Assembly: GCA_021792955.1 (NCBI GenBank)
Contig: JAJYTP010000005.1
Coordinates: forward strand, 1-61,346
Source of the DNA: an archaeon
GTDB lineage: Archaea; Thermoproteota; Nitrososphaeria; Conexivisphaerales; UBA164
Direction of reading: 5' to 3'
Length of the DNA stretch: 61,346 nt
Each line of letters begins with the position of its first letter. Positions within the stretch are counted from its first letter, which is position 1. Below are positions 1-61,346 of this stretch, piece by piece. The position numbers and the translations under genes were made by a program. The notes beneath the pieces were generated by a model. That model did not search any database, was not told the DNA's origin, and saw only the letters and a list, made by a program, of their open reading frames with translations.

Positions 1-26
1 ATATCGGACTGCCATGCTATCCTGCT

Positions 27-497
27 TTACGTCTTCGTTATTCCGTTGATGTAACTTATAGCGTTAATAAGCTCTTCAGCATGTATACATATGTTTACGT
101 GTCTGTACTCTTTGACCACAAATCCCAGGGGGGATATAAGGTATGTAACCCTCCTGCATCTAGGCGAAGGGGATGTCGGATCCAAGGCATCATATAGGAG
201 AGCCAGCTTGCCATCTTGGTCAGCTACAAGGTCAAAATGAAGGCCGTTAGCCCTTTTAAACATCAGGTGCGATTCAAGGGTGTCGGTACTTACGCCCACA
301 ACTTCACCATTCAAATCCCTTATCCTGCCTACCCTTGCTTCAAAGAGCTTAGCCTCCTCCGAACAGCCTGAGGTAAAATCCTTAGGATAGAAATAGAGGA
401 TAAGCCATCGGCCAATGTAATCGCGGATATCAAAGGGCTTACCGGATGTGCACTGCACCGGCACCGATCCGGCCTTCCGGCTAAGGTTTATTGTCAA
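27..497 (-). CDS. Peroxiredoxin (Bcp/AhpC-TSA family)
   Basis: Thiol peroxidase that reduces hydrogen peroxide or organic peroxides in the cytoplasm. The motif FYPKDFTSGCSEEA (residues 36-49) matches the Bcp-type active site, with C45 as the peroxidatic cysteine. The usual Bcp resolving cysteine five residues later is absent (K50); C108 or C130 could serve, or it may be 1-Cys. The 156 residues are a full-length thioredoxin-fold domain. The start is TTG, and translation from it matches the usual short N-terminus before the first strand. A possible 50-residue ORF ends one base upstream on the same strand and may share its transcript. Family assignment is firm; the reductant is unknown. Confidence 0.9.
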   Translation of the reverse strand: MTINLSRKAGSVPVQCTSGKPFDIRDYIGRWLILYFYPKDFTSGCSEEAKLFEARVGRIRDLNGEVVGVSTDTLESHLMFKRANGLHFDLVADQDGKLALLYDALDPTSPSPRCRRVTYLISPLGFVVKEYRHVNICIHAEELINAISYINGITKT

Positions 498-498
498 T

Positions 499-651
499 TT
501 ATATCATTGCCCACGGATGATTTGGCAGAGCCGGTATCAATTGCACATGCTTTGAAGGTATGAATCCTGGTCTGTATTTAAAGACAGGTAGAGGCGTGCT
601 TCCTTTGGCTCCATGTGAGGAAATCCACCTTTCAATTGCTGGCGACGACAT
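499..651 (-). CDS. Possible small ORF upstream of peroxiredoxin
   Basis: A 50-codon frame starting MSSPAIERW and ending PNHPWAMI. It ends one base before the TTG start of the peroxiredoxin. A TATA-like box at about 671-683 lies 26 bases from the ATG at 651, which fits a leaderless start; an in-frame ATG at 663 would give 54 residues but is too close to that box. I recognise no domain. The layout suggests a co-transcribed small protein, but a frame of this length can arise by chance. Confidence 0.3.
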   Translation of the reverse strand: MSSPAIERWISSHGAKGSTPLPVFKYRPGFIPSKHVQLIPALPNHPWAMI

Positions 652-769
652 GAATTCAACCATTTAAAATGAATTTATATATGTATTGCTTAAATTGATT
701 AATTGAGTAAATATGATACCGACTCATGATGCCCTCATGCAGAACAGGGAGTTCGGTATAAGGATACGG

Positions 770-1279
770 TTATGTTTTAAGCGAGTTTGCAAACCTTATT
801 ATGCTTTCCTTCTGAGCCCGTCTTGAAATAGAGCCTGGCCTTAGCCTTATCACTTCGTTTATGGCGCTACTGGCCGACATACGACGTGAGTATACCATAT
901 GTGCTGCCAGGGCCATTCCCGTACGACCTTTTCCTGCCGCGCAGTGAACCAGTACCCTCCTTCCATTTACCAGATTATCCTCTATCTCCTTGGCTATAGC
1001 CAACAGCTGTTCAGTCGTTGCCGGCATATCATTCTTCAGCGGCAGGTTCCTATAGTGCTCAAAGCGCTGGGCTCCCTTGATGGGCTCTTCGGTAAGGCTT
1101 ATCACCGTATCTATATGGTTAGCCTGCAACCATTTGATGGAACGTCCACCATAAGGATATCCGGAAGCCGCTAGATTTACCTCTACATAACTGAAGTTAG
1201 ATGGCCTTCCAATGATAAGGCTTATGAACTTCCTGAAGGTATAGGTTATTGCATCCCTTTTCCTGACCGTCAAGATCAC
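770..1279 (-). CDS. Dual-specificity/tyrosine protein phosphatase-like
   Basis: Cysteine-based phosphatase. The signature HCAAGKGRTG at residues 112-121 is the CX5R P-loop, with C113 as nucleophile and R119 binding phosphate. D84 in LKNDMP is the likely general acid. At 169 residues it is a compact archaeal PTP/DSP. The start is GTG, six bases after the stop of the membrane pyrophosphatase gene, so the two are probably co-transcribed. The substrate is unknown; protein phosphotyrosine/serine or a small phosphorylated molecule are both possible. Confidence 0.85.
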   Translation of the reverse strand: MILTVRKRDAITYTFRKFISLIIGRPSNFSYVEVNLAASGYPYGGRSIKWLQANHIDTVISLTEEPIKGAQRFEHYRNLPLKNDMPATTEQLLAIAKEIEDNLVNGRRVLVHCAAGKGRTGMALAAHMVYSRRMSASSAINEVIRLRPGSISRRAQKESIIRFANSLKT

Positions 1280-1284
1280 TCACG

Positions 1285-3336
1285 CTAAAGGAGGTGGAAC
1301 ATCAATATAAGTGGGACGAACAGAACCGATATCGTGATTATCACCTTTATCAAAGGATTAACAGAAGGACCCGCGGTGTCCTTTGTAGCATCACCAACTG
1401 TGTCCCCAACAACTGAAGCTTTATGTGCTTCGGAGCCCTTTCCACCAAAATTACCCTTTTCAATGTACTTTTTTGCATTGTCCCATGCAGCCCCTCCAGT
1501 GGTCATCCAGATGGCTACGGGAAAGCCGGTTATGATCGCTCCGAACATATAACCGCTGAGAGCAAGCGGGCCCAAGATAAAGCCAACCAGGAGAGGTCCG
1601 CCGGTGGCGATGATCGCTGGTAAAGCAAGCTGTTTGAGCGCAACCTTCGTAGTAATATCAACGCATGCCGCATAGTCAGGTTTAGCTTTACCTTCCATTA
1701 TACCCTTTATCTCCCTGAACTGACGCCTTATTTCCTCTACCACACCATATGCCGCTACCCCCACCGCGTTCAGCAGGTAAGACGTGAAAAGGAATGGAAC
1801 CATCGCGCCTATAAAAAGACCCGCAACTACGAGCGGGTTAAAAAGGAGAAGGCCATTTACTACCGAGCTCGGCATTTCTACATCGAACACTACAAAAAGG
1901 GACAATGCAGCCAAAGCGGCTGAAGCGATGGCGTATGCCTTTGTTGTAGCCTTTGTGATATTGCCCACAGCGTCCAGCGGATCAGTGGCTTGGGCTCTTA
2001 TCTTTTCGTCAAGGTTCGCCATTTCAGCTATGCCTCCTGCGTTGTCGGTTATCGGACCAAAGGTATCAATGGATACTACCATGCCAGCGAGGGACATCAT
2101 AGCTGTAGCCGCTATAGCTATGCCGTAGATGCCTATATAGAAGCTGCCGGAGCTGATATCATACAGGTTCACCCCATTGCTCAAGAATACACCAAGTATT
2201 GCTGTAACTATAACCAGCACCGGGACTATGGTGGCCTTGTGCCCATTGGCCAGCCCAGAGATGATATTCGTTCCGGCGCCCGTCTCCGACTTCTTTGCGA
2301 TATCCCTGACCGGATTGAATTGATATGAAGTAAAGAACTCTGCAAATATGTACATCATAACCATGACCGCGATTCCAATAACTGATGAAACTAAAAGGCC
2401 CAAAGCTCCGGCCATTACATATCTGATAACCAGATAATATCCGATTATCGAGACCACGGCCGTAACCGCCAAGCCCTTGTAAAATGCCCCCATTATCCAC
2501 CCTGATGTTAGCTTGACAAATGGAATCCCTACAATGGTGGTTATGATAGCTATACCGCCTATCAGAAGAGGTAGCTGAATGCCTGCGTTGCCATAAACTG
2601 AAAAGACAGAAGGCAATAGCTTTCCAAGCAACATAGCCGATACAAGGGTAACCGCATATGTTTCAAATAGGTCAGCACCCATGCCAGCGCAATCACCGAC
2701 ATTGTCGCCTACATTGTCGGCTATGACCCCAGGATTTCTGGGATCATCCTCAGGTATTCCTACCTCCACTTTTCCAACCATATCGGCGCCTACATCGGCT
2801 CCCTTTGTGAATATCCCTCCACCCACCCTAACCATGAGGCTTACCAGCGAAGCGCCGAACATGTAACCAACCATCAGAAGGGGGTTTCCGAACAGCCAAT
2901 AGAGGCCGCTTATGCCGAACAACGCTATACCGACCACGAACATTCCCATGACCGTACCTCCCCTGAAGGCTAGGTTGAAGGCCGGCTTTATGCCGCCTTT
3001 CATGGCCTCAGCCGTGGTTCTTACATTAGCCTTGACTGATGTCAGTATGCCCACATACCCTGCCAGCGCAGAACTAATTACTCCAACAATGAAGCTGACG
3101 GCCTGCGTCCACCCGACGCTTAGCGCTATCAAAACGGCTAGCACAGCAGCTACCACTGTTATAGTCCTCAGCTCGCGGTTGAGAAAGGCTTCCGCCCCCT
3201 CCCTGATATGAGAAGCTATATCCTTCATGGCCGACGTGCCCTCGTCCTTCCGACCTATAAGCAACGACTGAACGAAGGCAAAAACTATGCCGACCAATCC
3301 CAGTACCAACACCAGGATGGTATATAGATCGTCCAT
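1285..3336 (-). CDS. hppA: K+-independent membrane-bound proton-translocating pyrophosphatase
   Basis: Integral membrane pump that couples PPi hydrolysis to ion export. The 683 residues with about 16 membrane segments match the family. The substrate-binding loop (about 176-226) contains FTKGADVGADMVGK, DDPRNP and DNVGDNVGDCAG. The ion-specificity motif is GNITKATTK: K462 and T465 occupy the positions that are Ala in K+-dependent enzymes, so it belongs to the K+-independent, H+-pumping class (known for the family). A TATA-like box near 3367 fits a near-leaderless start. A phosphatase follows in the same operon. It could power the membrane with PPi made by biosynthesis, and shares the PPi pool with the PPi-type phosphofructokinase at 38976. 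Confidence 0.96.
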   Translation of the reverse strand: MDDLYTILVLVLGLVGIVFAFVQSLLIGRKDEGTSAMKDIASHIREGAEAFLNRELRTITVVAAVLAVLIALSVGWTQAVSFIVGVISSALAGYVGILTSVKANVRTTAEAMKGGIKPAFNLAFRGGTVMGMFVVGIALFGISGLYWLFGNPLLMVGYMFGASLVSLMVRVGGGIFTKGADVGADMVGKVEVGIPEDDPRNPGVIADNVGDNVGDCAGMGADLFETYAVTLVSAMLLGKLLPSVFSVYGNAGIQLPLLIGGIAIITTIVGIPFVKLTSGWIMGAFYKGLAVTAVVSIIGYYLVIRYVMAGALGLLVSSVIGIAVMVMMYIFAEFFTSYQFNPVRDIAKKSETGAGTNIISGLANGHKATIVPVLVIVTAILGVFLSNGVNLYDISSGSFYIGIYGIAIAATAMMSLAGMVVSIDTFGPITDNAGGIAEMANLDEKIRAQATDPLDAVGNITKATTKAYAIASAALAALSLFVVFDVEMPSSVVNGLLLFNPLVVAGLFIGAMVPFLFTSYLLNAVGVAAYGVVEEIRRQFREIKGIMEGKAKPDYAACVDITTKVALKQLALPAIIATGGPLLVGFILGPLALSGYMFGAIITGFPVAIWMTTGGAAWDNAKKYIEKGNFGGKGSEAHKASVVGDTVGDATKDTAGPSVNPLIKVIITISVLFVPLILMFHLL

Positions 3337-3553
3337 ATGACAGGTATTAATTTGTCAGGGAGATTTAAACTTTTGGGAGGATAAGTTCTAAGTTCTTGCA
3401 AATGCTGCCACGGATTAAGTAAATTAAGCTGCTAGGACGCCGGATTTTTAAGATAATAAACCTCGGTTCATAAAATAAACGTATACGATATTTAGCGGGA
3501 TCGAGGCTTTTGATGAACTAAGGTTTATATATCAAATACACCATCGATTTTTC

Positions 3554-4408
3554 ATGTTACGTGATTATATAGAGTTAGGCCATACCGGTGAACATATAGC
3601 TTCGATTGGCCTAGGCACCTGGGGAATTGGCGGACTGGCGCATGCTGCAGTAGACTCTGATGACGCCTGGGTCAAGGCCATAAGAGAAGGAATAGAAGCC
3701 GGAATGACGGTTATAGATACCGCTGAATTTTACGGAAATGGTCATACGGAAGAATTGGTTGGGAAAGCCATAAGCAATTTAGAAAGGGGGGCTGTCTTCT
3801 TGATAAGCAAGGTCTGGTACAGCCATCTTTCGGCGGATTCGGTAATTAAGGCTGCCAATTCTAGCCTTTCCAGATTGGGTACATCTTATATTGACCTTTA
3901 CCTTATTCATTGGCCGAGCCAAAACGTACCGCTTAAAGAAACATTAGGGGCCATGGAACGGCTCATAGATATGGGCAAAGTTAGGTATATAGGCGTGAGC
4001 AACTTTGACGTTGAGTTGCTGAGAGATGCCATGACATCGCTCTCAAGACATGAAATAGTAGCAAATGAAGTCAAATATAATATTTTAGAAAGAGACGTGG
4101 AAAGGGAGCTTCTTTCCTTCTGCAGGAAGGAGTCAATTTCAACGGTGGCGTACACTCCATTGGCAAAGGGATCGCTGGCCAAGAATGAAAAGTTGAAGGA
4201 AATAGGGATGCGATACGGCAAGAGCGCAGCGCAGGTGGCTTTAAACTGGTTGATATCTCATAAAGGGGTAATGGCCATACCGAAAGCTGTAAATCAGATT
4301 CACATAAAGGAAAACGCGGGGGCAATGGGATGGCGGCTGTCCGAGGGCGATATTATGTCTATAGATAAGCTCTTCCCGTTACCTTATTCTGGACTTGGAG
4401 AGGATTAG
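3554..4408 (+). CDS. Aldo/keto reductase
   Basis: NAD(P)H-dependent carbonyl reductase with a TIM-barrel fold. The catalytic tetrad is visible: D55 and Y60 in DTAEFYGNG, K86 in ISKVWY and H119 in LIHWP. The phrase GVSNFD and the C-terminal IPKAVN segment, which contacts the cofactor phosphate, are also family hallmarks. At 284 residues it is full length. Its end overlaps the next gene by 14 bases, so the two are probably co-transcribed. The substrate cannot be told from sequence. Confidence 0.92.
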   Translation: MLRDYIELGHTGEHIASIGLGTWGIGGLAHAAVDSDDAWVKAIREGIEAGMTVIDTAEFYGNGHTEELVGKAISNLERGAVFLISKVWYSHLSADSVIKAANSSLSRLGTSYIDLYLIHWPSQNVPLKETLGAMERLIDMGKVRYIGVSNFDVELLRDAMTSLSRHEIVANEVKYNILERDVERELLSFCRKESISTVAYTPLAKGSLAKNEKLKEIGMRYGKSAAQVALNWLISHKGVMAIPKAVNQIHIKENAGAMGWRLSEGDIMSIDKLFPLPYSGLGED

Positions 4409-4958
4409 GGCCGTGTACGGTCCAGAACTGGCAAGATGTCGTCTTTGCTCTCTTTTTAAAGAGGCGCAGAAGGCCGTGCCGGGTACAGGTAATGAACTGG
4501 CTGAAATCATGCTTATTGGTGAAGCGCCGGGCCGGGAAGAGGACAGGGTGGGTAAACCATTTGTGGGTAGAAGTGGGAAGGTGCTTGATAGGGCCCTGCT
4601 TGCTGCAGGTTTGAACAGAGAAATGGTGTACATAACCAATATAATAAAGCACAGGCCTCCTAATAACAGGAGACCATACAATAAGGAGATAAGGGCCTGC
4701 TCTCAATATATCGATTGGGAGATCTCATCCATAGGCCCAAAATATATCCTAACTCTTGGGAGCACTGCCCTTCGGTACTTTCTACCTGAGGTTAAAATGC
4801 GCGATGTAGCTGGGCACGTCTTTAAATGGCAGAAAATCGATATCGTGCCCACCTATCATCCGGCCGCAGTGCTTAGAAATCCCAAGCTAGAGGAAAAACT
4901 GTTGGAGGCGATGGTCCTGGTGGCATCGCTTGCGCTCCATAAATCCAGTAGCAGCTAG
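4395..4958 (+). CDS. Family 4 uracil-DNA glycosylase (iron-sulfur type)
   Basis: Removes uracil from DNA to start base-excision repair. Family 4 marks: CRLC at 15-18, GEAPGREEDRVGKPFVG at 42-58 (motif A) and the HPAA loop with H155 (motif B). The family binds a [4Fe-4S] cluster with four Cys; here C15, C18 and C102 are present, but the third, normally in KCRPP, is H86 in KHRPP. The start is TTG inside the end of the aldo/keto reductase gene. Function is likely retained, but cluster coordination may differ. Confidence 0.9.
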   Translation: MERIRAVYGPELARCRLCSLFKEAQKAVPGTGNELAEIMLIGEAPGREEDRVGKPFVGRSGKVLDRALLAAGLNREMVYITNIIKHRPPNNRRPYNKEIRACSQYIDWEISSIGPKYILTLGSTALRYFLPEVKMRDVAGHVFKWQKIDIVPTYHPAAVLRNPKLEEKLLEAMVLVASLALHKSSSS

Positions 4959-5011
4959 TAAGCAAGCTATCAGGGCGATTTAAGTCGACCCGTAGATTTC
5001 ATTCTCAGTTA

Positions 5012-5023
5012 ATCTTATAAAAG
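5012..5023 (+). promoter_or_regulatory. TATA-like box for the S24e-S27ae operon
   Basis: TCTTATAAAAGT lies about 26 bases before the GTG codon at 5044. This is the archaeal distance from TATA centre to transcription start, so it favours a leaderless GTG start for S24e over the upstream in-frame TTG at 5029. Confidence 0.5.
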
Positions 5024-5043
5024 TGTAGTTGCTGGTTAAGGGC

Positions 5044-5388
5044 GTGAGCAGTATAATAAGGAACGTCGAAAACCCACTACTGGGTAGAAAGGAGGTTACG
5101 ATCATCTTCAAGGACGCCAGTGGGAAACTAACAAAAAACGAAGGTATAGAGCAAGTCGTTAAAGAGCTTAAAGTTAAACCTGAAAGCGTTATACCCATGT
5201 CGTTAAAGGGCAAATATGGAACTAGGGATATCGTCGGCACATTCTACGTTTACAAGGATATAAATTTGGCCAAGAAGCAGCTTCCGGAGTACATTTTCAG
5301 CAGAATGCTCCCAAAGGAAGATAGAAAGAAACTCTTGGATGAAAGGAAGAAGAAGGCCGTTCCAGCGGCTAAAAAGCTAGCGAAGTGA
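5044..5388 (+). CDS. rps24e: Small-subunit ribosomal protein S24e
   Basis: Component of the 30S subunit. The body (ENPLLGRKEV near the start, GKYGTRDIVGTFYVYKD in the middle, and a basic lysine-rich tail) matches archaeal S24e in sequence and length. I prefer the GTG at 5044, giving MSSIIRNVENPLL, because it matches the usual family start and sits at the expected distance from a TATA-like box; a TTG at 5029 would add five residues. S27ae follows six bases downstream, the usual archaeal gene pair. Confidence 0.95.
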   Translation: MSSIIRNVENPLLGRKEVTIIFKDASGKLTKNEGIEQVVKELKVKPESVIPMSLKGKYGTRDIVGTFYVYKDINLAKKQLPEYIFSRMLPKEDRKKLLDERKKKAVPAAKKLAK

Positions 5389-5394
5389 TTGTAA

Positions 5395-5562
5395 ATGGTA
5401 AAAACAACACAAGTATGGAAATATTATAAGGTTGAAGGAGCGTCCGTGCAGAGGCTGAAGAAATTTTGCCCACGATGCGGGAGGGGCGTTTTTTTGGCCG
5501 TTCATTCTAACCGATTGTATTGTGGTAAGTGCGGTTATACCGAATACGTAACCAAGCAGTAA
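5395..5562 (+). CDS. rps27ae: Small-subunit ribosomal protein S27ae
   Basis: A 55-residue zinc-ribbon protein of the 30S subunit. Zinc ligands are C25 and C28 (CPRCG) and C43 and C46 (CGKCGYTEY). The aromatic-rich start WKYYKVEG is typical. It starts with ATG six bases after the S24e stop, in the standard archaeal S24e-S27ae arrangement. No ubiquitin-like fusion is present, as expected outside eukaryotes. Confidence 0.95.
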
Positions 5563-5699
5563 ATCCTTACCGTGTAAACTAACGATAAAAAAGGCACCAT
5601 GATCGTGGCCCATCACAGTAACTTAACCTGCTCAACGAACTCCAGTGCCCTATCAGTTACATAGGGGAATATTCAACAGATGGATTTGTATTATATAAA

Positions 5700-7358
5700 T
5701 TAGCCGATAAAGTGAGAAGCAACCTCCTTCTGGAAATAGCTAAGGTTGTTTGGATTTATAACGGTCCTGAAGGGCAGGATGAACTTGGGATTTGCAGCGC
5801 CCTTTAAAATCTCCTTGTCTCCATACTCTAGATAGAGGTTCGAAAAGATCTCAAGGAATTCGGAAGTTCTCTTCCTATCCTTTGCAAGCGCTAGCGAAAA
5901 GTAAACGAATTCGGCTACATCCCAACATTTGTCCGACATCGGAGCATCATCCTTGAATTGTTCCAAATCTATCAGATAGATCTCCCTGTCCTTTTTTATC
6001 ATATTTTCGGGTTTTGTATCCCCTATTGACATGCTGGCATTATGGCAAGTGGCGAATATTCGGGCAACGTCTCCTATTACCTCCCCTCCTTCGCCGCTAG
6101 CCATATATCTCATTATCGTATCTGTTAGAAGTTCTCCATCGATCGATTCCCTGACCAGTATCTTGCTCCTTACAGATACAGCAAGTATATTTGGGGTCAT
6201 GATGCCGATATCCTTCAACCTCAGACTTCCTACATATTCATTAGATAGGCGTGAAATGGGTGAAATGGAAAAGGCCTTGACTGACCTGTTTAGGGCTCCC
6301 AAAATATACCACTTTATCTGTAAAGTATCCCCAAAGTCCTTTACTATGAACTTTTTCTGCCCTCTATCTAATATGTATAGTGTAGCTGTTGAATAGAACC
6401 TTCCCAATTGCTTTTTGGTGACCTCCCGATCGTTAAAGCCCTCGTGGTTTGCTAATGCCGAAAGCCAATCATCGCGGTTTATAAGGTAACCCACCTTAAG
6501 CGTCAGGAGCGAATATGGATTTTCCAAGTACTCTGGTAGGACACCCATATCGCTTGCCCTCCTGATCTTGGATACCGTTTCCCTGATGATTATATCCAGG
6601 CCGACGCTGCCGCTAAGGCCGTGAGTAACGTATTGCCTTATCGCCCTTTCGATAAACTTGATATTCTTTTTAAATTGTGAACTCCTAAGCATATGAAGCA
6701 CATCTTGTTGAACTGTGAATCCATTTTCCATTGCTATGCCAAGATGGTCTGCTTCGAGGGCCTTTGCGGCATCTCTGAATCCTTCGCTTGCCCTTCTGAC
6801 GTTTAATTGATAGTTTTCGTGGTTATAGGTTTTCACGTAACTGTAAAGTACAGGCCTATATATTGTGGCCCTTTTCTTTAACTTTGAAAAAAGGAAGAAT
6901 TCGTATGGCATATCCATATAGAGAATAAGTCTTTCATAATGTTCGTATAGATCCCTTAGCTCCTCGAGCATCACCCTCTTTCTGTAGGTACCCGATATAT
7001 CTTCGAGTATTGTTTTCCCCTTGAGCGGAATATACGGGTTCAGCAGTCTTCCAACGACGAACTCTCCAAGCTTTGCCCACTTTGCATCCATCACAAGTTG
7101 TTCCTCATCTACAGCTAGGATTGAAAGCATACGATCGTCGCCGGTGGATGTGTATATGTACTTGACATCTTTGAACTCAGGTATAACCACTAGAATATCG
7201 TAGTCACTATCGGCCTTGGCATATCCAGCCACCCTGCTACCATATAGCGCCACAGCACTGGGCTGGAACCTTGTTTGAACATAATCCATAACCTCTCCCT
7301 TCACTATTTCCAGTGGCCCCGGTGGCCCGCTACTAGGCCGGTCCTGATTATCGCTCAT
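5700..7358 (-). CDS. Polymerase-beta-type nucleotidyltransferase fused to a Bud32/RIO-like kinase domain
   Basis: A 552-residue two-enzyme protein of unknown role. Residues 20-110 form a nucleotidyltransferase domain: GSRVAGYAKADSDYD (40-54) holds the GS motif and the two metal-binding Asp. Residues 130-300 are helical and unassigned. Residues 320-500 read as a Bud32/RIO-like kinase: FIVKDF with K340 as the likely strand-3 lysine, SIGDTKPENM (444-453) as the catalytic loop with D447 and N452, and YLIDLEQ with D464 at the metal-binding position. Histidine of the usual HGD is Ile. It starts inside the stop of the metalloprotease gene (ATGA overlap), so the two are translationally coupled. No function is claimed. 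Confidence 0.85.
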   Translation of the reverse strand: MSDNQDRPSSGPPGPLEIVKGEVMDYVQTRFQPSAVALYGSRVAGYAKADSDYDILVVIPEFKDVKYIYTSTGDDRMLSILAVDEEQLVMDAKWAKLGEFVVGRLLNPYIPLKGKTILEDISGTYRKRVMLEELRDLYEHYERLILYMDMPYEFFLFSKLKKRATIYRPVLYSYVKTYNHENYQLNVRRASEGFRDAAKALEADHLGIAMENGFTVQQDVLHMLRSSQFKKNIKFIERAIRQYVTHGLSGSVGLDIIIRETVSKIRRASDMGVLPEYLENPYSLLTLKVGYLINRDDWLSALANHEGFNDREVTKKQLGRFYSTATLYILDRGQKKFIVKDFGDTLQIKWYILGALNRSVKAFSISPISRLSNEYVGSLRLKDIGIMTPNILAVSVRSKILVRESIDGELLTDTIMRYMASGEGGEVIGDVARIFATCHNASMSIGDTKPENMIKKDREIYLIDLEQFKDDAPMSDKCWDVAEFVYFSLALAKDRKRTSEFLEIFSNLYLEYGDKEILKGAANPKFILPFRTVINPNNLSYFQKEVASHFIG

Positions 7359-8086
7359 TTTTTCTTCACATTGCCTATCAGTTTAAGGACATCCTCTGGA
7401 ATCTTGTATTCCATTAATGCCCTAACGGGCAAATCAGTGTTGTTATCCTCGGGTACAATTCGCTTAACGGGTAATGACTTAGATATCCATAGGTTCAGCG
7501 TTTTTTTATTAAGGGCATCATCAGAAAGCCCGTTTTGGAATTTCTTGTCTATAGATTTTATTATGGATCGGTGTCTTCCAAATATCTTGCTGGGGTCAAA
7601 TAGTGCTTCCTCATCCGTATAGAGAGATTCGTGAATCGTATATGATGTCTCGGCTGTCTGTACGCGAAAGTCGTTTATTCGCTGAGAGAAGTCCACGTAA
7701 TGTGAGAATTCGTGGGCCATTGCAGCCAGAAGCGTATCCTTAGAAGCGTACAGCAGCAATGGACCAGTTATCTCGATTGTAATGTTCAACTTTCCATCAT
7801 CGGCTATTATGGGCACTAATCTTGAATACAAAATCGCTTGTTGCATCTGAGCGCTATCATCCATAATGAGCACATATGGAGAGGCGAACCAGTAAGGGTA
7901 CTTGGCTCCGCTTGCGGACTGAATTCTACTAACTATCGCTGAGGCAACCTGAGCTCGAGTTACCAGTTTATCCACCAAGTTCTTACTGAGCATGCCCTTC
8001 TTGAGGGCCTCATAGATGGGAAGGAGGTTCATCGAAATTTGACCACTCTGGCTCAAGGCTAATATAAATGGGTAACCAGTCCTCAT
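7355..8086 (-). CDS. HExxH zinc metalloprotease-like protein, operon partner of the fusion protein
   Basis: Probable soluble metallopeptidase. AAMAHEFSHYVDF (121-133) contains the HExxH zinc motif, and acidic residues in TDEEALFD downstream could supply the third ligand, as in gluzincins. There are no clear membrane helices, unlike HtpX. Two starts are possible: ATG 8086, or ATG 8032 (MNLLPIYEALKKG), which has a TATA-like stretch at 8057-8072 at roughly the right distance. The last codon overlaps the next gene as ATGA. The link to a nucleotidyltransferase-kinase is unusual and suggests a joint role. Confidence 0.75.
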   Translation of the reverse strand: MRTGYPFILALSQSGQISMNLLPIYEALKKGMLSKNLVDKLVTRAQVASAIVSRIQSASGAKYPYWFASPYVLIMDDSAQMQQAILYSRLVPIIADDGKLNITIEITGPLLLYASKDTLLAAMAHEFSHYVDFSQRINDFRVQTAETSYTIHESLYTDEEALFDPSKIFGRHRSIIKSIDKKFQNGLSDDALNKKTLNLWISKSLPVKRIVPEDNNTDLPVRALMEYKIPEDVLKLIGNVKKK

Positions 8087-8543
8087 ATAAAAATCCTTTC
8101 AGTCTTAGAGCTTTGAAAACTGCACAATGCCTCAGGTAATCCAGAGTAACAGGACTGACCGTTGTCAGCCACTTCATGGAACTGTCTATCCACTTTGTAC
8201 ACATGAGATTTATAACCTACTTGACGCTGTAGATGCATTTGCTTGTGGCTATCTCAATCGACTTCCTTACTACCAGCCTATTTTTACAGGTTAAGGGATT
8301 ACGCTCTTATGTTGGATATATGCTCTCAATTATTGAACGTATGCGATACTCTTCTAGTGACTTCTAAATACGATAGAATAATCGATATGTCATCTCCCTC
8401 TAAGGGTCATGCCCCGTCCGGGCCTTCTTATTTGGATATATCCTTGGAGCCGCTTAAACCGCCGCCCTGCTTAACTGCTCTGTACTAATACATTAGAGTA
8501 GTTTCTCAAATCCCAAAGGATATAAACGCATAAATATCGTGCA
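8087..8543. other. Gene-free stretch
   Basis: About 450 bases between the metalloprotease and signal peptidase genes. Short frames exist on both strands (for example 81 codons at 8243-8488) but show no recognisable domain or start signal. I looked for SRP RNA, RNase P RNA and tRNA landmarks and saw none. Confidence 0.4.
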
Positions 8544-8615
8544 ATGAACCCATCATACGTGAACTTTAAGCTTGACGACAGCAAATCGGGTTATCATATC
8601 ATAAAGATTAGCTAG
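8544..8615 (+). CDS. Possible 23-codon leader ORF before signal peptidase
   Basis: ATG frame encoding MNPSYVNFKLDDSKSGYHII and ending KIS, stopping nine bases before the signal peptidase ATG. TATA-like stretches lie at 8518-8536. It could be a translated leader, but the frame is very short, and a second TATA-like box at 8596-8606 could serve the downstream gene directly. Confidence 0.22.
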   Translation: MNPSYVNFKLDDSKSGYHIIKIS

Positions 8616-8624
8616 TGAGTTGCG

Positions 8625-9158
8625 ATGAAACCTGTAAAAATAATATTTTATATTGCAGCGGCCCTGCTAATCGTACTGGTCGGACTATCGCTTATGAATG
8701 TAGCTGGCCTAGTCTATCCAGTTGAGGGTGTTAGCATGCAGCCAATAATTTATACGGGATACCTAGCTTTTGTGCATCCGGTAAATATATCACAGCTAAC
8801 GATTAATCAGACGGTGGTTTATTATAATCCAGTTAGAAAAGAGCTGGTTATCCATAGGGTTTACACTATATTCTCAAACGGGATATATGTCAAGGGCGCA
8901 AATGTACTTACTAACCCTACCCCAGATATGAACGGTACTAACCCGCTGCTGGTAACCCAGAGCATGATTAAGGGTGAAGTGTACTTTGTGGTGCCATATA
9001 TTGGCTATATGCTTCTATGGCCAAATAATTATATAATAATTATATTCTTTATTATTGTTGCCCTGTTAGTGAGCTTGAGCAGCTCAGGGCAAAAAGACAA
9101 GCGAGCAAGAGAAATAGCAGATGGCAAAAAAAAGGATGACGAAGGGCCCGCTTTGTGA
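8625..9158 (+). CDS. Signal peptidase I (archaeal/ER type, S26B)
   Basis: Membrane-bound protease that removes signal peptides from exported proteins. An N-terminal membrane segment (about 6-30) is followed by EGVSMQP with catalytic S37, then VIHRV with H77 in place of the bacterial lysine, and D101 in PTPDMN, giving the archaeal Ser-His-Asp set. A second hydrophobic segment (about 126-152) and a charged cytoplasmic tail close the protein. The length of 177 residues is normal. Confidence 0.9.
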   Translation: MKPVKIIFYIAAALLIVLVGLSLMNVAGLVYPVEGVSMQPIIYTGYLAFVHPVNISQLTINQTVVYYNPVRKELVIHRVYTIFSNGIYVKGANVLTNPTPDMNGTNPLLVTQSMIKGEVYFVVPYIGYMLLWPNNYIIIIFFIIVALLVSLSSSGQKDKRAREIADGKKKDDEGPAL

Positions 9159-9185
9159 TATTACATTAATAGGTGACCCTAAGCC

Positions 9186-10181
9186 CTATAAAAGGGCCAC
9201 CTCTTCAGCCAGTTTAATGCCCTTGATCATATTACTGAGCTTTGAAAAAGCTATATCCCTGGATCTGGTGCGTAATCCGCAGTCAGGGTTGACCACTATT
9301 TGAGACGCGCCCTTAAGAACCTTTATAGCATATAAGATCCTGTCCCTGATCAGTTCCGGTGGTTCGATAAAATCTGTATGAACATCTATCACCCCTAGGC
9401 CTAGCTCCTTCCCAGAGCCATATTCCCTAAACATTTCCAATGCCCTATATCCGCGTCTCATTTCACTGGACACTCCTAATTCTGTTGAATCCCTGTTTGC
9501 AAATTCTAAAGCAAAGTGAGAAGCGTGTATGGATTGCAATCTCGGCATCAGCGATGTATATTCGTCGCCACTATAGCAGATGTGAACGGTAACCTTGGAA
9601 TTTATGCCCCTTACGGCGGCATTAAAGCCTTCCACAAAAAGGTCCATTTCATCAGGATGAGCAGTGGCCGCTGGTTCATCTACTTGGAGCACCGGGGCTC
9701 CCATGGCTTCTAGATCGCCGAGTACAGAATTGACCACCTTCGAAAGTGCAAGCAGGAACAGGCTCCTGTCCCGATAATGCTCATCATACGACCAGTCCAT
9801 AAATGTATATGGGCCTGTAACCGGGATCTTTGGTATCCTTTTAGTGTTCGCCTTTACAAATGCGAATTCGTCTTTATGGTAGTTCCTCAGGTACTTTACT
9901 TCATCAACACATCTAGCCTTCCGATAATACTTATTATCCCAGGACCTGATCCTGTCTGCAAATATGAATCCACCAATCTCCCTTATTGGTTGTTCATACA
10001 TTTCTATCCTCCTAGCTTCACCATCATATACGTAATCAAGGCCGATATCCTCTAGACGCCTCAAGTTGATGTAGGATGCGTCATCCTTGGCCTTCTCCTT
10101 CTCCTCAACGTTCTCGCTTTTTAGAGAAGCAAGCAGCCAGGTAGGTTTCTTAAGGCTGCCGATCTCCTGTGATTTAATCAT
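9186..10181 (-). CDS. metE: Methionine synthase, MetE C-terminal (core catalytic) protein
   Basis: Transfers a methyl group to homocysteine to make methionine. Zinc and thiol ligands of the cobalamin-independent family are visible: H200 and C202 in VHICYS, E226 in ALEFANRD, and C301 in NPDCGLRTRS. At 331 residues only the catalytic barrel is present, as in archaeal core MetE proteins. Its start overlaps the end of a MetE N-terminal-like gene by eight bases. Whether the methyl donor is a folate, tetrahydromethanopterin or a corrinoid protein cannot be seen; folate-independent core enzymes are known in archaea. Confidence 0.9.
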   Translation of the reverse strand: MIKSQEIGSLKKPTWLLASLKSENVEEKEKAKDDASYINLRRLEDIGLDYVYDGEARRIEMYEQPIREIGGFIFADRIRSWDNKYYRKARCVDEVKYLRNYHKDEFAFVKANTKRIPKIPVTGPYTFMDWSYDEHYRDRSLFLLALSKVVNSVLGDLEAMGAPVLQVDEPAATAHPDEMDLFVEGFNAAVRGINSKVTVHICYSGDEYTSLMPRLQSIHASHFALEFANRDSTELGVSSEMRRGYRALEMFREYGSGKELGLGVIDVHTDFIEPPELIRDRILYAIKVLKGASQIVVNPDCGLRTRSRDIAFSKLSNMIKGIKLAEEVALL

Positions 10182-11142
10182 TGTTGATCCTCCTCATGGC
10201 TTTTCTAAGCAGGTCAAGTTTTTTAATTGCGAACTTGTAGGGGATATATTCTAGATCGACATTGTTTGTGACGTATGCTCTAGGTGGATTGATGGAACCG
10301 AGGATGGCTTTAACACGCTCCGGGATGTTTTCCTCCAGTACAGTGCTGTACCCATTAACTAGTCCTAGCGCTAGTTCCTTATTATCCATCCTCCTAAGCG
10401 GCTGGCTTCCATTTATCATGTCAAACCCTAGCCCATCAACTGGCAGTTCATTGAGCAATTCGACATCTTTTACTGGTTTGAAATATATGTGCAGGATCAC
10501 CTTTTTGATAAATGCCCTTTTTATACTGGATATAGCTTCAGCTACGCGGTCGAAATGCTTCTTTAGGTCGATAAAACCATATGCGGGGCACTTGAGGACC
10601 AGTGTTTCAAACCCGGCCCTATTTAGGCCTCTGGCCTGCTTCGAAAGCAATTCACCCATAGCTGCAATGACCAGGGAAACATCACCATAGTGTTCATCCT
10701 TGCTAAGGATGGCAAATGTCAGCGGGTCCGGCAGAGAAGCCATTCTCTTATCTTCGGGTTTATAGAGGCCAAGATGAAGGCTTCGGGCTGAAACACCCTC
10801 CTTGGCGTCTATATCGTCTTCCAACAGTGGTACCCGGTAAAAGGTATTCGTCTCGAAAAACCTATTAATACCGTCTGGTTTGATCCCATTGGAGTTCACG
10901 GTTATTGGTCTGAACATATCATCCCAACTAAGCAATGGGTCCTGAATATAAGTTAATTCGGCCTCCCTTTGTGAATCAAAAAGGACCCTGCTTTCCTCTT
11001 CAAAATCTGGGGGGGCATACGTTCTCTTTCTGGTTATTTCTATGAGCTTTTCAGATCTCGGATATATTCCAAATATGTAACTCCCTACCATATCAATCAT
11101 CCCAAGATTATCCCTAAAAAACTTTAGCCGATAGCATCTCAT
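10174..11142 (-). CDS. MetE N-terminal-like protein, partner of the core methionine synthase
   Basis: A 322-residue protein resembling the N-terminal barrel of cobalamin-independent methionine synthase: the opening MVGSYIFGIYPRS and EEESRVLFDSQREAELTYIQDPLLSWDD are MetE-like, but the zinc-binding HxC and distal Cys are absent. It overlaps the catalytic gene by eight bases, consistent with a two-subunit enzyme. A TATA-like element near 11177 lies about 35 bases from the ATG and may also serve the divergent helicase operon. Its exact role, scaffold or methyl-donor binding, is not known to me. Confidence 0.7.
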   Translation of the reverse strand: MRCYRLKFFRDNLGMIDMVGSYIFGIYPRSEKLIEITRKRTYAPPDFEEESRVLFDSQREAELTYIQDPLLSWDDMFRPITVNSNGIKPDGINRFFETNTFYRVPLLEDDIDAKEGVSARSLHLGLYKPEDKRMASLPDPLTFAILSKDEHYGDVSLVIAAMGELLSKQARGLNRAGFETLVLKCPAYGFIDLKKHFDRVAEAISSIKRAFIKKVILHIYFKPVKDVELLNELPVDGLGFDMINGSQPLRRMDNKELALGLVNGYSTVLEENIPERVKAILGSINPPRAYVTNNVDLEYIPYKFAIKKLDLLRKAMRRINND

Positions 11143-11170
11143 TTATAGTCAAGTAATCAGAAGTTGGGTA

Positions 11171-11185
11171 ATCATTAAATACCCC
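11171..11185. promoter_or_regulatory. Shared TATA-like element between divergent operons
   Basis: ATCATTAAATACC reads as a TATA-like box on both strands. It lies about 32 bases from the ATG at 11209 on the plus strand and 35 from the ATG at 11142 on the minus strand. It is the only such element in the 66-base gap. Confidence 0.35.
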
Positions 11186-11208
11186 TATCATTAACCCTTG
11201 TTAACGCA

Positions 11209-11280
11209 ATGGCCGAAGACGAGAATCAGTCAATTCTGAAGCTCTATCGCGCTTTTGCTAAAAAAGATGAAAATAATTGA
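11209..11280 (+). CDS. 23-codon leader ORF overlapping the DEAD-box helicase
   Basis: ATG frame MAEDENQSILKLYRAFAKKD followed by ENN and TGA. The stop overlaps the TTG start of the helicase as TTGA. It lies at leaderless distance from the only TATA-like box. This layout suggests that ribosomes reach the helicase by reinitiation. It may be a regulatory leader or a real small protein; conservation is unknown. Confidence 0.4.
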   Translation: MAEDENQSILKLYRAFAKKDENN

Positions 11281-12641
11281 ATGAAGATGTAAATGGGTTT
11301 GAAGAACTCGGGTTAAATGAAGATTTGATGCGTAGACTTGATGAAATGAAGTTTAAGGAACCATTCCCTATTCAGGAAATGGCAATAGGGCACATCCTCA
11401 ATGGAGAGGATATAATTGGGCAGGCAAAGACGGGATCTGGAAAGACGGCCGCATTTGGGCTACCTCTCCTGAAGTTAATCAATACAGGATCAGATAATAT
11501 TCAGGGACTGATCCTTGCACCCACAAGGGAATTGGCAGTCCAAATAACCAACGACCTACGCAGTATGGGCAAGTATGTAGGAGTGAAGGTTGTAACCCTC
11601 TATGGAGGACAGTCTATTAACAGACAGCTTGAAGAGCTCGACGAAGGCCCTCAAATAATCGTAGGTACCCCAGGCAGGATAATCGATTTATTAGATCACC
11701 ATCATCTGGACTTTGATCAAGTCAGACATGTAGTTATAGATGAAGCAGACAGAATGCTTGATATGGGGTTCATTGAAGATGTTGAATATATACTTAAGAG
11801 GATACCAGCCGATAGGCAGATCAATCTATTCTCTGCGACTATGCCACAGGAAGTAACGGATTTAGCTTCAAAATATATGAAGAATCCCAAACATATATTC
11901 ATAAGCGCTGATGAGCCATCTGTTGACGAGCTAGATCAATATTATGCAGCAGTGGAGCGCGACACAAAACTTGAAAGGTTGTTGCAGGTGCTCGAAGATG
12001 AAACGCCATCAAGCTGTATAATATTTTGTAGGACAAAGCAGGGAGCCAGATGGCTGACCAGAAGCCTCGAAAAGAACAAATATAACGTCGTACCACTTCA
12101 CGGAGACCTTTCTCAGTATCAAAGGGATAAGTCTATGCAGGCGTTTAGGAATGGGCGCGCTCAAATACTGGTAGCTACTGATGTTGCAGCAAGAGGCATC
12201 AATGTCCCCAATATTGAGCTTATCTTAAATTATGATTTCCCCTCAGAGTCTTTGATGTATTTTCATAGGGTAGGAAGAACCGCTAGAGCCGGTAAAAACG
12301 GTAAATCCATTTCCTTCGTTACACCAATTGATTATCAGGTATTCGAAGATGTAAGATCGAAGACAAAGGCAGAGATAAAACCGTTAAGCCCAAATGATAA
12401 GGAAAGGATAGATCATTTTAGAGGTTATGTAGGCCAATTCGAGCTTCGGAAGCGCCGATATGGCGACAGGCATAGTTTTGGCGACAGGCATAGTTTTGGC
12501 GACAGGCATAGTTTTGGCGACAGGCATAGTTTTGGCGACAGGCATAGTTTTGGCGACAGGCATAGTTTTGGCGACAGATCCCATTCCGAGCAAACGAGAA
12601 AAATACCAAGTTGGTTAACTCAACGAAGGAATAACAACTGA
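11277..12641 (+). CDS. DEAD-box RNA helicase with tandem-repeat tail
   Basis: ATP-dependent RNA unwinding or remodelling enzyme. All core motifs are present in order: AKTGSGKT (Walker A), PTRELA, GTPGR, DEAD in VIDEADRMLD, SAT, and HRVGRTARAG. The core ends near residue 390. The tail (about 395-454) contains six exact GDRHSF repeats plus a partial seventh, then a basic end RKIPSWLTQRRNNN. Such a repetitive tail resembles the RNA-binding tails of bacterial DEAD-box proteins. The start is TTG overlapping the leader ORF; no better start is visible before the Q motif. Confidence 0.95.
   Translation: MNEDVNGFEELGLNEDLMRRLDEMKFKEPFPIQEMAIGHILNGEDIIGQAKTGSGKTAAFGLPLLKLINTGSDNIQGLILAPTRELAVQITNDLRSMGKYVGVKVVTLYGGQSINRQLEELDEGPQIIVGTPGRIIDLLDHHHLDFDQVRHVVIDEADRMLDMGFIEDVEYILKRIPADRQINLFSATMPQEVTDLASKYMKNPKHIFISADEPSVDELDQYYAAVERDTKLERLLQVLEDETPSSCIIFCRTKQGARWLTRSLEKNKYNVVPLHGDLSQYQRDKSMQAFRNGRAQILVATDVAARGINVPNIELILNYDFPSESLMYFHRVGRTARAGKNGKSISFVTPIDYQVFEDVRSKTKAEIKPLSPNDKERIDHFRGYVGQFELRKRRYGDRHSFGDRHSFGDRHSFGDRHSFGDRHSFGDRHSFGDRSHSEQTRKIPSWLTQRRNNN
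12462..12569 (+). repeat. Six exact 18-bp tandem repeats inside the helicase gene
   Basis: The unit GGCGACAGGCATAGTTTT is repeated six times without any change, followed by a partial unit at 12570. Identity at silent positions suggests recent expansion by slippage or unequal exchange. The unit is a multiple of three, so copy changes keep the frame and alter tail length by six residues. Confidence 0.98.
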
Positions 12642-13141
12642 ACCATATATATTCATTTTTAATACATTAGAGATTTTGGAGAAACGGTAAAATTCGGATA
12701 CTTGAACGCGGGTATGTGAGTCTTTCCTCTAGCATCACCTTTGAATAGCTGAGGTAGTACTAACATTAGATGCTTTAGACGTACAAGTTCAGTATCTACT
12801 AAGTGAAGAGCAAGAAAGAATCTGGAGGAACGTCCTAAAACTTGCAGGACGCTTTGTAAAGGAACAGTTGAGTATCGTATTGCCTAGCTAACGATAGGCG
12901 ACCGACTTGAAAATCAAGGGCCAGCTGCAGTTCATTCACAGGTGGTTAAAAATTTCCTGAAGAGGTTGACATGGCATTCAGAAACCTCTCTGAAGTGATG
13001 ATCAAGAGCCACATTTAAAGTATGTTTAAAGCAATACATATCCAAATATATCATTAGTGCGGAGTCCGGGTCGTTCAACTCTTTAACCATAAGCAATTGA
13101 TTCCATAAGCTTATATAATATTATAAGGGGAATATAAGGTT
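12642..13141 (+). pseudogene. Gene-free stretch with a decayed ORF remnant
   Basis: Five hundred bases with no intact gene. A 48-codon frame without a start codon (12745-12891) reads like real protein, including LSEEQERIWRNVLKLAGRF, and ends in TAA. After it, other frames contain pieces such as VVKNFLKRLTWHSE, broken by stops. A perfect 7-bp inverted repeat (AGAGGTT 12961-12967, AACCTCT 12983-12989) lies near its end. It may be a decayed transposase or other mobile gene, but I cannot name the family. Confidence 0.35.
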
Positions 13142-13942
13142 ATGAGCACTTTCGAGAGCTTTAAGGCTAAGAGAAAGGAATCCGACTACATAATGCCGTT
13201 GTGGTTACCCTTCCTCCCCATTATAATTGGCATTGTGGGGGGTGTGATAATAGCCATTTTTTACGCTGTGGCATTTTCATCCTCTGTTTCTATGATTTCC
13301 GGATTCAATTCTACATTGATCACAAATGGAACTATCGTCACAACACCGATTACCACTACACCAAGCACTGTCCCTTCCATTTATTCGATCATTGGCATAT
13401 TTCTGGTGCCATCTATATTACTGGGAGTTATATATTATGTGATCATCGGCTACGTAATATATAGGCTGATCAAGAGATATAATGATCATGTGATAAGGGT
13501 TAGGGGGTTGTTTAACTCGGCCAACTTTGATGGTAGGTTGAATGGGACGATAGGCGAAATGGGGATGCTCCAGAAAAAGGATCCGATGGAATGGGCCGTT
13601 ATAATAGGCGTGCTTGGGATCATTCCATTTCTATCCATAATTTCTTTAATCCTTATAGCATATATATTTCATTCTCTCAACAAGGACTTTTACAGGCTGG
13701 AATATATAGAGAACAATGCTTACGCACAGCTAGGTTGGAAAGGGGAAAGATATAACAAAATTCCCAACAGAAGCACTATCCTTTATATCGTTTTAACCAT
13801 AGTGACTTTAGGCTTATTTGGCCTATATTGGGTATATACGATCGTGCAAGACCCTAACGAGCATTTCAAAGAGGATTGGAGGATAGAGGATTCGATAACT
13901 CCTCCAGGTGCTGAATCCGTTAAGCCTACTACTGGAGCGTAG
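13142..13942 (+). CDS. Multi-pass membrane protein (DUF4234-like C-terminus)
   Basis: A 266-residue protein with about five hydrophobic segments: roughly 18-42, 80-103, 145-175 and 216-238, the last containing VTLGLFGLYWVY, a pattern seen in DUF4234-type proteins. A threonine- and serine-rich loop (about 54-76) lies between the first two and is probably outside the cell. The tail is acidic. An AT-rich promoter stretch (about 13108-13125) lies upstream. Function unknown; it stands alone on this strand. Confidence 0.6.
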   Translation: MSTFESFKAKRKESDYIMPLWLPFLPIIIGIVGGVIIAIFYAVAFSSSVSMISGFNSTLITNGTIVTTPITTTPSTVPSIYSIIGIFLVPSILLGVIYYVIIGYVIYRLIKRYNDHVIRVRGLFNSANFDGRLNGTIGEMGMLQKKDPMEWAVIIGVLGIIPFLSIISLILIAYIFHSLNKDFYRLEYIENNAYAQLGWKGERYNKIPNRSTILYIVLTIVTLGLFGLYWVYTIVQDPNEHFKEDWRIEDSITPPGAESVKPTTGA

Positions 13943-14084
13943 TAAAATATAGCGTAGTAACCCTACTTAGATTATGCAAAAAGCGCTTCTAAAGATATAA
14001 AGTGAAATTGGTATCTTGTTAAAGCAAAGGCATATCTTATCTTGCCCGGAAAGGTTTATCTATTCCTAGAGGAGGGTTAAGTTT

Positions 14085-14396
14085 ATGGGTAAGAGAAAGG
14101 TCCTCAATGAAGCCGAGCTTAAGGATATGTTGCTTCCAGAGCAAGGTGAAATGCTCGGAAGGGTGGTAAAGTTGCTAGGGAGTGATCATCTTATGGTAAA
14201 CTGTACCGATGGGAAGATAAGGCTAGGAAGGATCAGGGGTAGGCTAAAGAGGAGAATTTGGATAAGGGAAGGGGATGTAGTGCTTCTAGCTCCTTGGGAT
14301 TTCAAGAACGATGAAAAGTGTGATATCCTGTGGAGATATACGATAGCGCAGGTGGACTGGCTCAGGGCAAATAACTATATTACCAGTGCCATGTAG
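14085..14396 (+). CDS. aif1A: Translation initiation factor 1A (aIF1A)
   Basis: OB-fold factor that binds the A site of the 30S subunit and helps scan or select start codons. The segment GEMLGRVVKLLGSDHLMVNCTDG followed by GRIRGRLKRRIWIREGDVVL is characteristic of aIF1A/eIF1A. The length of 103 residues is normal for archaea. A Shine-Dalgarno-like GGAGGG at 14071-14076 lies eight bases before the ATG. Confidence 0.95.
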   Translation: MGKRKVLNEAELKDMLLPEQGEMLGRVVKLLGSDHLMVNCTDGKIRLGRIRGRLKRRIWIREGDVVLLAPWDFKNDEKCDILWRYTIAQVDWLRANNYITSAM

Positions 14397-14485
14397 TTGG
14401 CCTGATCAGTACTGATCGATTATGCGCGGGTATATCGGTTGCTAAATACGTGCTACAGTTTAGGAAGGTCTTATAGGCGATCCGG

Positions 14486-15889
14486 TTGAATGCACTGATT
14501 AAGCTTAAGAGCACCTTGGACGGCAAGTCGCATATACTGGGTAACAAAGGATCAACTCGGGTTTCCATATACACATGTGGAATAACCCCGTATGATAGCT
14601 CTCATATAGGACATGCAAGGACGATACTAGTATTCGATGTGTTAAGAAGGCTTCTTAAATCAGCCGGCCTTGATGTCCTTTACATACAAAACTTCACCGA
14701 TGTTGATGATAAGATAATAAATCGTGCATCTAAGGAAGGTGTAGAAGCGAAGGATATAGCTGATAGATATATAGCAGAATACTTCAGGGACTTTGATTCT
14801 CTCAACATCCTTAGGGCAGATGTATACACCCGTGCAACGGACTATATTGATGACATACGATCTATGATCAGAGGGTTAATAGAAAGAGGGAGCGCTTATG
14901 TTAGGGATACGGGGGTATACTACGATGTTTCGAGCTTTGAAGGTTACGGAAAGCTTTCAAAGGTTAGGCCCGAGGCGCTCAGGGCTGGTGCGAGGGTTGA
15001 AAGTAAGGATGATAAGGATGATCCTGCAGACTTTGCACTATGGAAGCTGTACGATAGCGGACCGCTTTATGAGTCTGAATGGGGTAGAGGAAGGCCCGGC
15101 TGGCACATTGAATGTTCAGCCATGATCCTGAAGAACATCGGGGAGACGGTAGATATACATGGCGGTGGTGAAGACCTTATATTTCCGCATCATGAGAATG
15201 AGATAGCACAGAGCGAAGCTTTTACAGGGAAACCCCTGGCAAGGATCTGGATGCATGTGGGACTGCTCAATCTAAAGAACGAGAAGATGAGCAAGAGCCT
15301 CAGGAATACAATTCCCGTAAAGAGTTTTATCGATCAGTACGGGCCAAACACTCTGAGGATGCTATTGCTTTCAAGCCAGTACAGGAATCAGCTGGAATAC
15401 AGTGAAGAAACCATAGCTAAAGCAAAAAGTCGGTGGAGGATAATAGAGGAGGCCTTGTATATAACACATAGGGAAATTGATTCGGACAATAAATTGAATA
15501 ATGACTTGACAGAATCGCTGCAGCGGCACCTTGAGCGCGCCAAAATGTACCTAATGAATGACTTAAATACACCTATTGCCCTTGGGGAATGCGTTCTGGT
15601 GGCCGAGGGTATAAATTCCCTTTATTCTAGGGGGCTAATGACAAAGGAGAGTGCTGTCCTCTTAGATGGTTTTAGGAAGCTTACTGACGTATTTGGCTTT
15701 AAATTACCGGATCTTAGCGAATCTGAAATAAAATCGATAGAGGATATGATAACAAAGCGCAATTTGCTCAGAAAGGCCGGCAACTATGAAGAAGCGGATA
15801 GGATTCGTTCTGAGCTTGCAACAAAAAAAATAGAACTGCTGGACTTTAAGGGAAGGACCTATTGGAAGAAGGTTGAATGGATGCCCTGA
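14486..15889 (+). CDS. cysS: Cysteinyl-tRNA synthetase
   Basis: Charges tRNA-Cys. Class I signatures: HIGH at 40-43 and KMSKS at 267-271. Zinc ligands are C31 in [10 protein letters not shown]210 in HIECS, and H235/E239 in HHENE. The 467 residues are full length. The start is TTG. It precedes a permease gene, and its end overlaps an upstream extension of that ORF that I regard as non-coding. Confidence 0.97.
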
Positions 15890-15975
15890 TCGATAGGGCC
15901 AGTAACAAAAGGGATATTATAATAAAGCCAATATATAGGTTTAAACTTATATATCTCAACCAGCGTACCAGATTC

Positions 15976-17487
15976 ATGGCCATACACCGGAGAAATGCTT
16001 CAGGGCTTGTCAAGAGCATGAAACCACATCAGGTGCTGCTATACGACATAATGACACCCTCCTTCTATTCTATGATCTGGTTCCTGCTCTTCCTTATGGG
16101 TCCAGGCTTATTCATAGGAGGGAGCATAACTATAGGCACCCTACTATTGATCCCTGCTTCCATCCCCTTCTTTCTAACGTATGCACTCCTGAGCGAAAGG
16201 ATGCCCATGAGCGGGGGAGACTACTATTTCCAGAGCCGACTGCTCACGCCATTTATAGGTTTTGTAACTACTATAACCGGATGGGTTATATGGCAGCTGT
16301 TCTTCATAGCCTGGTTTGGGTTTTACATTTCAGATGTGCTTTTAACACCGATGTTCTATTACTTCTATCAGCTTACTGGATTTCCCTTATGGAGTTCATT
16401 GTATCAGTTGGCATCTTCCCCTTATGGCGTCTTTATATTTTCGACAGCTCTTTTTCTCGTAGCGCTGCTCGTGCTCCTCAAGGGAGTTAGCTACTATTCC
16501 AAGGTCCAGTACTACCTGTTCGGCCTTTCGGTACTTAGCGTAATTGCTGGCCTTTTTATACTCTTACATAGCCCCAGCGCCCAGACGGGTGTCGCGATGT
16601 CAATAGGCCCTCCACCAAAATTTAACCTGTTTGACAGTATATCTACGTGGTCGATAAGTTGGGGCGCCATAGGCTACTCTATGTGGTCGGTCCTGCATAA
16701 TGAGGAGATCCAATCTTCTAACAAGCCACGAATGCAATTGGGAATCATGTTAGGGGGGGCAGCCTCCGTCATAGCAGTGGCTCTCTTGTTCTGGAACGCT
16801 CTTGTACGAGAATTCGGAGCCGCGGCTCTGAAAAGCATCTCAAGTATGTGGTTGAGTGGCGCCATGAACGGGGTACTTGCACAGAAGGTGGGGGCGCCGT
16901 ATTTCACTGTATTGATGGTATCGCTGAAGCCAAATCCCATTGTATTTGCTATATTCGTAATTGGAGCAGCGGTGGCCATGTACCAAGTAATATTTGCAAT
17001 ATTGCTTGGATCCAGCAGGACTGTGTTATCGCAGTCGCTGGATTCCATACTGCCAATGAAGCTGGCCTACGTAAGCGATAGATCTCATTCACCTGTGTAT
17101 TCAATACTATTCTCCTTCATAGTTGCGGAGATCTGGCTGGCGCTCATTGAGTTCACTCCATGGATAGGTCATTATTTTGTTTCGGTTATATTTGCAGTTC
17201 AGGTGACCTGGATAGCGACCATGGTAGCTGGCCTTGTCTTGGGAATAAAGACAAGGAGAAAGCTGCTCATCATGTCAGCGGCCGCCGGGGCGGGCCTTAA
17301 CATCTTTATTGCTGCCCTTTTTATTATGTACCCAGCTCTCGGGTTCCTTTCCCTTACATCCGAGCTTGTGGTATTCCTTCTTTTTGCTGTAACAGGTATC
17401 TATTACCTATTAAGGGATAGATATCTGAAAAAAAGGGACGGAATTGGGCTGGGGATAAGGTTTAAGGAGATCCCGGAGGAAGCATAA
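15976..17487 (+). CDS. APC-superfamily amino acid permease
   Basis: Membrane carrier for amino acids or related compounds, with about 12 transmembrane helices. The stretch LSERMPMSGGDYYF in the first third is the typical APC segment between helices 2 and 3. I start it at ATG 15976 (MAIHRRNASG): a TATA-like box near 15945-15955 lies at leaderless distance, and the upstream in-frame extension lies inside cysS. The aminotransferase follows after two bases, so the carrier may import that enzyme's substrate. Confidence 0.9.
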   Translation: MAIHRRNASGLVKSMKPHQVLLYDIMTPSFYSMIWFLLFLMGPGLFIGGSITIGTLLLIPASIPFFLTYALLSERMPMSGGDYYFQSRLLTPFIGFVTTITGWVIWQLFFIAWFGFYISDVLLTPMFYYFYQLTGFPLWSSLYQLASSPYGVFIFSTALFLVALLVLLKGVSYYSKVQYYLFGLSVLSVIAGLFILLHSPSAQTGVAMSIGPPPKFNLFDSISTWSISWGAIGYSMWSVLHNEEIQSSNKPRMQLGIMLGGAASVIAVALLFWNALVREFGAAALKSISSMWLSGAMNGVLAQKVGAPYFTVLMVSLKPNPIVFAIFVIGAAVAMYQVIFAILLGSSRTVLSQSLDSILPMKLAYVSDRSHSPVYSILFSFIVAEIWLALIEFTPWIGHYFVSVIFAVQVTWIATMVAGLVLGIKTRRKLLIMSAAAGAGLNIFIAALFIMYPALGFLSLTSELVVFLLFAVTGIYYLLRDRYLKKRDGIGLGIRFKEIPEEA

Positions 17488-17489
17488 CC

Positions 17490-18620
17490 ATGACCATACT
17501 GACCCCAGGACCCACCGAGATACCGGATGATGTGCTGTTGGCCATGAGGAGGTCCAGCAATCCTGACATCGATGTGTCATTTATGGATCTCTATCAGGAC
17601 CTTACCACCACGATAAAGGGCCTGATTCACATGAACGGCAAGGTGTACATAATGTCTGGGGAGGGCATGCTTGGGCTGGAGGCGGCCATTGCAAATACCG
17701 TCAGGAAAGGTGACAGGGTGCTGTCGGTAGCCAACGGCGTATTCGGTGATGCATTCGGGGATCTAGCTTCATCGTATGGTGCTCAGACCGTAAAGCTGCA
17801 GGGAGACTATGATATACCTATCGATCCGCACAGGGTTGATCCTGCTGGTTTTGACGTTATAACGACAGTACATGTAGATACGCCAGCTGGATTGATGAAT
17901 CCCATCGAAGAGCTATCACATCGGATAAAGGGGTCTGACGCAATTTGGGTACTGGATGCCGTGTCATCTGTAGGGGGCTACCCGATCGATTGTGAGCAAC
18001 TTGGCGTGGACATATGCCTGATGGCTAGCCAAAAGGCATTTAGCGCCCCTCCTGGCCTAGCTATAGTAGCGGTTAGCGAAAGGGCCGCCGATATGATCAA
18101 GGAAAGGAGGAAGGATGAAGCTTATGGAGGCTTCTATATGAACTTCAGGGTGTGGGATGAAAACCTGAGCAATGGCATGTTCCCGTATACTCCGTCAGCC
18201 AACGATATATTTGCGCTCGCCCGATCCGTGGAAACAATAATGAAGGAGGGGCCAATCAGCGTGTACAAAAGGCATACGCTGGCAAAGGAGGCCACGCTGA
18301 AGGCGTTAGTTTCGCTGGGTTTAAAGCCATATGTAAAGGATAGCAGCTTCGCGGCGACAACGGTCACGGCCTTCTATTCGCCACCAGATCAGGCGGCGTT
18401 GATTAATTATATGTGGTCCAAATTCGGTACTCTACTGGCCGGAAGCTGGGGTGCTTTAGCGGGAAAGGTTATGCGTATAGGCCATATGGGTTATACAGCA
18501 CAGAGGAAGTTCGTAGTAGAGGCGATTTCAGCGCTTGCCGCCGGGCTCAAGCACTATGGAACAAGCACGGACCTTCCCAGTGCTCTTGAGGATATAGACC
18601 ACGTGTACGGGAAAAGATAA
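17490..18620 (+). CDS. Class V aminotransferase (serine-pyruvate/alanine-glyoxylate type)
   Basis: PLP enzyme moving an amino group between small amino and keto acids. The opening TPGPTEIPDDVL is typical of alanine-glyoxylate/serine-pyruvate aminotransferases. VLDAVSSVGG holds the Asp that contacts the PLP ring, and ASQKAFSAPPG carries the Schiff-base lysine. The length of 376 residues is usual. It is co-transcribed with the permease two bases upstream. A T-rich run (TTATTTTTTTAC, about 18677-18688) after the stop may end transcription. Substrate unknown. Confidence 0.88.
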   Translation: MTILTPGPTEIPDDVLLAMRRSSNPDIDVSFMDLYQDLTTTIKGLIHMNGKVYIMSGEGMLGLEAAIANTVRKGDRVLSVANGVFGDAFGDLASSYGAQTVKLQGDYDIPIDPHRVDPAGFDVITTVHVDTPAGLMNPIEELSHRIKGSDAIWVLDAVSSVGGYPIDCEQLGVDICLMASQKAFSAPPGLAIVAVSERAADMIKERRKDEAYGGFYMNFRVWDENLSNGMFPYTPSANDIFALARSVETIMKEGPISVYKRHTLAKEATLKALVSLGLKPYVKDSSFAATTVTAFYSPPDQAALINYMWSKFGTLLAGSWGALAGKVMRIGHMGYTAQRKFVVEAISALAAGLKHYGTSTDLPSALEDIDHVYGKR

Positions 18621-18686
18621 CGGTGAATGGAAGGACCACAGGTCGATGGCTGCAGGCCGGCCTCCACGTATGGGTTCCTTATTTTT

Positions 18687-19988
18687 TTACGCTATCCCCA
18701 ATATGCTAAGGTTTGGGTTTCCCTTCTCCTTCAGCAGGACGCCACGGGCATCGAAAATCAGTGGATCGGACCCGCTGAGCTTCAGGATCTGAGCTACGGT
18801 AAGGTCCCGGTAGACCGAGTGATCGGTTGCTATGATGATCCCATCCGCCCCCTTCAATGATTCACCTAAATCACCGATAAGGTTCACCGGGCGCGTAGGT
18901 TTCCTAACGTAGGGGTCATGGACCCTTACGCTTATCCCGAGCTTCTCTAGCCTATCTACAATGCTGTATGTGGGAGAAGCCCTGTCGTCATCTATGTCGC
19001 CCCTAAAGGCTAGACCGAGTATAGTGATATGTTTCACATTCCTTCTTCTTTTTATGAATAGCATGAGAAGCTTGTTAACTACGTGCCTTGGCATTAATTC
19101 GTTGAGCTCCCTAGCTTCTTCAATGATCTCTGCGGGTTGCTCATGACACTTTGCGGCGCGCATTATAAAATATGGATATACCGGTATGCAGTTTCCCCCT
19201 ACCCCAGCTCCTGGTCTGTGAAGGTGTGAAAATGGCTGTGAGTTGGCTGTATCCATTGCTTCCCAGAAGTCGATTCCGGCCTTTTCGCATATTAGCGCAA
19301 GTTCGTTTGCCAGTGCAATATTTACATCCCTATATACTCCTTCCATCAGTTTTTCCATTTCTGCAGTTTCGAGGGATGATATCTTCAGCACACCCTTGTT
19401 AACTATCCTTTCATAGAATTTTACTGCGGCTACAAGGCTTTTTGGTCCAACGCCCGATACGACCTTGGGATAATTTTCTTCGAGATCCTGTAAACCCCTT
19501 CCTTCGAACAGCCTTTCAGGACTGTAGGAAAGCCAGAAGTCTTCTTCGGCCTTAAGCCCTGATGCGGCTTCCAGCAGAGGCATAATGACCTTCCGAGTTG
19601 TGCCTAACGGAACGCTAGATTCAATGGATACAAGGTCCTCCTTTTGCAGGCCACCGCCTATCGCCTGTGCCGCTGATTCTAGGCTTTTGTATGAAGGCTC
19701 ATTATGGGTTAAATAAACTGGTACGGTAACGACCTTGTACTTTGATTCCTTTGAAGCGCTGTTTCCGTCGACCGTGGCTTTGAACCTTTTTTCATTAACT
19801 GCCTTATTCAGAACTGAGTCTATGTTGGGTTCGTTGGGAAAGGTGGGCTCACCACGCGACAGTCCTTCCACCTTATCTGGGTCTACGTCCACCCCGATAA
19901 CCGTATACCCGTTCCTAAGCAAGGAAGCCGAAATAATGGACCCGATCCGGCCCATGCCGTAAACCGCAACGGTGTCAGCCCTTTCCAT
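18687..19988 (-). CDS. Nucleotide-sugar dehydrogenase (UDP-ManNAc/GDP-mannose dehydrogenase type)
   Basis: NAD-dependent oxidation of a nucleotide sugar to the uronic acid. The N-terminal Rossmann motif is VYGMGRIGS (9-17). The active-site loop PGAGVGGNCIPVYPYF resembles UDP-N-acetylmannosaminuronate dehydrogenases more than UDP-glucose dehydrogenases, with the cysteine as catalytic nucleophile. The 433 residues cover the full three-domain enzyme. It probably supplies precursors for surface glycans or protein glycosylation. It converges on the aminotransferase. Confidence 0.88.
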   Translation of the reverse strand: MERADTVAVYGMGRIGSIISASLLRNGYTVIGVDVDPDKVEGLSRGEPTFPNEPNIDSVLNKAVNEKRFKATVDGNSASKESKYKVVTVPVYLTHNEPSYKSLESAAQAIGGGLQKEDLVSIESSVPLGTTRKVIMPLLEAASGLKAEEDFWLSYSPERLFEGRGLQDLEENYPKVVSGVGPKSLVAAVKFYERIVNKGVLKISSLETAEMEKLMEGVYRDVNIALANELALICEKAGIDFWEAMDTANSQPFSHLHRPGAGVGGNCIPVYPYFIMRAAKCHEQPAEIIEEARELNELMPRHVVNKLLMLFIKRRRNVKHITILGLAFRGDIDDDRASPTYSIVDRLEKLGISVRVHDPYVRKPTRPVNLIGDLGESLKGADGIIIATDHSVYRDLTVAQILKLSGSDPLIFDARGVLLKEKGNPNLSILGIA

Positions 19989-20109
19989 GCCAATACGCTA
20001 CCGGGGTTATCGATTTAAACTTATCACGCTTTAGCCGTCTTGTTATTGTGAAGCAGGCAAGGATATGGGAGCTTCATAAGTTTATAAATGCTAGAAATTC
20101 ATAGCCATT

Positions 20110-21240
20110 ATGGCTAAGGGCATAAAGGTAGGATTGCTGGGAGTGGGCAACTGTGCGTCGGCCATAGTTCAGGGAGTTCATTACTATATGAGCAAAAAGA
20201 AGAGCGGGGAAGTAAATGATGTACCAGGTGTAATGAGCAGGGATATAGGAGGATATGACGTTACCGACATCGAGTTTTCAACGGCCTTTGATATTTCGTC
20301 ACACAAGGTAGGTAAGGATCTAAGTGAAGCCATTTACGCTAGGCCTAACCTCACAAGGCTACTTACAAGTGTCCCCTTAATAGGAGTTAAGGTCCAAAAA
20401 GGAGCCGTACTGGATGGAGTTGCTGACCACATGAGAAGCGTTTTCAATCCTGTGAGCGATGGTAACCCACCGCCTTCTGTGGATGATGTAGTTGAAAATC
20501 TCAAACGGACTCATACGGAGATCTTGCTCAATACGTTGCCCGTTGGTAGCGAGAAGGCGACTAGGTTTTATGCAGATGCGGCCGCAAAGGCTGGCGTAGG
20601 TTTCATAAATGGTATTCCTGTATTCATAGCCAGTGATCCTACAGGGTCATGGCCGTCCATCTTTGAGAAGGCTGGGGTTCCACTTATGGGCGATGACGTA
20701 AAGGGCCAGGTTGGGGCAACCATAACACACAGGTCCCTAGCGCGGCTGTTCCACATGAGGGGCGTAAAAATAGATGAAACGTATCAGGTCAATATAGGCG
20801 GCAACACTGACTTCCTGAACATGACGTACGAGGAAAGGTTACACAGCAAGCGTATAAGCAAGACGGAAGCGGTCACCAGCCTACTTCCCTATGGAAAGGA
20901 GATGCAGGATGAAGGGAAGATAAGGATTGGCCCAAGCGATTACGTCCCATTTCTTGAAAACAATAAGGTCTGTTATATCTACCTTAAGGGAAGAAGCTTT
21001 GCCGACTACCCCCTTACAATGAACCTAAAGCTATCTGTCGATGACAAATCGATGTTTGCAGGGGCTATGATAGACGCGATCAGGATAATGAAACTCGCCA
21101 TAAATGAGGGTATCAAGGGGGTTCTGGTGAAGCCATCAGCCTTCTTTTTCAAACACCCGCCTCTGCAGGCAAAGGACGACGAAACCGCTATGAAGTGGGT
21201 AAAGGACTGGATAGGGAACCCTAAGCAGGTGGGCGGCTGA
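20110..21240 (+). CDS. ino1: Myo-inositol-1-phosphate synthase
   Basis: Converts glucose 6-phosphate to inositol 1-phosphate with NAD, the first step to archaeal inositol phospholipids or inositol solutes. Recognised by the NAD-binding GLLGVGNCASAIVQG, the central LPVGSEKATRFYADAA, and VNIGGNTDFLNM followed by basic residues. The 376 residues match archaeal enzymes. A TATA-like box at about 20080-20090 implies a leaderless ATG. Its last 20 bases overlap the end of the convergent glycosyltransferase. Confidence 0.93.
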   Translation: MAKGIKVGLLGVGNCASAIVQGVHYYMSKKKSGEVNDVPGVMSRDIGGYDVTDIEFSTAFDISSHKVGKDLSEAIYARPNLTRLLTSVPLIGVKVQKGAVLDGVADHMRSVFNPVSDGNPPPSVDDVVENLKRTHTEILLNTLPVGSEKATRFYADAAAKAGVGFINGIPVFIASDPTGSWPSIFEKAGVPLMGDDVKGQVGATITHRSLARLFHMRGVKIDETYQVNIGGNTDFLNMTYEERLHSKRISKTEAVTSLLPYGKEMQDEGKIRIGPSDYVPFLENNKVCYIYLKGRSFADYPLTMNLKLSVDDKSMFAGAMIDAIRIMKLAINEGIKGVLVKPSAFFFKHPPLQAKDDETAMKWVKDWIGNPKQVGG

Positions 21241-22378
21241 TCAATTCATAAACTTCTTGGGCAACTATATTCTGGGCATCAAAGCTCATCGCTACATCGC
21301 GAATGCCTTCGGCTCGCAGAGCGAACCCGCCGTCCTCCATCATACGTACAAGATCCGTAGCCAGGCCTTTCGGATCAGGGGTATACTGGTCAAATAACCT
21401 CGCAAAGCCCATCTTGGCCGATTTCTTTGCATTTTCGACTTGCTCTCCATGCAGAGGTATGGGAAAAATGGCCATCGGCTTCCCGTTCAATATAGCTTCT
21501 CCAATCGTGGTCTGGCCTCCCCTGCAAACTATAAGATCTGCCTGAGCCATGAACTCCCTTCTAAGGTCATCCCATCCGAGTATCATATGTTGACCATGTC
21601 TGCTCACGGAGATCGGTACGCCCGCGTCCCCCCTGCTCACTACAAGCGAAACACCTGCAGGTAGAAAGGTCATCACCTTTATCAGTAAATCTACTAGAAA
21701 GGCCCTGGTGGGTGCAGGCCCGCTGATGGGGGCATAAATGAGCCTGGGAGCCAGGTTGAACCTCTCCCTCACATCGCGTCCCCCTTCCTTTGGCCGATGG
21801 GCGAAGAAGCCGGCGTATTTGATCTTCCTTTTGAGCGCTAGTAACCCTTCAAGGCTTGCGCCTGAAATCGTGTATGGGGGGGGAAGGTCAGGCACTATCA
21901 CTGAATGGGCCAAATCCCAAAAAGCGGAGAGTGATTGAGCAAATGACTTCTGGATAAGCTTCTGAAACGCCGAGTCCTCCAGGGGCATTAACACCTGAGG
22001 CTGGTTTATTATCAGTATGGATGGCACCTTCCTGATGGTTGATGCGACCAGCGGCGTCAACCTTGAGTCAGATATAACAAGGTCAGGTTTCAACATTTCT
22101 ATATTCTTCAGCTCTTCACGCAGCTGCACCGAAATTATATTAGGCGTCCTTGGGAATCCCCTGGTTGACTTCCTGAAGGATATTCGTCCTTCCTCGCTCC
22201 ATACGGCGTCCAACGGCGTTGCAGAGATGGCCCTGAAGCCATTATTAATGACGAATTCCTTAGCCTCCCCCCAGGTGGAAAATATGCCCTCTAGGCCCAG
22301 TCCCTTGGCCAGCCAGACACATCTTGCGGCATGCCCTAGCCCCGAGCCATAAACGGAAAAGTAGGCGTTAATCTTCAA
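21221..22378 (-). CDS. MurG-like glycosyltransferase (GT28-type)
   Basis: Two-domain GT-B glycosyltransferase. The N-terminal GSGLGHAAR resembles the MurG/GT28 glycine-rich loop, and the C-terminal VCRGGQTTIGEAILNGKPMAIFPI is the typical nucleotide-sugar site of this superfamily. At 385 residues it is complete. It probably adds a sugar to a lipid or surface glycan; archaea lack murein, so MurG activity itself is not expected. It overlaps AMMECR1 by 11 bases upstream and is thus in its operon. Confidence 0.85.
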   Translation of the reverse strand: MKINAYFSVYGSGLGHAARCVWLAKGLGLEGIFSTWGEAKEFVINNGFRAISATPLDAVWSEEGRISFRKSTRGFPRTPNIISVQLREELKNIEMLKPDLVISDSRLTPLVASTIRKVPSILIINQPQVLMPLEDSAFQKLIQKSFAQSLSAFWDLAHSVIVPDLPPPYTISGASLEGLLALKRKIKYAGFFAHRPKEGGRDVRERFNLAPRLIYAPISGPAPTRAFLVDLLIKVMTFLPAGVSLVVSRGDAGVPISVSRHGQHMILGWDDLRREFMAQADLIVCRGGQTTIGEAILNGKPMAIFPIPLHGEQVENAKKSAKMGFARLFDQYTPDPKGLATDLVRMMEDGGFALRAEGIRDVAMSFDAQNIVAQEVYELISRPPA

Positions 22379-22994
22379 GACCGAATCTAACCACCGGGCC
22401 GTTCGGCACCTTCTCTTCGAAGACGGTGGCTTGAAAGGTGAAGAGTTTGATCTTCCCGCTGAGCCATAGGTCCGGCTGCGCTCCGGCCTTCATGCAGCCG
22501 TAGGAAAGATATTCGTCGATGTCCCATTTTTCTTCCACAGGGACCTGAGGCAGCAGCAAGCCTCCTCCTCCTGCCCATTCGACTATGATACCATCTCTTC
22601 CCACCTTCACCTGGCCCCTGTAATCGGGAGGGGTCTTTACCTTGATCTCCTTAGGGAGAGTAAGTATGCTGACTTCGACGGCTGTCTTGTCCAATTTCCT
22701 AACGTCCAGAGGAGGAAAGCGAGGATCAGAAAAGGCCGCGTCAATGGCAGAATCAATCAGGTTATCCATTAGCGAGGCGGAGGGATAAGGTCTACCTATG
22801 CACCCCAGCAGTTCCTTTGATGAGGAGTTTCTCAAAGTTACGAAGACGCCCCTCTTAACAAGGTATTTTGGAGGTACGTCAGCCACGGATGGTCGTAGCT
22901 TATTTCTTCCAAATTCTTCGATGGCAGCCCTTGCCTTCATTATGAAAAAGGCACCATCTTCATCGTTCCATTCCCCCGCAGCCGTGGCAGCCAT
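22368..22994 (-). CDS. AMMECR1-domain protein
   Basis: Conserved protein of unclear biochemical role, shared with eukaryotes. The hallmark segment is ELLGCIGRPYPSASL, where most members have LRGCIG; the C-terminal half carries GLLLPQVPVEEKWD, also conserved. The 208 residues match the family. Promoter-like TTAAAAAC lies about 30 bases upstream of the ATG. The glycosyltransferase gene begins before its stop. Confidence 0.9.
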   Translation of the reverse strand: MAATAAGEWNDEDGAFFIMKARAAIEEFGRNKLRPSVADVPPKYLVKRGVFVTLRNSSSKELLGCIGRPYPSASLMDNLIDSAIDAAFSDPRFPPLDVRKLDKTAVEVSILTLPKEIKVKTPPDYRGQVKVGRDGIIVEWAGGGGLLLPQVPVEEKWDIDEYLSYGCMKAGAQPDLWLSGKIKLFTFQATVFEEKVPNGPVVRFGLED

Positions 22995-23039
22995 ATCGAC
23001 TTCCTATCACCCAGTGCGTGTTTTTAACCTTTATTTTAA

Positions 23040-23576
23040 TCAGATATAACCTCTAAGCCTGGAAATGGTAATGAGGGCAACGCTCTTAGAATCCCTGATC
23101 CTGCCGTTGAGAACCATCTTCACCGCTTTATCCGCCGTTATCATAGAGGTTTCAATCAATTCATCTTCATCGAGCTTCTTCGCCTTGGGTGCGCCACTTA
23201 CCTTTACTATGAAAAGGACCAGCTTTTCATCATCATATCCTGGTGCAGGGATGACCTCACCGACCTTCTTGAAGCCGGTTCCTTCATAACCAGTTTCCTC
23301 CTTTAGCTCTCTCCTGGCACACTCAAGGGGCTCTTCATCATCTTCGATCGTGCCGGCCGGAACCTCCCACAGCCATGAATTCAAAGCATACCTGAACTGT
23401 TTCTCCAATATAATCGAGCCGTCTTTTGTTACGGGGAGTATTGCCACAGCCCCCTTGTGCCTTATTATATCCATATTCACCTTTCCGCCATTGGCTCGGG
23501 CATAGGTGCTCCTATAAAGGGAGAATACCCTACTTTTGTAAACTAGGTCTTCGCCCAGCTTTTTTGGATTTTTCAT
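23040..23576 (-). CDS. Nudix hydrolase (ADP-ribose pyrophosphatase type)
   Basis: Hydrolyses nucleoside diphosphate derivatives. The Nudix box runs GTIEDDEEPLECARRELKEE plus TGYEG, with the REUXEE core. The preceding LEKQFRYALNSWLWEVPAG and following APGYDDEKL resemble ADP-ribose/ADP-sugar pyrophosphatases. The 178 residues are full length. TATA-like TTTTTATAAAAAC near 23604 gives a leaderless ATG and lies back to back with the trm5 promoter. Confidence 0.92.
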   Translation of the reverse strand: MKNPKKLGEDLVYKSRVFSLYRSTYARANGGKVNMDIIRHKGAVAILPVTKDGSIILEKQFRYALNSWLWEVPAGTIEDDEEPLECARRELKEETGYEGTGFKKVGEVIPAPGYDDEKLVLFIVKVSGAPKAKKLDEDELIETSMITADKAVKMVLNGRIRDSKSVALITISRLRGYI

Positions 23577-23695
23577 ATAAGCCGGTCTTTGGGTTTTTAT
23601 AAAAACTTTGCGCCGACTTGAATTGGGTCCTGTTCAACCTGATATAATACAGCCCGCGAACTGTTTTTAAGGGCCTGCTTCGCCTTTGTCCTGAT

Positions 23696-24526
23696 ATGGT
23701 CAAACGCCTGAAGGAATTGCTTTCGCCAATAATCGGTGTTGATGCTGCAGCCAGCGTTATCGCTTCTTATGATGTAATTGGCGATATAGCCATAATCAAG
23801 GTCCCGGAGCAGGCTTTTGAATACAGACAGGCTGTGGGATCTGCCATAATGAACGATAATAAATCCATCAAGAGCGTATGGGCCCAGGTCAGCCCGGTGC
23901 AGGGGGAGTACAGGATAAGGGAACTAGCTAACATAGCAGGTGAGGATAGATCGGTCACCGTACACAGGGAATCTGGTTGCACCTTCAATCTTGATGTAAG
24001 GGAAGTATACTTCAGCCCAAGGTTAAGTCATGAACGCGAAAGGATAGCCTCCTTGGTCGGGGAAGGGGAGAGGGTATTCAATATGTTCGCCGGGGTAGGA
24101 GCATTCTCCATAGTTATCGCAAAAAGGGTGAACAACGTCAAGGTTTACAGCGCTGAAATAAATGAAGCTGCTTACAGATATATGCTCATGAACATCGAGC
24201 AGAACAAGCTGAAAAGCACCGTAATTCCAATCCTTGACGATGCAAGGAACGTAGCAGCCCGATTAAGACATGGGGTGGATCGAGTGTTGATGCCCCTTCC
24301 AGAAAGGGCCATGGAATACTATGAAGACGCAATAGCTTCGCTAGATGGGGGCGGATGGATTCACCTGTATCTTCATGTAAAGAGGAGCAGAGGTGAAGAC
24401 ATCATATATTTAACTAAAGACAGATTAAAGCCTTATGGTGGCAGCGTAGAAAGTTACCGGATAGTTAGGGAAGTCGGACCCAGCACCTTGCAGCTTGTCT
24501 TTGATATAAAATTTAATTCGATTTAA
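23696..24526 (+). CDS. trm5: tRNA (guanine37-N1)-methyltransferase Trm5, short form
   Basis: Adds the m1G37 methyl group next to the anticodon, preventing +1 frameshifts. The core is clear: YDVIGDIAIIKVPE, DVREVYFSPRLSHERERI, the AdoMet-binding FNMFAGVGAFSI, and LMPLPERA at the NPPY-equivalent position. At 276 residues it begins near where D2 starts in archaeal Trm5b and appears to lack the D1 domain that contacts the tRNA outer corner. A TATA-like box near 23668 supports this ATG, so the short form seems genuine. Confidence 0.92.
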   Translation: MVKRLKELLSPIIGVDAAASVIASYDVIGDIAIIKVPEQAFEYRQAVGSAIMNDNKSIKSVWAQVSPVQGEYRIRELANIAGEDRSVTVHRESGCTFNLDVREVYFSPRLSHERERIASLVGEGERVFNMFAGVGAFSIVIAKRVNNVKVYSAEINEAAYRYMLMNIEQNKLKSTVIPILDDARNVAARLRHGVDRVLMPLPERAMEYYEDAIASLDGGGWIHLYLHVKRSRGEDIIYLTKDRLKPYGGSVESYRIVREVGPSTLQLVFDIKFNSI

Positions 24527-24733
24527 GTTTATTAACAAATTATTTGGGATTTAGGTTAAGAATGGAACGTAGAAGGCATTTTGTGTATTGGCATCAACGT
24601 CATGGGTCCTGACGTATGGCCTTAGCACTAAGCATTTTGAAGGCAATCCTATGAAACCCGTTTTCCGATGTAACAATAAGCTGTATCGTCACCGGCAAGC
24701 TCTGAAGCAGTACAATTAAACCATACTACGTCC

Positions 24734-25330
24734 TTAGACGTTAGCCTTCTGTGCAGACCATCTATCATCGGCACTAAATTCCAGTAACGCCCTCGCTATC
24801 ATCCGGGCGATCCTTATCGGTTCGGGGACGTTTCCTTGAAGCGTTAGTCGGTTAAGGATGACCCTGGCATCGTCTTCGGTCATACCACGTTGCCTTACAA
24901 ATATGGTCTTACCTGTTTTAAGCAGTACCGATTGACTCCTTCCTAGCTTTCTGTAAGCCTCCAGTTTAGCTAGGTCCATAGGAAATCTCCTTCTTATGTT
25001 GCTTTCAAGATCGTGTTCGCCACTGGAGTTGGTGCAAATGATCGGTATCCCGGCTTCCGAATAAAGCAGATCAAGGTCAACCATATTGTAGAGGCTTAGT
25101 ATACTTCCGTTGATTAGCAGAAAATTTATATCATTGCGCTTGAGGGATTTATAGAGCTTCAGGATTTCAGCCGTCGCTTCGTTTCCCCCCTTTAAGATGG
25201 TGCCCATTGTAAGCCCATCTATGATGAGGTCTAATCTCATTACAAGTCCAGCGATTACGCTAGGCCTATCGCTTTCCGGATGGAAGGATTCGGCTATTGC
25301 GAGCACGCGCCTGCCGCCCTTAGGGATCAT
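24734..25330 (-). CDS. DUF99 family protein
   Basis: Archaeal conserved protein with an endonuclease V-like fold. DUF99 marks: AIAESF near the start, GLVMRLDLIIDGL, and LLINGSILSLYNMVDL. About 198 residues, normal for the family. Catalytic competence is uncertain and no activity is claimed. Its start overlaps the end of the DUF424 gene by 11 bases, so it is the last gene of the aIF2-beta operon and may have a translation- or RNA-related role. Confidence 0.85.
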   Translation of the reverse strand: MIPKGGRRVLAIAESFHPESDRPSVIAGLVMRLDLIIDGLTMGTILKGGNEATAEILKLYKSLKRNDINFLLINGSILSLYNMVDLDLLYSEAGIPIICTNSSGEHDLESNIRRRFPMDLAKLEAYRKLGRSQSVLLKTGKTIFVRQRGMTEDDARVILNRLTLQGNVPEPIRIARMIARALLEFSADDRWSAQKANV

Positions 25331-25655
25331 TATGGGAGATTCTGCTGTCAGAATACTTAAATTTATAGACTATCAGGAAGGGCACACCCTGTATCAACTT
25401 GACCGCGTCACGACATCCAAGCCCAGCTCCGAGCACCAATTCAACGCTCATCGGTCCAACCAGGTTCAATATGCCAGCGGCGGAGATATATCCTAATGCC
25501 TCTGACCCCTCCACTAATCTGTTCATATAGTATCTAGGATCAATATAGATCGATATATTGCCCTCCTTTAGGGTTTTGGATACAAGGTTTTCATCACATA
25601 TATTAAGTATGTAGCTTTCGCCGTACTTCATTGTGTTTATTGCGAATTTGGACAA
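25320..25655 (-). CDS. DUF424 family protein
   Basis: Small archaeal conserved protein. Diagnostic segments are ESYILNICDENLVSKTLKEG and YIDPRYYMNRLV. About 111 residues, as usual. It sits between aIF2-beta and DUF99 with tight spacing (17 bases) or overlap (11 bases), so a translation-linked role is likely by association. No catalytic motif seen. Confidence 0.88.
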   Translation of the reverse strand: MSKFAINTMKYGESYILNICDENLVSKTLKEGNISIYIDPRYYMNRLVEGSEALGYISAAGILNLVGPMSVELVLGAGLGCRDAVKLIQGVPFLIVYKFKYSDSRISHNDP

Positions 25656-25672
25656 TATCGATCAGTTAACTA

Positions 25673-26083
25673 TCATTTAATCGGTGACCTTGAACCGCAC
25701 GCTTCGCAAATTATAAATGTGATACGCCTCTCCTTTGTCAATTTAGTATCCATGCTTCCACAAACCGGGCACGTTACGTTGGTCTTGATATAATATTGAA
25801 TAGTGTTCCTGATGGCTTGAAAATCCTTTTTTCCAAGGATAATGGCCTCCCCCTCCTTTCCCATGGTTGCAGGAGCTCCTAGCTGCTTTGCTATGTTTAT
25901 GAGCACCTTTCCAGGTTCCCTATTAAGAGCATTTGCTATGGCCCTGAAATTCCTTATGATAGTCCTGTGCCCAGTTAGGAATACCTCCGGTTCAGGAATG
26001 GCTAATCTAGGCGCTGTATTTACCTTCTCATTCTTAAGGGAATCTTTGATCCTATTCAAAAGCTCCAGATAGTCTTCTGTCAT
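25673..26083 (-). CDS. aif2b: Translation initiation factor 2, beta subunit
   Basis: Beta subunit of aIF2, which carries initiator Met-tRNA to the small ribosomal subunit. The central domain contains FRAIANALNREPGKVLINIAKQ, and the C-terminal zinc ribbon has CPVC and CEAC pairs. The 136 residues are normal for archaea. First gene of the aIF2-beta-DUF424-DUF99 operon. Confidence 0.96.
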   Translation of the reverse strand: MTEDYLELLNRIKDSLKNEKVNTAPRLAIPEPEVFLTGHRTIIRNFRAIANALNREPGKVLINIAKQLGAPATMGKEGEAIILGKKDFQAIRNTIQYYIKTNVTCPVCGSMDTKLTKERRITFIICEACGSRSPIK

Positions 26084-26218
26084 CGGACATCAGCTTTCTG
26101 GGCTTAATATAAATATTTGCTATATTGCATATGTGAGAGGATCTACGTATTTTTATCCCATATTCTTCTTAGTAACTCCCTGAAAAAATGAGCCGCGCAA
26201 TCGTTAAATAAAGGGTGC

Positions 26219-26794
26219 ATGGGGGTTAAGTTGAAATTGAAGCAGGGGGTTCTAATTCTGAGTGGAATGCCGGGCGCAGGCAAGACTACTGTTTCCCACT
26301 TTTTAAAGAGCAACGGTTCCTATATTGTTTCTATGGGCGATATAATAAGGGAGAAGGCTATTGAATTGGGGTATGGGCAGGACAGGGATGGGCAGGCTGC
26401 CACAATGAGGGTCCTTAGGGAAAAGGAAGGCCCCGATATCGTTGCAAAGATCACCATGGAAAGCGTGGAGAAAAAGGGGGCTAATCTAACCATAATAGAT
26501 GGAATGAGGTCACTCGAGGAGAGGGATTATTTTGCTTCACGAACACACATGAGGGTACTAGCGTTGCACGCCAGTCCGCCAAGAAGGTTTGCGTTATTGA
26601 GCAGTAGGGGGAGAGACGACGACCCCAAGGATTTTAAGGTATTTGAAGAAAGAGATAGAAATGAGTTGAAGCTAGGCTTGGGTAATGTAATAGCCCTGGC
26701 AGACTACATGATAATCAATGAAGATATTACTCTGGAACAGCTCCATGCTGAAACGCTCAGGATACGCAAACACATAATGGATCAACTGGCATGA
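26219..26794 (+). CDS. UPF0200 family P-loop nucleotide kinase-like protein
   Basis: P-loop NTPase related to adenylate and dephospho-CoA kinases. The Walker A motif is GMPGAGKTT, followed by VSMGDIIREKA, IIDGMRSLEERDYF and the lid-like RGRDDDPKDF. The 191 residues match UPF0200. Physiological substrate unknown. It overlaps UPF0201 downstream (ATGA), a pairing common in archaea. Confidence 0.88.
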   Translation: MGVKLKLKQGVLILSGMPGAGKTTVSHFLKSNGSYIVSMGDIIREKAIELGYGQDRDGQAATMRVLREKEGPDIVAKITMESVEKKGANLTIIDGMRSLEERDYFASRTHMRVLALHASPPRRFALLSSRGRDDDPKDFKVFEERDRNELKLGLGNVIALADYMIINEDITLEQLHAETLRIRKHIMDQLA

Positions 26795-27183
26795 GAATAG
26801 AAATCAGGGCAAGGATCCATCCAAGCGAAAGCCCGGAAAAGGTTATGGCCGCTGTCAATAATGTAGCTCCTGACATATATGGGATAGAAATGCGGCCGGA
26901 CGAAGTTGTTTGTAAAGCTGGTGTACTTACGGCTGAAAGGATAGTTGACACAGCTATAGCCAGAAGGGCCTTCCCCGTTCTTATAAGGCTATTAGAAAGG
27001 GGGAAACATAAGAAAGGTTACGATCTTTTGTTAAACAGGCAGGCGGCGTTCGTGGGAAGGATAAATCTATGTGAGAATGCTGAGGAATCACCGCTTGGGC
27101 CGATAGTTATGACCTTCGACTCGGCTTATGTCGAAGAATTGATTTTAGAATACGAAAAGAAAGGTTTTAATCATAAAAGATAG
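26791..27183 (+). CDS. UPF0201 family protein (COG1325)
   Basis: Archaeal conserved protein, thought to bind RNA. The start IEIRARIHPSESPEKVMAAV and the C-terminal LGPIVM segment fit UPF0201. About 130 residues. It starts within the stop of the UPF0200 gene (ATGA), so the two are translationally coupled. tRNA-Met follows 14 bases downstream on the same strand and may be part of the same transcript. Confidence 0.88.
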   Translation: MRIEIRARIHPSESPEKVMAAVNNVAPDIYGIEMRPDEVVCKAGVLTAERIVDTAIARRAFPVLIRLLERGKHKKGYDLLLNRQAAFVGRINLCENAEESPLGPIVMTFDSAYVEELILEYEKKGFNHKR

Positions 27184-27197
27184 ATGTGCATGTAGAG

Positions 27198-27271
27198 GGG
27201 CCCGTAGCTCAGCATGGCAGAGCGACCGGCTCATAACCGGTCGGTCAAGGGTTCAAGTCCCTTCGGGCCCA
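27198..27271 (+). tRNA. tRNA-Met (anticodon CAT)
   Basis: A 74-base cloverleaf: 7-bp acceptor GGGCCCG/CGGGCCC, D arm GCTC/GAGC, anticodon stem ACCGG/CCGGT with loop CTCATAA, T arm AAGGG/CCCTT with TTCAAGT loop, and discriminator A. CCA is not encoded and no intron is seen. A tRNA-Ile2 that reads AUA after modification also has CAT, so the amino acid is not absolutely certain; the lack of a CCC anticodon-stem run argues against an initiator. The accessory island begins right after it. Confidence 0.93.
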
Positions 27272-27321
27272 TCCTCATTACGGTTCAAAACCATTATATA
27301 GCCGCCCGCCCATAGGTTGTC

Positions 27322-28575
27322 ATGCCGACACCTTCTCACTCGGACCTTCTTCATGATGACGGCGTCAGGAGATGGTACGATAACACTTCAAGGGGCTCCA
27401 TCATCACCGCCTCCGTGTACCTGCGAAGGCTCGGGAACTTCTGTAATGAACGCGGAATAATCCCGAGCGACCTGTTACGTATGAGCCCCAGACAGCTTCA
27501 GGACCTGCTTCTGGATACCGTAAGCAAAATGGAAAAGAATGGCTACGCGGGCAGCTATATCCAGGGATACATAAAGGCCATAAGGTCCTGGCTCCTGTTC
27601 AATGACATCGAGCTCAAGTCGAGGAGGATCAAGATCAAGGGGACAACCGCTTCTCCGACCCTGAAGGACGAAAGGGTTCCTACACTGGGCGAACTGAAGA
27701 AAATATTTCTGTCGTGCGATGCGAAACAGAGGGCGGCTTGCGTCCTGATGGCTCATTCGGGCCTCAGGCCCGAGGTGCTCGGGGACTATACGGGAAGGGA
27801 CGGGTTGAAGGTTTCGGATCTGCCCGAGATGGAGGTCAAGGGGGAGGTGACGTTCAGGAAAATACCCACGATAGTGGTGGTCAGAAGCGAGCTCAGCAAG
27901 GCCAAACATCAGTACTTTTCCTTCTTGGGCGAAGAGGGATGCGAGTACCTGAGGAACTACATGCAGGAAAGGATGAGGGGCGGCGAGGCCTTGGGACCCG
28001 ACTCACCGGTAATAACGCCCAAGGTCGCAAGGAAGCCCTTCATCCGGACGATAAACATAGGGGATATGGTGAGGCTTGCCATAAGAGGTGCCGGGTTTCC
28101 GTGGCGACCCTATGTCCTCCGTTCTTACTTCGACACGCAGCTCCTGCTGGCGGAAAGCAAAGGACTGGTCGCCCGAGATTACAGAACCTTCTGGATGGGG
28201 CATGTAGGTGACATAGAGAACAGATATACGACGAACCGCGCCCGCCTGCCGGATGATATGATCGAGGACATGCGTCAATCATACAAAAGGGCCTTAAAAT
28301 ACTTGGAGACCAACGTGAAGGAAGAAAGGAACATTGCAGGTGAGACAAGAAGACAGCTCCTCGCCATCATGGGCTTCAAGGAGGAGGAGATCGAGAAGAT
28401 GGGAGACCTGAGCGACGAAAAGGTGAGGGAGGCGGTGAAGGACAGATTTTTGGGAAGCTCTAATCAGCATAGGCAGGTCGTGGTGGGGAAAGGGGATGTG
28501 CCAAAGCTCCTTGGGTCGGGGTACGAATTCGTGTCTCCGCTGGGGGATTCACAGGCCGTGCTGAGGGAGCCGTAG
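27322..28575 (+). CDS. Tyrosine recombinase/integrase
   Basis: Site-specific DNA recombinase of 417 residues. An N-terminal SAM-like core-binding domain (about 20-105) is followed by the catalytic domain: R149 in HSGLRPEVLG, K193/K195 in the beta-hairpin, R267 in RPYVLRSYF (the usual His three residues before is Tyr264), H294 in MGHVGDIENRYT and the nucleophile Y302. A helical extension follows to residue 417, longer than XerA. TATA-like ATTATATAGC near 27296 gives a leaderless ATG. It sits 50 bases after tRNA-Met, as expected for a tRNA-targeting integrase. Confidence 0.9.
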   Translation: MPTPSHSDLLHDDGVRRWYDNTSRGSIITASVYLRRLGNFCNERGIIPSDLLRMSPRQLQDLLLDTVSKMEKNGYAGSYIQGYIKAIRSWLLFNDIELKSRRIKIKGTTASPTLKDERVPTLGELKKIFLSCDAKQRAACVLMAHSGLRPEVLGDYTGRDGLKVSDLPEMEVKGEVTFRKIPTIVVVRSELSKAKHQYFSFLGEEGCEYLRNYMQERMRGGEALGPDSPVITPKVARKPFIRTINIGDMVRLAIRGAGFPWRPYVLRSYFDTQLLLAESKGLVARDYRTFWMGHVGDIENRYTTNRARLPDDMIEDMRQSYKRALKYLETNVKEERNIAGETRRQLLAIMGFKEEEIEKMGDLSDEKVREAVKDRFLGSSNQHRQVVVGKGDVPKLLGSGYEFVSPLGDSQAVLREP

Positions 28576-28668
28576 GGTAACCATGAAGGCATTCCCATAA
28601 AAATACGCTATTTAGCCCCCTCTTCGAACTCACATCTATATATGGCTGAAAGAAGTGCGACGGCTCTA

Positions 28669-29212
28669 AGCATATATCACCAAATGGAATAAAGTTAGAA
28701 AGGAAAAAGATGTGCGAACCTCATCCAAAAACGTTATTACATTGGATTCTTCATCTAGTTATGTGGATTCGATTGATCTAAACCTCTTGCTCAGAGGCAG
28801 GTATGTACTAGCAAAGGATGTCCCAATGACTACATGGGTAGATCTGAAGCCTTATTGGCCAGTTATAGCTAAATCAATAATTGAGGTATTTATCGAGGGC
28901 TAGTTTAGGCCTTATCATGTCACAAAGAAGAGGGTTGATGGCTTTTACGCGGCTGAGGCATACTGAAAAAGGAATTCTGATAACTCGCGCGAATATCCGC
29001 TTTTAGAGGCGAAAAGGTTTATGCAAGCTCTGAGAAAGAAGGAAGGATTTGTAACTGGTATGAGACGGTTTAATAAACAAACTGGTTCGGACTGGCTGGC
29101 TGGGGAGAAAGACTCGAAACTTCGTATGTTAGTTTACTCGTGTTGCTATCAACTTGAAGGGTATATCGCAGACCACGCTGAAGATGGTTTTTCCTTGATG
29201 ATAAAGGGTTAA
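28669..29212 (+). pseudogene. Decayed gene with in-frame TAG and TGA
   Basis: One reading frame runs through 28669-29212 with only two interruptions: TAG at 28901-28903 and TGA at 28964-28966. Both flanking pieces (63 codons each when called separately) lie in the same frame, and the joined text looks protein-like, with WVDLKPYWPVIAKSIIEVF before and MRRFNKQTGSDWLAGEKDS after. No family recognised. It is less G+C-rich than the neighbouring integrase and AbiE genes, so it may have a different origin. Confidence 0.5.
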
Positions 29213-29224
29213 GTGGGAAGCGTT

Positions 29225-29247
29225 GTGGCTAAGTTATAATTAGCCAC
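29225..29247. promoter_or_regulatory. 23-bp palindrome upstream of the AbiE pair
   Basis: GTGGCTAA, seven bases, TTAGCCAC: a perfect 8-bp inverted repeat 64 bases before the antitoxin start. A second palindrome, AGATATATATCT, lies at 29266-29277 inside the promoter region. AbiEi antitoxins are known to repress their own promoter through inverted repeats, so these are candidate operators; the first could instead be a terminator hairpin for the decayed gene. Confidence 0.45.
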
Positions 29248-29310
29248 GTACGTTATACAATAAAAAGATATATATCTAAACATCGTATATAATATGAGGT
29301 TATGATATAA

Positions 29311-29946
29311 ATGAAAATGAGCACCCTGATGAAAAGGCTCCGCCTAGAGGATAAGAGGTTCATAACTTCGTCCGAACTGAAGTCCTACTGCGCGTCCATG
29401 AAGCTGGACTACGACACTACGGTCAGGTACTTTGAATCCAGAAGGGAGATCATAAGGATCTTCAGGGGGGTGTTCTACGTCAGGTCCCTCGACGAAGTGA
29501 AGCTTGGGCGGGCCGGACGTAACCACCTGGAGCTCGTCGCACGCGGACTGCAGATAAAGGGGGTGAAGAAATGGTACTTCGGACTGCACACGGCGCTCAA
29601 ACTGAACAACATGACCCACGAACACTATACTGTGGATGAGGTGGTCACAGATAGCCTCTTTAGGGCAAAGCCCATGACCATCTCCGGCCATAAGTTCAGG
29701 TTCATCAAGCTCTCGCCAGCCCTTTTCGACTTCGGGATCATAGAGAAGGACGGTCTCAGGTTCTCCGACCCAGAGAAGACCATCCTTGATTTCATATACG
29801 TCTGGAGGTACAATGGCATACCCGAGGAGAGAATAGTGGGTGACCTTTCCGACTGGACTGGGATTGTCTCCTGGGCCACCATGGCAAGGTACGCAAGAAA
29901 ATATCCGGCCACCGTCCTCAAGACCGTAAAGGAGGCATCGGAATGA
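29311..29946 (+). CDS. abiEi: AbiEi-like antitoxin/transcriptional regulator
   Basis: Probable antitoxin of a type IV toxin-antitoxin pair. An N-terminal winged helix-turn-helix (about 10-60; FITSSELKSYCASM, IIRIFRGVFYVRSL) is followed by the AbiEi-type domain with FGLHTALKLNNM and the hallmark FSDPEKTILDFIY. The 211 residues match the family. The toxin gene begins inside its stop codon (ATGA), so the two are translated together. It probably represses its own promoter. Confidence 0.85.
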   Translation: MKMSTLMKRLRLEDKRFITSSELKSYCASMKLDYDTTVRYFESRREIIRIFRGVFYVRSLDEVKLGRAGRNHLELVARGLQIKGVKKWYFGLHTALKLNNMTHEHYTVDEVVTDSLFRAKPMTISGHKFRFIKLSPALFDFGIIEKDGLRFSDPEKTILDFIYVWRYNGIPEERIVGDLSDWTGIVSWATMARYARKYPATVLKTVKEASE

Positions 29947-30902
29947 GGGCTGACTTTGCACAGGCGGTTGCCGATGGGTTGAACATCGGACGTGCGGACC
30001 TTGTGGAGAGGGATATCATCATACACCAACTGCTGCTTGATCTCTCAAGGGACAAGTTCTTTTCAGGAAACTTCACGTTCAAGGGTGGGACGTGCCTGAT
30101 CAAGTGCTATTATGGCTACATGAGGTTCTCAGAAGATGTGGACTTCACATGGAAGAAGCAGGACGCGTTCACTGGGCAGTCACAGAAGGCCATAAGGAGG
30201 GTCCTGTCGGGCGTCATCGACCGGGTGGGAGCGCTGCTAGAAGGGATAGCCCGCAGGAGGGAGATGGATTTTAAGTTCCTGAAGGGCGACAGGAGGTATG
30301 TAGAACTGGGCGGCAGCGACAGGATCTGCACCTTCAAGGTATGGTATGAATCGCAGGTTATGAAGCGCAGTAGCTTCATCAAGATCCAGATCAACTTCGT
30401 CGAGAGCCTATGCTTTGGGCTAAAGAATGGAGAGCTGAGCAGCCTTCTTTCTAAAGGGAATAGCGAACTCAGGGCGCTATTTCCGGAGGATTACGGAGAA
30501 TACCATCGGGCCATCAATTTCACTATCTATGACGTTCGTGAAATACTGAGCGAAAAGGTGCGCGCCATCCTAACGAGAAGGGGAACCAAGGCAAGGGACT
30601 TCTTGGACATCTATCTTATCTACAGAAGATATGGGATGAAGCCCCAGGATGTGGAACACTGTATAATGAACAAGGTCAGCTATTCTCTTAGGATGTACAT
30701 CAAGTACAGGGAGAACCTTGTTAAGAAGGCAAGACTGCTGGAAACCGGGGAGATGTTCAGCTGGGGTCAGGAGCGCAGCCTGCTCATAGGCGAAATAGAC
30801 GAAAGGGACTTCTATTCCTTTATCCGCGGGCTTTACGCATTTCTGATGCAGGTCACAAAGGCCTCCGGCGGCTTTGGCCCACAGGGTGGCAGCAATAAAT
30901 AG
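29943..30902 (+). CDS. abiEii: AbiEii-like nucleotidyltransferase toxin
   Basis: Polymerase-beta-type nucleotidyltransferase of the AbiEii/AbiGii family. The signature FKGGTCLIKCYYGYMRFSED runs from residue 46, followed by VDFT, with GG at 48-49 and the metal-binding Asp near 65-67. The later segment REILSEKVRAILTRRGTKARDFLDIYLI is also typical. Family members block growth, some by adding nucleotides to tRNA 3' ends. At 319 residues it looks intact and active. In a tRNA-adjacent island it could stabilise the element or act in phage defence. Confidence 0.88.
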   Translation: MRADFAQAVADGLNIGRADLVERDIIIHQLLLDLSRDKFFSGNFTFKGGTCLIKCYYGYMRFSEDVDFTWKKQDAFTGQSQKAIRRVLSGVIDRVGALLEGIARRREMDFKFLKGDRRYVELGGSDRICTFKVWYESQVMKRSSFIKIQINFVESLCFGLKNGELSSLLSKGNSELRALFPEDYGEYHRAINFTIYDVREILSEKVRAILTRRGTKARDFLDIYLIYRRYGMKPQDVEHCIMNKVSYSLRMYIKYRENLVKKARLLETGEMFSWGQERSLLIGEIDERDFYSFIRGLYAFLMQVTKASGGFGPQGGSNK

Positions 30903-30980
30903 CGATAGAAGTAACCTGTAGGCAGTGCATGGTCCTACCAGGGCAAGATTGTAGGTGGGTCTCCATAATGTAAAGGCAGC

Positions 30981-31193
30981 TTAATGGTTATCGCTGGCCA
31001 GTCTGAGCCACAGGTCCACCTTCCTGACGAACTCCCCGGCGCCCATCTCGTCCTCCTCCGCCTCGATGGACTGGCGTAGCAGCAATTCAGCCGGAAGGGT
31101 GCGCGCCCATGACTTCAGCGGGCGCAGGTCCAGGACGGGTGGACCGCGGGGCCGAGTCAATCCCGATTCGCCAGAATCAGCACGGTTAGTCAT
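30981..31193 (-). CDS. Small protein of unknown function, last gene of the island operon
   Basis: A 70-residue frame with a proline/arginine-rich start and a helical C-terminal half (LLRQSIEAEEDEMGAGEF). Its ATG overlaps the end of the preceding gene by eight bases, supporting real translation. No family recognised. Confidence 0.45.
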   Translation of the reverse strand: MTNRADSGESGLTRPRGPPVLDLRPLKSWARTLPAELLLRQSIEAEEDEMGAGEFVRKVDLWLRLASDNH

Positions 31194-31722
31194 TCTCCCC
31201 TCGCGCCTCCCTGCACTTCGGGCAGTTGTCGAGCCATTGCGGTTGGGATGGGTTGAACGCTGTCATGATAGCGCTGAGTGCCAGGGCGAGCGGACCCCGC
31301 GTTAGCGAGGTCTCTATCAGCGCCATGTTTCCCGCGTCGTCCGCAACTACGTACTGGCTCTTCTTCGAGCCGTACTTTCCGTCGCTGCCCAGGGTCATGG
31401 CGGCGAGTCTCTCTAGGTCGCCCCTGTCCTGAGGGTTGTTGCCGCAGAACAGCAGAGCGAACCTGATCCTTTTCTCCGGCCTTTCGCCGGTTTCTATCTC
31501 TATGAACTCGTTAAACAAGCCGCCTACCATGAAGACCACCTCCTCCGTGCTGTAGGTCACGTCGCCGGTTACGGGGTCATCGGTTATGATGCGCTCGCCC
31601 GGCACCTTGATTAACGGGACGCCCGTGATCTTCGAAATGTACATCGTGTGAGGGACCGCCTCCCTGAAGAGGGTGTTCGTCCGCCTTTCGAGCTGTTGGG
31701 GGTCGAGGAAGTCGACGGTCAT
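31186..31722 (-). CDS. Unknown island protein with C-terminal CPKC
   Basis: A 178-residue protein I do not recognise. It contains a likely alpha/beta core (VPLIKVPGERIITDDPVTGD, VVFMVGGLFNEFIEIETGE, RIRFALLFCGNN), no membrane segment, and a CPKC pair near the end that could bind metal with other ligands. Its ATG overlaps the stop of the upstream zinc-finger gene (ATGA), and its stop overlaps the next gene, so the three form an operon. Intact and G+C-rich like the integrase. Confidence 0.6.
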   Translation of the reverse strand: MTVDFLDPQQLERRTNTLFREAVPHTMYISKITGVPLIKVPGERIITDDPVTGDVTYSTEEVVFMVGGLFNEFIEIETGERPEKRIRFALLFCGNNPQDRGDLERLAAMTLGSDGKYGSKKSQYVVADDAGNMALIETSLTRGPLALALSAIMTAFNPSQPQWLDNCPKCREARGEND

Positions 31723-32521
31723 GGTCGATGCACCTCCTCCTTCCGGCTAGCGGTCGGCAGGACCCGCCTGAAGGCGTGCCCATACCGGACGCCCGATATA
31801 TGCTTCGCCCACGCAACCATGTCGGCGGTCTCGAAGCCACAGTCTCACAGGATGTGGAACTGGGGAGCGGGCAGGTGGATGCTCCCGCCGTCGGAAACTA
31901 GGAAGTCCCCATGGCCGGTGAGCAGCGTGTGCTCCTCAGCAACCCTTTTCCCTTCCTCGTTGAGAGACCAGGGACCGCAGCCGCACGTTTTGCAACCCAC
32001 AGTAAGCCTGTCTTTAATGTCCCCTCCATCCCCGGAAACGTCAGCAAAAAGCGCCCTGGCTTCTTCTCATATATCTGGCCGTTCCTCTGTAACGATTGGA
32101 TGCATCGTAACCCCTCGTCCTGACCTATCCCGGCTTTCGCCATTTCTTCTAGGATCTCTTTTTTTGTGACTTCCTTGTTTTCGTGGCCGCACAGCCTGCT
32201 GAAGGCGCCTAGGACCTTATCCATCTGAGTGGGCTCGGCAACGGAGGTCCGCCGTACGGCTATGCCGTGCGCCTGCTCCATGTGGTCGTTGTATTCCGAC
32301 TTGCGCTGTGTATTGAAGCCGCAGTTGCCGCACACGAACGATGGGTTTTTTCCACTTGTTCCATCCTTAACCTCTGCGCTGGCTGGTTCTTTGTTTTCTG
32401 TGTCGCCTTCAACAGGTCTTTGGAGTGGAACATAGCTAGGCTCCTTGAGCTTCTCATCTCCTCATCCTCCATTACTATTGTTATCCAAGCCATTGATAGT
32501 GTTGATACCCTTGATATTCAA
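31719..32521 (-). pseudogene. C2H2 zinc-finger/winged-helix gene interrupted by two TGAs and a frameshift
   Basis: First gene of the minus-strand island operon, broken in three places. Reading from a TTG at 32521: an N-terminal part ending in TGA (32462-32464), a linker, a zinc finger (VCGNCGF then HMEQAHG), a winged-helix-like part resembling the MCM C-terminus (EVTKKEILEEMAKAGIGQDE, GQIYEKKPGRFLL), a one-base frameshift near FPG (about 32030), then KTCGCGPWSLNEEGKR, a second TGA (31845-31847), and DCGFETADMVAWAKHISGVR, which looks like a second zinc finger. The restored frame ends in TGA overlapping the next ATG. The longest intact piece is 31898-32335. Confidence 0.6.
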
Positions 32522-32677
32522 GTGTAGCACGACAATTTACGTATCATTAAAATCTTAGTGGCAATTTGAAGCAATTGAAGGGCACGAGTACTGAGAACTA
32601 TGAAATGAAAGCCTTCTTTATTTGGTAAGTATAATCCATTATGTGTTAGCTCAGCAGGCAGGTCGTAAATATAATAT

Positions 32678-34096
32678 TCAATTTATATGCCATCCAAATC
32701 TTTCCATGATCTGCGGGCCGATCTCCCTCGCCTTTTTCACGATCGCCTCTTCATCCATGCTAAGAACTTGACCTCCCTTCATCAACACCCTTCCATCTAC
32801 GATGACGTCGCTGATATCGTTACCCGTGGCAAACAGGGGCAGCGATGCTGGATCGTAGAGTGGCACAAGATGTGCCTTTCTTGTATCGACCAGTATTATA
32901 TCTCCCTTATAACCAGGCCTTATCTCGCCTGCCATGTTCTCCCCGATTGCCAGGTAGCCGTTCCTTGTAGCCATGCGCAAAAAGGATCCTAGCTGTAGTG
33001 AGCCAAAATCATAGTAAGGGGTACCGTAATTACCTATAAGGGATGCCATGGCTACATTTATTTCTGTAAACATATCGAGCCCTCGGTAGCTCCCTCCGTC
33101 TGAGCCAATGGCTACGTTTATGCCCATGTTGAGCATCTGGGGCACCTTTGGAAAGGTCATATAGGTCATATTTATGGTGGGGCAGTGGACCGGGTTTACC
33201 CCTGTTTCTGCATACATTTGAATTTCGTAGTCGCTCAGGAATGCTGAATGAGCAGCTATAAGTCTGCTGCTTAGAAAGCCCTTTCTGTACAAATGTTCGA
33301 CAGGCCTTTCCCCCCATCGGTTGAGCGCGTGTTCCACCTCGGAAAACTCCTCGGCTAGGTGCAAATGTATCCTAGCACCATCCTCTTCAGCATATCTGAA
33401 GGTCTTTTCAATAAGCTCATCGCTTGAAGTCATTATTTCCCTTATAGAATAGTAACCCTGTACCCTACCGGAAGTCCCCCATTTACGGACAAGCGCCCTG
33501 TTTTCTTCTGCTCTATGGTAGTAGCTTTCAAATGACGATTTATCCATGGTGGAATAGGTTATCCTTCCCCTGATCCCAGCCAGATCCGTTATATGACCGA
33601 GCACATCTGGATATGGTCCACCTGAATCTGCATAGGCGGTTATTCCCTTTCGGATCATATTCAGACAGGCCAGTTGGGCGCTCAGGGTCCCCTCCTCTTC
33701 GCTCATTCCGGCTTCGAAAGGTATCAATACCTTGAGCCATATTGGATGAACATTGAGATCCTTTAACGAGAGTGAGCCCCTTAAAAGGATTTGAAATGGA
33801 TGTGTATGGGCGTCAACAAAGCCGGGCATTGCCACCTTACCCGTGGCATCAAGTTCCTCCGTTCCTTCATAATCCCTCAAATTTCCAATGTTTTTAATGT
33901 AACCTTTGTCTATTGCTATATCGATGTGCCTGAGCACCCTAGCTTCCTCATCCATTGTCAGTGCGTCGGCGTTCCTTATTATCGTATCCACCAGCTCCTT
34001 CATAGCCGTTTTTATGTCCAGCGGCCTTTTAAAGTTGTTTTTTGTGGTTTTATCAACTAAGGCATGGGCATTTACATCAAAAGAGTTTAATATCAT
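32678..34096 (-). CDS. Amidohydrolase, nucleoside/aminohydrolase-type deaminase
   Basis: Metal-dependent hydrolase of the TRZ/ATZ-MtaD superfamily, 472 residues. Metal ligands: DAHTHPF (HxH), HLHLAEE, AAHSAF and GSDGG; the HCPTINMTY stretch is the substrate-site region. The family includes SAH/MTA deaminase, 5'-deoxyadenosine deaminase, guanine and atrazine-type hydrolases, so substrate is uncertain. It is divergent from DUF488 with an 18-base gap. A second, different family member lies at 34525. Confidence 0.82.
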   Translation of the reverse strand: MILNSFDVNAHALVDKTTKNNFKRPLDIKTAMKELVDTIIRNADALTMDEEARVLRHIDIAIDKGYIKNIGNLRDYEGTEELDATGKVAMPGFVDAHTHPFQILLRGSLSLKDLNVHPIWLKVLIPFEAGMSEEEGTLSAQLACLNMIRKGITAYADSGGPYPDVLGHITDLAGIRGRITYSTMDKSSFESYYHRAEENRALVRKWGTSGRVQGYYSIREIMTSSDELIEKTFRYAEEDGARIHLHLAEEFSEVEHALNRWGERPVEHLYRKGFLSSRLIAAHSAFLSDYEIQMYAETGVNPVHCPTINMTYMTFPKVPQMLNMGINVAIGSDGGSYRGLDMFTEINVAMASLIGNYGTPYYDFGSLQLGSFLRMATRNGYLAIGENMAGEIRPGYKGDIILVDTRKAHLVPLYDPASLPLFATGNDISDVIVDGRVLMKGGQVLSMDEEAIVKKAREIGPQIMERFGWHIN

Positions 34097-34114
34097 GTTT
34101 GGATAATTTGTTGC

Positions 34115-34462
34115 ATGCTCAAAATAAAGAGAGTATATGAGAAGGCGACCCCCGATGACGGAAGGAGGTATTTAGTGGACAGGTTATGGCCTAGGGGGAT
34201 AAAGAGAGGGGACTTGCATATCGAAGGCTGGTTAAAGGAGATAGCACCAAGCAATGAACTTCGAAAATGGTTTTCTCATGATCCGGCCAAATGGGATGAA
34301 TTCCAGGCTAGGTACAGGAAGGAACTTGAATGGAGTCAAAATCCCACGCTTCGCAAGATAACGGAGGAGAGCAAGGTGGGCAATGTGACGCTGCTTTACG
34401 CGGCCAGTGATGCAGAATACAACAACGCGAAGGCCCTCATGCTTCTTTTAGATAAGCTTTAA
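34115..34462 (+). CDS. DUF488 family protein (YeaO-like)
   Basis: A 115-residue member of DUF488. Hallmarks are RVYEKATPDDGRRYLVDRLW followed by PRGIKR, and LRKWFSHDPAKWDEF. Function not established. It lies between two amidohydrolases but has its own promoter spacing and no overlap. Confidence 0.9.
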   Translation: MLKIKRVYEKATPDDGRRYLVDRLWPRGIKRGDLHIEGWLKEIAPSNELRKWFSHDPAKWDEFQARYRKELEWSQNPTLRKITEESKVGNVTLLYAASDAEYNNAKALMLLLDKL

Positions 34463-34524
34463 CTTCAATTCACGCCCTTTTCCTGGTCTCGATTATGCAT
34501 GTAGCTCTAGCGCAATAAATTTAA

Positions 34525-35904
34525 ATGCATGTAATGGAGAAAGCAGACATGGAAAAGGTATGCATTAACGGCGGTAATATACTTACCTGCGACCGTGGTG
34601 GCGCAGTGGTGCGTCTGGACGCCTCTATCTTCGTGGAAGGTGATAAGATAACGCATGTGGGTGAACCTACAGGTGAATACAGGACATCAAGAGCTGATAT
34701 GATAATCGACGCAAAGGGCTCAGCCGTTATTCCGGGTCTCATCAACCTTCATACGCACTCAGGACCTATGGCCGTAAGAGGGCTCGCTGAAGATCTACCT
34801 TTGACCCCGTGGCTGGAAACATATGTAAACCCGGCGCATAAGTACCTCACTGCCGATGACGCTCATGCAGATTATATGCTCTCATATTTGGAGATGCTCA
34901 AGGCAGGGATAACCAACTCACTGGACATGTACAGGTTCGTCGAGGAAGGGATAAAGGTAGCCAACGAAATAGGGATAAGGACCAACCTGGCTCCCTATTG
35001 TGCAGACCTCCCACAGTACGATTACTTTGAAGATCCCGATGAAAATATACGATTGGCCGATAAGTATTCTTCAGGCGCCGGTAACGCAAGTGTTTGGCTC
35101 GGGTTTGAGCACACCACCTATTGTACAGATGAAACCCTAGCCAAGTTCGGCGAGTTTGCCAAAAAAAAGGCGGTACATATACATACGCACGAATCTGAGA
35201 CGAAGGATTTCGTTGAAAACGTACGGACCAGGTTTAAAAAAGGGCCAATCGATGTGCTCAAAGAGCACGGCTTGCTCGGGCCACGGACAGTACTGGCGCA
35301 CTGTGTCTGGTTGACCGATCAAGAGATAAGGATGGTCCGCTCAGCAGGTGCGAGCATTTCGCACAATCCGACCAGCAACGCGAAGCTTGCTTCTGGGATC
35401 GCCCCGGTAGCCAGGATGATCCAGGCAGGGATTAATGTAGGACTGGGTTCGGATGGAGTCAAGGAAAATAATAGAATGGACCTCTTCCAGGAAATGAAAA
35501 CAGCTTCTGTATTACAAAGGCTTCTGACCAATGATGCAGGTGTACTTAGGGCTGAAGAGGTCTTCAGGATGGCTACCCTTAACGGGAACCATGCACTGGG
35601 GATGGCCGCTAACACCGGTATAATAGCTGAAGGCTTTAAAGCCGATATGGTCCTGATAGGCTTAAAGAAGCCGCATCTAACGCCAATCTTCGGCGGGAAC
35701 AGGGATAATATACTGGCCGCCATAGTCTATGCGGTAGAGGGAGAGGATGTAGATACCGTCATAATTGATGGAAAGGTGGTGTTAAAGGATAGAAAACCCG
35801 TTAAAGTTAATGAAGAAGAAGTTATGGATCTAGTTAGAAGAAAGTCTGTCGACCTCCTTGATAGGATGGGTTTGAAAGCAGGGCATGATGGAGCTTTAGG
35901 CTAA
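34525..35904 (+). CDS. mtaD: MtaD-like adenosine-type deaminase (SAH/MTA/5'-deoxyadenosine)
   Basis: Amidohydrolase that probably deaminates S-adenosylhomocysteine, methylthioadenosine or 5'-deoxyadenosine, recycling AdoMet by-products. It shows NLHTHSGPMAVRGLAEDLPL, typical of this family, then HIHTHESE, LAHCVWL, SHNPTSNAKLASG and GLGSDGVKENN. The 459 residues are full length. Start at ATG 34525 or at a nearby in-frame ATG (34534). Exact substrate preference is not readable. Confidence 0.87.
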   Translation: MHVMEKADMEKVCINGGNILTCDRGGAVVRLDASIFVEGDKITHVGEPTGEYRTSRADMIIDAKGSAVIPGLINLHTHSGPMAVRGLAEDLPLTPWLETYVNPAHKYLTADDAHADYMLSYLEMLKAGITNSLDMYRFVEEGIKVANEIGIRTNLAPYCADLPQYDYFEDPDENIRLADKYSSGAGNASVWLGFEHTTYCTDETLAKFGEFAKKKAVHIHTHESETKDFVENVRTRFKKGPIDVLKEHGLLGPRTVLAHCVWLTDQEIRMVRSAGASISHNPTSNAKLASGIAPVARMIQAGINVGLGSDGVKENNRMDLFQEMKTASVLQRLLTNDAGVLRAEEVFRMATLNGNHALGMAANTGIIAEGFKADMVLIGLKKPHLTPIFGGNRDNILAAIVYAVEGEDVDTVIIDGKVVLKDRKPVKVNEEEVMDLVRRKSVDLLDRMGLKAGHDGALG

Positions 35905-35917
35905 ATAAGCGCGGCCG

Positions 35918-36472
35918 TCAGATCATCATCAGGAGGTCTTCAGGCCCCTTCACTTCTGAGAGCCAGTCAACGATTTCAAATGGCATATCTCCTGTGATGA
36001 GCGCATCCCTGATATTTCTTGCTATTTCCTCAGGCCTAGAAAAGGTAGTATCTAATTGGGCTATTCTGGATCTATCAATCAATTTCAACCCTGACTTGAG
36101 GCAATAGTCAAGATACTCCGATGTGAGGTTGTCCCGGATCTTCCTAAGGTCATAATTTCGCTGAACGTACCTGCAGTAGAGTACAGGGGGGGCGCAGCGT
36201 AGCACTACCAGGTAATCCAGCATGGACTTTCCTGCCAGTTCCGGTATGAATAGGCCAGCGACTATGGTGTTTTTAGTGAGTGACTTCATTTCTGCCCTGT
36301 AATTCCCTCTGAACTCGATGTCACCATCCCTGCGAACGGCCGCCCCCCTCTCTAGCAAGAACTGTCCAGAGTCTACGAACCTATATCCGAGCAGCGAAGC
36401 CAGAAGCGTCCCTACGGTCTTCTTACCGGTAGCTGGACAGCCGGTGATGCCTATTATGTGACCATGCGTCAT
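35918..36472 (-). CDS. AK6/Fap7-like adenylate kinase
   Basis: P-loop kinase of the archaeal/eukaryotic AK6 family, linked in other organisms to small-subunit ribosome maturation. Walker A is GITGCPATGKKTVG; the middle has MLDYLVVLRCAPPVLYCRYVQ and the family-typical RKIRDNLTSEYLDYCL. An ATG at 36550 would add 26 residues, but the ATG at 36472 starts right before the P-loop as in homologues and has a TATA-like box (about 36500-36508) at leaderless distance. Confidence 0.87.
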   Translation of the reverse strand: MTHGHIIGITGCPATGKKTVGTLLASLLGYRFVDSGQFLLERGAAVRRDGDIEFRGNYRAEMKSLTKNTIVAGLFIPELAGKSMLDYLVVLRCAPPVLYCRYVQRNYDLRKIRDNLTSEYLDYCLKSGLKLIDRSRIAQLDTTFSRPEEIARNIRDALITGDMPFEIVDWLSEVKGPEDLLMMI

Positions 36473-36550
36473 ATCATAATTCTTAGCTGATGAGCTATAT
36501 ATCCTTCGATATGGCCATGGGCTGTGGCTTCTTATGGCTGGTACAAACAT

Positions 36551-36886
36551 TCAATGCTGCGGCACTGGCTCAGCCTTTCCTCTGTTTCCACTTGAAGCAA
36601 TATATGTAATTACAACGATCAGTATTACAACGGCTACTAATCCAAGCACATATGTAACCGGTAGAACTATAAAGCTTGAAAACGCCATAAGGACAAGCCC
36701 CCATCCGGCATAATATAACCTGCTAGACCGGCCCGCCATGGTTATTCCGAATATGACACCCCATATTCCAAAGAGCAGGAGGAACACGGAAACGCCTTCC
36801 ATTGGGGACAGTATATTGAACAGCGTTAGCGATAACGGCACCAGCACTGATATCGCCACTCCTAGGCCGAAGCTCATTTTCATCAT
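36551..36886 (-). CDS. Small four-helix membrane protein, unknown
   Basis: A 111-residue protein with four hydrophobic segments (about 5-27, 31-50, 58-77, 79-100) and a short hydrophilic tail. No family recognised. It is followed on the same strand by the AK6-like gene, which seems to have its own promoter. Confidence 0.6.
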   Translation of the reverse strand: MMKMSFGLGVAISVLVPLSLTLFNILSPMEGVSVFLLLFGIWGVIFGITMAGRSSRLYYAGWGLVLMAFSSFIVLPVTYVLGLVAVVILIVVITYIASSGNRGKAEPVPQH

Positions 36887-36933
36887 GATTTCAAGTAGTC
36901 CGAACCTCCTATAAAGTTATCTCCGATCCTTCA

Positions 36934-38010
36934 TCATAAGAATTGATCCATCTGGGCCTCTTTGATCATCTTGAACCTTCCAACGCTCAGGCCCACTCTT
37001 CTTATTTCCTTTTTTTTGTTTTCTGTCACTATTTCCTTAATCATAGATAAGCCCTCCTTAAAAAGCAGGTCTGCACTGGATGCTGGTAGGGGGAGCGTCC
37101 TGGCCTTTGTCTTATATGAGAAGTCCTCGAATATGACTAGCGCTGTAATGCTCTGAAAAGCCCCCTTGGACGTTGATATCCTTTTTATTATATCTGTAGC
37201 TATTCTCTTCACCTTGTCATCCAGTTCAGCGTATAGCTCGCCTCCTTCACGAAGTGAGCGTATCCTGCCTATCTGTTTATGGGGAGGCCTTTCTGATACG
37301 GCTCTAAAGTCTACCCCTCTGAACGCGTTGTACATAAATTCGCCATGCTTCCTTCCAAAGAGCGTCCTGAGCCTTTCAAGGCTAAGCGATCTTGCCTCTT
37401 TCACTGTAGTGATTTCTGCTTTGTTCAGGGCCTCCTTTGTTTTCAAGCCTATGTACGGTATCCTCTCAACTGGAAGGGGATTAAGGAAATCATCGATTTG
37501 ATCTGTGGCTACTATGAGAAGGCCATCCGGCTTGGCCATATCCGATGCAATTTTTGCCACCAGCTTGTTGGGGCCAATGCCTACGGTACACGTTAACCTA
37601 GACGTTTCTTGTATTAACTGTTTGATTTCCTTGCCTACATTCTTGGGTTCACCTAGTGAAGTGATATCTATATACGCCTCATCTATGCTGGCTTCTTCTA
37701 TCGCACTGAACTTACTCCTTAAGGCATTCATTATTTTATTGCTTACCGATCTGTAGTAATCCATATCGGCCTTGATAAAAGTACAATCTGGGCAGATCTC
37801 CTTTACATGATAAATGGACATTCCGGCTTTAACTCCAGAGCGCCGGGCACGGTAGTTTGCAGACGCCACAGCACCAGATTCATCAGTTCGCCCAGAAAAC
37901 ATGCAAACCGCAATTGGCTTGTCCTTGAGCTCTGGTTTCCTGATCTCCTCACACTGTGCAAAGAAGTAATCCATATCCACTATGGCTATATTAGTTTCAG
38001 TCAAATACAT
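36934..38010 (-). CDS. dbh: Y-family translesion DNA polymerase IV (Dbh/Dpo4 type)
   Basis: Error-prone polymerase that copies damaged DNA. Palm catalytic motifs are DMDYFFAQ near the start and SIDEAYIDIT (two acidic residues), with ANYRARRSGVKAGM between. The C-terminus QMDQFL is a short PCNA-interacting motif. The frame extends to 38040, but a TATA-like box near 38040 points to the ATG at 38010 (MYLTETN), which matches homologues. Confidence 0.95.
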   Translation of the reverse strand: MYLTETNIAIVDMDYFFAQCEEIRKPELKDKPIAVCMFSGRTDESGAVASANYRARRSGVKAGMSIYHVKEICPDCTFIKADMDYYRSVSNKIMNALRSKFSAIEEASIDEAYIDITSLGEPKNVGKEIKQLIQETSRLTCTVGIGPNKLVAKIASDMAKPDGLLIVATDQIDDFLNPLPVERIPYIGLKTKEALNKAEITTVKEARSLSLERLRTLFGRKHGEFMYNAFRGVDFRAVSERPPHKQIGRIRSLREGGELYAELDDKVKRIATDIIKRISTSKGAFQSITALVIFEDFSYKTKARTLPLPASSADLLFKEGLSMIKEIVTENKKKEIRRVGLSVGRFKMIKEAQMDQFL

Positions 38011-38195
38011 GCATCCGTTAATTGAAAGATATACATACAATTTAACCGTTTCTCAAATAGCCAAGATATATCGGAAGTTAACCGTGATACATAATGACGT
38101 ATACGATGGTAGCTGACCGCGATCTGGCTTGATACTTTGAATATGCTAGAATTCCATCCTAAAAGCTTATAAAATCCTTAGATGTATGTTTTTTT

Positions 38196-38969
38196 ATGTC
38201 CTTTGAAAGGTTCATGGAACGTGGAAGGTCGATGATAATAGCATATGATCACGGCATCGAGCATGGCCCTACCGACTTCAATGATAGGAGCGCTGACCCT
38301 CAGTACATTATGGATATAGCAGAAGGTGGCCATTTCAATGGTATAGCGTTGCAGAAAGGAATAGCTGAGAAGTATTATGACGGCAGGATCCCGCTTATAC
38401 TGAAGCTAAATGGCAAGACCGAAATGGTAAAGGGAGACCCAATTTCTCGCCAGAATTGTTCCGTCGAATATGCGCTGAGCTTAAAAGCGAAGGCTGTAGG
38501 ATATACAATATACCCAGGTAGCGCATACGAAAGCCTCATGTTACGAACGTTCGGGCGTATACAGGAGGAGGCGAGGAAATACGACCTGGCCGTCGTTGCT
38601 TGGATATACCCTAGAGGAGAAGCCGTAAAGGACGATAGAACTAAGGAAGTAATTGCCTACGCCGCTAGGATAGGCCTTGAGCTGGGTGCGGACGCCGTAA
38701 AGATCAAGTACACTGGAAATCCAGAGACCTTTTCGTGGGCGGTCAGGGCGGCAGGAAAGGCAAAGGTTTTCATGTCGGGTGGCCCAAAGGCTCCAACCGA
38801 TGAAGCATTTCTAAAGCAGGTGGAGGGGGTTCTGCAGGCCGGAGGTACAGGTATAGCTGTTGGAAGGAACGTCTGGCAGCACAGTGAGCCCCTCAAAATG
38901 GCCAAGGCGTTGAGATCTCTGATCATAGAAAGAAGTGGACTTGCCGATGTGTTAGAGCAGCTAAAGTGA
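38196..38969 (+). CDS. fba: Archaeal class I fructose-bisphosphate aldolase (DhnA type)
   Basis: Cleaves fructose 1,6-bisphosphate to triose phosphates, or the reverse. Family marks: AYDHGIEHGP, LKLNGKT, WIYPRGEAVKD, AVKIKYTG with the Schiff-base lysine (K169 or K171) and MSGGPK. The 257 residues match archaeal DhnA-type enzymes. TATA-like CTTATAAAATC near 38169 gives a leaderless ATG. The phosphofructokinase follows after six bases, so these two steps of glycolysis are co-transcribed. Confidence 0.95.
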   Translation: MSFERFMERGRSMIIAYDHGIEHGPTDFNDRSADPQYIMDIAEGGHFNGIALQKGIAEKYYDGRIPLILKLNGKTEMVKGDPISRQNCSVEYALSLKAKAVGYTIYPGSAYESLMLRTFGRIQEEARKYDLAVVAWIYPRGEAVKDDRTKEVIAYAARIGLELGADAVKIKYTGNPETFSWAVRAAGKAKVFMSGGPKAPTDEAFLKQVEGVLQAGGTGIAVGRNVWQHSEPLKMAKALRSLIIERSGLADVLEQLK

Positions 38970-38975
38970 TTTCAT

Positions 38976-40004
38976 ATGAAGGTTGGATTATTAACGGGGG
39001 GTGGAGACTGCGCCGGGTTGAATTCTCTGATAAGGGCCGCAGTCAAGAGGATTGAGGAGTACGGCTGGGAGGCCGTAGGTATAAGGTACGGCTGGCGTGG
39101 GCTCCTCGACAATGACATGGTGGATCTATCATATGAATCTGTATCAGAAAAGATCGGAGTGGGCGGGACTATCCTGAAGACCTCTAGGACTAATCCCATT
39201 AAGTTAAAGGATGGCGCCGAAACGGTGATCAGAAACTTTAACCGGGCTGGGCTGTATGCCCTGCTTGCCATAGGTGGTGATGACACGTTGGGAGTAGCTT
39301 CCGCCTTATACAGGATGGGATTGAAGGTTGTGGGTGCCCCAAAAACCATAGATAACGACCTGTCGGCCACAGATATTACATTTGGCTTTGATTCAGCTGT
39401 GAACGAAGCCATGCATGCCTTGGACAACCTGAAGACCACCGGGGAGTCTCACGATAGGGTGATGGTAGCCGAGGTAATGGGAAGGGAAGCGGGTTGGATA
39501 GCCGCGCATGCGGGCATAGCTGCGGGCGCTCACATCGTTCTGGTCCCTGAAGAGCCATTCAGTGTTTCTGATGTGATATCGTCAGTCAAGGCTCGACATA
39601 ATAGAAACCTGCCATCAACTTTGATCGTAGTTGCTGAGGGCGCGCGTTTAAAGGACACGGGTAAATCGTTCTCTAAGGAAGGGCGCATTGATGCCTTTGA
39701 GCATCCCGAGCTGGGTGGCATAGGCCAGTTTCTCGCGAACGAAATAACGAGGGAGACCGGGTATGAAACAAGGGCAGTTACCCTCGGACATACGATAAGG
39801 GGTGGAACTCCCACCGCCTTTGATAGATACCTGGCTACAAGATTCGGTTTGGCCGCCGTTGATCTCATCAAGGAGGGCAAGTTTGGGATGATGGTCGCAA
39901 TCCATGGTACGGAAATAAAATCTGTCAAACTTGAGGACGCCGTTTCCAGTAAGAAGTTCATAGATAGAACCATGCTAGGGGTTCTGAAGGCGCTGTCGTA
40001 CTGA
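38976..40004 (+). CDS. pfp: 6-phosphofructokinase, PPi-type signature
   Basis: Phosphorylates fructose 6-phosphate. The family is clear from LLTGGGDCAGLN and PKTIDNDL. Two positions separate ATP from PPi users: here GGDDT (D103 rather than Gly) and PKTIDND (K123 rather than Gly), both PPi-type, so I infer PPi-dependent activity, reversible. The 342 residues fit the short archaeal/bacterial forms. It is co-transcribed with the aldolase, the arrangement described for the crenarchaeon Thermoproteus tenax. Confidence 0.9.
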   Translation: MKVGLLTGGGDCAGLNSLIRAAVKRIEEYGWEAVGIRYGWRGLLDNDMVDLSYESVSEKIGVGGTILKTSRTNPIKLKDGAETVIRNFNRAGLYALLAIGGDDTLGVASALYRMGLKVVGAPKTIDNDLSATDITFGFDSAVNEAMHALDNLKTTGESHDRVMVAEVMGREAGWIAAHAGIAAGAHIVLVPEEPFSVSDVISSVKARHNRNLPSTLIVVAEGARLKDTGKSFSKEGRIDAFEHPELGGIGQFLANEITRETGYETRAVTLGHTIRGGTPTAFDRYLATRFGLAAVDLIKEGKFGMMVAIHGTEIKSVKLEDAVSSKKFIDRTMLGVLKALSY

Positions 40005-40047
40005 TCTTAGCTTGGACTTTGAATTATATTCAGTTATTGATGGGAGG

Positions 40048-40063
40048 AACTGACCGCTCAGTT
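40048..40063 (+). terminator. Hairpin and downstream T-run after the fba-pfp operon
   Basis: AACTGA-CCGC-TCAGTT is a perfect 6-bp stem with a four-base loop, 44 bases after the pfp stop, between convergent genes. A run of six T follows at 40120-40125. Archaeal termination mainly uses T-runs, so the hairpin's role is unproven. Confidence 0.35.
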
Positions 40064-40133
40064 AGCAACCACTCTTGAAGAAGGTGCTTATAAAATGTGG
40101 ATCAGTGGACGTCAGTTAGCCTTTTTTCAAGTT

Positions 40134-40805
40134 CTATAAGAACACCTTAAACGCTATTTCATCTCCATCCTTGAGCTTCAACGCCTTCCTAAGGTTTACC
40201 GGCGCAATGATCTCGATTATGTTGGGGTCGTAGTGAGTCCTTTCAATTCTTACCACAGCCCCCCTGATGTTTTCAATCATAGCATTATAACACGTCAGGC
40301 CTCCGTAAGCCCTTAACCCGTCCTTAAAACCTTCAATCTTTATCGACGGAGAATTATCCAGCTGCTTTCTTCCGATATCGTTCTGCGCATCGAGCCTCAA
40401 GTTAAGGGTTCCGGCAAAGGGCACGAACCCAAGCTTCTTTTTAAACTGCTCTTGATACCCAGGAAGGCTCATATAGTAAGCCCCCTCGGCTAAGCCGCTG
40501 AACAGCGTGCCTTTAAAAGTAAGGATATTTGGTGATTTTTCCATCGCGTCCCTCATGAGGAGGTACACTGTCATAAGGATATCCGTTCCCCTTTGAGATA
40601 GCTTGATTGAGAGGCCCCTTTTTTCATAATTCTTTTCTATCAGGCCATCCCTCTCAAGGGAGATCAGGAGTTGGCTTATTGATTGTTGTGACTTATCCAT
40701 CTTCTTGGATAGCTCTACCGTTGTAACACGTACAAATCCTTCATTTGCCCTTAGAAGTAGCAGGTTGAACAGGATATCGAAGTATTTAAGCTCGGGAACT
40801 TTCAT
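40134..40805 (-). CDS. rbkR: CTP-dependent riboflavin kinase with N-terminal regulator domain
   Basis: Bifunctional protein: a winged helix-turn-helix (about 10-75; TTVELSKKMDKSQQSISQLL) fused to an archaeal riboflavin kinase domain that makes FMN from CTP. The kinase part has FSGLAEGAYYMSLPGY, FVPFAGTLNLRL and the C-terminal APVNLRKALKLKDGD. The 223 residues match RbkR, known to control riboflavin genes in archaea. It is divergent from a riboflavin transporter gene across 71 bases, so it probably controls both. Confidence 0.93.
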   Translation of the reverse strand: MKVPELKYFDILFNLLLLRANEGFVRVTTVELSKKMDKSQQSISQLLISLERDGLIEKNYEKRGLSIKLSQRGTDILMTVYLLMRDAMEKSPNILTFKGTLFSGLAEGAYYMSLPGYQEQFKKKLGFVPFAGTLNLRLDAQNDIGRKQLDNSPSIKIEGFKDGLRAYGGLTCYNAMIENIRGAVVRIERTHYDPNIIEIIAPVNLRKALKLKDGDEIAFKVFL

Positions 40806-40876
40806 CTATTATACACCTACAAATATTATAGTAGCAACAAGCAATATATAAATATTCCAGACTTTCCCGGCCGTTC
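40806..40876. promoter_or_regulatory. Divergent rbkR/ribU promoter region with imperfect palindrome
   Basis: Two TATA-like boxes: about 40824-40834 (minus strand, for rbkR) and 40842-40852 (plus strand, AATATATAAAT, for the transporter), each at leaderless distance. CTATTATA (40806-40813) and TATTATAG (40824-40831) form an imperfect inverted repeat that covers the rbkR start site and TATA box, a plausible binding site for RbkR itself. Confidence 0.45.
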
Positions 40877-41476
40877 ATGAATACAAGGGGGTTGGGCTTA
40901 ATCGCGGTCAGCGTGGCGCTTTCCTTGGCTCTAGAATTTATGCCCCTGCACCTGCCCTTCTTCCCCCTCAGCTTTGACGCCCTTGACCTTGGCGAGATAC
41001 CGATCATGCTGCTGGCCATATACCGGGGAGGAAGGGAGGCGATGGTGGGGGCGGTGATCCTATGGCTCGAACTCAACTTCATTGGGGGATTCGTTCCAAT
41101 AGGCCCCTTGTTTAAATTAATAGCCCTAGCCTCCGCGATATCTGGTATCGAACTTGCTATTCGCGTTACAAGAAGGATGAGCGCATACTCACCATATATA
41201 ATATTCGCTGTCTCCAGCGCAATCAGGGTCCTGACAGCGGTGTTGGCTAACTATATCCTGGTGGCCTTCTTTATGCCAGGTTTCCTATCTTACATAGCCC
41301 CGATATTCGGTGTATCTGTGCTGCTTTACTACCTCTTTTTTACAGGCATATTTAACATCATCCAGAATGCCCTTTCCATTTTCCCAGCACTAATAGCTAC
41401 AAGGGCGCTAATCCGGAGCCATACGGTAAAGCTCGAAAGAGTATTTTGGAAGGGCCAAAGGGAAAACGCCTGGTAA
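40877..41476 (+). CDS. ribU: ECF transporter substrate-binding (S) component, probable riboflavin carrier RibU
   Basis: Small integral membrane protein of 199 residues with about six helices, in the pattern of ECF S components. Features include LEFMPLHLPFFPLSFDALDL near the start and a small-residue helix face. Riboflavin is inferred from the divergent riboflavin kinase-regulator; the sequence alone does not fix the vitamin. The energising EcfA/A'/T subunits are not in this window. Confidence 0.8.
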   Translation: MNTRGLGLIAVSVALSLALEFMPLHLPFFPLSFDALDLGEIPIMLLAIYRGGREAMVGAVILWLELNFIGGFVPIGPLFKLIALASAISGIELAIRVTRRMSAYSPYIIFAVSSAIRVLTAVLANYILVAFFMPGFLSYIAPIFGVSVLLYYLFFTGIFNIIQNALSIFPALIATRALIRSHTVKLERVFWKGQRENAW

Positions 41477-41518
41477 TCACCTTAAAAGCTTTAATATTAG
41501 AATTCCCGTAGGTGGGCC

Positions 41519-41917
41519 ATGGGCGAGAACAAGATGAACCCCCAAAATAAGCCATATTACATCAAGTTCGATACACCGACTGAGCTGGCGGACGCTGCAC
41601 TAGAAGCATTAAGGCAGGCAAAGGACGGCGGAAAGATAAGGAAAGGAGTAAATGAAACTACCAAGACTATAGAAAGAGGAGAAGCAAAACTAGTTGTCAT
41701 AGCAGAGGATGTGGACCCAGCGGAAATAGTTGCGCACCTTCCCGTAATATGTGGTGAGCGGAAGGTACCATACCTTTTTGTAAAATCCAAATTGGATCTT
41801 GGAAAGGCTATAGGGCTCGATGTGCCGTCGGCTGCGGCCAGCATAGTTGATGTAGGACCTGCAAAAGCTGTGATAGATCAGATTACATCTTCATTAAGTA
41901 AGATCATTGGTGTCTAG
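41519..41917 (+). CDS. rpl7ae: Ribosomal protein L7Ae
   Basis: Kink-turn RNA-binding protein of the 50S subunit that also serves C/D and H/ACA RNPs and RNase P in archaea. Typical text: [38 protein letters not shown] and [14 protein letters not shown]. The 132 residues are normal with a slightly long start. TATA-like TTTAATATT near 41494 gives a leaderless ATG. First gene of L7Ae-S28e-L24e. Confidence 0.97.
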
Positions 41918-41922
41918 ACCCG

Positions 41923-42141
41923 ATGAGCTCAAAAAAGGAGACTGAGCAATTAATCCCAGTTGAAGTAGTTCAAGTCATAGGTAGAACTGGTGTAGCGGGT
42001 GAAATAACACAGGTTAGGGTAAGGATCCTTGAAGGAGAGGAGAAGGGAAGGGTTCTTACAAGGAATGTAAAGGGGCCCGTAAAAATGGGTGAGGTACTTA
42101 TGCTTCGGGAGACTGAAAGGGAAGCAAAGAAGATCAAGTGA
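41923..42141 (+). CDS. rps28e: Ribosomal protein S28e
   Basis: OB-fold protein of the 30S subunit, 72 residues. [20 protein letters not shown] and [17 protein letters not shown], then the acidic/basic end LRETEREA, are diagnostic. It starts five bases after L7Ae and runs directly into L24e. Confidence 0.97.
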
Positions 42142-42146
42142 ACGTC

Positions 42147-42329
42147 ATGGCCCAGAATAAGATCTGTAGTTTTTGTGGAATGGAAATAAAGCCTGGGACC
42201 GGCATTACTTATATTAAGAACGATGGTACGATACTGAATTTCTGCTCTAATCGGTGCAGAAAATACCATTTAGTGTACAAGAAGGACCCTAGAAAGCTCA
42301 AGTGGACTACCAAATACGGTAAATACTGA
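42147..42329 (+). CDS. rpl24e: Ribosomal protein L24e
   Basis: Zinc-binding 50S protein. CSFCGMEIKPGTG holds the first ligand pair and FCSNRCRKYH the second. I start it at ATG 42147 (MAQNKICSFCG), which matches homologues; an in-frame GTG at 42138 overlapping the S28e stop would add three residues. The nucleoside diphosphate kinase gene that often follows in archaea is missing here. Confidence 0.95.
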   Translation: MAQNKICSFCGMEIKPGTGITYIKNDGTILNFCSNRCRKYHLVYKKDPRKLKWTTKYGKY

Positions 42330-42460
42330 CCTTTCTTTAATTTTATTTTAATACCTGCTGATCGGCACTTCATGGATTAGCAACTCACCATAGAAATTTG
42401 CTAGAAGGGAATTAGTTAATAAATAAATAAAAAGAAAAAATTAGATGCCGATAAAGAATC

Positions 42461-44161
42461 CTAAGATTCCTTACCGGTTTGTTGTTGTGAAACGGCGCTT
42501 GATGAATCGACCCGTCCTGATTCGAATAGCTCCTTTGTATCGTCAGCAATGTATCCTTTGAGCAGCCCTCCTTTAAGCTCTGGCTGATATTTTGGCAAAA
42601 CCCATGCCTTCATTAGGATCAGGTAGATTACACCGGCTATCAATATGGCGGATATCCAAGAATTCTGGAATACCCATGACTGTCCCGGATATAGCGAACT
42701 TATTGATATCGGTAGATATGAACTGGGTGGGAAAAGCAATATCATGCTTATAGCGAAAGCGATGACCGCGGCCGGGTTGACGCCTCTTAGGTACCTGAAC
42801 CTTCCTTTGCTATAGAAGCAGTCTAGGAGCTCGAACTTGAATCTCCTTACCACAGCGTAGTCAAAGATTATCACCCCCTCGACCCCTCCCAGCAGTGCAC
42901 CATACGTCAGGAGCCATCCTTCGACATAGCTGAAAGCATTAAAGTAGTATGTCCAGGACTGCAGGAGCGCGGCGATGACCACGACTATTAATACGCCCAT
43001 GAACCAGCTGAGCTTCTTGGGATACAGGTTGCTGAAGTCATACCCAGGTCCCACCGTATCTGCATAGATGTTGACCACAATCACGCCCAGAAGTAGCAGC
43101 AGCAATGCAGTATATGCAAGAGGTGCGCTCTTAATCACTAACACTGAAAGCACTATCGGATCCCATATTGGAGACTTGAATATGACATATGACGCTCCAG
43201 TAGTAACCAGGGCAAATGCGCCTATAGCTGTCATAAGCAGGGGCATAGGCAGCTGGCCCATGGTCTGCGCGTATTGACTTTTCGCATATCTACTGTAGTC
43301 TGGCATGCTCAGCGCCATCGTAGCCCAGAAGGCGACGTTCGCGTTGATCAACCCTATAAGGGCGTACCAGAAAGCTGCTCCTGACACACTGGTTGGTATA
43401 TCCAGTATAGGTGTCCAATGCCAGCTGGCCATTCCCATTACGCTGAAGAACAATATCCCGAAGCCTACAAATGCTATGAAAGGGACCGTCCAACTTATCA
43501 TTTTGAGCACCTTCTGTCCGGTCTTGGGTGGAGAAACGTACAATATGGCCAGCCTTATCAATATCGTGACGATAAAGACAGTCCAAAATAGAAGTGGATT
43601 TATTGTAGCTACAAGGAAGGGCAGGTTTGCAGGGCTTGCCAACGCCAAGGCCAATAATCTAGATATCTGGCCAGTTGCTATTACATACATGCCTCCAACT
43701 GCCTCTGATATGATCCACGTGTCGATACCCCACCAGCCAGCTCCTATCACCCCTCGAAGGATTGAGGGAACCCAGTTGCCGTAAATTCCCCATCTGCTAC
43801 GCGTCAAGGGTGTTTCCGGTATACCATATCTGGCTCCGCCGTGACTGATAATCAGGATTGGTACAAGCACTATCAGGTTTCCAACGAGCACAGCCATCAA
43901 TCCCCAGAACCAGTTCAGGCCAAAGGAATAACCTATTGAAACGAGTGACCATGATTCAACCTCCATAGCCATACCGAACCATATAGCAAAGAAGGTCCAT
44001 GATCCCCAGTTCCTATTCTTAACAGCAGTGGGATGGAAATCTTCGTTCCAGAGGTACTTTTCCTGAGGAAAGGTCTTTTCAAGCTCAAGGTAACCTTTAT
44101 CCGGGTAAAATTTTGTGTCTCTAAGTCTGTCAACTTCATTGGCTTTTTGATCAGTTGCCAA
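42461..44161 (-). CDS. NCS1-family nucleobase/hydantoin transporter
   Basis: Membrane carrier with about 12 helices, 566 residues. The cytoplasmic N-terminus has LWNEDFHPT, the family's NEDL.PT-like motif, and helix regions with GARYGIPETPLTRSRWGIYG and GWWGIDTW are typical NCS1. Substrates of the family are purines, pyrimidines, hydantoins, allantoin or thiamine-like compounds. It is divergent from a molybdenum hydroxylase large subunit, which makes a purine-like substrate attractive. Confidence 0.9.
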   Translation of the reverse strand: MATDQKANEVDRLRDTKFYPDKGYLELEKTFPQEKYLWNEDFHPTAVKNRNWGSWTFFAIWFGMAMEVESWSLVSIGYSFGLNWFWGLMAVLVGNLIVLVPILIISHGGARYGIPETPLTRSRWGIYGNWVPSILRGVIGAGWWGIDTWIISEAVGGMYVIATGQISRLLALALASPANLPFLVATINPLLFWTVFIVTILIRLAILYVSPPKTGQKVLKMISWTVPFIAFVGFGILFFSVMGMASWHWTPILDIPTSVSGAAFWYALIGLINANVAFWATMALSMPDYSRYAKSQYAQTMGQLPMPLLMTAIGAFALVTTGASYVIFKSPIWDPIVLSVLVIKSAPLAYTALLLLLLGVIVVNIYADTVGPGYDFSNLYPKKLSWFMGVLIVVVIAALLQSWTYYFNAFSYVEGWLLTYGALLGGVEGVIIFDYAVVRRFKFELLDCFYSKGRFRYLRGVNPAAVIAFAISMILLFPPSSYLPISISSLYPGQSWVFQNSWISAILIAGVIYLILMKAWVLPKYQPELKGGLLKGYIADDTKELFESGRVDSSSAVSQQQTGKES

Positions 44162-44244
44162 GTTATTCTCGTTAAGAAATTAATATCAAGTGCTTTATAA
44201 GTATTATTATTTGCCCATGGAAGGCGTTGAATATATTGATACTA

Positions 44245-44279
44245 ATATTGTAAGAATTATACATATAAACTTACAATAT
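44245..44279. repeat. Perfect 10-bp inverted repeat between the transporter and hydroxylase genes
   Basis: ATATTGTAAG (44245-44254) and CTTACAATAT (44270-44279) are separated by 15 bases in the 377-base divergent gap. TATA-like boxes for the transporter (about 44188-44196) and the hydroxylase (about 44503-44513) lie on either side. Candidate regulator site or small hairpin. The rest of the gap shows nothing else that I can name. Confidence 0.5.
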
Positions 44280-44538
44280 CAAATTGTTATATAATGAATT
44301 GAAGAGTGGAGAGTTTATGGGCCTTCGGTATCTTGAATAATGTGCAAGGAGCTAGGTTCAATTGAATGTATTAACACTATATTCTTTCGTTTGAATGCGC
44401 ATGATTCATTGTAAAACTCGCTTTGATACCTGACTCTTTTGGGATATTTGTACCTTGAAGATCGCGGGTTTTCCGCCCAATGGTGCGACTGTTACATTTT
44501 TCTATAAACTTTAATATGGGCACACATAACAGTAGCCC

Positions 44539-46824
44539 ATGAGTGAAGGACAGTTAATTTATTCAGCTATAGGCTCATCATCTCAAAGGGTGGATATACG
44601 CGAAAAGGTTGATGGTTCTCTCAAGTACTTCACAGATATGAAAATGGATGGCATGTTGTACGGGGTGGTCTTTAGGAGTACAGTTTCTCATGCTCGTATA
44701 AGATCAATGGACGTAACAAAAGCTATATCCATGCCGGGGATAAGGGCTGTACTCACAAGCCGCGATATTAAAGGGATGAACGCCTACGGCGTTATAGTGC
44801 CTGACGCCCCAGTGCTGGCATACGATAAGGTAAGGTTTTACGGTGAGCCACTGGCCCTTATAGCTGGAGATACTTTAGAGCAGGCCGAGGCGGCCAAGGA
44901 CGGCATAAAGGTCGACTATGAGCCTCTGCCGGTGGTAAGGAACATAGATGAAGCACTAAAGAACGATGCACCATTGATACATAATAACGGCAACATTGCT
45001 AGGTCAATGAAGGTCGAGCGTGGAGACCTTGCGCGAGGCTTTAAGGATTCTTATCTGGTGCTTGATAGGGATTACAGAACGCACATGCAGAAGCACATGT
45101 TTCTTGAGACTGAGGCAGGACTGGGGTACCTAGATGAAAAGGGAGTGATAAATATCTTTGTATCGGGTCAAGGTGCCCATAGTTATAAAGGGCAGATAAC
45201 TCGAGCCTTAGAAATACCACCAGATAAGCTGAGGATAGTAAATTATCCTGAGGGAGGGGCATTCGGCGGTAAGGATGACGTTACGATTCAGATCCTCCTG
45301 ACTTTATTGGTAATGAAAACTAGGAAGCCAGTAAAGTTGGTATTGACCAGGGAGGAATCTGGTGCCGGAGGGTATCACAGGCATGCGTCGCTGATTCATC
45401 TTAAGACCGGAGTAAGCAAGGATGGACGGTTTATGGCGAATAAGGCGCATATATTATTGGATACTGGCGCATACGTTAGCTTTGGCCCCAGTGTGCTGGA
45501 TACAGCAATGGAGGTGATAAACGGGAAGTACAGGATCCCGAACATCTCTGTTGAAGGAACCCTCGTGTACACTAACAATGGATTTTCATCAGCATTTAGG
45601 GGGTTTGGAGCTCCACAGGGGAACTTCGCTATTGAAAACATGGTGGACGAACTGGCATACGAGCTAAAGATGGACCCCATTGATTTCAGGCTTCTTAACC
45701 TGCTTCAAGAAGGTGAAATTAATTCCTTCGGAAATCCGGAAAGGGATACCATGGGCGCTCATGTCGCCCTGACTGAAGCAAAAGGATCTCGTCTGTGGAA
45801 GATTTCAAAAAAAGGTAGTCTGCCGTGGATTAAAGTAGGTGTAGGGGTTTCATTTGGAGTTAAGGGGGTAGGATATGGCCCAGTAAAGGATGTATCATAT
45901 GCTGCGGTTGAGGTTATTCCCAGCGGACTGGTAAAGGCCTTTTTTTCCAACGCCGATTATGGTCAAGGGATAAATACAGGTCATCTACAAATTGTAGCCC
46001 AAAAACTAGGCATTCCATTCGAAAATCTAAGAACAGTAAATGCCGATACGGCGGAGTGCCCGGACACGGGCTCATCGGACGCATCAAGGAGTACATTCAC
46101 CGGCGGTAATGCCCTACTCAGCGCATGTGACCAGTTAATAGAGGCCATGAAGCCGGAGGCAGCACGCATGATGAAGGTGCAACCGACGGAGATTTCCTAT
46201 GCGGATGGTAAATTCACTTTTAAAGAAGGGAGTGAGGTTAGCATATTTGATGTGGCATCTTTTATGGCCAAGGAGGGAAAAGGCACGAAGTTTATCGGGT
46301 CATTTGAAATGCCGCGAGTGGCGAAGCCCATAGAAGGAATGATAGAAGCACCTCGGTTCAGCAACGCCTATGGAGTCCTCATATCTCTGGTTGAAGTCAA
46401 TGAACTTACCGGACTAGTTAAGGCAAAGGCATTTGATTTCTATGCAGATATAGGGAAGGTAATCAATCCCCTTTTGGCGACATCACAATGTGAAAGCGGC
46501 CTTATTCAGGGTTTGGGTTTTGCCATAACGGAAGAACTTACCTATGATGTCGATGGAAAACCGCTCAACACAAATTACACGACATATATTGTCCCGTCAA
46601 CTACCGATATTCCTTCCATTGATGTCAGGTTTGTTGATGCAGTTGAAAAATATGGGCCTTACGGAGCAAAAGGGGTGGGGGAGATACCTATTGTGCCGGT
46701 TGCCTCGAGCATAACCAATGCGGTGCATGATGCAATAGGAATTAGATTTAGGGAGTTGCCTCTTTCCCCGCCAAAAGTGAGTTCCAGGATACAGCAAAAT
46801 AAAGGGATAAGCGTACTGGCCTGA
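44539..46824 (+). CDS. Molybdenum hydroxylase large subunit (xanthine dehydrogenase/CoxL family)
   Basis: Molybdopterin-binding subunit that hydroxylates purines, aldehydes or similar compounds. The N-terminal part (VDIREKVDGSLKYFTDM, YGEPLALIAGDT) and the molybdopterin part (GGAFGGKDD, SAFRGFGAPQGNFAIE, SSDASRSTFTGGNALL) are present. The catalytic Glu lies in AKGVGEIPIVP. At 761 residues it is complete. The usual partner genes for the 2Fe-2S and FAD subunits are not within the window, so it may pair with distant genes. The AYR-type loop diagnostic of CO dehydrogenase is not seen. Confidence 0.88.
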   Translation: MSEGQLIYSAIGSSSQRVDIREKVDGSLKYFTDMKMDGMLYGVVFRSTVSHARIRSMDVTKAISMPGIRAVLTSRDIKGMNAYGVIVPDAPVLAYDKVRFYGEPLALIAGDTLEQAEAAKDGIKVDYEPLPVVRNIDEALKNDAPLIHNNGNIARSMKVERGDLARGFKDSYLVLDRDYRTHMQKHMFLETEAGLGYLDEKGVINIFVSGQGAHSYKGQITRALEIPPDKLRIVNYPEGGAFGGKDDVTIQILLTLLVMKTRKPVKLVLTREESGAGGYHRHASLIHLKTGVSKDGRFMANKAHILLDTGAYVSFGPSVLDTAMEVINGKYRIPNISVEGTLVYTNNGFSSAFRGFGAPQGNFAIENMVDELAYELKMDPIDFRLLNLLQEGEINSFGNPERDTMGAHVALTEAKGSRLWKISKKGSLPWIKVGVGVSFGVKGVGYGPVKDVSYAAVEVIPSGLVKAFFSNADYGQGINTGHLQIVAQKLGIPFENLRTVNADTAECPDTGSSDASRSTFTGGNALLSACDQLIEAMKPEAARMMKVQPTEISYADGKFTFKEGSEVSIFDVASFMAKEGKGTKFIGSFEMPRVAKPIEGMIEAPRFSNAYGVLISLVEVNELTGLVKAKAFDFYADIGKVINPLLATSQCESGLIQGLGFAITEELTYDVDGKPLNTNYTTYIVPSTTDIPSIDVRFVDAVEKYGPYGAKGVGEIPIVPVASSITNAVHDAIGIRFRELPLSPPKVSSRIQQNKGISVLA

Positions 46825-46991
46825 AATTAACTCTGATGATAAATATGGGCTTATTGTTGGAAATCCGTTAAATATGCTGGCTGAATCAGATTGAAGATAA
46901 GCAAGTTATGTTAAAGGAATAAGTCATTTGGAAAAGGGTAATTCGCAAACGGTCAGATATAAATAAGAGATTCAAATAGGCTTGCCCTAGG

Positions 46992-47879
46992 ATGGACCAT
47001 GGTCAGGAGTTGATGCGCATTGGGCCCGAGCTTATACCTACTTTCAGAAGGATAATTTCAGAGATAATTGACAAAAAGGAAATAGCTGGGTTCAATGTTT
47101 CCACTAGCGGGATTTCAATAAACACCCCCATGCGATCACTGTCCCATATGCTCTTGGATGCCCATTCCGGGTTGATAAGCATCAACAGTGAAGTTAAGCT
47201 AAACGTGCAGGGTGAACCTATGTTCTTCGTGGACCTTGACGGCACGATAATCGATAACGTTTACGCGGATGGAATTTTTCCTGAGTATATTTCTGAGCTT
47301 AGGAAGAGCGGCCTGGATGAGGCCAAGCTGTATGACCTTATTTGGACCGAGCATCGGAGGCTTCTGTGTTCAAGTCTGCCTGAATCCTTTGACTGGGAAG
47401 GGATACTCAAGGGCTTAGCCCATAAGCTCAACGTTGACCTTGGAATTGAATTAAAATATATACAAGAAAAATATTATCAGGAGCCATTCATACGAACCTT
47501 AAACGGCGCCCCTGAACTACTGAAAGCCCTTAACGAACTGGGCCCAGTTTACGTTTCCACCAATGGTTTTATGAAATATCAGAGGCCGGTGTTAAAGGCG
47601 CTGGGGCTCGATGTATACTTTAAGGACATACTAACTCCAGACAGATCGGGCTATATCAAGAGCGATAAGAGATTTTATGGAAATCTTATCGATGACGGGC
47701 ATATCGCCGTAAACATAGGCGATGACTACCTTTATGATGTGCTTTCGCCCAAATTATTGGGATCATTGGCGATATGGGCTTATGCCATGGCGAGGTTACC
47801 GCGGAGGAGCATAATGATGCTGCCCGATCTTATGGTGAGCCGTTTGCAGGATATACCAAGGCTCATAAGAACTTCATAA
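46992..47879 (+). CDS. HAD-superfamily hydrolase with N-terminal extension
   Basis: Probable phosphatase. HAD motif I is FFVDLDGTIID with D81 and D83; motif II is VSTNG; motif III is a lysine in YIKSDKRFYG; motif IV is IGDDYLYD. The first 75 residues precede the HAD core, start MDHGQELMRIGPELIPTF and match nothing I know. TATA-like AGATATAAATAAG near 46961 supports this start. Substrate unknown. Confidence 0.8.
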   Translation: MDHGQELMRIGPELIPTFRRIISEIIDKKEIAGFNVSTSGISINTPMRSLSHMLLDAHSGLISINSEVKLNVQGEPMFFVDLDGTIIDNVYADGIFPEYISELRKSGLDEAKLYDLIWTEHRRLLCSSLPESFDWEGILKGLAHKLNVDLGIELKYIQEKYYQEPFIRTLNGAPELLKALNELGPVYVSTNGFMKYQRPVLKALGLDVYFKDILTPDRSGYIKSDKRFYGNLIDDGHIAVNIGDDYLYDVLSPKLLGSLAIWAYAMARLPRRSIMMLPDLMVSRLQDIPRLIRTS

Positions 47880-47924
47880 ACTAACGCGAATGATTTATTA
47901 GAAAGCCATCCTTATTTTTCTTAC

Positions 47925-48533
47925 ATGGGTGAGATATACGATATAATAGCTTCCTCCCTAAAGGACAGCGTAACCGCCCTTTATGAAGATGTTCACGTGT
48001 TAAGGGCAATCATGTTAATAGGTAATGGTCCCATTGGAAGAAAGCGCTTAGTTAAGGAGCTTAACTTAGGAGAAGGTTCTGTAAGGACGTTAATAGGGAG
48101 ACTAAGGTACCTCTCAATTATAACCGAAGAGCGGCATGGATGTACTCTTACAGAAAAAGGAGCGAGACTCCTAAATGTTATTATGGGCCATATAAAACTC
48201 GAACATTTAGCATTAACCGGCGATCATCCTCATGAAGTATATGTAATTGTAAGGGGAGGGGCTTCACATGTTGAAAAAGGTCTTCAAGAGAGGGATAACG
48301 CAATAAAAAAGGGCGCCGAGGGAGCACTGGTGGTTTCCGCCTATAGGGGCAAAATCTGGTTTCCTTCTTTAACAAACCTGAGCACCGAATATCCGCAATT
48401 TGCAGAAAAAGTCAAGGGCACTGGAATACGCGATGGGGACATAATGATAATATCATGGGGTAGCAGCATGCTGAATGCTGAAAATGGAGCGCTATATTCA
48501 GCAATAGAACTGATGAAGAAAATGGACATCTAA
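47925..48533 (+). CDS. Helix-turn-helix protein with DUF4443-like domain
   Basis: A 202-residue putative regulator. Residues 15-85 form a winged helix-turn-helix (GRKRLVKELNLGEGSVRTLI, then the wing ITEERHGCTLTEKGARLL). The C-terminal part (HEVYVIVRGGASHVEKGLQE, VKGTGIRDGDIMIISWG) resembles DUF4443, often fused this way in archaea, perhaps a ligand-sensing domain. Target unknown. It converges on tRNA-Ser. Confidence 0.75.
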   Translation: MGEIYDIIASSLKDSVTALYEDVHVLRAIMLIGNGPIGRKRLVKELNLGEGSVRTLIGRLRYLSIITEERHGCTLTEKGARLLNVIMGHIKLEHLALTGDHPHEVYVIVRGGASHVEKGLQERDNAIKKGAEGALVVSAYRGKIWFPSLTNLSTEYPQFAEKVKGTGIRDGDIMIISWGSSMLNAENGALYSAIELMKKMDI

Positions 48534-48560
48534 GGGGATACTAAAAAGCTATAACAAAAA

Positions 48561-48646
48561 CGCCGGGGGTGGGATTTGAACCCACGAGGCCGAAAAGGGC
48601 CACAGGCTCTCCAGGCCTGCCCCCTACCAGGCTAGGGTACCCCGGC
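48561..48646 (-). tRNA. tRNA-Ser (anticodon GGA)
   Basis: Class II tRNA of 86 bases including discriminator G: acceptor GCCGGGG/CCCCGGC, D arm CCCTAGCCTGGTAGGG, anticodon stem CAGGC/GCCTG with loop CTGGAGA, long variable arm TGGCCCTTTTCGGCC, T arm GTGGG/CCCAC. CCA is not encoded. T-rich sequence follows. Its first 15 bases are also the last codons and the stop of the upstream recJ-like gene. Confidence 0.95.
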
Positions 48647-49987
48647 TTCGCTTTCTTGCAGTAATTCCCGCAACTTTTCGAGGAATGAGCTTCCCTTGAA
48701 TATGGGGGTGGAGGCGGTCATATATCTCCCATTACCTTTAACTGATCCATGGAAGTCCTTGGCTAGCTTGCGTACATCTGAATACATATCTTTCTTGATA
48801 TTGTTGATACTGAATATAGAATTGGAATCAAGGCTGGTTTGGACGATTATCGTCTTTCCTCTGAAGTCCGGCAATAATGCCGCCCATCTAAGTATCAGGG
48901 GGGCTTCCATCGCAGTAAAAAGGTTATCACCGTAGATGTTTATAATTGAGTGCGTTACTATACGCCTTAATTGATCCGCAAGCATCCTGTTGAACCTGCT
49001 TATCAGGTTTTCCAACTCCTTTATTAGCGAATCTAAGGACGACGAAAAAAGGTCTCGATGTGCACCCAGCATGAGCATAAATGCCTCCTCACACCTGCCC
49101 GACGCTATCAAAATTTGCGCCAGAAGCGAATGGTCCCTTAAGTTCCAGATCGGTGATATCCTATCTTCTGACATTGAAAAGAAGGACAATCTTTTAAGCG
49201 GCTCGGACTTGTCCTGTATCAGCTCCTGAAGAGATGATTCAATTTTTGCTAGTTCCTCGGGTGACAGATCATAAGCTGTCTTAAATCTATCCTCTTTTTT
49301 AAGTTCGACGCCGGCCTGGCTAATATAAGATAGGGCAGCTCGTGGATTGCCTGTAAGCCCAGTAATATATGGGTCTACTGATAACGTCAGAGATCTGTGC
49401 AATGGAAGTAGTTGACCCAGCGGAAATTCAAGCCTTTCCTCTATCCCTATGACTTCCTTTAGATTAGCTTCGTTTAGAGCAGCTTCATTTAATGATATCA
49501 GGTTTCTTTTATCCCCCACGTCTTGCCAGTCACCTAGCGATCCTATGACGGCTAGAGTAGCCAAACCAAATCCCTCCTCGAGAGCTATTTTGGCAAACAT
49601 ATATGATAGGGTAGCACAGCTGACATCCGAACTTCCATCGAACCCAAAGGCTTCGCCGTTTATACCGCTACTTGGCTCCTTGTCTATCGAGATCAATAAA
49701 CCCTGGCTGCCGAGTTCGTTGACAGTATCGCCGCCCATGTCCAGAGCTATGGTTGCATCGGCTGAATAAGCCTTTACAGATTGACTGACTGGAGCGTACG
49801 CTTCATGAAATTTTACGGCAGCCCTTGCGCCACGCCCGCTTATCACCCTGTACATTATGGCTGCAGAGGCTATACCATCAACGCTCTTGTCGGCCAGTAT
49901 CAGAAAGTTTCCCCTTTCCTTTAATGGTTTCTTGACCCTATTATATGCCTTTTCCAGCTCATTCTGCAGTTCGTTAAACTTTGGCAT
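48632..49987 (-). CDS. RecJ/Cdc45-like DHH-family protein, predicted nuclease-dead
   Basis: 451-residue DHH-superfamily protein, probably the archaeal Cdc45 counterpart that works with GINS and MCM at the replication fork. Motif I is ADKSVDGIAS, where HxDxDG should be, leaving only D37; motif II keeps D83 in ALDMGGD; motif III is IDKEPS instead of DHH. Several metal ligands are gone, so nuclease activity is unlikely. It follows S15 after one base, a known archaeal pairing. Its last four codons and TAG stop lie inside tRNA-Ser on the same strand. Confidence 0.87.
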   Translation of the reverse strand: MPKFNELQNELEKAYNRVKKPLKERGNFLILADKSVDGIASAAIMYRVISGRGARAAVKFHEAYAPVSQSVKAYSADATIALDMGGDTVNELGSQGLLISIDKEPSSGINGEAFGFDGSSDVSCATLSYMFAKIALEEGFGLATLAVIGSLGDWQDVGDKRNLISLNEAALNEANLKEVIGIEERLEFPLGQLLPLHRSLTLSVDPYITGLTGNPRAALSYISQAGVELKKEDRFKTAYDLSPEELAKIESSLQELIQDKSEPLKRLSFFSMSEDRISPIWNLRDHSLLAQILIASGRCEEAFMLMLGAHRDLFSSSLDSLIKELENLISRFNRMLADQLRRIVTHSIINIYGDNLFTAMEAPLILRWAALLPDFRGKTIIVQTSLDSNSIFSINNIKKDMYSDVRKLAKDFHGSVKGNGRYMTASTPIFKGSSFLEKLRELLQESEAGVP

Positions 49988-49988
49988 T

Positions 49989-50438
49989 CTAGGCCAACTG
50001 TGCCACTACCGTTTTATATTTCCAATCCTTGGGTAATATGCCCTTTCTTTTATAGTACTTGGATAATCTGTATATCTTCGCTTCTACCAGTTCTAACGCG
50101 TGGACATTCCTTCTATCAGATTTAAATTGGCTGATGTGCTGTGTCATTCTCTGGGCCCTTCTAACTAAGTTTTCAATATCCTCCGGCATGCCGGTCAAAA
50201 GCTTGCGCTCTAGGAGTATCGCTTTCACGGATTTGTTCGTGACGTATTTAACGCCTGGTACACCATACACATCTCGTAGCTTTATTCCGATCATACTCAG
50301 TGGCAATCCTTCCTTATGTAACTTCTCCACTATAGATTCAATCTCTTCGCCACTCATGGTCAACCATTGAGTGGACCTTACAGCCGGTGGCCTATTGCTA
50401 TGCGATTTGCCCTTCTTCTTTGAATGTAAACGCGCCAT
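49989..50438 (-). CDS. rps15: Ribosomal protein S15
   Basis: 30S subunit protein, archaeal form of 149 residues with the basic N-terminal extension MARLHSKKKGKSHSNRPP. The core has LPLSMIGIKLRDVYGVPGVK and the C-terminal S15 helices SDRRNVHALELVEAKIYRLS. A TATA-like stretch near 50470 fits a short leader. First gene of the S15-recJ-like-tRNA-Ser transcript. Confidence 0.97.
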   Translation of the reverse strand: MARLHSKKKGKSHSNRPPAVRSTQWLTMSGEEIESIVEKLHKEGLPLSMIGIKLRDVYGVPGVKYVTNKSVKAILLERKLLTGMPEDIENLVRRAQRMTQHISQFKSDRRNVHALELVEAKIYRLSKYYKRKGILPKDWKYKTVVAQLA

Positions 50439-50654
50439 AATGAATTGGCCATAAAGGGCAGTATATATTAATCTATCGCCGAGGTTTTAAGTTATGATAT
50501 TATGAAGACGTGCGTGATCATCAGTTAGCTTTTTATACAGAAGCTGTTTTGAATAGCGCCACATATATGCCTCCCGCTGGCATTCTACCATATGGGATGG
50601 ATCCATTAAATTTCGATAAATATAAAAGCTCATGAAAGATACCACATACACTAA

Positions 50655-51911
50655 ATGTCATCCTTATATTTGGAAACAAAAGAAGGCTCTTCTGTCAACA
50701 TAAAGGGATGGATACTAAGCATAAGAGATCAGAAGACCGTACTGTTTCTGATCGTAGTGAGGATGAGGGAGCAGGTTCAGCTGGTCATCAAGGATCCAAA
50801 GTTAATAGACAAGTGTAGCGGGCTTAATGTAAATACGGCGATTGAAGCCGTGGGAACGGTTAAGCGTACGGATAGGGTTCCCTCAGGATTTGAAATCGAG
50901 GTCAAAAGCATAAAAACAATTGTAACCCCTAAGAAAAGGTCACCTTTCGACCTTATCGGCAAGAACATGCCCGGTATAGAAACCAGGCTTGATATGAGGT
51001 CCCTGGATCTTAGACATCCTCTTAACCTTGCGCTTTTTAAGCTGCGGGCATATATGCTTTCCTCGATCAGGGAGCACCTTACCGCAAACGGATTCCTGGA
51101 AGTGAACACGCCCAAGATAATAGCGACAGCCAGCGAGGGTGGCGCCGCCCTTTTTCCAATAATGTACTATGATAAGGAGGCATTCTTGGCACAAAGCCCA
51201 CAGCTTTATAAGGAGGAACTGGTCATGTCGTTCGAAAGGGTATTTGAAATAGGGCCAATTTTCAGAGCTGAACCTTCACATACAGTTCGCCACTTGAGCG
51301 AGGCCACCAGCCTTGATGCCGAAGCCGCATTCTTTAATAATGAAGAGATGATGGAGCTTTTGGAGCGAACCCTAGTCCACGTATTAGAGGACCTGTCGGG
51401 CAGATCTGAAATGGCCATTATTAAGGCGCCAAAGATCACCGCGATAACGCCATTTAGTAGATTTAAATATGGTGAAATTGTGGACAAGTTAGCTTCAACT
51501 GGTTTACACATAGAATTCGGCGATGATTTGGATTCGGCAGCCCTTAAGGCATGGGGGGACAGGGTTGGCGGGTTCTATTTTATTACGGAGTGGCCAAATA
51601 AGCTCAAGCCATTCTATATCAAGCCAAAGGATGATAAGGTTTCTTTATCATTTGATCTTATGTACAGGGAAATAGAGCTTAGCAGTGGCGGGGAGAGAAT
51701 CCACGACAGAAGGGTTCTAGAAAAAAGGATCAGGGAGGCAGGATTGCCAGTGCAGGGGTTCAAAAATCACCTTTCTGTGTATGATTACGGTATGCCACCC
51801 CATGCTGGGTTCGGCGTAGGGATCGAGCGGTTGCTGATGGTGATAGCAGGCCTTAAAAATATAAGGGATGCGGTACTTTACCCGAGAGATATAAGGAGGT
51901 TGACACCTTGA
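50655..51911 (+). CDS. aspS: Aspartyl-tRNA synthetase, probably non-discriminating
   Basis: Class IIb synthetase of archaeal type, 418 residues. An N-terminal OB-fold anticodon domain (about 1-100) is followed by the catalytic core with motif 2 EIGPIFRAEPSHTVRHLSE and motif 3 GFGVGIERLLM. It leads an operon with gatC, gatA and gatB. From that context I infer that it charges both tRNA-Asp and tRNA-Asn with Asp, the latter then amidated by GatCAB. An archaeal AsnRS is similar in sequence, but the operon favours AspRS. Confidence 0.92.
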   Translation: MSSLYLETKEGSSVNIKGWILSIRDQKTVLFLIVVRMREQVQLVIKDPKLIDKCSGLNVNTAIEAVGTVKRTDRVPSGFEIEVKSIKTIVTPKKRSPFDLIGKNMPGIETRLDMRSLDLRHPLNLALFKLRAYMLSSIREHLTANGFLEVNTPKIIATASEGGAALFPIMYYDKEAFLAQSPQLYKEELVMSFERVFEIGPIFRAEPSHTVRHLSEATSLDAEAAFFNNEEMMELLERTLVHVLEDLSGRSEMAIIKAPKITAITPFSRFKYGEIVDKLASTGLHIEFGDDLDSAALKAWGDRVGGFYFITEWPNKLKPFYIKPKDDKVSLSFDLMYREIELSSGGERIHDRRVLEKRIREAGLPVQGFKNHLSVYDYGMPPHAGFGVGIERLLMVIAGLKNIRDAVLYPRDIRRLTP

Positions 51912-52174
51912 AATTCGATGCAGATGAGATATCCAATATGTCCCTTATAACGCTCAATAGATCCGAAAAGAAGGAAATAGTGAAGAGATTAAATGCCTTG
52001 AAGTCATATCTAGATGCCATCAATTCAGTCGAGACACCATCTTCTCCGATCATACTTGCACCAGAAGGTATCAATGAAAGGGCAGACGAGCCTATTGCAT
52101 TCGATAGCGATAAGATATTGGCATCCTTTCACACCATCAAGAATAGGTACATCAAGGCGCCGAGGACACTTTGA
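51908..52174 (+). CDS. gatC: Aspartyl/glutamyl-tRNA amidotransferase subunit C
   Basis: Small stabilising subunit that wraps between GatA and GatB, 88 residues, opening MKFDADEISNMSLITLNRSE. The TTG start overlaps the aspS stop (TTGA) and is preceded by a clear ribosome site, AAGGAGGTTGA, about seven bases upstream. Confidence 0.85.
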   Translation: MKFDADEISNMSLITLNRSEKKEIVKRLNALKSYLDAINSVETPSSPIILAPEGINERADEPIAFDSDKILASFHTIKNRYIKAPRTL

Positions 52175-53586
52175 GCTCTGGGATAATTTCAAAGGGAGCC
52201 CGCCAACTGGTGGATGAGCTGCAAGGGGGATCTCTTGAAGCGTCCAAGGTCTTCGAAACATATAGAAAAAGGATCAACGAATTAACTAAATTAAATGCCT
52301 TTATAACAAGCTTAGAATATAAGCCGAATGCCAGAAAGGAGGGGTCCCTATATGGCTTGCCACTCGCAATCAAGGATAATATATCTACAGAGGGTATAAG
52401 GACTACTTGCGCTTCGCTTATGCTGAAGGACTATATGCCGCCGTACGATGCCACAGCCGTTGCCAAGCTTAAGGCCGCGGGGGTTTCTATCCTAGGGAAG
52501 ACGAATATGGATGAATTCGGCATGGGGAGTTCAGGAGAGAACAGCGCATTTGGACCTACAAGAAATCCATGGGATATTGAAAGAGTGCCAGGAGGCTCGA
52601 GCAGTGGAAGCGCAGTGGCAGTCTCCGCTAGGCTGAGCCCTGCTGCCCTTGGCACAGATACTGGAGGATCGATCAGGGCGCCAGCGAGTTTCACTGGAAC
52701 GGTTGGTTTCAAGCCTTCCTACGGGTACGTGAGCAGATACGGGCTCATCGCCTACGCAAACAGCCTTGAACAGATCGGAGTGATAGCAAGGACCGTTGAT
52801 GACGCGGCTTTGATATTTGGAGTTATACGGGGTAAAGATAGGTTTGATTCAACTTCAACGGATGCAAAACCGGTTAGCAGTAATACGGGCAGACTGTTCA
52901 GTGGAGGCCATTTCAAGGGAGCGTTGTTACCGCAGCTCAGCGATCTAGTTTCGAAGGATGTTCGTGAAGCTTTTGATTCTTCCGTGGCAAAGCTGGACTC
53001 GGAAGGCATAGAATTCGCTGAAGAAAGGGTGGAAGAGCTGGAACTTGCACTTAAATCGTATTACGTTGTCGCATGCTGTGAGGCAACTACTAACCTTGCA
53101 AGATACGATGGCGTAAGATATGGGCCAGTTGCGGATCCTTCTAGGGATTGGAAATCGGCAATAAGTGAAAGCAGGACAATGTTCGGTAAGGAGGTGAAAG
53201 CGAGAATAATGTTAGGCTCGTATATGCTTTCCTCCGGCTATTATGAGGAGTACTATCTAAAGGCACTTTATATAAGGAGGAACCTGAAACTTAGACTTTT
53301 AAAACTATCAGAGTCTTATGATTTTATCTACACGCCGACCATGCCGGTCCTGCCCTGGAAAATCGGTGAAATGATCGACGACCCGCTTCAGGTTTACCTA
53401 TCTGATGCGCTTACTGTCATCGCAAATTTAACCGGTGCGCCGGCCATATCCATTCCCATCGCGTTGAAGAAAGGATTGCCGGTGGGGGGCCAGCTTCAGG
53501 GCCGATATGGTCTGGATGATAGGCTGCTCGAACTGGCGGCAACTATATCCGGCCTGTTAAAATTTAGAGGTGAGCCCTCGATTTGA
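52171..53586 (+). CDS. gatA: Aspartyl/glutamyl-tRNA amidotransferase subunit A
   Basis: Amidase subunit that releases ammonia from glutamine or asparagine. The Ser-cisSer-Lys triad lies in LPLAIKDNIS (Lys), PGGSSSGSAVAV (cis-Ser) and GTDTGGSIRAPA (nucleophilic Ser). The 471 residues are complete. TTG start overlapping the gatC stop (TTGA). Confidence 0.95.
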   Translation: MSSGIISKGARQLVDELQGGSLEASKVFETYRKRINELTKLNAFITSLEYKPNARKEGSLYGLPLAIKDNISTEGIRTTCASLMLKDYMPPYDATAVAKLKAAGVSILGKTNMDEFGMGSSGENSAFGPTRNPWDIERVPGGSSSGSAVAVSARLSPAALGTDTGGSIRAPASFTGTVGFKPSYGYVSRYGLIAYANSLEQIGVIARTVDDAALIFGVIRGKDRFDSTSTDAKPVSSNTGRLFSGGHFKGALLPQLSDLVSKDVREAFDSSVAKLDSEGIEFAEERVEELELALKSYYVVACCEATTNLARYDGVRYGPVADPSRDWKSAISESRTMFGKEVKARIMLGSYMLSSGYYEEYYLKALYIRRNLKLRLLKLSESYDFIYTPTMPVLPWKIGEMIDDPLQVYLSDALTVIANLTGAPAISIPIALKKGLPVGGQLQGRYGLDDRLLELAATISGLLKFRGEPSI

Positions 53587-54971
53587 GTGATTATATGATT
53601 GGGCTAGAGGTTCATGTTCAGATGGTCAGTCTGAAGAGCAAGCTATTCTGCGCCTGTCCCACGGATTACAGAGGTAAGCCCCCAAACACCAACATATGTC
53701 CTATTTGTACCGGCCTACCTGGAGCCCTTCCAGTGCTTAATATAAAGGCCGTCGAAGAAGGGCTTAAGATAGCCTTAGCCTTGCACGCAGAGCCCAGCAC
53801 GGCTTCATATTTCTTCAGGAAAAGCTATTTCTACCCTGACCTCCCTAAAAACTTCCAGATAACTCAGTACGATAAGGCTGGAGGCGTTCCGCTAGCTCAT
53901 GATGGGCACTACACTCTCAAGAATGGAAAGACGATAAGGATCGAAAGGATCCATATGGAAGAGGACCCAGGACGAATTTACTATGAAGGCGGACGAGGCG
54001 AGTCACGGTTTTCACTGGTAGATTACAACAGATCAGGAATAGCCCTAGTTGAAATAGTAACCTCTCCCGATTTTACAGAGCCTGAAGAAGCCAGGGAGTT
54101 TCTCGAACTCTTGCAGAAGAATCTTGATGAAATAGGCATCAACGTTAGCGAATATGAAGGTTCAGTAAGATGCGACGCCAATATTTCGTATGCTGGCGGT
54201 GAAAGGGTTGAAGTTAAGAACATAAGCGGGGCAACAGAAGTTGAAAAGGCGCTTAGGTACGAGTCCGTAAGGCAACGGAACATGGCGACAAGGGGGGTCA
54301 AGGTAAGGAGGGAAACCAGGAGCTGGGATGAGAGAAGGAGAATAACGATTTCCTCAAGGTCCAAGGAAGTAGAAGCTGAATATAGATATATGCCCGAGGA
54401 GGATCTCCCACCAGTGAGCCTGAATCAAACTATAATAAAAAATATAGCCTTGAATATGCGCGGCTCATTTGAAGACAGATACAGGGTATGTAGTAAATAC
54501 GGCGTTGGTGAAGAGGCGGCAAAAAGGCTGGCCGGCGATCCCGCCTTATACACGTTATTTATGTCCATAACAGGGGCCAATGAGATGGACGCTAGCAGAG
54601 TGGGTAATGTATTGGCTAACGAATTCGCATTTGTCGTCAAAAAACATAACAATCCTTCTCTGTCGGGGGATACAAGTAGCCTGGAAAATATTATTCGCGC
54701 CTATATAAGGAACGGTGATAGAAGCAGGTTCATCAGTGCTGCTCACTCTTGGGTAAGCGGAATTCCGGTAAGGGCCGAAGAATACAAACCGAAAGTCGAT
54801 ATCGACACATTGATCGACGAAACGCTTGAAAAGGAAATGAAGAATATAGGTAACCTAGAGGGGAAGAGGCGTCTTGATTATCTGATGGGTCAAATACTTA
54901 AGGTATCCAGCCAACTTAACCGAAAAGAACTATATATCAAGTTGCAAAAAAAGCTCGAGGGCCTTGGATGA
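53583..54971 (+). CDS. gatB: Aspartyl/glutamyl-tRNA amidotransferase subunit B
   Basis: Activates Asp-tRNA (or Glu-tRNA) and transfers the amide. GLEVHVQMVSLKSKLFCACP at the start, the second zinc Cys pair in NICPICTGLPGALPVLN, and YFYPDLPKNFQITQY are diagnostic. The C-terminal tRNA-binding tail domain is present (462 residues). TTG start overlapping gatA (TTGA). With no GatD/GatE here, GatCAB may serve Asn, Gln or both. Confidence 0.96.
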   Translation: MSDYMIGLEVHVQMVSLKSKLFCACPTDYRGKPPNTNICPICTGLPGALPVLNIKAVEEGLKIALALHAEPSTASYFFRKSYFYPDLPKNFQITQYDKAGGVPLAHDGHYTLKNGKTIRIERIHMEEDPGRIYYEGGRGESRFSLVDYNRSGIALVEIVTSPDFTEPEEAREFLELLQKNLDEIGINVSEYEGSVRCDANISYAGGERVEVKNISGATEVEKALRYESVRQRNMATRGVKVRRETRSWDERRRITISSRSKEVEAEYRYMPEEDLPPVSLNQTIIKNIALNMRGSFEDRYRVCSKYGVGEEAAKRLAGDPALYTLFMSITGANEMDASRVGNVLANEFAFVVKKHNNPSLSGDTSSLENIIRAYIRNGDRSRFISAAHSWVSGIPVRAEEYKPKVDIDTLIDETLEKEMKNIGNLEGKRRLDYLMGQILKVSSQLNRKELYIKLQKKLEGLG

Positions 54972-55056
54972 TGAGATCTTTGAGGATGCCATGTATTTGT
55001 CCACCCGCGAAACCGATAAATAACCCCGCTTTAATGTTCATAAAGTGGTGGTAAAA

Positions 55057-55530
55057 ATGGACGTTCTTTGGGCACCATGGAGGATGCAATTTGTGGACAA
55101 GGAAAATAAGGGTATTTGCATCTTTTGCAATATGAAGGATCAGAGCGATGACAGGGGGAATTTGCTCATTAAAAGGGGGAAGGTCTCCATGCTGATGATG
55201 AACAGATACCCCTACAACAATGGGCACGTGATGGTAGCACCTTATAGGCATATAAATGACTTTGGCGAGTTAACTGCAAGTGAAATAAACGAAATATTTC
55301 AGATGCTGAAACTTGCAAAGTGTGCCCTTGATAAAGTTATGCATCCACATGGGTATAACATGGGTTTAAACGAAGGAGAAGTTGCAGGTGCTGGGTTTGA
55401 ACATCTACATTTCCACCTTGTACCACGCTGGACCGGTGATACAAATTTTATGCCGGTTACTGCAAGCACAAAGGTTATGCCGGAACTGCTTCTGAACACG
55501 TACGACAAGATATTCGAAGCCCTTCAATGA
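55057..55530 (+). CDS. HIT-family nucleotide hydrolase/transferase
   Basis: Histidine-triad protein acting on dinucleotide polyphosphates or nucleoside phosphoramidates. The triad is HLHFHLVPRW. The start LWAPWRMQFV and CIFCNM pair resemble Ap4A phosphorylase-like HIT proteins, with a likely zinc site. I start at ATG 55057 (MDVLWAPWRM); two in-frame GTGs at 55045 and 55048 add three or four residues. Confidence 0.92.
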   Translation: MDVLWAPWRMQFVDKENKGICIFCNMKDQSDDRGNLLIKRGKVSMLMMNRYPYNNGHVMVAPYRHINDFGELTASEINEIFQMLKLAKCALDKVMHPHGYNMGLNEGEVAGAGFEHLHFHLVPRWTGDTNFMPVTASTKVMPELLLNTYDKIFEALQ

Positions 55531-55593
55531 TGACAGGGAGAATTAATAATAACGTGCGTAAAATATAAAAGATGGCTATACTCATCGGCCTTA

Positions 55594-57363
55594 ATGTGGG
55601 TCAAAGGATATGAACCGGCTGTTATAGGGGAATTGATCGACACCGCCATGGGAAGGAGAAAGGCGTCCCTCGTAATTAAAAATGCAAAGCTGGTGAATGT
55701 GTTAACATCTGAAATAGAAAAGGGGATAGACGTAGCCTTTCAGGGTAATAGGATAGCTCTTGTAGGAAATGCTAATGATTCCATTGGAGATAATACGAGG
55801 GTAATAGAGGCCGATGGCCTCTACCTTTCACCCGGTTTCATCGATGGGCATATGCACATTGAATCCACCATGCTGACACCAGGCCAGTTCGCTAGGGCCG
55901 TACTGCCTATCGGTACCACTACCATCTTTGCTGATCCTCATGAAATAGAAAACGTAAGCGGTTTAACAGGTCTCCGCTATTTTCTCAAAGCCGCAAGCGT
56001 TTTGCCCATGAGGATTTATATGCTCGAAGCATCCTGTGTTCCGGCAAATCCGCCATTTGAAACAAATGGGGCGACTATTGGTGAAAAAGAGATCAGGAGC
56101 ACGATAGGACTTGATGGAGTAGCAGGCCTCGGCGAGGTGATGAACTATGAAGGGGTCATAAACTTGGACGGAAGGATGTTGGGTGAGATCACACAAACGC
56201 TGATAGGTGGGAAAGTTGTAGAAGGGCACGCCCCCCAGATAAGTGGGAAAGACCTTTCAGCTTATATTGCGGCTGGCGTCAGTACGGACCATGAGTGCTC
56301 CACCAAGGAAGAGGCTATGGAAAAGGTAAGGAGGGGCATGATGGTGTATGTCCGAGAGGGCTCATCCGAACTTAACCTGAAGGAAGTGATAAAGGCGATC
56401 ACCGAAGGAGGAATGGACAGCCGTAACTTTGCCCTATGTACTGATGACCGCGACCCTCCGTCCCTTATCGAACAGGGGCATATAAATTACGTAATAAAGA
56501 GAGCTATTGAGGAGGGACTGAACCCGATAACTGCTATCCAATTGGCCACCATCAATCCCGCAACTCATTATGGTGTTTCAAACCTGCTAGGGGCTATAGC
56601 TCCGTTCAGAATGGCTGACGCTGTGCTCTTTGAAGAAATAGCAGACCCGAGGCCCAAATATGTAATTGCTAATGGGATGATTGTAGCTGAGAATGAGGAG
56701 CTGACCGTGCAGATCAGACAGATAAGCCCGCCTCCTGGAGTTATAAATCCGGTTCATCTGAATCCCTTAGCCCGATCCGACTTCGAAGTGGCGATTAAGG
56801 GGGACTCGGCCAAAGCCAGGGTAATCGAGCTGATTAAGGACAGCATCATTACCCGTGGCATTATGGAAACCATCAATGGAGTTGGTGGGAAGGCTGTACT
56901 ACCGAAGGAAATTTCCAAGTTGGCGGTCTTTGAGCGACATGGAAAGGGGAACAATAGGGCGCTCGGCTTTGTCAAAGGATTCGGCCTAAAAGGAGGAGCC
57001 GTCGCATCAACCGTGGCCCATGATTCCCACAACCTGATGGTCCTTGGTAATGATGATGGAGATATGGCAGAGGCCGCAAATAACGTCATAAAGATGAACG
57101 GTGGAATTGCAATAGTCTATAAGGGGCGAGCGCTGGCTTCCTTGGAATTACCTATAGGCGGACTTATGTCTGATGAGAAGCTTGAGGTAGTGAATAGGAA
57201 GCTGGCTAAGGTTAACGAAGCCTGGAAACAACTCGGTTGCAATATTCCCACTCCGTCGATAACTATGTCCTTTCTGGCCTTGTCGGTCCTCCCAGCACTA
57301 AGGATAACCGATATGGGGTTGCTTGATACGGAAAAATTCAAATTTGTCCCATTAATTGAATAA
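55594..57363 (+). CDS. ade: Adenine deaminase
   Basis: Converts adenine to hypoxanthine and ammonia in purine salvage. Amidohydrolase core with FIDGHMHIESTM, ADPHEIENVSG, GEVMNYEGV, GHAP and CTDDRDPP, followed by the C-terminal domain typical of bacterial/archaeal adenine deaminases (HDSHNLMVLG). The 589 residues are full length. A TATA-like box near 55566 gives a leaderless ATG. A nucleoside phosphorylase gene converges on it. Confidence 0.95.
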   Translation: MWVKGYEPAVIGELIDTAMGRRKASLVIKNAKLVNVLTSEIEKGIDVAFQGNRIALVGNANDSIGDNTRVIEADGLYLSPGFIDGHMHIESTMLTPGQFARAVLPIGTTTIFADPHEIENVSGLTGLRYFLKAASVLPMRIYMLEASCVPANPPFETNGATIGEKEIRSTIGLDGVAGLGEVMNYEGVINLDGRMLGEITQTLIGGKVVEGHAPQISGKDLSAYIAAGVSTDHECSTKEEAMEKVRRGMMVYVREGSSELNLKEVIKAITEGGMDSRNFALCTDDRDPPSLIEQGHINYVIKRAIEEGLNPITAIQLATINPATHYGVSNLLGAIAPFRMADAVLFEEIADPRPKYVIANGMIVAENEELTVQIRQISPPPGVINPVHLNPLARSDFEVAIKGDSAKARVIELIKDSIITRGIMETINGVGGKAVLPKEISKLAVFERHGKGNNRALGFVKGFGLKGGAVASTVAHDSHNLMVLGNDDGDMAEAANNVIKMNGGIAIVYKGRALASLELPIGGLMSDEKLEVVNRKLAKVNEAWKQLGCNIPTPSITMSFLALSVLPALRITDMGLLDTEKFKFVPLIE

Positions 57364-57389
57364 GCGTTCAATCAATGGAGGATACGGCG

Positions 57390-58322
57390 CTAAAGGCTTC
57401 GTCTATAGAGGACCCTTATTGCGCCGGAGAGATCAAATCGGATCTCCGAGTTCCCATCTATGGCGAGGGCATCGAGTTGCATCTTTTTTGTCAGCGATTC
57501 AAGGGCAAGGGTAACGAGTTTCATTTCCGATTCTTCATCGACCTTAAATTGTATATCACCTGTCTCTAAATAGTATGGCGATACTATCAGCAGGGTGCTG
57601 GCAAAGGAAAGCCTCACCCCTGAACCTTGTATTGTTCTATTATAGAAATCTGTCAAGAGCGCCATCGGGCTCGATTCCATAGAAGCAGATATGGCCCCCA
57701 TCCTATCGTAAGCCCTGTGGCGCTCCTTAATATCTGCTGAAATTGATGATCTGGTTTCAGGGCTTTCCTCCGCGTAGAGCGTATCCTTGCATATGCCCGT
57801 GCCAAACCATATGCGTTCATCCAGCCCAAGATCGTGCGCTGTTTCAGCGATCATTAGGGTGGTTATAAGATCTGTTTTGGCGGGCCATTCTAAAGGTGCT
57901 ATCTTGGAACTGGTGCCATCCGAACGCACGACGCCGAGCTCCACCGCTATATCATTTACCGAAACCTTGGGGCTCCAGCTTGCTGCAGTTCCAGCCCTGA
58001 TAATTGTGGGCCGCCTAAAACGGGCGGTGTCAACATTTGATATTACTTCTGTATATGAAATCTCGGCCGAGCTTGGACCCATTCCACTGCAGAAAAGGGT
58101 TACGGGCGTCCCCTTGTACACACCATTGTACACTATTAGCCCCCTGTTGCTGCTGACCAGCTTGGCTTCCTCGATCAGTTCCTTTGCTGCGTCTATTCTC
58201 TCAGGGCTACCAGCAGTCAAGATATAGCCATTTAGTTCACCCTTCTTCGCCTTTACATGATATGATCTCCCACTTGTATCTCTGAATACATCAGGGAAAA
58301 GTCCGGATCTTGCCATTCCCAA
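57390..58322 (-). CDS. Nucleoside phosphorylase (PNP/UDP family)
   Basis: Splits nucleosides with phosphate into base and ribose 1-phosphate. The N-terminal YILTAGSPERIDAAKEL, phosphate-site CSGMGPSSAEI, and RAGTAASWSPKV are family marks; SMESSPMALL holds the Glu that contacts ribose. The 310 residues are slightly longer than typical. Uridine phosphorylase-like features are evident, but purine use is possible given the adenine deaminase next door. Confidence 0.88.
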   Translation of the reverse strand: MGMARSGLFPDVFRDTSGRSYHVKAKKGELNGYILTAGSPERIDAAKELIEEAKLVSSNRGLIVYNGVYKGTPVTLFCSGMGPSSAEISYTEVISNVDTARFRRPTIIRAGTAASWSPKVSVNDIAVELGVVRSDGTSSKIAPLEWPAKTDLITTLMIAETAHDLGLDERIWFGTGICKDTLYAEESPETRSSISADIKERHRAYDRMGAISASMESSPMALLTDFYNRTIQGSGVRLSFASTLLIVSPYYLETGDIQFKVDEESEMKLVTLALESLTKKMQLDALAIDGNSEIRFDLSGAIRVLYRRSL

Positions 58323-58407
58323 TGTTATGCCCTTCCTATTAAAATATCTTTGTTATTTGAGGACGCATCAAAAGAGCTTTATCTATACCTAGAGTAACCA
58401 CCGTAAT

Positions 58408-59601
58408 ATGATTCGCTCCCGAGGCCCCTCGCCAGTGACCTATACTATTCTTGCAAGTAGGGCTGTATACAGCATGTTTTGGGTTATATTGGCGCCCATA
58501 TATACCATTATAGGAAGTTCCATAGGAATTCCATCTATTGATTATGGACTTATTTCGTGGGCGTTCATTTTGGGCGCAGGTATATTTCAGATTCCATCTG
58601 GGATCTTGACCGCACGAGTGAACGCCCAGTACGTTTACATGATGGGGCTGGCCATCCTGGCGTCTTCCATTTTTTTGACCGCTGGAGCTAATTCTCTTAT
58701 TGTACTGCTGTTATCAAGGGTAATAGGCGGGATAGGGGCGGCAATGTTCTTTTCATCGGCCGGTTATGTTCTAGAGGCCATAAACAGTAAGCATCTGGGG
58801 CTATATATGGGCTTCTATAACGCGGCCTTCAGCGCTGGAGCTGGTATCGGATTACTCTGGGCTGTCGTATACAGAATAATTTACTGGAGGGTGGCGCTTG
58901 TTCTTGCTGGATTTATAGGCATTGCGTTTGTAGCGCTCGATTACCTCAGCTGGGCGCGTAGGCCGGAGGTCGGTGTTGAAAGGGCCAATCTGAAAAACCT
59001 AAAGGGAACACTGCTGAACCACAGGGTGATATTATTAGCGGTCATGGTTTCTGGATTCTGGGGGGCCAATTATGCCGCAGAAACGCTGCTACCGTCCTAT
59101 TTTACCTTATCCAGGCATCTTAGCCCCCTTTTAGGTAGCTATCTAACTTCGATCATGCTGTTTTCTAGCCTCCCTGGAGGCTTTGCTAATGCGATATATG
59201 ATCGAATCAAAAGAGGAGAGCTGCTTCTCTTTGGGGCTGGAGGGCTTGTGGCCGTCAGCTTTCTACTGTTTGAAACGGGAGAAATGGGGACAGTGATAGG
59301 CCTGATAGTGATGGGGTTTTCCAGCACGATAGTGTTTTCATCATTCTACTCCCTATCATTGGACTACGCAGACAGGCAAAATGGTGCCATAGTGCTGGCG
59401 TTGATAAATACGGTGAACATGGCGATAGGTATGTGGATCTCGCCAGTCTTTTCGGTAATTGAAAATTATGCATTGCCCGCGCTTTGGCCAACTATGGCGG
59501 CCATAACTCTGGTGCCACTTCTCCCACTTCTTGTTATGAAGAAACCAAAAACCCATCACCAGTCGGACAGGAAAGGAGATCGTTTTGATCCTACGAGTTG
59601 A
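58408..59601 (+). CDS. Major facilitator superfamily transporter
   Basis: Twelve-helix carrier of 397 residues. The loop after helix 2 (GILTARVNAQYVYMMG) and helix 4-5 region (GGIGAAMFFSSAGYVLEAIN) fit the MFS layout. TATA-like TTTATCTATAC about 30 bases before the ATG. Substrate unknown; no operon partner. Confidence 0.85.
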   Translation: MIRSRGPSPVTYTILASRAVYSMFWVILAPIYTIIGSSIGIPSIDYGLISWAFILGAGIFQIPSGILTARVNAQYVYMMGLAILASSIFLTAGANSLIVLLLSRVIGGIGAAMFFSSAGYVLEAINSKHLGLYMGFYNAAFSAGAGIGLLWAVVYRIIYWRVALVLAGFIGIAFVALDYLSWARRPEVGVERANLKNLKGTLLNHRVILLAVMVSGFWGANYAAETLLPSYFTLSRHLSPLLGSYLTSIMLFSSLPGGFANAIYDRIKRGELLLFGAGGLVAVSFLLFETGEMGTVIGLIVMGFSSTIVFSSFYSLSLDYADRQNGAIVLALINTVNMAIGMWISPVFSVIENYALPALWPTMAAITLVPLLPLLVMKKPKTHHQSDRKGDRFDPTS

Positions 59602-59716
59602 CGAAGCCGGCTGGCTAAAAATATCAGTACAATAAATTATGGCTTAACGGCCCCATGAGCTTGGCGTTTTGCTGGTCGATTAATTATGATAGTAGGCTCC
59701 ATATATTTTAGCCACT

Positions 59717-60901
59717 TTAAACAATTAAGGCTATGCCGGTTATACCAGCAACTACAATCGATAACGACATGACCCAGAAAATAGCGGTCTCATATCTTTT
59801 CAATGGTTTTCCGTTCATGCACTCCCTGTTAGATGTCAATCTACCTAGGAAGAACAGCGATGGTATTATTATAATGGTATAAATGACCATTAGGGTAATC
59901 ATTAGTGATACGTAGTTGTTCACGAGGATCACCAACAGCAGGGCCGGGGCGCTCTCCAGGAGATATATTTTAATAAAGGAGTTTCTTGATCGGCGATTCA
60001 GGGCATCCATTATCCCCCAAGCGGACCCTAACGATACTACTACAAGGGCCAAAAAGCCGGCCGCTATAAAGCCTATTCCCATCACTATACTTGCGTAGCC
60101 TCCGAACGCCGAAAGAGCAGCCGATATCTGACTGGCTTCTATCAGGCCGTTTATCTCCTTTATATGCATACCATCTAATACTATGATCGACATAAGGGCC
60201 TCTGAAATCACGGCGCCTATGAGCGTTTCAAGTCTCTCCATCTTTAGGTCAGCGGCCTTTAGCTTCTTGCGAGAATCTGCGCCAGAATGAAAATAGAGCA
60301 TCCAGGGCATGATCACGGCTCCCGTGTTTGCAGCTATTAGATAATCGAAATTGGCATTGCCATATGGCTGGATAGGAGAAAGTCCTATAGTAATTATGGT
60401 CCTTATATCTAAATGGAATATCAGTGTAGATGCAGCTATGCTTACGACTAGAAGGAAGCTTATCGGAAGAAGTAAAAGTTCGGCCTTTCTATACCGTCTG
60501 CCCAACACTATTGCCGTATGGACAATGAACACTGCCGCAAGCCCAAGGATTATCGGCAAGCCTAACAGGTAAAGCCCAATAGCTATCCCTGCATATTCGG
60601 CTACATATTCTAGGAAATCGGAAATAGCCATTGGTAGAGCGGCCACAATAGCGATCCATTTACCATAGAACCTATAGATGGCTTCACCGAGGCCCCACCC
60701 TCCAACGGTGCCCAATCTTCCCGCTGCGTCCTGAATGAAAAACAGCGGAAGTATAAGGATCATTTCTACGAAGACCATTCTGTATCCCCAAGAAGCCCCG
60801 GATTGAAGGGCCGTAATGATAGATGCGATGTCTATGTCAGCTATCATGACAAGCCAAGCTGGGCCGAAGACCTGAGTCCATTTCTGTAATCTCTCGTTCA
60901 A
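59717..60901 (-). CDS. NRAMP-family transporter with altered metal-binding motifs
   Basis: Membrane transporter of 394 residues with about 11 helices in the NRAMP order. Helix 1 has GPAWLVMIADIDIAS, where classical NRAMPs have the DPGN motif (only D24 kept), and helix 6 has GAVIMPWMLYFHS, where they have MPH (W200 replaces His, M198 kept). These ligands select Mn2+ and Fe2+, so this protein probably carries a different ion or has a changed mechanism. Related divergent clades transport Mg2+ or Al3+ in other organisms. Confidence 0.85.
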   Translation of the reverse strand: MNERLQKWTQVFGPAWLVMIADIDIASIITALQSGASWGYRMVFVEMILILPLFFIQDAAGRLGTVGGWGLGEAIYRFYGKWIAIVAALPMAISDFLEYVAEYAGIAIGLYLLGLPIILGLAAVFIVHTAIVLGRRYRKAELLLLPISFLLVVSIAASTLIFHLDIRTIITIGLSPIQPYGNANFDYLIAANTGAVIMPWMLYFHSGADSRKKLKAADLKMERLETLIGAVISEALMSIIVLDGMHIKEINGLIEASQISAALSAFGGYASIVMGIGFIAAGFLALVVVSLGSAWGIMDALNRRSRNSFIKIYLLESAPALLLVILVNNYVSLMITLMVIYTIIIIPSLFFLGRLTSNRECMNGKPLKRYETAIFWVMSLSIVVAGITGIALIV

Positions 60902-61114
60902 TCCCGAAGTTTCCCTAAATGGTCAGGTTATAAATATTTGGCTATAAAAGTGGCCGCTTCTTATTACGATCTGCCGTCAGGTGGCATAAATCATCCTTTT
61001 ATGGCTGCCATGATCCTTTGGTGTTTAAGGCCTATGAATATTCTGCTTGCCAAATGGGTGTTCAAAGATTCAATTCTATAGGAATATATACCATGATAAC
61101 GTACGATTTGTGCC

Positions 61115-61346
61115 TTGGTAAGGATCTGGAATTCCATCGATGCCCACTTTATGAATGGAAGCATCGTAATCAGGTCCAAAGGTAGGACTATTTCGCTGGA
61201 TTCAACAGCCCCCCTACAGGCCGATATCGCTTTCATCTCTCACGCGCATTATGATCACCTTCCTAGGCGTGTTTCTTCTACAGTCCTTGCCTCTAATGAA
61301 ACAGTCGAACTGGCTAGGATACGCGGGTTGCCCATTAAAAGCCATA
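61115..61346 (+). CDS. Metallo-beta-lactamase-fold hydrolase, cut by window end
   Basis: N-terminal fragment only, running off the right end. The frame from TTG 61115 gives MVRIWNSIDAHFMNGSIVIR and then a strand-rich region with the zinc motif ISHAHYDH (HxHxDH), followed by ASNETVELARIRG, as in nuclease-type members (RNA 3'-end processing or DNA repair exonucleases). TATA-like AATATATAC at about 61083-61091 sits at leaderless distance from the TTG. Exact subfamily cannot be set without the rest. Confidence 0.75.
   Translation, partial: MVRIWNSIDAHFMNGSIVIRSKGRTISLDSTAPLQADIAFISHAHYDHLPRRVSSTVLASNETVELARIRGLPIKSH

Follow-up and report, generated by a model that had tools for sequence, protein, structure and literature searches.

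A conserved nucleotidyltransferase-kinase fusion encoded beside a zincin-like HExxH protein in Nitrososphaeria

In an archaeon of the class Nitrososphaeria, a Pol-β-type nucleotidyltransferase (NT) and an atypical kinase are joined in one protein, here termed NTK, whose gene shares an operon with that of a HExxH protein. The NTK family forms a clade of atypical kinases of its own, adjacent to Bud32 and widespread in Thermoproteota; the HExxH protein belongs to an independent zincin-like family. This architecture is real, conserved, of a housekeeping nature and apparently undescribed. Targeted searches of a literature largely outside the subscription journals returned no account of an NT-kinase fusion family, in agreement with the original remark that no described system of this composition is known. 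A study of archaeal ubiquitin-like proteins (PMC2948915) was set aside, as it treats a different NT-protease pair, composed of a cytidylyltransferase and Jab.

Domain architecture of NTK and the HExxH protein

NTK comprises 552 residues and is encoded on the reverse strand at positions 5700-7358 of the window, the 61,346-nucleotide stretch of DNA analyzed here, as defined by its open reading frame and domain matches. The NT half contains the catalytic motif GSRVAGYAKADSDYD (residues 40-54; 7197-7241, reverse strand), in which Gly40, Ser41, Asp52 and Asp54 are invariant in an alignment of 24 homologues. It combines the GSx(9)SDxD pattern of the Pol-β superfamily with a match to NTP_transf_2 (PF01909; E 1.7e-6, 28.7 bits) above the gathering score of 21. 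The helical middle domain (residues about 115-270; 6549-7016, reverse strand), delimited by alignment, model and fold search, features invariant Arg128, Glu132 and Arg163 residues together with YxPxxYSY and Y243xxH246 motifs in the homologue alignment, and is KNT/ANT-like when taken with the NT half. An AlphaFold2 model of NTK is confident along nearly the whole chain (pLDDT 90.2, pTM 0.88), and Foldseek searches with its NT half returned KNT, ANT(4') and Tam41 among the matches. NTK therefore shares the fold of an NT plus helical domain with kanamycin/ANT nucleotidyltransferases and Tam41, but it has no sequence-level membership of these families and, in NTK, a kinase follows.

The kinase domain spans residues about 310-552 (5703-6431, reverse strand) and includes the catalytic loop GDTKPEN (residues 446-452; 6003-6023, reverse strand) and a DLEQ motif (residues 464-467; 5958-5969, reverse strand) that replaces DFG. 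Lys340, Glu374, Asp447, Lys449, Asn452 and Asp464 are invariant in the 24 homologues, and the catalytic set of protein-kinase-like enzymes (Lys, Glu, catalytic Asp, Asn and metal-binding Asp) is complete in the same alignment.

The start codon of NTK overlaps the stop codon of the HExxH gene in an ATGA (7355-7358, reverse strand), which bears out the translational coupling first noted from this DNA. The HExxH gene (7355-8086, reverse strand) encodes 243 residues, with HEFSH at residues 125-129 (7700-7714, reverse strand). AHExxH is constant in 30 aligned homologues and HExxH is present in all 42 inspected, bearing out the assignment as a HExxH protein. A candidate third metal ligand lies in ESLYTD (Glu153 to Asp158; 7613-7630, reverse strand); Glu153 is kept in most homologues and lost in Caldarchaeales-type members, in which position 158 is still acidic (Asp or Glu).

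The M48 Pfam score of the HExxH protein is 14.2 bits, below the gathering cut-off of 20.3, and a PDB fold search with its model (pLDDT 88) gave no significant match; on these two grounds M48 membership was rejected. Several enzymes with HExxH motifs are among the weak fold matches (minigluzincins, M1 aminopeptidases, Ste24 and a DPC-repair protease), and a SprT-like profile is weakly matched by 21 of 30 members (E up to 0.5, best 0.0061). What the protein shares with SprT-like, M48 and minigluzincin peptidases, beyond these weak profile and fold matches, is a HExxH motif in a zincin-like strand-helix arrangement; it differs from them in giving no significant match and in a third ligand that is not constant across the family. 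The motif suggests that the HExxH protein would have peptidase activity.

Ribosomal protein S24e (5029-5388, forward strand) and an S27ae-like frame (5389-5562, forward strand; read by eye, start approximate) are convergent, conserved neighbours of the pair. Comparison with two congeneric genomes gave omega values of 0.09-0.12 for NTK and the HExxH gene, indicating purifying selection and hence that both open reading frames are real genes. Elsewhere in the window, a DEAD-box helicase (11277-12641) carries GDRHSF repeats in its C-terminal tail, encoded by an 18-bp repeat in 6.5 perfect copies (12461-12577, forward strand). The interval 29311-30902 (forward strand) holds an AbiEii nucleotidyltransferase toxin (PF08843, E 4.9e-23; 29943-30902) that overlaps an upstream 211-aa open reading frame in the AbiEi position, and an integrase-like open reading frame without a Pfam match lies nearby (27322-28575).

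Relation of the kinase half to Bud32 and RIO

The fusion of a Pol-β NT to a Bud32/RIO-like kinase, as originally predicted, is upheld on the NT side by the above-threshold PF01909 match and on the kinase side by profiles, fold and phylogeny. The Bud32 model TIGR03724 matches NTK with E 1.6e-14, yet the score of 53.9 bits falls far short of the equivalog cut-off, which is 125. When the 24-homologue NTK profile was compared with solved structures, Bud32/PRPK was matched at 5e-13 and RIO2 at 4e-8, and the best Foldseek matches of the kinase half of the model are likewise PRPK/Bud32 (E 4e-8). In an unrooted tree of kinase domains, the NTK family forms a single clade (100/97) that joins the side of Bud32 (98/92) and not that of RIO, whose clade (100/99) excludes it.

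Bud32/PRPK of the KEOPS complex is thus the nearest kinase relative of NTK by profile, fold and tree, both being RIO-like small kinases. NTK is nevertheless distinct from it, with an NT fusion, the GDTKPEN and DLEQ motifs in place of the HGDLTTSN and DFG of Bud32, which are absent, a score of 54 bits where the cut-off is 125, and a true Bud32 that coexists with it. Each of the 14 genomes tested, the source genome among them (at C6, 196 bits against TIGR03724), has a gene for true Bud32 at another site, and RIO proteins are present in 13 of the 14. The sub-cut-off score and the separate clade rule out NTK as a duplicate of KEOPS Bud32, and membership of RIO1 or RIO2 is rejected by a RIO clade that leaves the NTK family out.

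Distribution of NTK and the HExxH gene

In all 76 loci from the class Nitrososphaeria, the HExxH gene directly precedes NTK on the same strand, with -4 as the commonest spacing, and the pair usually faces S27ae-S24e. Adjacent homologues across the whole class place the pairing far from chance. We infer the Nitrosopumilaceae, Nitrososphaeraceae, Sulfolobales and Conexivisphaera labels of the compared genomes. The gene order in Nitrososphaeraceae is SRP54, Pus10, HExxH, NTK, and that of the source locus HExxH, NTK. Among 61 relatives, NTK was found in all families but two, namely a Nitrosopumilaceae-like family of complete genomes and a family sampled once, and the HExxH gene in 57, including all of the Nitrosopumilaceae-like family. 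The HExxH gene persists without NTK in Nitrosopumilaceae and in some Nitrososphaeraceae; in three loci of the latter (L281-L283) NTK is cleanly missing between the HExxH gene and S24e with the neighbours unchanged, while L284 retains it. The order Pus10, HExxH, S24e without NTK also occurs in ammonia oxidizers. One Nitrososphaeraceae NTK (L157, G426:C1:2101786-2103378) reads GNVKPKN where others have GDxKPxN, and is possibly a pseudokinase by its sequence, in a family in which NTK is also lost.

In the non-ammonia-oxidizing families of the class, NTK is single-copy and near-universal at a constant locus, and its inheritance is apparently vertical. This vertical, single-copy, class-constant distribution indicates that NTK and the HExxH gene are housekeeping genes rather than a toxin-antitoxin system, contrary to the original suggestion of a toxin-antitoxin, sensor or antidote module. 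A toxic or target-modifying NT-kinase with the protease as sensor, activator or antidote would accord with the two-gene translational coupling, with weak matches of the NT domain to the MntA and PDC-S09 profiles and with a PD-T4-6 match of the kinase, and NTK has in common with type VII HEPN-MNT (MntA/HepT) systems a Pol-β NT of the MNT type. The PADLOC and MntA matches, however, are domain-level only; the locus, set in a constant ribosomal and SRP neighbourhood, holds no HEPN toxin gene, its neighbours being the HExxH protein and S24e/S27ae; NTK has a large fused kinase and a housekeeping rather than mobile or patchy distribution; each of the two genes survives alone in whole families; and the genuine NT-type toxin-antitoxin candidate of the window is AbiEii at 29943-30902. 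We consider a role in defence or as a toxin-antitoxin pair highly improbable.

The distribution of both genes was sampled across the phylum Thermoproteota. Among the matches listed, at least 149 of 398 genomes have NTK-family matches (E up to 3.5e-31), compared with about 1e-20 at best for genomes with Bud32 alone. The HExxH family occurs in 95 of the 398 genomes, nearly all of them Nitrososphaeria, with the addition of families f14 and f46, in which the gene beside it encodes an M42 aminopeptidase or resembles that of AdoHcy hydrolase. Only about 9 of these 95 also carry NTK, because the phylum sample is rich in ammonia oxidizers, and outside Nitrososphaeria the NTK family is almost always without the HExxH protein. 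In another family of the phylum (L276-L280), the HExxH gene is found beside M42 aminopeptidase, AdoHcy hydrolase-like and carboxylase-like genes with no adjacent NTK. The expected co-occurrence thus held within Nitrososphaeria (76 of 76) but not at phylum scale, where the kinase mostly occurs without the protease, nor in Nitrosopumilaceae and some Nitrososphaeraceae, where the protease occurs without the kinase. Homologues scattered without the protease had been named in advance as evidence against the original prediction, and because the phylum-scale NTK family mostly lacks it, this is in part what was found. The other result named in advance, a kinase domain left unsupported by profile searches, did not occur. 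Taken together, the distributions show NTK and the HExxH gene to be linked through their shared position within a single class, and not through a need of one for the other.

This bears on whether the two proteins form a functional pair in Nitrososphaeria, the HExxH protein processing or regulating the NT-kinase or both sharing a substrate. Same-strand adjacency in 76 of 76 loci from many families of the class, often with a 4-nt overlap, would favour such a partnership, but membership of a common translation operon can also account for adjacency, the link of the HExxH gene to Pus10 is just as strong where NTK is missing, and NTK occurs elsewhere without the HExxH gene. We regard a dedicated pair as unlikely, though worth keeping in mind.

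Reduction of the NT half and possible roles of NTK

Alignment of 70 NTK-family members shows that the kinase is the part of the protein that evolution keeps, the NT being degenerate or lost in many lineages outside Nitrososphaeria and active-looking within the class. The kinase Lys and Glu and a D-x-EQ motif are present in 70 of 70, and the catalytic-loop Asp in all except L157, while the catalytic-loop Asn varies in L177, L191, L195, L196 and L198. The NT motif is intact outside the class in L122, L132, L150, L178, L198 and L203, altered in others (DSDYN for DSDYD in L200 and L201, YGP for YGS in L179 and L181-L183), and unrecognizable in further members. Kinase-only proteins of 223-267 aa (L168-L171, L207, L213, L214), among them a 224-aa Sulfolobales kinase without an NT, fall inside the NTK family in the tree, which makes truncated descendants their best interpretation.

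The Sulfolobus kinase-only gene at L168 is followed by genes identified by eye as MoaA, PepQ, FolE, a HTH protein, GlnA, an ABC protein and thioredoxin, an order that we take to be SSO0361 to SSO0368. Judged by elimination and gene order, the orthologue is probably Saci_1477 / SSO0361 / SiRe_1639, which resembles the NTK kinase in being a single TM-free kinase domain with the catalytic Asp kept, neither RIO nor Bud32, and differs in being without the NT domain. Published kinase lists give Saci_1477 and SiRe_1639 as lacking a TM segment and as neither RIO nor Bud32, while SiRe_1057 was left out as a candidate since it has Glu at the catalytic Asp position (PMC5682000, PMC5300886). SiRe_1639 did not autophosphorylate in vitro and could be overexpressed without harm (PMC5682000), and saci_1477 insertion mutants are viable (PMC5300886). 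If orthologous, the kinase would accordingly be neither a robust autokinase nor essential in Sulfolobus.

In separate lineages, NTK has RNA-related neighbours: Pus10, Elp3 with a methyltransferase, TrpRS, CysRS, HisRS and an RNase J-like protein; others (TldD/PmbA, TBP, CofE, ACS) are less specific. At three loci (L206, L208, L217), an NTK with a decayed NT motif is one of a series of genes on one strand that includes Elp3 and a class I methyltransferase. Outside the class (L138, L141, L142, L177, L195, L197, L215), a TldD/PmbA metallopeptidase gene often lies head-to-head with NTK, and one or two copies of the cl47 family lie tail-to-tail with it; the reading of cl47, a tandem neighbour, as a nucleotidyltransferase was rejected for want of any Pfam or NCBIfam match. 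As TldD/PmbA is transcribed divergently and restricted to certain families, its place as a substitute protease is suggestive at most.

From the Bud32 affinity and these neighbours, an RNA- or tRNA-related role is our best guess for NTK, bearing in mind that such genes cluster anyway in these genomes. With confidence a little short of even, we favour an NTK kinase linked to RNA, tRNA or translation, with a co-expressed housekeeping HExxH protein. By analogy with Bud32 and RIO, the kinase domain would be the core ATP-using activity, with RNA or a protein connected with translation as its target. The NT and helical domains would form a substrate-binding module, which in Nitrososphaeria may also be able to transfer a nucleotide, and the HExxH protein would be a peptidase of housekeeping type, expressed together with SRP and translation genes, rather than a regulator dedicated to NTK.

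NTK could instead be a small-molecule enzyme that phosphorylates and nucleotidylates a metabolite, with a KNT/ANT/Tam41-like NT half and an MTR kinase/APH-like kinase half. Foldseek matches to 1kny, 7ecd, 2pun and 4gki and Pfam APH matches in 10 of 24 members are consistent with this, but Bud32/PRPK is the best match by both sequence and fold, NTK has no recurrent metabolic neighbour, and the NT is often lost with the kinase kept; we consider such an enzyme improbable. Returning to the translation-linked reading, it is conceivable, though we would stop short of calling it probable, that NTK represents a fourth conserved family of archaeal atypical kinases beside Bud32, RIO1 and RIO2, derived from an ancestral bifunctional NT-kinase that acted on tRNA or ribosomes in Thermoproteota and whose NT was repeatedly inactivated and finally shed.

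What is new here is a clade and a fusion within a known kinase superfamily, plus an uncharacterized HExxH family present in nearly all Nitrososphaeria, ammonia oxidizers included, with Pus10 as a constant neighbour. An orphan Sulfolobus kinase probably finds its place in the phylum-wide NTK family, whose domain fusion is unusual, and the series from active-looking NT to decayed NT to no NT offers natural material for separating the functions of the kinase and the NT.

Follow-up and report, generated by a model that had tools for sequence, protein, structure and literature searches.

The closest described system to the locus reported here is the pair of neighbouring genes for an aldolase and a pyrophosphate (PPi)-dependent phosphofructokinase (PFK) in Thermoproteus tenax, which we take to be the pair named fba-pfp. 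The same net conversion that such a pair would give, from triose phosphates to F6P, would be given by FBPA/P (PF01950), a single bifunctional enzyme unrelated to the pair, in which the phosphatase step is hydrolytic. FBPA/P has been described as turning triose phosphates into F6P in archaea and deep bacterial lineages (PMC12965863), and we found it in 328 of the 398 genomes of the phylum studied here. PFK has been described as lacking in two groups of non-ammonia-oxidising Thaumarchaeota (PMC10640624, PMC10773090), so that an aldolase-PFK pair in the class Nitrososphaeria would fill a known gap. In another study pfk and fba are listed in a figure legend on gene comparisons of Nitrososphaerales and Conexivisphaerales (PMC10833072), and the presence of pfk in those orders may already be on record there. 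Among the matches listed in a search of open-licence literature (titles and starts of abstracts) there was no report of FBPA/P being replaced by such a pair in archaea.

The gene pair and its likeness to T. tenax

The window, by which we mean the whole stretch of 61,346 nucleotides analysed here, comes from a genus of Conexivisphaerales that is known here from three incomplete MAGs. The features that concern us are:

38166-38175 (+): TATA-like sequence CTTATAAAAT, its centre 26 nt upstream of the aldolase ATG
38196-38969 (+): class I fructose-1,6-bisphosphate aldolase, T. tenax type, 257 aa (PF01791, PDB match, tree)
38970-38975 (+): 6-nt gap from aldolase to PFK
38976-40004 (+): short PFK-A with PPi-donor signature, 342 aa (PF00365, motifs)
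39273-39287 (+): GGDDT motif, PFK residues 100-104 (alignment, motif rule GG(D/E)D(S/T))
39339-39359 (+): PKTIDND motif, PFK residues 122-128, with Lys123 and the catalytic Asp126 (sequence)
1285-3336 (-): membrane H+-pyrophosphatase (H+-PPase), proposed PPi sink (PF03030)

An earlier note on this DNA had placed an aldolase next to the PFK, and both reading frames are indeed found there; the range that it gave, 38196-40004, covers both genes, while the PFK by itself occupies 38976-40004. In 3/3 genomes of the genus the aldolase lies directly upstream of the PFK on the same strand, as in the fba-pfp arrangement, and in two congeners the two proteins are 97-99% identical to those of the window, with the genes in the same order and between the same neighbours. 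From the 6-nt gap and the shared strand we infer that aldolase and PFK form one operon and would be co-transcribed, and the TATA-like site would be consistent with an archaeal transcript that has almost no leader. The base composition of the pair does not point to a foreign origin (GC 0.50 and 0.52; GC3 0.52 and 0.56, compared with a GC3 range of 0.41-0.56 in 21 genes).

In the PDB the aldolase matches 1ojx, the class I FBP aldolase of T. tenax, best (2e-99, 335 bits), and the next different enzyme, the MJ0400 aldolase, reaches 144 bits. Two NCBIfam models match it below their cut-offs (NF040816 Fbpase1_Arch, 203.8 bits against 430; NF005556 ADH synthase, 216.8 against 241), and it is the aldolase tree that settles the T. 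tenax type. There it falls in a 17-row clade (100/100) together with the T. tenax-like rows and those of family f71, in a tree in which several long rows outside this clade were flagged and long branches meet. Its Lys169 aligns with Lys177, the Schiff-base lysine of the T. tenax enzyme.

That T. tenax has the same gene pair had also been claimed, and this is borne out by locus L063 of genome G105, where a 337-aa PFK with GGDDT follows an aldolase of 263 aa whose sequence fits the printed part of 1ojx. The T. tenax PFK has a published size of 337 (PMC12203962), and we regard G105 as T. tenax itself or a strain nearly identical to it. The two pairs are alike in gene order, close packing, aldolase type (61% identity) and donor motif. 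Unlike these features, the PFK is only 46% identical to that of the window, and the T. tenax-like genome retains FBPA/P.

Phosphoryl donor of the PFK

The PFK (PF00365, 329 bits) falls with its 342 aa within the range of about 320-350 aa of short PFK-A enzymes, and it is the only PFK-A match in the window genome and in each of the two congeners. The earlier note had read it as PPi-type by motif, and both motifs are present, GGDDT from residue 100 and PKTIDND from residue 122 onwards. In the stretch GGDDTLGV the form GG(D/E)D(S/T), given as the PPi signature of PFKs (PMC11609450), replaces GGDG, and the lysine of P(K)TIDxD is present. The predicted use of PPi by this enzyme is well supported by its motif. 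With TIGR02483 PFK_mixed it aligns over the whole profile and scores 421.1 bits, slightly less than the curated cut-off of 430.55.

It might be possible that the enzyme uses ATP or ADP in spite of this, which we consider very improbable. Such a donor would agree with NF002872, a model named 'ATP-dependent' and the sole NCBIfam model that the PFK passes. It would also agree with the ATP-dependent Streptomyces enzyme placed inside the short PPi cluster (PMC11609450) and with the statement that the lysine of PKTIDxD, and so PKTIDND by itself, is not diagnostic of PPi use (PMC12203962). However, Asp103 aligns with the G104 position of ATP-PFKs, so that GGDD would put an Asp into the site of the ATP alpha-phosphate, and at the G108 position the enzyme has Val, where ATP types have Gly and ADP types Ile.

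Distribution and origin of the pair

A PPi-driven step of this kind had been called rare among archaea. In the phylum surveyed here this does not hold for the enzyme: when PPi-type PFKs were assigned by score (best match 1e-63 or better), they were found in 72 of the 397 other genomes, from 14 families, and in the 54 of these genomes in which the motif was read it was GG(D/E)DT throughout. A T. tenax-type aldolase adjoins the PFK in only nine of the 54 loci read, all nine in f14 and f26; no aldolase of this type was found beside the PFK in the other 45, five of which end at a contig edge. Hence in this phylum the gene pair is rare and the PFK type is not, being common in some families. We take family f26 to be Thermoproteales, and likewise f14, which holds G105. 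Within the class Nitrososphaeria the pair is present in 8/8 PFK carriers, namely 3/3 genomes of the genus and 5/5 of f71, a family of the same class (G417, G419, G421, G423, G425), and the PFK was found neither in eight genomes of the window's family that belong to other genera nor in nine order-mates (0/17). In a search of 76 genomes, in which all 40 from outside the class were PFK-A carriers, aldolases of at least 58% identity occurred only in the genus (3/3), f71 (5/5) and f14/f26 (9/9), the next best reaching 41%.

Some genomes of the phylum carry further PFKs. In f6 (L024, L030, L049, L051) a GGDD-type PFK lies near a second PFK with GGNG and PATIDND on the opposite strand. In f26 (L068-L071) a second PFK combines GGDG with PKTIDND, that is, mixed ATP and PPi signatures, and these genomes additionally carry the T. 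tenax-type PFK.

The pair of f71 resembles that of the window in its sequences (PFK 63-68% and aldolase 72-76% identity), in gene order and in the lack of an intact FBPA/P. It differs in having no flanking genes in common within the stretches compared and in its PFK motif, PKTMDND. Unlike the window's genus, f71 has a second PFK of GGDG type (ATP-type motif) in 5/5 genomes, and pyruvate kinase, present in two of the three genomes of the genus (G398, G399), was not found in any of the five. A PPDK_N-domain protein is likewise present in two of the three genomes of the genus.

In the PFK tree, in which the long rows L175 and L055 were flagged, the window enzyme belongs to a 20-row clade (95/80) made up of the genus, f71, f35, f21, f10, f56 and f15. 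The unpaired PPi-type PFKs of f10, f15, f21, f35 and f56, of which 13 of 21 GGDD genomes were included in the tree, share this clade with the window, and FBPA/P was not found in these 21 genomes either; unlike the window, they have no T. tenax-type aldolase within the 1.5 kb or less covered on either side (0/21 loci, five of them cut off at contig ends). The T. tenax enzyme was considered as the nearest relative of the window PFK and rejected, since the best tree places the window PFK apart from the T. tenax branch and its identity is 46% to the T. tenax enzyme against 63-68% to f71. A clade uniting it with the T. tenax group was not rejected (p-AU 0.151), and we therefore do not claim that aldolase and PFK were paired independently.

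The data suggest that the gene pair arrived by horizontal transfer. Its proteins are 63-76% identical to those of f71, and by its DNA ligase the genus falls into its own family, to which the identity is 58-60%, compared with 53% to f71. Judged from branch lengths, the ratio of genus-f71 distance to within-f71 distance is about 1.5 for the PFK, about 1.7 for the aldolase and 3.6 for DNA ligase, the latter being the one marker gene of this argument and its tree carrying a warning of meeting long branches (f71, genus). These ratios, together with the absence of the pair from the sister genera, lead us to favour transfer, and the pair would have moved between the genus and a lineage near f71. The neighbourhood of the DNA ligase (L248, 8900-10669, and neighbours) is wholly rearranged in the genus compared with the sister genera. 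In G398 there is a second DNA ligase match (50% identity), perhaps a contamination.

The missing FBPA/P

FBPA/P was found neither in the genus (0/3 genomes, 73-82% complete) nor in four f71 genomes of one genus (0/4, 77-95% complete). In the fifth f71 genome, G417, the copy is broken, with 10 in-frame stops in 369 codons and 60% identity to an intact homologue. Thus none of the eight pair-bearing genomes of the class, all of them incomplete MAGs, holds an intact FBPA/P. If misses were independent, the chance that completeness explains all of them is about 1% for the genus and about 0.01% for f71. Relatives mostly have the enzyme: it is present in 5/5 order-mates outside the family, in G003 (family f2) and in four of six genomes of sister genera. 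The two negative sister genomes are also without DNA ligase, which is a near neighbour of FBPA/P in three of the four sister genomes that have it (G400, G403, G404), and since this neighbour is missing too, the absence in these two genomes is likely an assembly gap.

Intact FBPA/P occurs in 0/20 genomes of the 20-row PFK clade compared with 23 of the 26 other rows from the phylum, and in f15 all ten GGDD carriers lack it, while G266, which has a PFK-A but not the GGDD type, has FBPA/P. In f14 and f26 FBPA/P is kept in 18/18 GGDD genomes, and overall 46 of the 72 GGDD genomes keep it. Loss must have other routes as well, because FBPA/P is also missing from 43 of the 325 genomes without a GGDD PFK, 19 of which have another PFK-A. 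A Fisher test over 397 genomes gave an odds ratio of 3.7 (p 2e-5), a value that ignores kinship and treats related lineages as independent, and which we do not take as proof.

That no intact FBPA/P was found in the genomes of the class that carry the pair matters for the question of which way flux would run. It might be possible that the operon is T. tenax-like and mainly catabolic, that FBPA/P was missed or another phosphatase makes F6P, and that the PPi-PFK does no more than save ATP during glycolysis. We rate this as doubtful, if by no means far-fetched. The T. tenax-like G105 holds pair and FBPA/P together; pyruvate kinase is found in G398 and G399; a ROK-type sugar kinase was seen by eye on contig L249; and an IMPase-family protein (PF00459, E 1e-19) is encoded in two of the three genomes of the genus (G000, contig C30, L249:2544-3473, and G398), as it is in four of five f71 genomes and in none of six from sister genera. 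However, FBPA/P is absent from all three and all four genomes and broken in the fifth f71 genome, and the IMPase-like protein scores far under the cut-off of the bifunctional FBPase/IMPase model (97 bits against 264). A search for class I FBPase gave no match above its cut-off in any of the eight genomes of the genus and f71, and the sub-threshold matches (G000, G398 and four f71 genomes) are the IMPase-like loci. Another FBPase, such as the IMPase-like protein or GlpX, may possibly make F6P in the genus, and this is the chief weakness of the case for replacement.

In G338, a 100% complete genome of the same class but of family f5, a class I FBPase domain passes the cut-off (C1:422465-422818), and there is neither FBPA/P nor PFK-A. 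This would be another replacement of FBPA/P in the class, and it suggests that the loss of FBPA/P is offset when it happens.

Other genes of the window

The H+-pumping pyrophosphatase reported for this DNA is indeed encoded in the window, about 35 kb from the pair (790 bits). It carries GNITKATTKA; a Lys in place of Ala in this type of motif marks potassium-independent enzymes. As a marker of the operon it was rejected, since 20 of the 21 genomes tested encode it, whether they have the pair or not. An inositol-phosphate synthase (20110-21240) and an enzyme of the UDP-glucose/GDP-mannose dehydrogenase family (18687-19988) draw on hexose phosphates, so that F6P must be made or imported.

Genes for purine use lie at 42461-46824 and 55594-58322 and include an NCS1-like transporter (by eye), a xanthine dehydrogenase-like molybdenum subunit, an adenine deaminase and a nucleoside phosphorylase. 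Two adjacent genes (9186-11142, -) match cobalamin-independent methionine synthase, one its catalytic and the other its N-terminal domain, as separate proteins. An AbiEii-type nucleotidyltransferase of a type IV toxin-antitoxin family is encoded at 29943-30902 (+), and a 211-aa reading frame upstream of it (29311-29946) may be its partner.

Discussion

The reading that we think best, and to a modest degree probable, is that a reversible operon of aldolase and PPi-PFK replaces FBPA/P, with its PPi drained by the H+-PPase. The aldolase would interconvert GAP + DHAP and FBP, and the PPi-PFK would interconvert FBP + Pi and F6P + PPi, so that in the genus and in f71 the pair would have taken over two steps otherwise done by the bifunctional FBPA/P. 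With peptides or purines as growth substrates, flux through the pair would go towards F6P and release PPi, and hydrolysis of this PPi by the H+-PPase would conserve some of its energy in a proton gradient. With sugars the pair would run the opposite way, sparing ATP, and one PFK-A would serve both directions in the genus. In its full form the proposal would make the single PPi-PFK the main enzyme between F6P and FBP both ways, with FBPA/P displaced by the pair and PPi turned into a proton gradient through the H+-PPase; this version we put forward tentatively, as plausible though short of probable. The enzymes themselves are ordinary and of known kinds, and the replacement of FBPA/P is, on sequence data, unproven.

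A different use of the pair might be a sedoheptulose route, in which the PFK would, additionally or mainly, phosphorylate S7P and the aldolase would cleave SBP, replacing transaldolase. Such a route would account for the tight pairing with the aldolase and is reported for the PPi-PFKs of clostridia and Entamoeba (PMC12203962), but it leaves the missing FBPA/P unexplained, and we regard it as quite improbable.

If the replacement of FBPA/P by the reversible pair is true, the genomes described here would provide a concrete set for answering an open question on PPi-PFKs. In this lineage the pair may have replaced the sugar-building enzyme that most of its relatives use, and the loss of FBPA/P after the gain of the pair would then be a case, found in nature, of an irreversible step being exchanged for a reversible, PPi-driven one.
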